Source: an uncultured Lachnospiraceae bacterium (GTDB taxonomy: Bacteria; Bacillota; Clostridia; Lachnospirales; Lachnospiraceae). Taken from it: DNA of 10,923 nucleotides. Position numbers and translations under genes: made by a program. The stretch's first letter is position 1. Every line of letters starts with the position of its first letter. Below, in pieces: positions 1-10,923 of this stretch. Where the stretch lies: assembly GCA_902783935.1 (NCBI GenBank), contig CACZTA010000103.1, positions 1 through 10,923 of the forward strand. Reading direction: 5' to 3'. Under the pieces are notes generated by a model. The model saw only the letters and a program-made list of their open reading frames with translations. It was not told the DNA's origin and did not search any database.

Positions 1-65
1 TAATCAGCCAGTATGGGGACGACACATAACATCAGTGCAGTCAATGCTGCAAGCAGTTTTTTCAT
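1..65 (-). CDS. Start of a leftward gene for a secreted or membrane protein (partial)
   Basis: Only the first 21 codons lie in the window; the gene continues off the left edge. The start ATG is the complement of 63-65, preceded by a strong AGGAGG (complement of 75-80) at a normal distance. The peptide begins MKKLLAALTALMLC and continues VVPILAD, a textbook Sec signal: Lys-Lys n-region, hydrophobic core, then a possible signal peptidase I site after ILA. The Cys at residue 14 is in a poor lipobox context (LMLC), so lipidation is doubtful. The gene diverges from the nucleoside operon. The mature protein is not visible, so no function can be given. Confidence 0.75.
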   Translation of the reverse strand, partial: MKKLLAALTALMLCVVPILAD

Positions 66-124
66 GAAATGCCACCTCCTCTTATCGCTGCCTTCCTTTC
101 TCAGATACATTTAAAAATTAACTG

Positions 125-158
125 ATTATATTATACTCCATATCCCTGCTGATGACGA
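125..158 (-). promoter_or_regulatory. Probable promoter of the leftward gene
   Basis: Read on the minus strand, two overlapping perfect TATAAT hexamers occur (complements of 125-130 and 130-135). The one at 130-135 has TCGTCA (complement of 153-158, 4 of 6 matches to TTGACA) at a 17-base spacing. Transcription from here would give a leader of roughly 50 bases before the start at 65. The -10 element is convincing; the -35 is weak. Confidence 0.5.
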
Positions 159-168
159 GCCTTCTGAT

Positions 169-187
169 GAACAGGAGAAATCTGTTC
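169..187. repeat. Dyad GAACAG-N7-CTGTTC
   Basis: Perfect 6-base arms around a 7-base spacer. It lies just upstream of the proposed leftward promoter, so it could be an operator for the gene starting at 65. It does not match the LexA box spacing. No regulator can be named. Confidence 0.35.
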
Positions 188-298
188 GCTGGACGGAATC
201 GGAAAGCAGGGTCTATTCCGGAGATTTTGACATGCAGATAGAATCCTGATCAAAAAACGCTTCCTTTGGGTTATAATATGGATTTATTATGCAAAAAA

Positions 299-309
299 TA
301 GACAACTTT
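299..309. promoter_or_regulatory. Putative distal operator half-site, TAGACAACTTT
   Basis: This 11-mer is the exact reverse complement of AAAGTTGTCTA at 446-456, inside the operon promoter. The shared core TTGTCTA also occurs at 363-369. An 11-base perfect match in opposite orientation about 140 bases away suggests a repeated regulator-binding element, possibly looping. Confidence 0.45.
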
Positions 310-362
310 CTATTATTTATATTAAATAAAGCGGCTAATAAAGCGCATTTGTATTGACTTTG

Positions 363-370
363 TTGTCTAA
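363..370. promoter_or_regulatory. Putative middle operator half-site, TTGTCTAA
   Basis: Identical 8-mer to 450-457 in the same orientation. It contains GTCTA, the half-site of the HutC-subfamily GntR operator consensus (GT-N-TA then TA-N-AC). No facing TAGAC arm is adjacent, so this is a half-site match only. Confidence 0.4.
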
Positions 371-422
371 TTTTCACAAATTCAAACGTCCGGTTTTGTG
401 GTATGCGATGAAGTTTAGCTGA

Positions 423-457
423 GACAAAATAGACAGCATTGACACAAAGTTGTCTAA
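423..457. promoter_or_regulatory. Putative main operator over the operon promoter
   Basis: The tetramer GACA recurs at exactly 9-base steps (423, 432, 441), followed by TGTC at 451-454. Within this, TAGACA (430-435) faces TTGTCTAA (450-457) as an inverted pair. The second arm falls in the spacer of the promoter and the first arm lies just upstream of its -35, so a bound protein would block RNA polymerase. The GntR/HutC-type regulator encoded at 5855-6541 is the obvious candidate binder, by inference. Confidence 0.5.
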
Positions 458-467
458 ATGCTATGAT
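439..467 (+). promoter_or_regulatory. Main promoter of the nucleoside operon
   Basis: A perfect TTGACA (439-444) is followed after exactly 17 bases by TATGAT (462-467), with an extended -10 TG at 459-460. This is a near-consensus SigA-type promoter. Transcription would start near 474, giving a leader of about 60 bases. TTGTCTA-type elements overlap it, implying repression rather than activation. It is the only good promoter seen ahead of the nine-gene run. Confidence 0.8.
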
Positions 468-534
468 GCAGACAGATCTTACAGAATACATAAAACCAAT
501 GAACAAAACCAACGAAAAAGGGGGATTCATTCTT

Positions 535-1557
535 ATGAGAAAACTGTTACACGTATTAGTTGCAGCCGCCATAGGTACGACGCTCATGACAGCCGGAACT
601 GCCCTGACGGCAGCGGCCTCAGAAAAGGCAGCCTGCATCCTCGGTGTCGGAGGGCTGGGAGACCAGGGGTATAACGACCTTGTGTTTGCAGGTATGACAC
701 AGGCAAAAGAGGAACTCGGCATAGATTTCGACTATGCAGAACCGGCACAGATCTCCGACTTCGAGATGATTATGAGGGATATGTGCGACTCCGGGAGCTA
801 CTCGGTGATCGTATGCGTGGGGTTTGACCAGCTGGATGCTCTCACAAAAGTCTCGCCCGATTATCCGGATCAGTGGTTCGCCTTTATCGACGGCGTGGTC
901 GAAGAGCCGAACGTAGCGAATTACAACTGCAAGGAACATGAGGGATCCTTCCTGGTAGGCGCTCTCGCCGCACTGATGAAGCAGAATGCGTCATCATACG
1001 GACTCAGTGATAATCACAAATATGGTTTTGTCGGCGCGATGGACAATAACCTGATTAACAGCTTTGCCGCGGGATATAAAGCAGGAGCCGGGATCATCGA
1101 TCCGGATGCCGAAGTGGAAATCCAGTATGTGGGCGGTGACAACCCGTTCAGTGATACCACAACAGCGAAAGAAGTTGCCATGGGCGAATTCAACAAAGGC
1201 TGCGATATCATCTTCCACGCAGCGGGCGGCAGCGGACTCGGCGTATTCGCAGCAGCAAAAGAAGGTGATTTCATCGCAATCGGCTGCAACTCAAACCAGA
1301 ACGTACTTGATCCGGACCATATCGCAGCCAGCATGCAGAAGAAAGTCGATACAGCAGCCTACGAGATCGTCAGACAGGCCTCCGAAGGAACACTTCCGGT
1401 AGGCAAAACCACTACCCTCGGTATTGCTGAAGACGGCGTCGGATATACTGTGGAAGGCACCGGCATCGACATTCCGGATGAAATCATTGAGAAGGTTGAA
1501 GATCTTAAAGAAAAAATTGCGTCCGGTGAGATTACGGTTCCGGAAGAACTGGAATAA
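535..1557 (+). CDS. nupN: BMP-family nucleoside-binding protein of an ABC importer
   Basis: Extracellular solute-binding protein of the BmpA/PnrA/NupN (Med) family, which captures nucleosides for an ABC importer. The ATG at 535 is chosen because it follows a GGGGG-type ribosome binding site (520-524) and starts a Sec signal (MRKLLHVL...); an in-frame ATG at 439 lies upstream of any possible transcript start. The 340-residue product shows family blocks DGVVEEPNV, CKEHEGSFLVGA, YGFVGAMD and IIFHAAGGSG. Two oddities appear. There is no lipobox: the signal ends in TAAA|SEK (cleavage about 28/29) and the first Cys, residue 34, is already in the first strand. The usual GVDSDQ ligand motif reads GCNSNQ, with Asn252 in place of the Asp expected to contact ribose. 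It is first in the operon, 20 bases before the ATPase gene. Nucleoside specificity is inferred from family and context. Confidence 0.88.
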   Translation: MRKLLHVLVAAAIGTTLMTAGTALTAAASEKAACILGVGGLGDQGYNDLVFAGMTQAKEELGIDFDYAEPAQISDFEMIMRDMCDSGSYSVIVCVGFDQLDALTKVSPDYPDQWFAFIDGVVEEPNVANYNCKEHEGSFLVGALAALMKQNASSYGLSDNHKYGFVGAMDNNLINSFAAGYKAGAGIIDPDAEVEIQYVGGDNPFSDTTTAKEVAMGEFNKGCDIIFHAAGGSGLGVFAAAKEGDFIAIGCNSNQNVLDPDHIAASMQKKVDTAAYEIVRQASEGTLPVGKTTTLGIAEDGVGYTVEGTGIDIPDEIIEKVEDLKEKIASGEITVPEELE

Positions 1558-1577
1558 GAAAAGGGAGAAAAACAGGC

Positions 1578-3074
1578 ATGTATGCTGTTGAAATGAAGGA
1601 TATCATAAAACGTTTTGGCAGCTTTACTGCCAACAACGGGATCACGCTTCTTGTCAAAAAAGGAGAGATCCACTGCCTTCTGGGTGAGAACGGGGCAGGG
1701 AAATCCACTCTCATGAATATCCTGTTCGGCCTTTACAGGCAGGACAGCGGTGAGATCCGGATCAACGGAAAATCGGTTGAAAATCATTCTCCGCTTGCAG
1801 CTTCCCGGATGGGACTCGGAATGGTCCATCAGCATTTTATGCTTGTCGATGCACTGAGTGTCTGGGAAAACGTTGTGGTCGGACTTGAGCCCGGGGGCTT
1901 CCGGATCGACCGGAAAGAAAGCATCCGAAAAGTACAGGAACTGTCTGACCGCTATCACTTTGAACTAAATGCCGAAGAGCAGGTCGGAAACCTGTCGGTC
2001 GGCATGAAACAGAGGGTCGAGATTTTGAAGACGGTCTACCGGGGGGCAGAGATCATTATTATGGATGAACCGACGGCGGTTCTGTCTCCCCCGGAAGTGG
2101 AACAGTTCCTTATGATCCTCCGGGATATGCGGGCAGACGGGAAGACGATCATCTTCATCACGCATAAACTGAAAGAAACCCTGGCCGTGGCCGACAGGAT
2201 CACGGTCTTAAGGGCAGGGAAGTCCGTCAGTACGATTGAGGCCGGAAACGCATCTGCCCGGGAACTTGCCGGCATGATGGTCGGACATGAAGTCGATCTT
2301 GAGATCGAACGGCCTTTCAATGAGGCAGGCGGCGCGGTTCTGTCCGTCGAGGGACTGCGGCTTCTCCCGAATGCCGCATCAACGGTGAGTTTTGACATCC
2401 GCGAGGGAGAGATCTTCGGCATAGCAGGTGTCGAAGGAAACGGACAGAAACAGCTGGAAGAGATGATCATGGGGCTGATCAAGTGTCGGGAAGGACGGAT
2501 CTCCGTACTCGGGAAGGATGTCACGAAGCTCGGTACGCGGAAGAGACGGCAGCTCGGAATCGGATACATTCCGTCTGACCGCCTGAACAGGGCTCTCCTC
2601 TCATCTTTCAGTCTCGAAGACAACTATCTGCTCGGCAAACAGTTTTCGGACAATTACGTGCGGCACGGTATTGTCAGGCACAAAGCCGTAAAAGAAGCAG
2701 CAGGAACCCTGATGCGGGAATACGATGTCCGCGCAGCCGGAATGGATCAGGCAGCCGGCTCATTATCCGGAGGCAACCAGCAGAAACTGGTCGTCGGAAG
2801 GGAAGCATCAGATGAGCCGAAACTGATCATTGCGTGCCAGCCTGTGAGAGGCCTCGACATAGGGGCAATCCACTACATTCACGAAATCCTGCTGAAACTG
2901 CGGAAAGAAGGGAAGGCGATCCTCCTCATTTCCGCCGAACTCACAGATATCCAGCAGCTGAGCGACCGCATTGCGGTTCTCTATAAGGGCGAGATTCTCG
3001 CCGCAAGGAAGAATGAAGATTTCACGGAAGAAGAGATCGGGCTTCTGATCGCCGGTCACAGGGAGGCAGTATGA
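1578..3074 (+). CDS. nupO: Nucleoside ABC importer, fused double ATPase subunit
   Basis: Cytoplasmic ATPase with two fused ABC domains, 498 residues, the normal length for NupO/YufO and RbsA-like subunits. Domain 1 is complete: Walker A GENGAGKST (36-44), Q-loop Gln85, signature LSVGMKQR (139-146), Walker B IIIMDEP (Asp163, Glu164) and switch His196. Domain 2 is catalytically degenerate: its P-loop reads GVEGNGQKQ without the Lys-Ser/Thr, and its Walker B region reads IIACQPVRGLD, with Gln where the catalytic Glu should be; the signature LSGGNQQKL is intact. One active and one degenerate site is typical of this family, so it is not a defect. A GGGAG ribosome binding site (1563-1567) precedes the ATG. 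Its stop overlaps the start of the first permease gene. Sugar importers share this architecture; the BMP partner points to nucleosides. Confidence 0.92.
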   Translation: MYAVEMKDIIKRFGSFTANNGITLLVKKGEIHCLLGENGAGKSTLMNILFGLYRQDSGEIRINGKSVENHSPLAASRMGLGMVHQHFMLVDALSVWENVVVGLEPGGFRIDRKESIRKVQELSDRYHFELNAEEQVGNLSVGMKQRVEILKTVYRGAEIIIMDEPTAVLSPPEVEQFLMILRDMRADGKTIIFITHKLKETLAVADRITVLRAGKSVSTIEAGNASARELAGMMVGHEVDLEIERPFNEAGGAVLSVEGLRLLPNAASTVSFDIREGEIFGIAGVEGNGQKQLEEMIMGLIKCREGRISVLGKDVTKLGTRKRRQLGIGYIPSDRLNRALLSSFSLEDNYLLGKQFSDNYVRHGIVRHKAVKEAAGTLMREYDVRAAGMDQAAGSLSGGNQQKLVVGREASDEPKLIIACQPVRGLDIGAIHYIHEILLKLRKEGKAILLISAELTDIQQLSDRIAVLYKGEILAARKNEDFTEEEIGLLIAGHREAV

Positions 3075-4120
3075 TGGGTTCAGCGGATATGAGATCATTC
3101 CTCGCATTTCTTGGCCGGTCGCTTGCGGCGGTGCTCCTCTCGTTTGCAGTATCCGCCCTGATCATGCTTGTCTCGGGTTACAATCCTGCGCTTGCTTTTG
3201 CTTCCATGATCCGCGGATCTTTCGGGAGTGCCAATTCATTTGCCAATACGCTCTCCAAAAGTGTTCCGCTGATCTTTGCAGGCCTCGCCTGTGCCTATGC
3301 GAACAAAGGCGGCATTTTCAATATCGGCTGTGAAGGCCAGCTGTATATGGGCGCCTTTGTATCAACGGTGACCGCTCTTTCCCTCCGGGGAATGCCGAGG
3401 CTCTTCGTGATCATTGCATCCATTCTCACCGGCATGGCAGCCGGTGCGGCAGTCGGATCCTTCAACGGCTTCCTGAAAGCAAAAATGAAGCTGAATGAAG
3501 TAGTCGTCGCTATCATGCTCAACTATATCTGCCGGTTCTTTACGAGCTTCTTTGTGAGCGGGATCCTGAAGGATCCAGATTCGGAGACGCCCCAGACACT
3601 GCCGGTCGGCGAACACTACATGTTCTCGAAGCTGATTCCGAAAACCCAGCTGACGACAGCTCTTTTTCTGGCCCTGATTGCAGCGCTTGCGATGTTCTTT
3701 TTCTTCCGGGAGACAAGAGCCGGTTACAATGTACGGGCTGTCGGTGAAAACGGGGCTGCTGCCGAAGCTTCCGGAATCAATGTTGCCCGAACCATGATCC
3801 TGACGATGGCGGTCAGCGGAGGGCTTGCCGGTCTGACCGGTGTCACCGAAGTGTTCGGGAAGAGCGAACGGTTCATAGACGGGTTTTCACCGGGATACGG
3901 TTTTACCGGCATAGCGATCGCATTCCTTGCGGGGAATCATCCTCTTGGCATCCTGTTAAGTGCACTGCTCTTTGGAATCATCCAGGCCGGTTCGATGAAA
4001 ATGAGCTACGAAGCCGGAGTATCCACGAGCATGATCAGCGTGATCCAGGGTCTTGTCATCCTGTTTGTCGCCACACCTGAACTCGTGAGCATCCGGATTG
4101 GCAGAAGGAGGACGGCATGA
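3071..4120 (+). CDS. nupP: Nucleoside ABC importer permease 1
   Basis: Inner-membrane permease of the BPD_transp_2 (NupP/YufP, RbsC-like) family, about 349 residues, with an N-terminal membrane segment around 11-36 and roughly eight or nine more hydrophobic segments. The family motif GGIFNIGCEGQ lies at 80-90 and the EAA-like region RAVGENGAAAEASGIN around 218-233. Two start codons are adjacent: ATG at 3071 and ATG at 3074. GGGAGG (3061-3066) sits only 4 bases before the first but 7 before the second, so 3074 may be the true start; either overlaps the ATPase stop. Its own stop overlaps the next start (ATGA), implying translational coupling. It should pair with the second permease to form the channel. 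Confidence 0.9.
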   Translation: MMGSADMRSFLAFLGRSLAAVLLSFAVSALIMLVSGYNPALAFASMIRGSFGSANSFANTLSKSVPLIFAGLACAYANKGGIFNIGCEGQLYMGAFVSTVTALSLRGMPRLFVIIASILTGMAAGAAVGSFNGFLKAKMKLNEVVVAIMLNYICRFFTSFFVSGILKDPDSETPQTLPVGEHYMFSKLIPKTQLTTALFLALIAALAMFFFFRETRAGYNVRAVGENGAAAEASGINVARTMILTMAVSGGLAGLTGVTEVFGKSERFIDGFSPGYGFTGIAIAFLAGNHPLGILLSALLFGIIQAGSMKMSYEAGVSTSMISVIQGLVILFVATPELVSIRIGRRRTA

Positions 4121-5034
4121 ATCTGATTCACCAGATTTTTTCCATGAATATGCTGCTGGCGACGCTGAGAATGGCGATTCCGCTCACACTGGCTTCGATC
4201 GGCGGAGTGATCTGCGAAAGAAGCGGCATTATCAATCTGGGCGTCGAGGGAATGATGCTTTCCGGTGCATTCGGAGCGGTTGCCGGAACATACTTCACCG
4301 GCAGTTCTCTCGCAGGAATTCTTTTTGCCCTCCTTGTCGGCGGACTGACCGGACTGCTGCATGCAGTGCTTTGCATACGCTTTCACACCAGGCAGAGCGT
4401 CAGCGGAGTCGGCATCAATATTCTTGCTTCCGGACTTACGATCGTGCTCTGCCGGGCTGTCTGGAAGAGGGACGGTCTCAGCGAAACCGTGAAGCAGGTG
4501 CCGGGCATCAGCATTCCGGGACTTGAAAAAATCCCGGTGATCGGGAGGCTGTTCCGGGGCCAGTCCCCTTACCTCTACATTACGGTTCTGATCGTCATCA
4601 TCGCCTGGTTCGTGATGTACAGGACAAATGTCGGCTTGAGGCTCAGGGTGATCGGCGATCATCCGAAGGCAGCCGAAGCTGCCGGAGTCAATGTCACGAA
4701 ATACCGCTATGTATCGGTTGTCCTGTGCGGAATGCTCTGCGGATTCGCAGGCAGTTATCTCTCGATTGTACAGAGCAACCTGTTCGTAAAAGACATGGTC
4801 GCAGGAAGAGGCTACATGGCGCTGGCGGCCACGATCTTCGGAGGCTGGAATCCGGCGGGTTCCTTCCTCACAGCCCTGCTGTTCGCATTTGCACAGGCCA
4901 TCCGAATCAATGTCAGCCTGAATATCCCGGAACAGCTGCTACAGATGTTACCTTACGTACTCACACTGCTTGTCCTCATGGGCGTCGGCGGAAGGGTCCG
5001 CGGTCCTCAGGCTTCAGGGGATATTAAAGACTGA
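4117..5034 (+). CDS. nupQ: Nucleoside ABC importer permease 2
   Basis: Second membrane subunit, 305 residues, of the NupQ/YufQ type. The motif SGIINLGVEGMM (36-47) parallels the GIFNIGCEGQ of the first permease, and RLRVIGDHPKAAEAAGVN parallels its coupling-helix region, as expected for a heterodimeric pair. At least eight hydrophobic segments are visible. AGAAGGAGG (4103-4111) lies inside the end of the upstream gene, 5 bases before the ATG, and the ATGA overlap couples translation. After this gene comes a 31-base gap, the first real gap within the transporter-enzyme junction, but no promoter is evident in it. Confidence 0.9.
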   Translation: MNLIHQIFSMNMLLATLRMAIPLTLASIGGVICERSGIINLGVEGMMLSGAFGAVAGTYFTGSSLAGILFALLVGGLTGLLHAVLCIRFHTRQSVSGVGINILASGLTIVLCRAVWKRDGLSETVKQVPGISIPGLEKIPVIGRLFRGQSPYLYITVLIVIIAWFVMYRTNVGLRLRVIGDHPKAAEAAGVNVTKYRYVSVVLCGMLCGFAGSYLSIVQSNLFVKDMVAGRGYMALAATIFGGWNPAGSFLTALLFAFAQAIRINVSLNIPEQLLQMLPYVLTLLVLMGVGGRVRGPQASGDIKD

Positions 5035-5065
5035 ACACTTATAAGAAATACGGAGGTCTCACAAA

Positions 5066-5854
5066 ATGGAGAATAAAAAGAACACGGGTACACTTGACAA
5101 AATGGCTGAAACACTCGGAAAGAAGCAGTATCATGTCATGCTGAGTCCCGGCGATGTCGGAGAGTACGTTCTTCTTCCCGGCGATCCGGCTCGCTGCGAC
5201 AGAACCGCAAAATATCTTGAGAACGCCGAGCTGGTTGCGAACAACAGGGAGCACCGCACATTTACCGGTACTTACAAGGGTATCAAGGTCAGCGTCACTT
5301 CCACCGGCATGGGCTGCCCTTCCGCTGCCATCGCGATGGAGGAACTGATCAATATCGGAGCAAAGGGGTTCATCCGGATCGGAAGTTCCGCGGCTCTCGA
5401 TCCGAAAATCAGTATCGGCGACCTCATGGTAACCGTCGGATGCATGAAAAATGAAGGCACATCGAAGTTCTACGTTCCGGAGAATTTTCCGGCGATTCCG
5501 GACTTTGACCTGACCGGGTGCCTCCTGAAGACGGCGATGGAATTCTCCAAAGACAGGGACTATAATGTATATTACGGTATCACGTCGACTGACGATGCAT
5601 TCTACGGGGAGTCCCCCGAATTCATCGACCGGCTTCGTTCCTACAAGGTTATGAACCTCGATATGGAATGTTCGGGCCTCTTTACGGTAGCCCATATGCG
5701 CGGTGTGAGGGCGGCAGGGATTTGTGGTACTTCGGGCAACCTTACTAATGCAGATGTGATTTATACCCGGAAAAATGAGAGGCTGGCGCAGGCCTGGGAG
5801 GAAGAAATCCAGGTCGCGCTCGAGACCATTTACCGGTTTGAAAAAGGAGTCTAA
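5066..5854 (+). CDS. NP_UDP-family nucleoside phosphorylase, uridine phosphorylase-like
   Basis: Cytoplasmic enzyme expected to cleave a nucleoside with phosphate to a free base plus (deoxy)ribose-1-phosphate. The 262 residues include phosphate-loop GDP (39-41), Arg61, the block STGMGCPS (79-86), Arg104 in RIGSS and the ribose-binding Met200-Glu201 in NLDMECSG. Overall it most resembles uridine phosphorylase (GDPxR, EEL, RIG, FPAIPDF). However, the uracil-specific QER motif of E. coli Udp is replaced: after FY (179-180) it reads GESPEF. The PNP (DeoD) catalytic Asp in its SDH motif is also absent, the region reading GTSGNLT (221-227). Base specificity therefore cannot be assigned. The ATG follows GGAGG (5052-5056). 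The next gene starts directly after its stop. Confidence in family is high, in substrate low. Confidence 0.85.
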   Translation: MENKKNTGTLDKMAETLGKKQYHVMLSPGDVGEYVLLPGDPARCDRTAKYLENAELVANNREHRTFTGTYKGIKVSVTSTGMGCPSAAIAMEELINIGAKGFIRIGSSAALDPKISIGDLMVTVGCMKNEGTSKFYVPENFPAIPDFDLTGCLLKTAMEFSKDRDYNVYYGITSTDDAFYGESPEFIDRLRSYKVMNLDMECSGLFTVAHMRGVRAAGICGTSGNLTNADVIYTRKNERLAQAWEEEIQVALETIYRFEKGV

Positions 5855-6541
5855 ATGAAAAAGGCATACGTACAGGCATATGACCGGATCGTGGAAATGC
5901 TCGAAGACAACACCTATCCGCCGGGAAGCGCCCTCCCCACGGAGGTCCGGCTCGCGCAGATGGTCGGAACTTCCAGAATGACTGTCCGCCAGGCGCTGGA
6001 CCTGCTTCAGGCAGACGGAAAAATAGAGAAGCGAAAAGGATCCGGGAATTATGTGACGGTGCCGAATACGGAACTTAATCCGGGCATGAACCAGCTCGGA
6101 AACCCGATCGACAAGTGTCTGAGAACGCCCTATGACAGGACTGTTGTCGAATACGAGAAGGAAGAAGCAAACTCCTTCGCGAGGAATATGTTCGGCGGCA
6201 ATACCGAAGACATTATTTCGGTTTATGTCTATTATTACCGCGGAGATGAGCTGCTGGCTTACACGTATGCCATGCTGCGCGGGGATGTCTTCGGACTGGT
6301 TCCGGAAGAGGAGATTCGTGCGGACTTCACGAACATTCTCTATCAGAACGCCAGAAGGGCGCTGATCGAAATCCAGTTCTCCGCCGACAGAAGATCCCTG
6401 TGGCCGGTTAAGCTTAAAGCCGATGAGCGGATCCTGTTCATGACGGAGCATGTCATTGAAAAACGAAAAAAAGTGATCGCTGTCAACAAGCATTATCTGA
6501 GGCAGGGACTCTGCAGGATTTTGCTTGAGGCAGTGAAATAA
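5855..6541 (+). CDS. GntR-family transcriptional regulator, HutC/UTRA-like
   Basis: DNA-binding regulator of 228 residues. Residues 5-68 form the GntR winged helix: PPGSALPTEVRLAQ, recognition helix SRMTVRQALDLL (40-51), wing KRKGSGNYV (59-67). The C-terminal part, about 95-225, has the length and strand pattern of a UTRA ligand-binding domain (HutC subfamily), though short and divergent. Such proteins usually repress until a small effector binds. The ATG abuts the phosphorylase stop, with AAAAAGGAG (5841-5849) just ahead. Lying inside the operon, it probably controls it through the GTCTA-containing elements around 299-457; HutC-subfamily operators are built on GT-N-TA half-sites. The effector could be a nucleoside, base or pentose phosphate, by inference. 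Confidence 0.85.
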   Translation: MKKAYVQAYDRIVEMLEDNTYPPGSALPTEVRLAQMVGTSRMTVRQALDLLQADGKIEKRKGSGNYVTVPNTELNPGMNQLGNPIDKCLRTPYDRTVVEYEKEEANSFARNMFGGNTEDIISVYVYYYRGDELLAYTYAMLRGDVFGLVPEEEIRADFTNILYQNARRALIEIQFSADRRSLWPVKLKADERILFMTEHVIEKRKKVIAVNKHYLRQGLCRILLEAVK

Positions 6542-6553
6542 TATTCGAACGGC

Positions 6554-6571
6554 GCCCGGAATGTTCCGGGC
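6554..6571. repeat. Near-perfect palindrome between the regulator and yjjI genes
   Basis: GCCCGGAATGTTCCGGGC: 8-base arms around a 2-base centre, in the 51-base gap between gntR and yjjI. As RNA it would form a GC-rich hairpin of about seven pairs with a four-base loop; as DNA it is a compact operator-like site. No T-run follows, so it is not an ordinary terminator. The yjjI ribosome binding site (6582-6588) begins 10 bases downstream. Confidence 0.55.
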
Positions 6572-6592
6572 AGCCGGTCCCAGGGAGGCTGT

Positions 6593-8113
6593 ATGCTTGG
6601 TATCACCGATATGAAACAGGAAATCAGAGAGATTCTTGATAATACTGCACTGACGCATGAACAGGCAATGATGAATCTGTCTGCCGTTCCCCTCAACTAT
6701 GTGGAATTTTTCGAGACGACGAAAGAGTTCCGGGAACTCGAGGCCGCCGGGTGCCTGTGCACGATGAATGAAGGAAATGTCACGTATGCACCGCGCTATA
6801 TTCTTCCGGACTACGAAAAACTGCTCCGGGAAGGCTGCTCATTCCTGAGGCTCGGACCGGCCCGCACGCTGGAAGACGCCATCATGAACCTTGAGATTAT
6901 GTACCGGTTTGTACCTTCCGTCACGCATTACCCCGTTTATCTGGGAAGCGTCGACAAAATGCTGGAGCCCTTTATTGAAGACGAGGAGGACGCATATAGA
7001 CAGATCCGCCGCTTCCTGATCTTCCTCGACCGGACGATCCCGGATTCCTACTGCCATATGAATCTCGGCCCCGAAGCCACGAAAGCGGGCAGGATGATCG
7101 TGGAAATACAGACGGAACTCCAGAATGCCATTCCGTCCATTACGCTTCTCTACGATCCGGCCATCACTCCGGATGACTTCGCGGCAGCGTGTGCGGAATG
7201 CGCTCTTCGGTGTGCAAAACCGAGCTTCGCAAATGACAGGGAATACAAAAAGATTTATCCCGTTCCTTACGGAATCGCAAGCTGCTACAATGCGCTTCCG
7301 GTTGCGGGAGGCGCCTTTACCCTCTCGAGGATCGTGCTGGCCCGTCTCGCACCGAAGGCCAAGGACTCTGAACATTTCATTAATGAGCTGCTTCCGCATG
7401 CAGTGCAGGAACTGTGCGGCTATATCGAGCAGAAAATCACATTCCTTGTGGAGGAGACCCATTTCTTCAAGTCAAACTTCCTCGTTACGGAAGGCTTCCT
7501 GAAACTCGACAATTTTGTCGGTATGGTGGGAATGGTGGGCTTAAACGAATGCGTCAATATCCTTATGGAGAAGGACGGCGTTCCCGGAACCTACGGGCAC
7601 AGCGAATCAGCCGACCTTCTCGGCCGCAAAATCATGGACAGGCTGAAAGCGGAAGTCGAATCCTTCACAAGTAAGTTCTGTGCGGTTAACGGGAACCATT
7701 TTGTCCTTCATGCCCAGGTCGGCATTGCAGATGATTATGACATCAGTCCGGGGACCCGCATTGCAATCGGCAGCGAGATCCCGCTTCACGAGCACCTCAC
7801 ACACTGCGGAAAGTTCCATCCTTATTTCAACTCCGGCGTCGGCGATATCTTCCCGTTTGATGAGACGGCGGACCGCAATCCGGACGCCATCGTCGACCTG
7901 ATCAAAGGCGGATTTGCACAGGGAATGCGTTACTTCTCGACTTACTCTTCCGACGCGGATGTCATCCGGATTACCGGTTACCTCGTCAAGAAGTCGGATA
8001 TCGTGAAACTGGACAACGGGATTGCTGTCAATCAGGCCAATGCGATGTGGGGCCTCGGCGAAGTTAAGAACAGCCATATCCTGGACCGCAAAGTCAGGAG
8101 TTTCGCAGGATGA
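6593..8113 (+). CDS. yjjI: YjjI-family glycyl radical enzyme
   Basis: Oxygen-sensitive radical enzyme, 506 residues, close to the usual YjjI length (about 515). The C-terminal glycyl radical motif is RITGYLVKKSDI, with radical Gly462 (codon 7976-7978), matching RVxG[FWY] of the superfamily. A central segment VGMVGLNECVNIL (Cys320) recalls the VGLNE loop of anaerobic ribonucleotide reductases; Cys320 is a candidate active-site thiol, but this cannot be fixed by eye. There is no Cys-Cys pair as in pyruvate formate-lyase. Cys200, Cys203 and Cys207 form a CX2CX3C cluster of unknown role. No microcompartment-targeting peptide is apparent. AGGGAGG (6582-6588) precedes the ATG by 4 bases. The stop overlaps the activase gene. 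The family's reaction is, to my knowledge, not established; context points to a nucleoside-derived substrate. Confidence 0.9.
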   Translation: MLGITDMKQEIREILDNTALTHEQAMMNLSAVPLNYVEFFETTKEFRELEAAGCLCTMNEGNVTYAPRYILPDYEKLLREGCSFLRLGPARTLEDAIMNLEIMYRFVPSVTHYPVYLGSVDKMLEPFIEDEEDAYRQIRRFLIFLDRTIPDSYCHMNLGPEATKAGRMIVEIQTELQNAIPSITLLYDPAITPDDFAAACAECALRCAKPSFANDREYKKIYPVPYGIASCYNALPVAGGAFTLSRIVLARLAPKAKDSEHFINELLPHAVQELCGYIEQKITFLVEETHFFKSNFLVTEGFLKLDNFVGMVGMVGLNECVNILMEKDGVPGTYGHSESADLLGRKIMDRLKAEVESFTSKFCAVNGNHFVLHAQVGIADDYDISPGTRIAIGSEIPLHEHLTHCGKFHPYFNSGVGDIFPFDETADRNPDAIVDLIKGGFAQGMRYFSTYSSDADVIRITGYLVKKSDIVKLDNGIAVNQANAMWGLGEVKNSHILDRKVRSFAG

Positions 8114-8967
8114 GCGCAGGACAGAATGCGGCACTCGTCGCAAGGATCATACATCACAGTGTGGTGGACGGCCCGGGAAACCGGGCTGCGGTCTTTCTGC
8201 AGGGATGCAACTATCACTGTTCCTACTGCCACAACCCGGAGACGATTTCCGTCTGCTGCGGATGCGGAACCTGCGTGAGTATGTGTCCTGCCGGTGCGAT
8301 TTCCATTTCAGACGGCAGGGTCATCTGGGATGACGAAGCCTGTACAGGCTGTGATACCTGCATTCATGTCTGTCCCCACCTGTCCTCGCCGAGGGTGAGG
8401 CGCCTGACAGCGGAACAGGTCATGGAAGAGATCAGGGGGGATATCCCGTTCATCCGCGGAATCACGGTTTCGGGCGGCGAGTGCACATTGCAGAGAGATT
8501 TTCTGGTTGACCTTTTTACTCTCGCGAAAGAGCATAAACTGACAGCCCTCCTTGACAGCAACGGAAGCTATGACTATATGGCCGACGCGGAGCTGATGAA
8601 CCTCTGCGACGGAGTCATGCTGGATGTCAAGGCATTCGATACCGCCGTCCATAAAGAACTGACCGGACGGGGAAGCGAACCCGTAATAGAAAATGCCCGC
8701 AAACTCATGGCAGCCGGAAAGCTCACAGAAATCCGCACGGTTATCGTTCCGGGAGTTCTTCCTTCCGAAGAGACGATTGCCGGTATTGCGGATGTGCTGA
8801 AGGAATTTCCGGGATATGAGACGCTCCGCTATAAACTCATCGCCTACCGGAATCTGGGTGTCCGGGAGCCTTACAATACCCTCTTTCGTTCTCCGTCACC
8901 GGAGGAAATGCAGGACTTAAAGGCGTTCGCAGAACAGAAAGGCTTCAGAAATATAGTAGTCATTTAG
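8110..8967 (+). CDS. yjjW: YjjW-family radical SAM glycyl radical activase
   Basis: Activating enzyme, 285 residues, that uses S-adenosylmethionine and a [4Fe-4S] cluster to abstract hydrogen from the glycine of its partner, here presumably Gly462 of YjjI. The radical SAM motif CxxxCxxC is Cys33-Cys37-Cys40, followed by a ferredoxin-like insert with two CX2CX2CX3CP sets (Cys49/52/55/59 and Cys78/81/84/88), as in activases with auxiliary clusters. The SAM-binding GGE is at 122-124 (TVSGGEC). Near the N-terminus HHSVVDGPGNRAAVFLQGC is the usual activase lead-in. The ATG overlaps the yjjI stop (ATGA), with AGGAG (8096-8100) 9 bases upstream, indicating coupled synthesis. Radical SAM chemistry and the pairing are certain; assignment as YjjW rather than another activase rests on the YjjI partner. 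Confidence 0.92.
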   Translation: MSAGQNAALVARIIHHSVVDGPGNRAAVFLQGCNYHCSYCHNPETISVCCGCGTCVSMCPAGAISISDGRVIWDDEACTGCDTCIHVCPHLSSPRVRRLTAEQVMEEIRGDIPFIRGITVSGGECTLQRDFLVDLFTLAKEHKLTALLDSNGSYDYMADAELMNLCDGVMLDVKAFDTAVHKELTGRGSEPVIENARKLMAAGKLTEIRTVIVPGVLPSEETIAGIADVLKEFPGYETLRYKLIAYRNLGVREPYNTLFRSPSPEEMQDLKAFAEQKGFRNIVVI

Positions 8968-8989
8968 GGGGAATCAGGAGGATAAGAAG

Positions 8990-10366
8990 ATGAACCGCAC
9001 ACTGCTTGTGAAAAACGTGATGTGTATTGTCACCTGCGATGACAGCGACAGAGTCCTTCGAGATGCTGATGTTTTTGTAAAAGACGGCGTGATTGTCTCT
9101 GTCAGAAAAGCGGGGGATACGGCGGAAAGGGAAGCCGATGAGGTGATCGACGGCCGGCACATGGTGATGTATCCGGGGCTTGTCAACACCCACCACCACC
9201 TTTACCAGACATTCAGCCGGAATCTTCCGCAGGTCCAGAACATGGAGCTCTTTGACTGGCTGAAAACGCTCTATGAGATCTGGAAGAATCTTGACGAGGA
9301 GACCGTGTACTGGAGTTCGCTCACCGGCATCGCCGAGCTTCTCAAATACGGATGCACGACAGTCCTCGATCATCATTACGTTTTCCCGGATTCAGGGAAT
9401 GGCAGTGCGGACCTGATCGGAACACAGTTCGCTGCAGCAGACGTCCTCGGAGCGCGCTTCTATGCGACAAGAGGCAGCATGGACCTGAGCGTCAAGGACG
9501 GAGGCCTTCCTCCGGATTCCGTTGTCCAGAGTGTGGACGCGATCATGAAAGACAGCGAAGAACTCGTAAGACGGTACCACGACCGGTCTCCTTTTGCCAT
9601 GCACCGGGTGGCGCTCGCACCGTGTTCACCTTTCAGCGTCAGTGAAACACTTCTCAGGGAGACGGCGGTACTGGCGAGAGACCTGAAAGTCCGCATGCAC
9701 ACGCACCTTTGTGAGACGAAGGACGAAGAGAACTATATGCTGGAACGCTTCGGAATCCGGCCCCTGGAATATATGAGACGCCTCGGATGGACGGGAGACG
9801 ACGTCTGGTATGCGCACGGCATTCATTTTAACGATGAAGAGTTGAAATTCCTCGCCGAAACAGGCACCGGTGTGGCTCACTGCCCGGCTTCCAATATGAA
9901 ACTGTCGTCCGGTATTGCGAGAATTCCGGAAATGCTGAAGCTGGGAGTCAGAGTCGGTCTTGCCGTCGACGGGTCCGCCAGCAATGACGGATCGAGCCTC
10001 CTCGAGGAGATCCGCACCGCCTTCCTCCTTCACCGCCTGAATGCAAGCCATGAAGCGCCTTCCGCCTATGCGTTCCTCAAAATGGCGACAAGAGGCAGCG
10101 CCTCTGTCCTCGGCTGGGAAGAGATCGGCTCCGTCGAAGAGGGAAAAGCGGCGGACTTCTTCCTGATCGATTCAAGAAGACCCGCGCTCATCGGGGCGCA
10201 GGAAGACTTTGCAGGAGCTCCCGCCGCCATCGGGATCCGGGAACCGGTCGACATAACGGTCGTGAACGGCCGTGTCGTCGTGAGGGACGGTCATCTGACA
10301 GGAATGGATGAAGCGGTTTTATCCGAAAAAGCCAATCAGGTATTTGAAAAATATATCGGCAGATAA
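8990..10366 (+). CDS. Amidohydrolase, probable 8-oxoguanine deaminase
   Basis: Metal-dependent deaminase of the amidohydrolase superfamily (ATZ/TRZ-like subgroup), 458 residues. The metal and catalytic set is complete: His68 and His70 in NTHHHLYQ, His239 and Glu242 in HTHLCET, His276 in YAHGIHF, Asp327 in AVDGSASND. Segments such as TRGSMDLSVKDGGLPPDS, LAPCSPFSV and CPASNMKLSSGI match my memory of Pseudomonas 8-oxoguanine deaminase, which converts 8-oxoguanine to urate plus ammonia. Related enzymes deaminate guanine, isocytosine or triazines, so the substrate is probable, not certain. It does not resemble SsnA closely. AGGAGG (8976-8981) lies 8 bases before the ATG, 22 bases after the activase stop. 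It is the last gene before the terminator. A base deaminase fits downstream of a nucleoside importer and phosphorylase. Confidence 0.85.
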   Translation: MNRTLLVKNVMCIVTCDDSDRVLRDADVFVKDGVIVSVRKAGDTAEREADEVIDGRHMVMYPGLVNTHHHLYQTFSRNLPQVQNMELFDWLKTLYEIWKNLDEETVYWSSLTGIAELLKYGCTTVLDHHYVFPDSGNGSADLIGTQFAAADVLGARFYATRGSMDLSVKDGGLPPDSVVQSVDAIMKDSEELVRRYHDRSPFAMHRVALAPCSPFSVSETLLRETAVLARDLKVRMHTHLCETKDEENYMLERFGIRPLEYMRRLGWTGDDVWYAHGIHFNDEELKFLAETGTGVAHCPASNMKLSSGIARIPEMLKLGVRVGLAVDGSASNDGSSLLEEIRTAFLLHRLNASHEAPSAYAFLKMATRGSASVLGWEEIGSVEEGKAADFFLIDSRRPALIGAQEDFAGAPAAIGIREPVDITVVNGRVVVRDGHLTGMDEAVLSEKANQVFEKYIGR

Positions 10367-10372
10367 CACTTT

Positions 10373-10404
10373 GGAAGACGGGTTCTTTTGTGAACCCGTC
10401 TTTC
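10373..10404 (+). terminator. Rho-independent terminator of the nucleoside operon
   Basis: GACGGGTTC (10377-10385) and GAACCCGTC (10392-10400) form a perfect 9-base stem with loop TTTTGT, extended by A-T pairs to 10375/10402. It starts under ten bases after the deaminase stop. The T tail is short (10401-10403, then CG), so termination may be incomplete. No similar hairpin with T-run was seen between the nine genes. Confidence 0.8.
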
Positions 10405-10466
10405 GTCATCCGCATGTGACCGGCGTAAATAATTCTCGAAACAATGTGACCATACCCCCCGGTTTC

Positions 10467-10485
10467 CTGTTATTATTGATAACAG
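10467..10485. promoter_or_regulatory. Dyad ahead of the secreted-protein gene
   Basis: CTGTTATTATTGATAACAG: 7-base perfect arms around TATTG, 38 bases before the start at 10523. It includes a TATTAT hexamer (10471-10476) that could be a -10, but no good -35 is found 17 bases upstream. It could be an operator or a leader hairpin. The rest of the 156-base gap holds only the operon terminator. Confidence 0.4.
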
Positions 10486-10522
10486 AGAATGGTTTTCTTA
10501 CCTGGAAAGGAGAGACGCAGAA

Positions 10523-10923
10523 ATGAAAAAGATGATGATAGCCCTCTTGGCTCTGGCTGTAAGTATGGCTGTTGCTTCGGTTACATGGGCGGGTCCGTTT
10601 GAGCACTACTATGATTATATGAATCCGGACGGGACATTTGCCTATTACTTTGATCAGGGATCAGGAGTCTTTGTTACCCTCGATCAGAACTGGTATCAGC
10701 ATACATTTGTAAAAACATCCGACCGCGGTGCGACATTTTATCACCGGGACAGTTACCTGGCTTATGAAGAAGAAGGAGTGGAAGGCGGCCGGCTGTTTAC
10801 GCTCGGCGCATCTGTCAATACCGGCTTCAGGGAACTGCCGAGCTTTGAGTATATCGGCTTTGACGAAGAATCAGCGATGAATTATTATGCGGAACTGCCG
10901 TCTGACTATCAGGCGTACATGGA
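10523..10923 (+). CDS. Secreted protein of unknown function (partial, C-terminus missing)
   Basis: An open frame of 133 codons runs off the window. AAAGGAG (10506-10512) precedes the ATG by 10 bases. The first 23 residues are a Sec signal (MKKMMIALLALAVS, core to Val20) with a likely signal peptidase I site TWA|G at 23/24 and no lipobox. The visible mature part is acidic and rich in Tyr and Phe, for example HYYDYMNPDGTFAYYFDQ, VTLDQNWYQHTF and EESAMNYYAELPSDYQAY. It lies beyond the operon terminator with its own upstream region, so it is probably a separate unit. I do not recognise an assigned family and give no function. Confidence 0.8.
   Translation, partial: MKKMMIALLALAVSMAVASVTWAGPFEHYYDYMNPDGTFAYYFDQGSGVFVTLDQNWYQHTFVKTSDRGATFYHRDSYLAYEEEGVEGGRLFTLGASVNTGFRELPSFEYIGFDEESAMNYYAELPSDYQAYM

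Follow-up and report, generated by a model that had tools for sequence, protein, structure and literature searches.

Why is a glycyl radical enzyme, together with its activase, encoded in what appears to be an operon for the uptake and cleavage of nucleosides? The question is raised by a single whole contig of 10,923 bases, referred to here as the window, from an assembly of 1.82 Mb that is 76% complete. Since the assembly is partial and the window is a complete contig, the absence of a gene from the assembly means little. The radical enzyme is YjjI and its activase is YjjW. It had been stated originally that YjjI is not known to have an established reaction, and the open-access literature agrees: neither a YjjI reaction nor a nucleoside linkage was found there, and a subscription paper could be missed. 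The one functional guess encountered is a role in nitrogen metabolism, drawn from co-expression with narG and from motifs in a 2011 paper that also notes a prediction of a class III NrdD-like domain in YjjI (PMC3228777). The protein from E. coli K-12 is still recorded as “DUF3029 domain-containing”. The gene families are known; what is new, as far as the open-access literature shows, is their association and the reading of YjjI presented below as NrdD-like with a single cysteine.

The Operon and Its Putative Control Sites

All nine open reading frames between positions 535 and 10366 are on the + strand and encode an importer, a phosphorylase-family protein, a GntR regulator, YjjI, YjjW and a deaminase-like amidohydrolase. 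Nine same-strand genes had been claimed at the outset, and both their coordinates and their strand were borne out by an ORF check. The program-made ORF list starts the first gene at a TTG at 439; the ATG at 535 is preceded by a run that resembles a ribosome-binding site. The features are as follows.

297–305, − strand: operator-like repeat TTGTCTATT (TTGTCTAWW count)
363–371, + strand: operator-like repeat TTGTCTAAT (TTGTCTAWW count)
430–456, + strand: inverted repeat TAGACAGC...GTTGTCTA over the −35 box, symmetric at 7/8 positions (read from the sequence)
439–467, + strand: promoter-like site TTGACA-17-TATGAT with TG, 11/12 matches, the best of the window
516–524, + strand: ribosome-binding-site-like AAAAGGGGG ahead of ATG 535 (read from the sequence)
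535–1557, + strand: BMP-family substrate-binding protein (PF02608, 2e-54)
1578–3074, + strand: ABC transporter ATPase (Pfam match)
3071–4120, + strand: ABC permease 1 (PF02653)
4117–5034, + strand: ABC permease 2 (PF02653)
5066–5854, + strand: nucleoside phosphorylase superfamily protein of a separate subtype, SGN motif (PF01048)
5855–6541, + strand: GntR-family regulator (PF00392, 7e-18)
6547–6579, + strand: GC-rich hairpin in the gntR-yjjI gap (6542–6592 folds at −24.7 kcal/mol)
6593–8113, + strand: YjjI glycyl radical enzyme, 506 aa (TIGR04040, 634 bits, cut-off 498.3)
8110–8967, + strand: YjjW radical-SAM activase with a ferredoxin-like cluster segment (TIGR04041, 362 bits, cut-off 250.2)
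8990–10366, + strand: amidohydrolase that passes an 8-oxoguanine deaminase model (NF006055, 579 bits, cut-off 532)
10373–10404, + strand: terminator-like hairpin, 13 pairs, in a stretch of −23.1 kcal/mol

The intergenic gaps are 20, −4, −4, 31, 0, 51, −4 and 22 bases. Because of these gaps, the one promoter-like site with its TTGTCTAWW repeats and the one hairpin past the last gene, the nine genes would fit a single operon. The promoter had been called strong; the site at 439–467 does score best in the window, but it is to be read as a consensus match only, since 14 such sites were found and shuffling predicts 8.7 ± 3.0. The terminator that had been placed behind the operon corresponds to the hairpin at 10373–10404, which is absent from the list returned by the terminator scan. 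The sequence TTGTCTAWW occurs three times in the window, always within 297–458, with 0.20 copies expected and three copies in 0 of 200 shuffles. The inverted repeat at 430–456 is a candidate site for the encoded GntR regulator. No riboswitch or other structured RNA was matched by Rfam in the window, nor in positions 1–560 at an E value of 0.5.

The solved relatives of the BMP protein include Lbp, TmpC (PnrA) and BmpD. Like the BMP/PnrA nucleoside ABC importers, the window combines a PF02608 binding protein with an ATPase and two permeases; it differs in having IGCNSNQ at the position where many relatives have IGVDxDQ. Its importer is predicted to carry nucleosides on the basis of its relatives PnrA and BmpD, with a deviating motif. 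The phosphorylase falls below the uridine phosphorylase model TIGR01718 (197.5 bits, cut-off 280.3), and its SGN motif is neither that of uridine phosphorylase nor that of DeoD. The deaminase activity of the amidohydrolase is predicted from sequence only. When seven amidohydrolases from the survey described below were tested with the same model, those of L002, L251 and L252 passed and those of L008, L009, L012 and L254 failed. The label of 8-oxoguanine deaminase was rejected for the surveyed proteins as a group, and the survey family “8oxoG_deam” is therefore read as amidohydrolases of that superfamily. A phosphorylase-family gene is common to the window and the deo operons for deoxynucleoside catabolism, but the window contains YjjIW and no deo gene. 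Profile searches found no deoC among the nine genes; the genome has a deoC on another contig (C125).

Nucleoside Genes in the Vicinity of yjjI

YjjI was sought in 295 genomes of the order (>600 bits) and 398 genomes of the phylum (E up to 1e-50) and was found in 19 and 25 of them, respectively, besides the window's own. The order sample also contains many weak matches, ten of which were fetched (L101–L110) and end like NrdD proteins. Forty of the 44 loci were sampled with up to 20 kb around yjjI, some being cut by contig ends (G464, G369, G501 and G405 were left out), and were compared with controls, 40 windows of 19.9 kb each taken from 18 of these genomes. The family profiles were built from clustered neighbors and E. 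coli proteins, with thresholds set for this analysis.

Of the 40 loci, 13 have a BMP gene no further than 5 kb from yjjI, as against none of the 40 whole control windows; given 0 to 6 BMP genes per genome, 0.40 loci are expected by chance. The 13 loci (L138, L139, L142, L144–L148, L150, L152, L154, L166 and L171) span 4 of the 17 family codes in the sample, and related loci are not independent. At the same distance, the BMP-type permease was found in 17/40 loci (0/40 controls), the phosphorylase in two (no controls), deoB in one (one control) and deoC in none (one control). Within 9.5 kb the values rise to 16/40 against 0/40 for BMP and to 18/40 against 2/40 for any nucleoside gene. None of the counts for phosphorylase, deoC, deoB or hydrolase genes is significant by itself among the 40 loci. 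The original prediction had named a broad survey with no enrichment as the result that would speak against it; run within the phylum, the survey found BMP and nucleoside genes as a group to be enriched near yjjI.

A second set, the best 80 of 531 relatives in named genomes, is biased to the query; of these 80 loci, 21 have BMP within 5 kb and 36 have a nucleoside gene of any kind within 9.5 kb. The removal of identical YjjI ends reduced the 122 loci to 118, of which 41 have BMP and 57 have any nucleoside gene within 9.5 kb; in the other 61 no nucleoside gene was found within that distance. Among the partners the importer recurs most often, with BMP in 41/57 linked loci. Further partners recognized by curated models are uridine phosphorylase, ribokinase, deoC, deoB, nucleoside hydrolase, cytidine and adenosine deaminases, and an Indigoidine_A protein, of the pseudouridine glycosidase family. 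In many Clostridium loci yjjIW has no partner, or none but a PsuG-like gene. BMP is immediately upstream of the yjjIW pair in 22/118 loci, with a permease downstream in 21 of these 22. The gene orders include bmp-yjjI-yjjW-ATPase-permeases, yjjIW-nucleoside hydrolase-bmp, yjjIW-bmp, bmp...permeases-yjjIW and divergent blocks. On a FastTree tree the fewest changes are 17 for BMP and 20 for any nucleoside gene, gains and losses not being separable. BMP genes are present in 43/44 YjjI-bearing and 25/36 YjjI-less genomes, a comparison confounded by ancestry; for deoC the values are 42/44 and 30/36, with no clear difference. No constant third enzyme that would take up a product was found across the surveyed loci. 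The nucleoside link of yjjI within the phylum of the window is real but not universal.

The link is uneven in other lineages. The original prediction had placed E. coli yjjW-yjjI next to the deo genes, and the record does show yjjIW divergent from deoCABD. In Haemophilus influenzae, HI0520 is listed as a radical SAM protein and HI0521 as YjjI (PMC3877243); in type f, YjjI, a radical SAM protein and a NupC/NupG nucleoside transporter share one short variable region, which agrees in direction with the E. coli neighborhood (PMC5609409). Among the loci titled Spirochaet*, L009 and L079 are linked to nucleoside genes and L013 is unlinked; no nucleoside gene was found near yjjI in L061, titled as a delta-proteobacterium. 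Five loci from Proteus, Vibrio, Aeromonas, Haliovirga and Chloroflexota gave no nucleoside profile match near yjjIW, the sole match to any survey profile being an FNR-like regulator in Haliovirga, and 20 flanking frames from Vibrio, Proteus and Aeromonas searched with Pfam contained no nucleoside gene. The E. coli neighborhood alone is weak evidence because the neighbors of yjjI in Proteus are smp-, serB- and radA-like genes, which in E. coli stand beyond deo. Its standing as a decisive second lineage is therefore weakened, by these neighbors and by the five unlinked lineages. Of the claim that two lineages link the pair with nucleosides, the enrichment in the phylum and the E. coli and Haemophilus neighborhoods stand, but the five other lineages and 61 of the 118 loci do not follow.

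A gene for a regulator with a cyclic-nucleotide-binding domain (FNR-like) lies beside yjjIW on the opposite strand in 21/118 loci, directly upstream and divergent in 19, and is likewise placed in Haliovirga. E. coli yjjI is among the operons listed as directly activated by FNR (PMC3688515), and for E. coli H10407 a CRP peak is listed between yjjI and deoC (PMC4287617).

The module also exists without YjjI. An IGxN motif in BMP is shared by the window with L002 and L004–L010, and the phosphorylase SGN motif with L004 and L006–L010; most other YjjI loci have an IGVDxDQ-like motif and a uridine- or DeoD-type phosphorylase. In the phylum sample seven genomes carry a phosphorylase with 55% or more identity to that of the window, none of them among the YjjI-bearing genomes there; G048 is the one genome of the order sample with such a protein (53%), and its YjjI is on another contig. 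The seven YjjI-less sister operons (L251–L257) have importer genes in 6/7, an amidohydrolase in 6/7, SGN by pattern in 5/7 phosphorylases, and an IGCN-type motif in 5/5 of the BMPs seen, with the second Asp kept in 4/5. A deoC is present in 4/7, and the three tested all pass a curated model. No deoC was found within 9.5 kb in the nine IGxN-type YjjI loci, the window being limited to its own contig. The difference (4/7 against 0/9, Fisher p 0.02) comes from small numbers, different lineages and some short contigs. On these small numbers, YjjIW is an optional part of the module, in place of the deoC of its relatives.

YjjI as a Putative Relative of Class III Ribonucleotide Reductases

The window YjjI clears the TIGR04040 cut-off (634 against 498.3 bits), with the YjjW gene adjacent at 8110–8967. 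It is 37% identical over 506 columns to the YjjI of the E. coli pair (b4380/b4379; TIGR04040/TIGR04041), which has the same gene order, Cys231 and RxTGY glycine; the E. coli pair is divergent from deoCABD with no BMP profile match there, whereas the window pair lies inside a BMP operon. Residues were compared in an alignment of 122 YjjI sequences, 118 of them different.

6794–6796, + strand: Arg68 codon, about opposite the second catalytic cysteine of NrdD (low-confidence alignment)
7283–7285, + strand: Cys231 codon, thiyl candidate, the only strictly invariant cysteine (122/122 sequences)
7976–7978, + strand: Gly462 codon in RITGYL, glycyl radical candidate (at least 98% of 122)

The protein is predicted to be a glycyl radical enzyme with Gly462 as the candidate radical site. 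Its predicted model (pLDDT 92.7) shows the barrel fold of NrdD, and the nearest folds are those of the class III ribonucleotide reductases, the lowest NrdD rows being tied in Z with the best other glycyl radical enzymes. The NrdD profile also matches YjjI, and the RxTGY glycine is common to both. No solved structure of a YjjI relative was found by sequence or among the Foldseek matches listed. The glycerol/propanediol dehydratase-type and PFL-type enzymes (PF02901) are further away in fold rank. The dehydratase motif is CxE, whereas in YjjI C231 is followed by Y-N. The window YjjI gave no match to PF02901 at an E value of 0.001; many listed relatives are tagged with it.

The differences from NrdD lie largely in what YjjI does not retain. 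Open frames of NrdD have 639–809 aa, against 506 aa for YjjI, and the partner of NrdD is NrdG rather than YjjW. The class III reductases described in two papers use a second cysteine (PMC11226230, PMC4493059), and NrdD also has an HxHD motif and a Zn-finger segment, none of which YjjI keeps invariantly. No invariant second, reductive cysteine was found in the 122 sequences; at position 56, 115 of them have Cys, five have Ser, one has Asn and one has a gap, and the placement of Arg68 against the NrdD cysteine lies in a weak part of the profile alignment. In the NrdD alignment the HxHD triphosphate motif and the Zn-finger segment before the Gly loop are absent from the window YjjI, and Pfam gave no ATP-cone match in it. 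Some NrdDs also lack an ATP-cone. The genome of the window has a separate, normal NrdD.

An apparent fusion of BMP with YjjI (P0042) was dropped as evidence; its YjjI is cut before the glycine loop and joined to a cut BMP, as a deletion or an assembly chimera. A search of a phage collection for YjjI returned four records named Salmonella or Escherichia.

Proposed Function and Competing Explanations

The substrate class of YjjI is open to testing because the link in the phylum exceeds chance and the protein has the look of a trimmed, single-cysteine NrdD. The link to nucleoside import, the NrdD-nearest predicted fold and the missing reductive cysteine leave few enough candidate compounds for direct assay. 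We tentatively prefer the reading in which YjjI is a glycyl radical enzyme built like NrdD but without its regulatory features and may serve anaerobic nucleoside catabolism by a radical elimination on the sugar. The genes, their genomic linkage, the predicted fold and the conserved Cys and Gly are observations; the substrate class, the elimination chemistry and the regulation are proposals. The BMP importer would bring a nucleoside into the cell. YjjW and SAM would place a radical on Gly462, as the family suggests, and the radical would pass to Cys231. The resulting thiyl could abstract a hydrogen, in the manner of NrdD, from a carbon of the ribose ring, either in the nucleoside or in its (deoxy)pentose phosphate. 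The OH or other group beside that carbon would be lost with no net reduction, because the cysteine of the NrdD reductive half is not conserved in YjjI. Cleavage of the glycosidic bond and processing of the base would fall to the phosphorylase and deaminase, and GntR may repress the operon. Radical attack on a pentose without the reductive half of NrdD, probably a redox-neutral elimination, appears to be the most likely chemistry.

The constancy of the importer favors the nucleoside itself as the substrate, whereas the deoC comparison favors a sugar phosphate; the 3′-keto product of a simple elimination would be unstable, which speaks against elimination at the level of the nucleoside. From the fold and the deoC comparison we favor the sugar part over the base as the target. 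The original proposal of a role in nucleoside breakdown retains the linkage to the importer in the phylum, but the unlinked loci lie outside its reach. In its boldest form, the preferred reading would make YjjI an anaerobic ribonucleotide reductase relative that has been redirected from the synthesis of DNA precursors to the consumption of nucleosides, with one catalytic cysteine, no allosteric parts and a radical elimination on the sugar of an imported nucleoside; in this form it is doubtful.

The 61 unlinked loci, the five unlinked loci of other lineages and the FNR-like gene beside yjjI in 21/118 loci (19 directly upstream and divergent) would suit a general anaerobic role apart from nucleosides, with operon membership only borrowing regulation. 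We consider this rather unlikely, as yjjI is joined repeatedly to the same importer, in varied gene orders and far above chance. YjjI might instead be a one-cysteine reductase that uses formate, bound by the invariant Arg68, to convert ribonucleosides or pentose phosphates to 2′-deoxy compounds, which deo enzymes would cleave to glyceraldehyde 3-phosphate and acetaldehyde. Formate is made under FNR-activating conditions. In its favor are the NrdD-nearest fold, the deoC, deoB or deoA genes that neighbor yjjI in E. coli and in a single clade of the phylum, and the listing of E. coli yjjI with the FNR-activated operons (PMC3688515), and it needs no extra enzyme. The lack of the reductive cysteine speaks against a reductase, since the class III reductases described in two papers (PMC11226230, PMC4493059) use a second cysteine and none is invariant in YjjI; direct formate use remains compatible with that. 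Most linked loci also have no deoC within 9.5 kb, and this explanation is, on balance, clearly unlikely.

The deoC comparison, together with the position of yjjI next to deoC in E. coli, could also indicate that YjjI replaces DeoC, its substrate being the deoxyribose 1- or 5-phosphate that the phosphorylase releases. That the two occur together in L050, L056, L078, L138, L139 and L142, that the genome of the window has deoC elsewhere, that deoC is present in 42/44 YjjI-bearing genomes, and that the comparison involves small numbers, different lineages and some short contigs make such a replacement improbable. Action on a released base, or on some other compound that is not a sugar and enters through this importer, is very improbable; the amidohydrolase gene in the operon and the importer as the most constant partner would agree with it, but the cleaving enzymes, and hence the bases, vary among the operons, and the fold match points to a ribose-handling family.

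If the preferred reading, radical elimination on the sugar, is true, it would provide an oxygen-sensitive opening of nucleosides besides phosphorolysis, hydrolysis and DeoC, and would show how nucleosides derived from RNA and DNA are used without oxygen. It would also represent the reuse of a DNA-synthesis enzyme fold for catabolism. Judged by record titles among the best 80 of 531 relatives, close relatives of YjjI are present in many Clostridia, including gut species.

The importer, phosphorylase and amidohydrolase module

The amidohydrolase gene was found to accompany those for an IGCN-type BMP-family substrate-binding protein and an SGN-type nucleoside phosphorylase superfamily protein, in the window (535–1557 and 5066–5854, respectively) and among L251–L257, seven loci surveyed around phosphorylases at least 55% identical to that of the window. 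The latter show the module in the absence of YjjI, and deoC is present in four of the seven. This module may serve as a pathway for an unusual nucleoside, 8-oxo(deoxy)guanosine being one possibility.

Genes adjoining yjjI and yjjW

A class I fumarase-type hydratase, made up of two parts, has both of its genes closely upstream of the bmp-yjjI-yjjW block in loci L144, L145, L146, L147, L150, L152, and L154. This association may reflect only the common descent of these loci. An Indigoidine_A (PsuG-like) gene and a PfkB kinase gene occur in the yjjIW neighbourhood of eight loci (L022, L023, L025, L031, L059, L062, L065, and L074), of which seven have record titles naming Clostridium and one belongs to a Bacillota assembly.

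A gene for a regulator with a cyclic-nucleotide-binding domain (FNR-like) lies next to yjjIW on the opposite strand in 21 of the 118 yjjI loci, and is divergent in 19; the surveyed locus L260 likewise has such a gene adjoining yjjIW on the opposite strand.

Additional features of the window

6547–6579: strong hairpin within the gntR–yjjI intergenic stretch (6542–6592 folds at –24.7 kcal/mol)
10524–10923, + strand: reading frame that begins like a signal peptide and is still open at the contig end, as read from the sequence

The latter reading frame is positioned downstream of the terminator-like hairpin.
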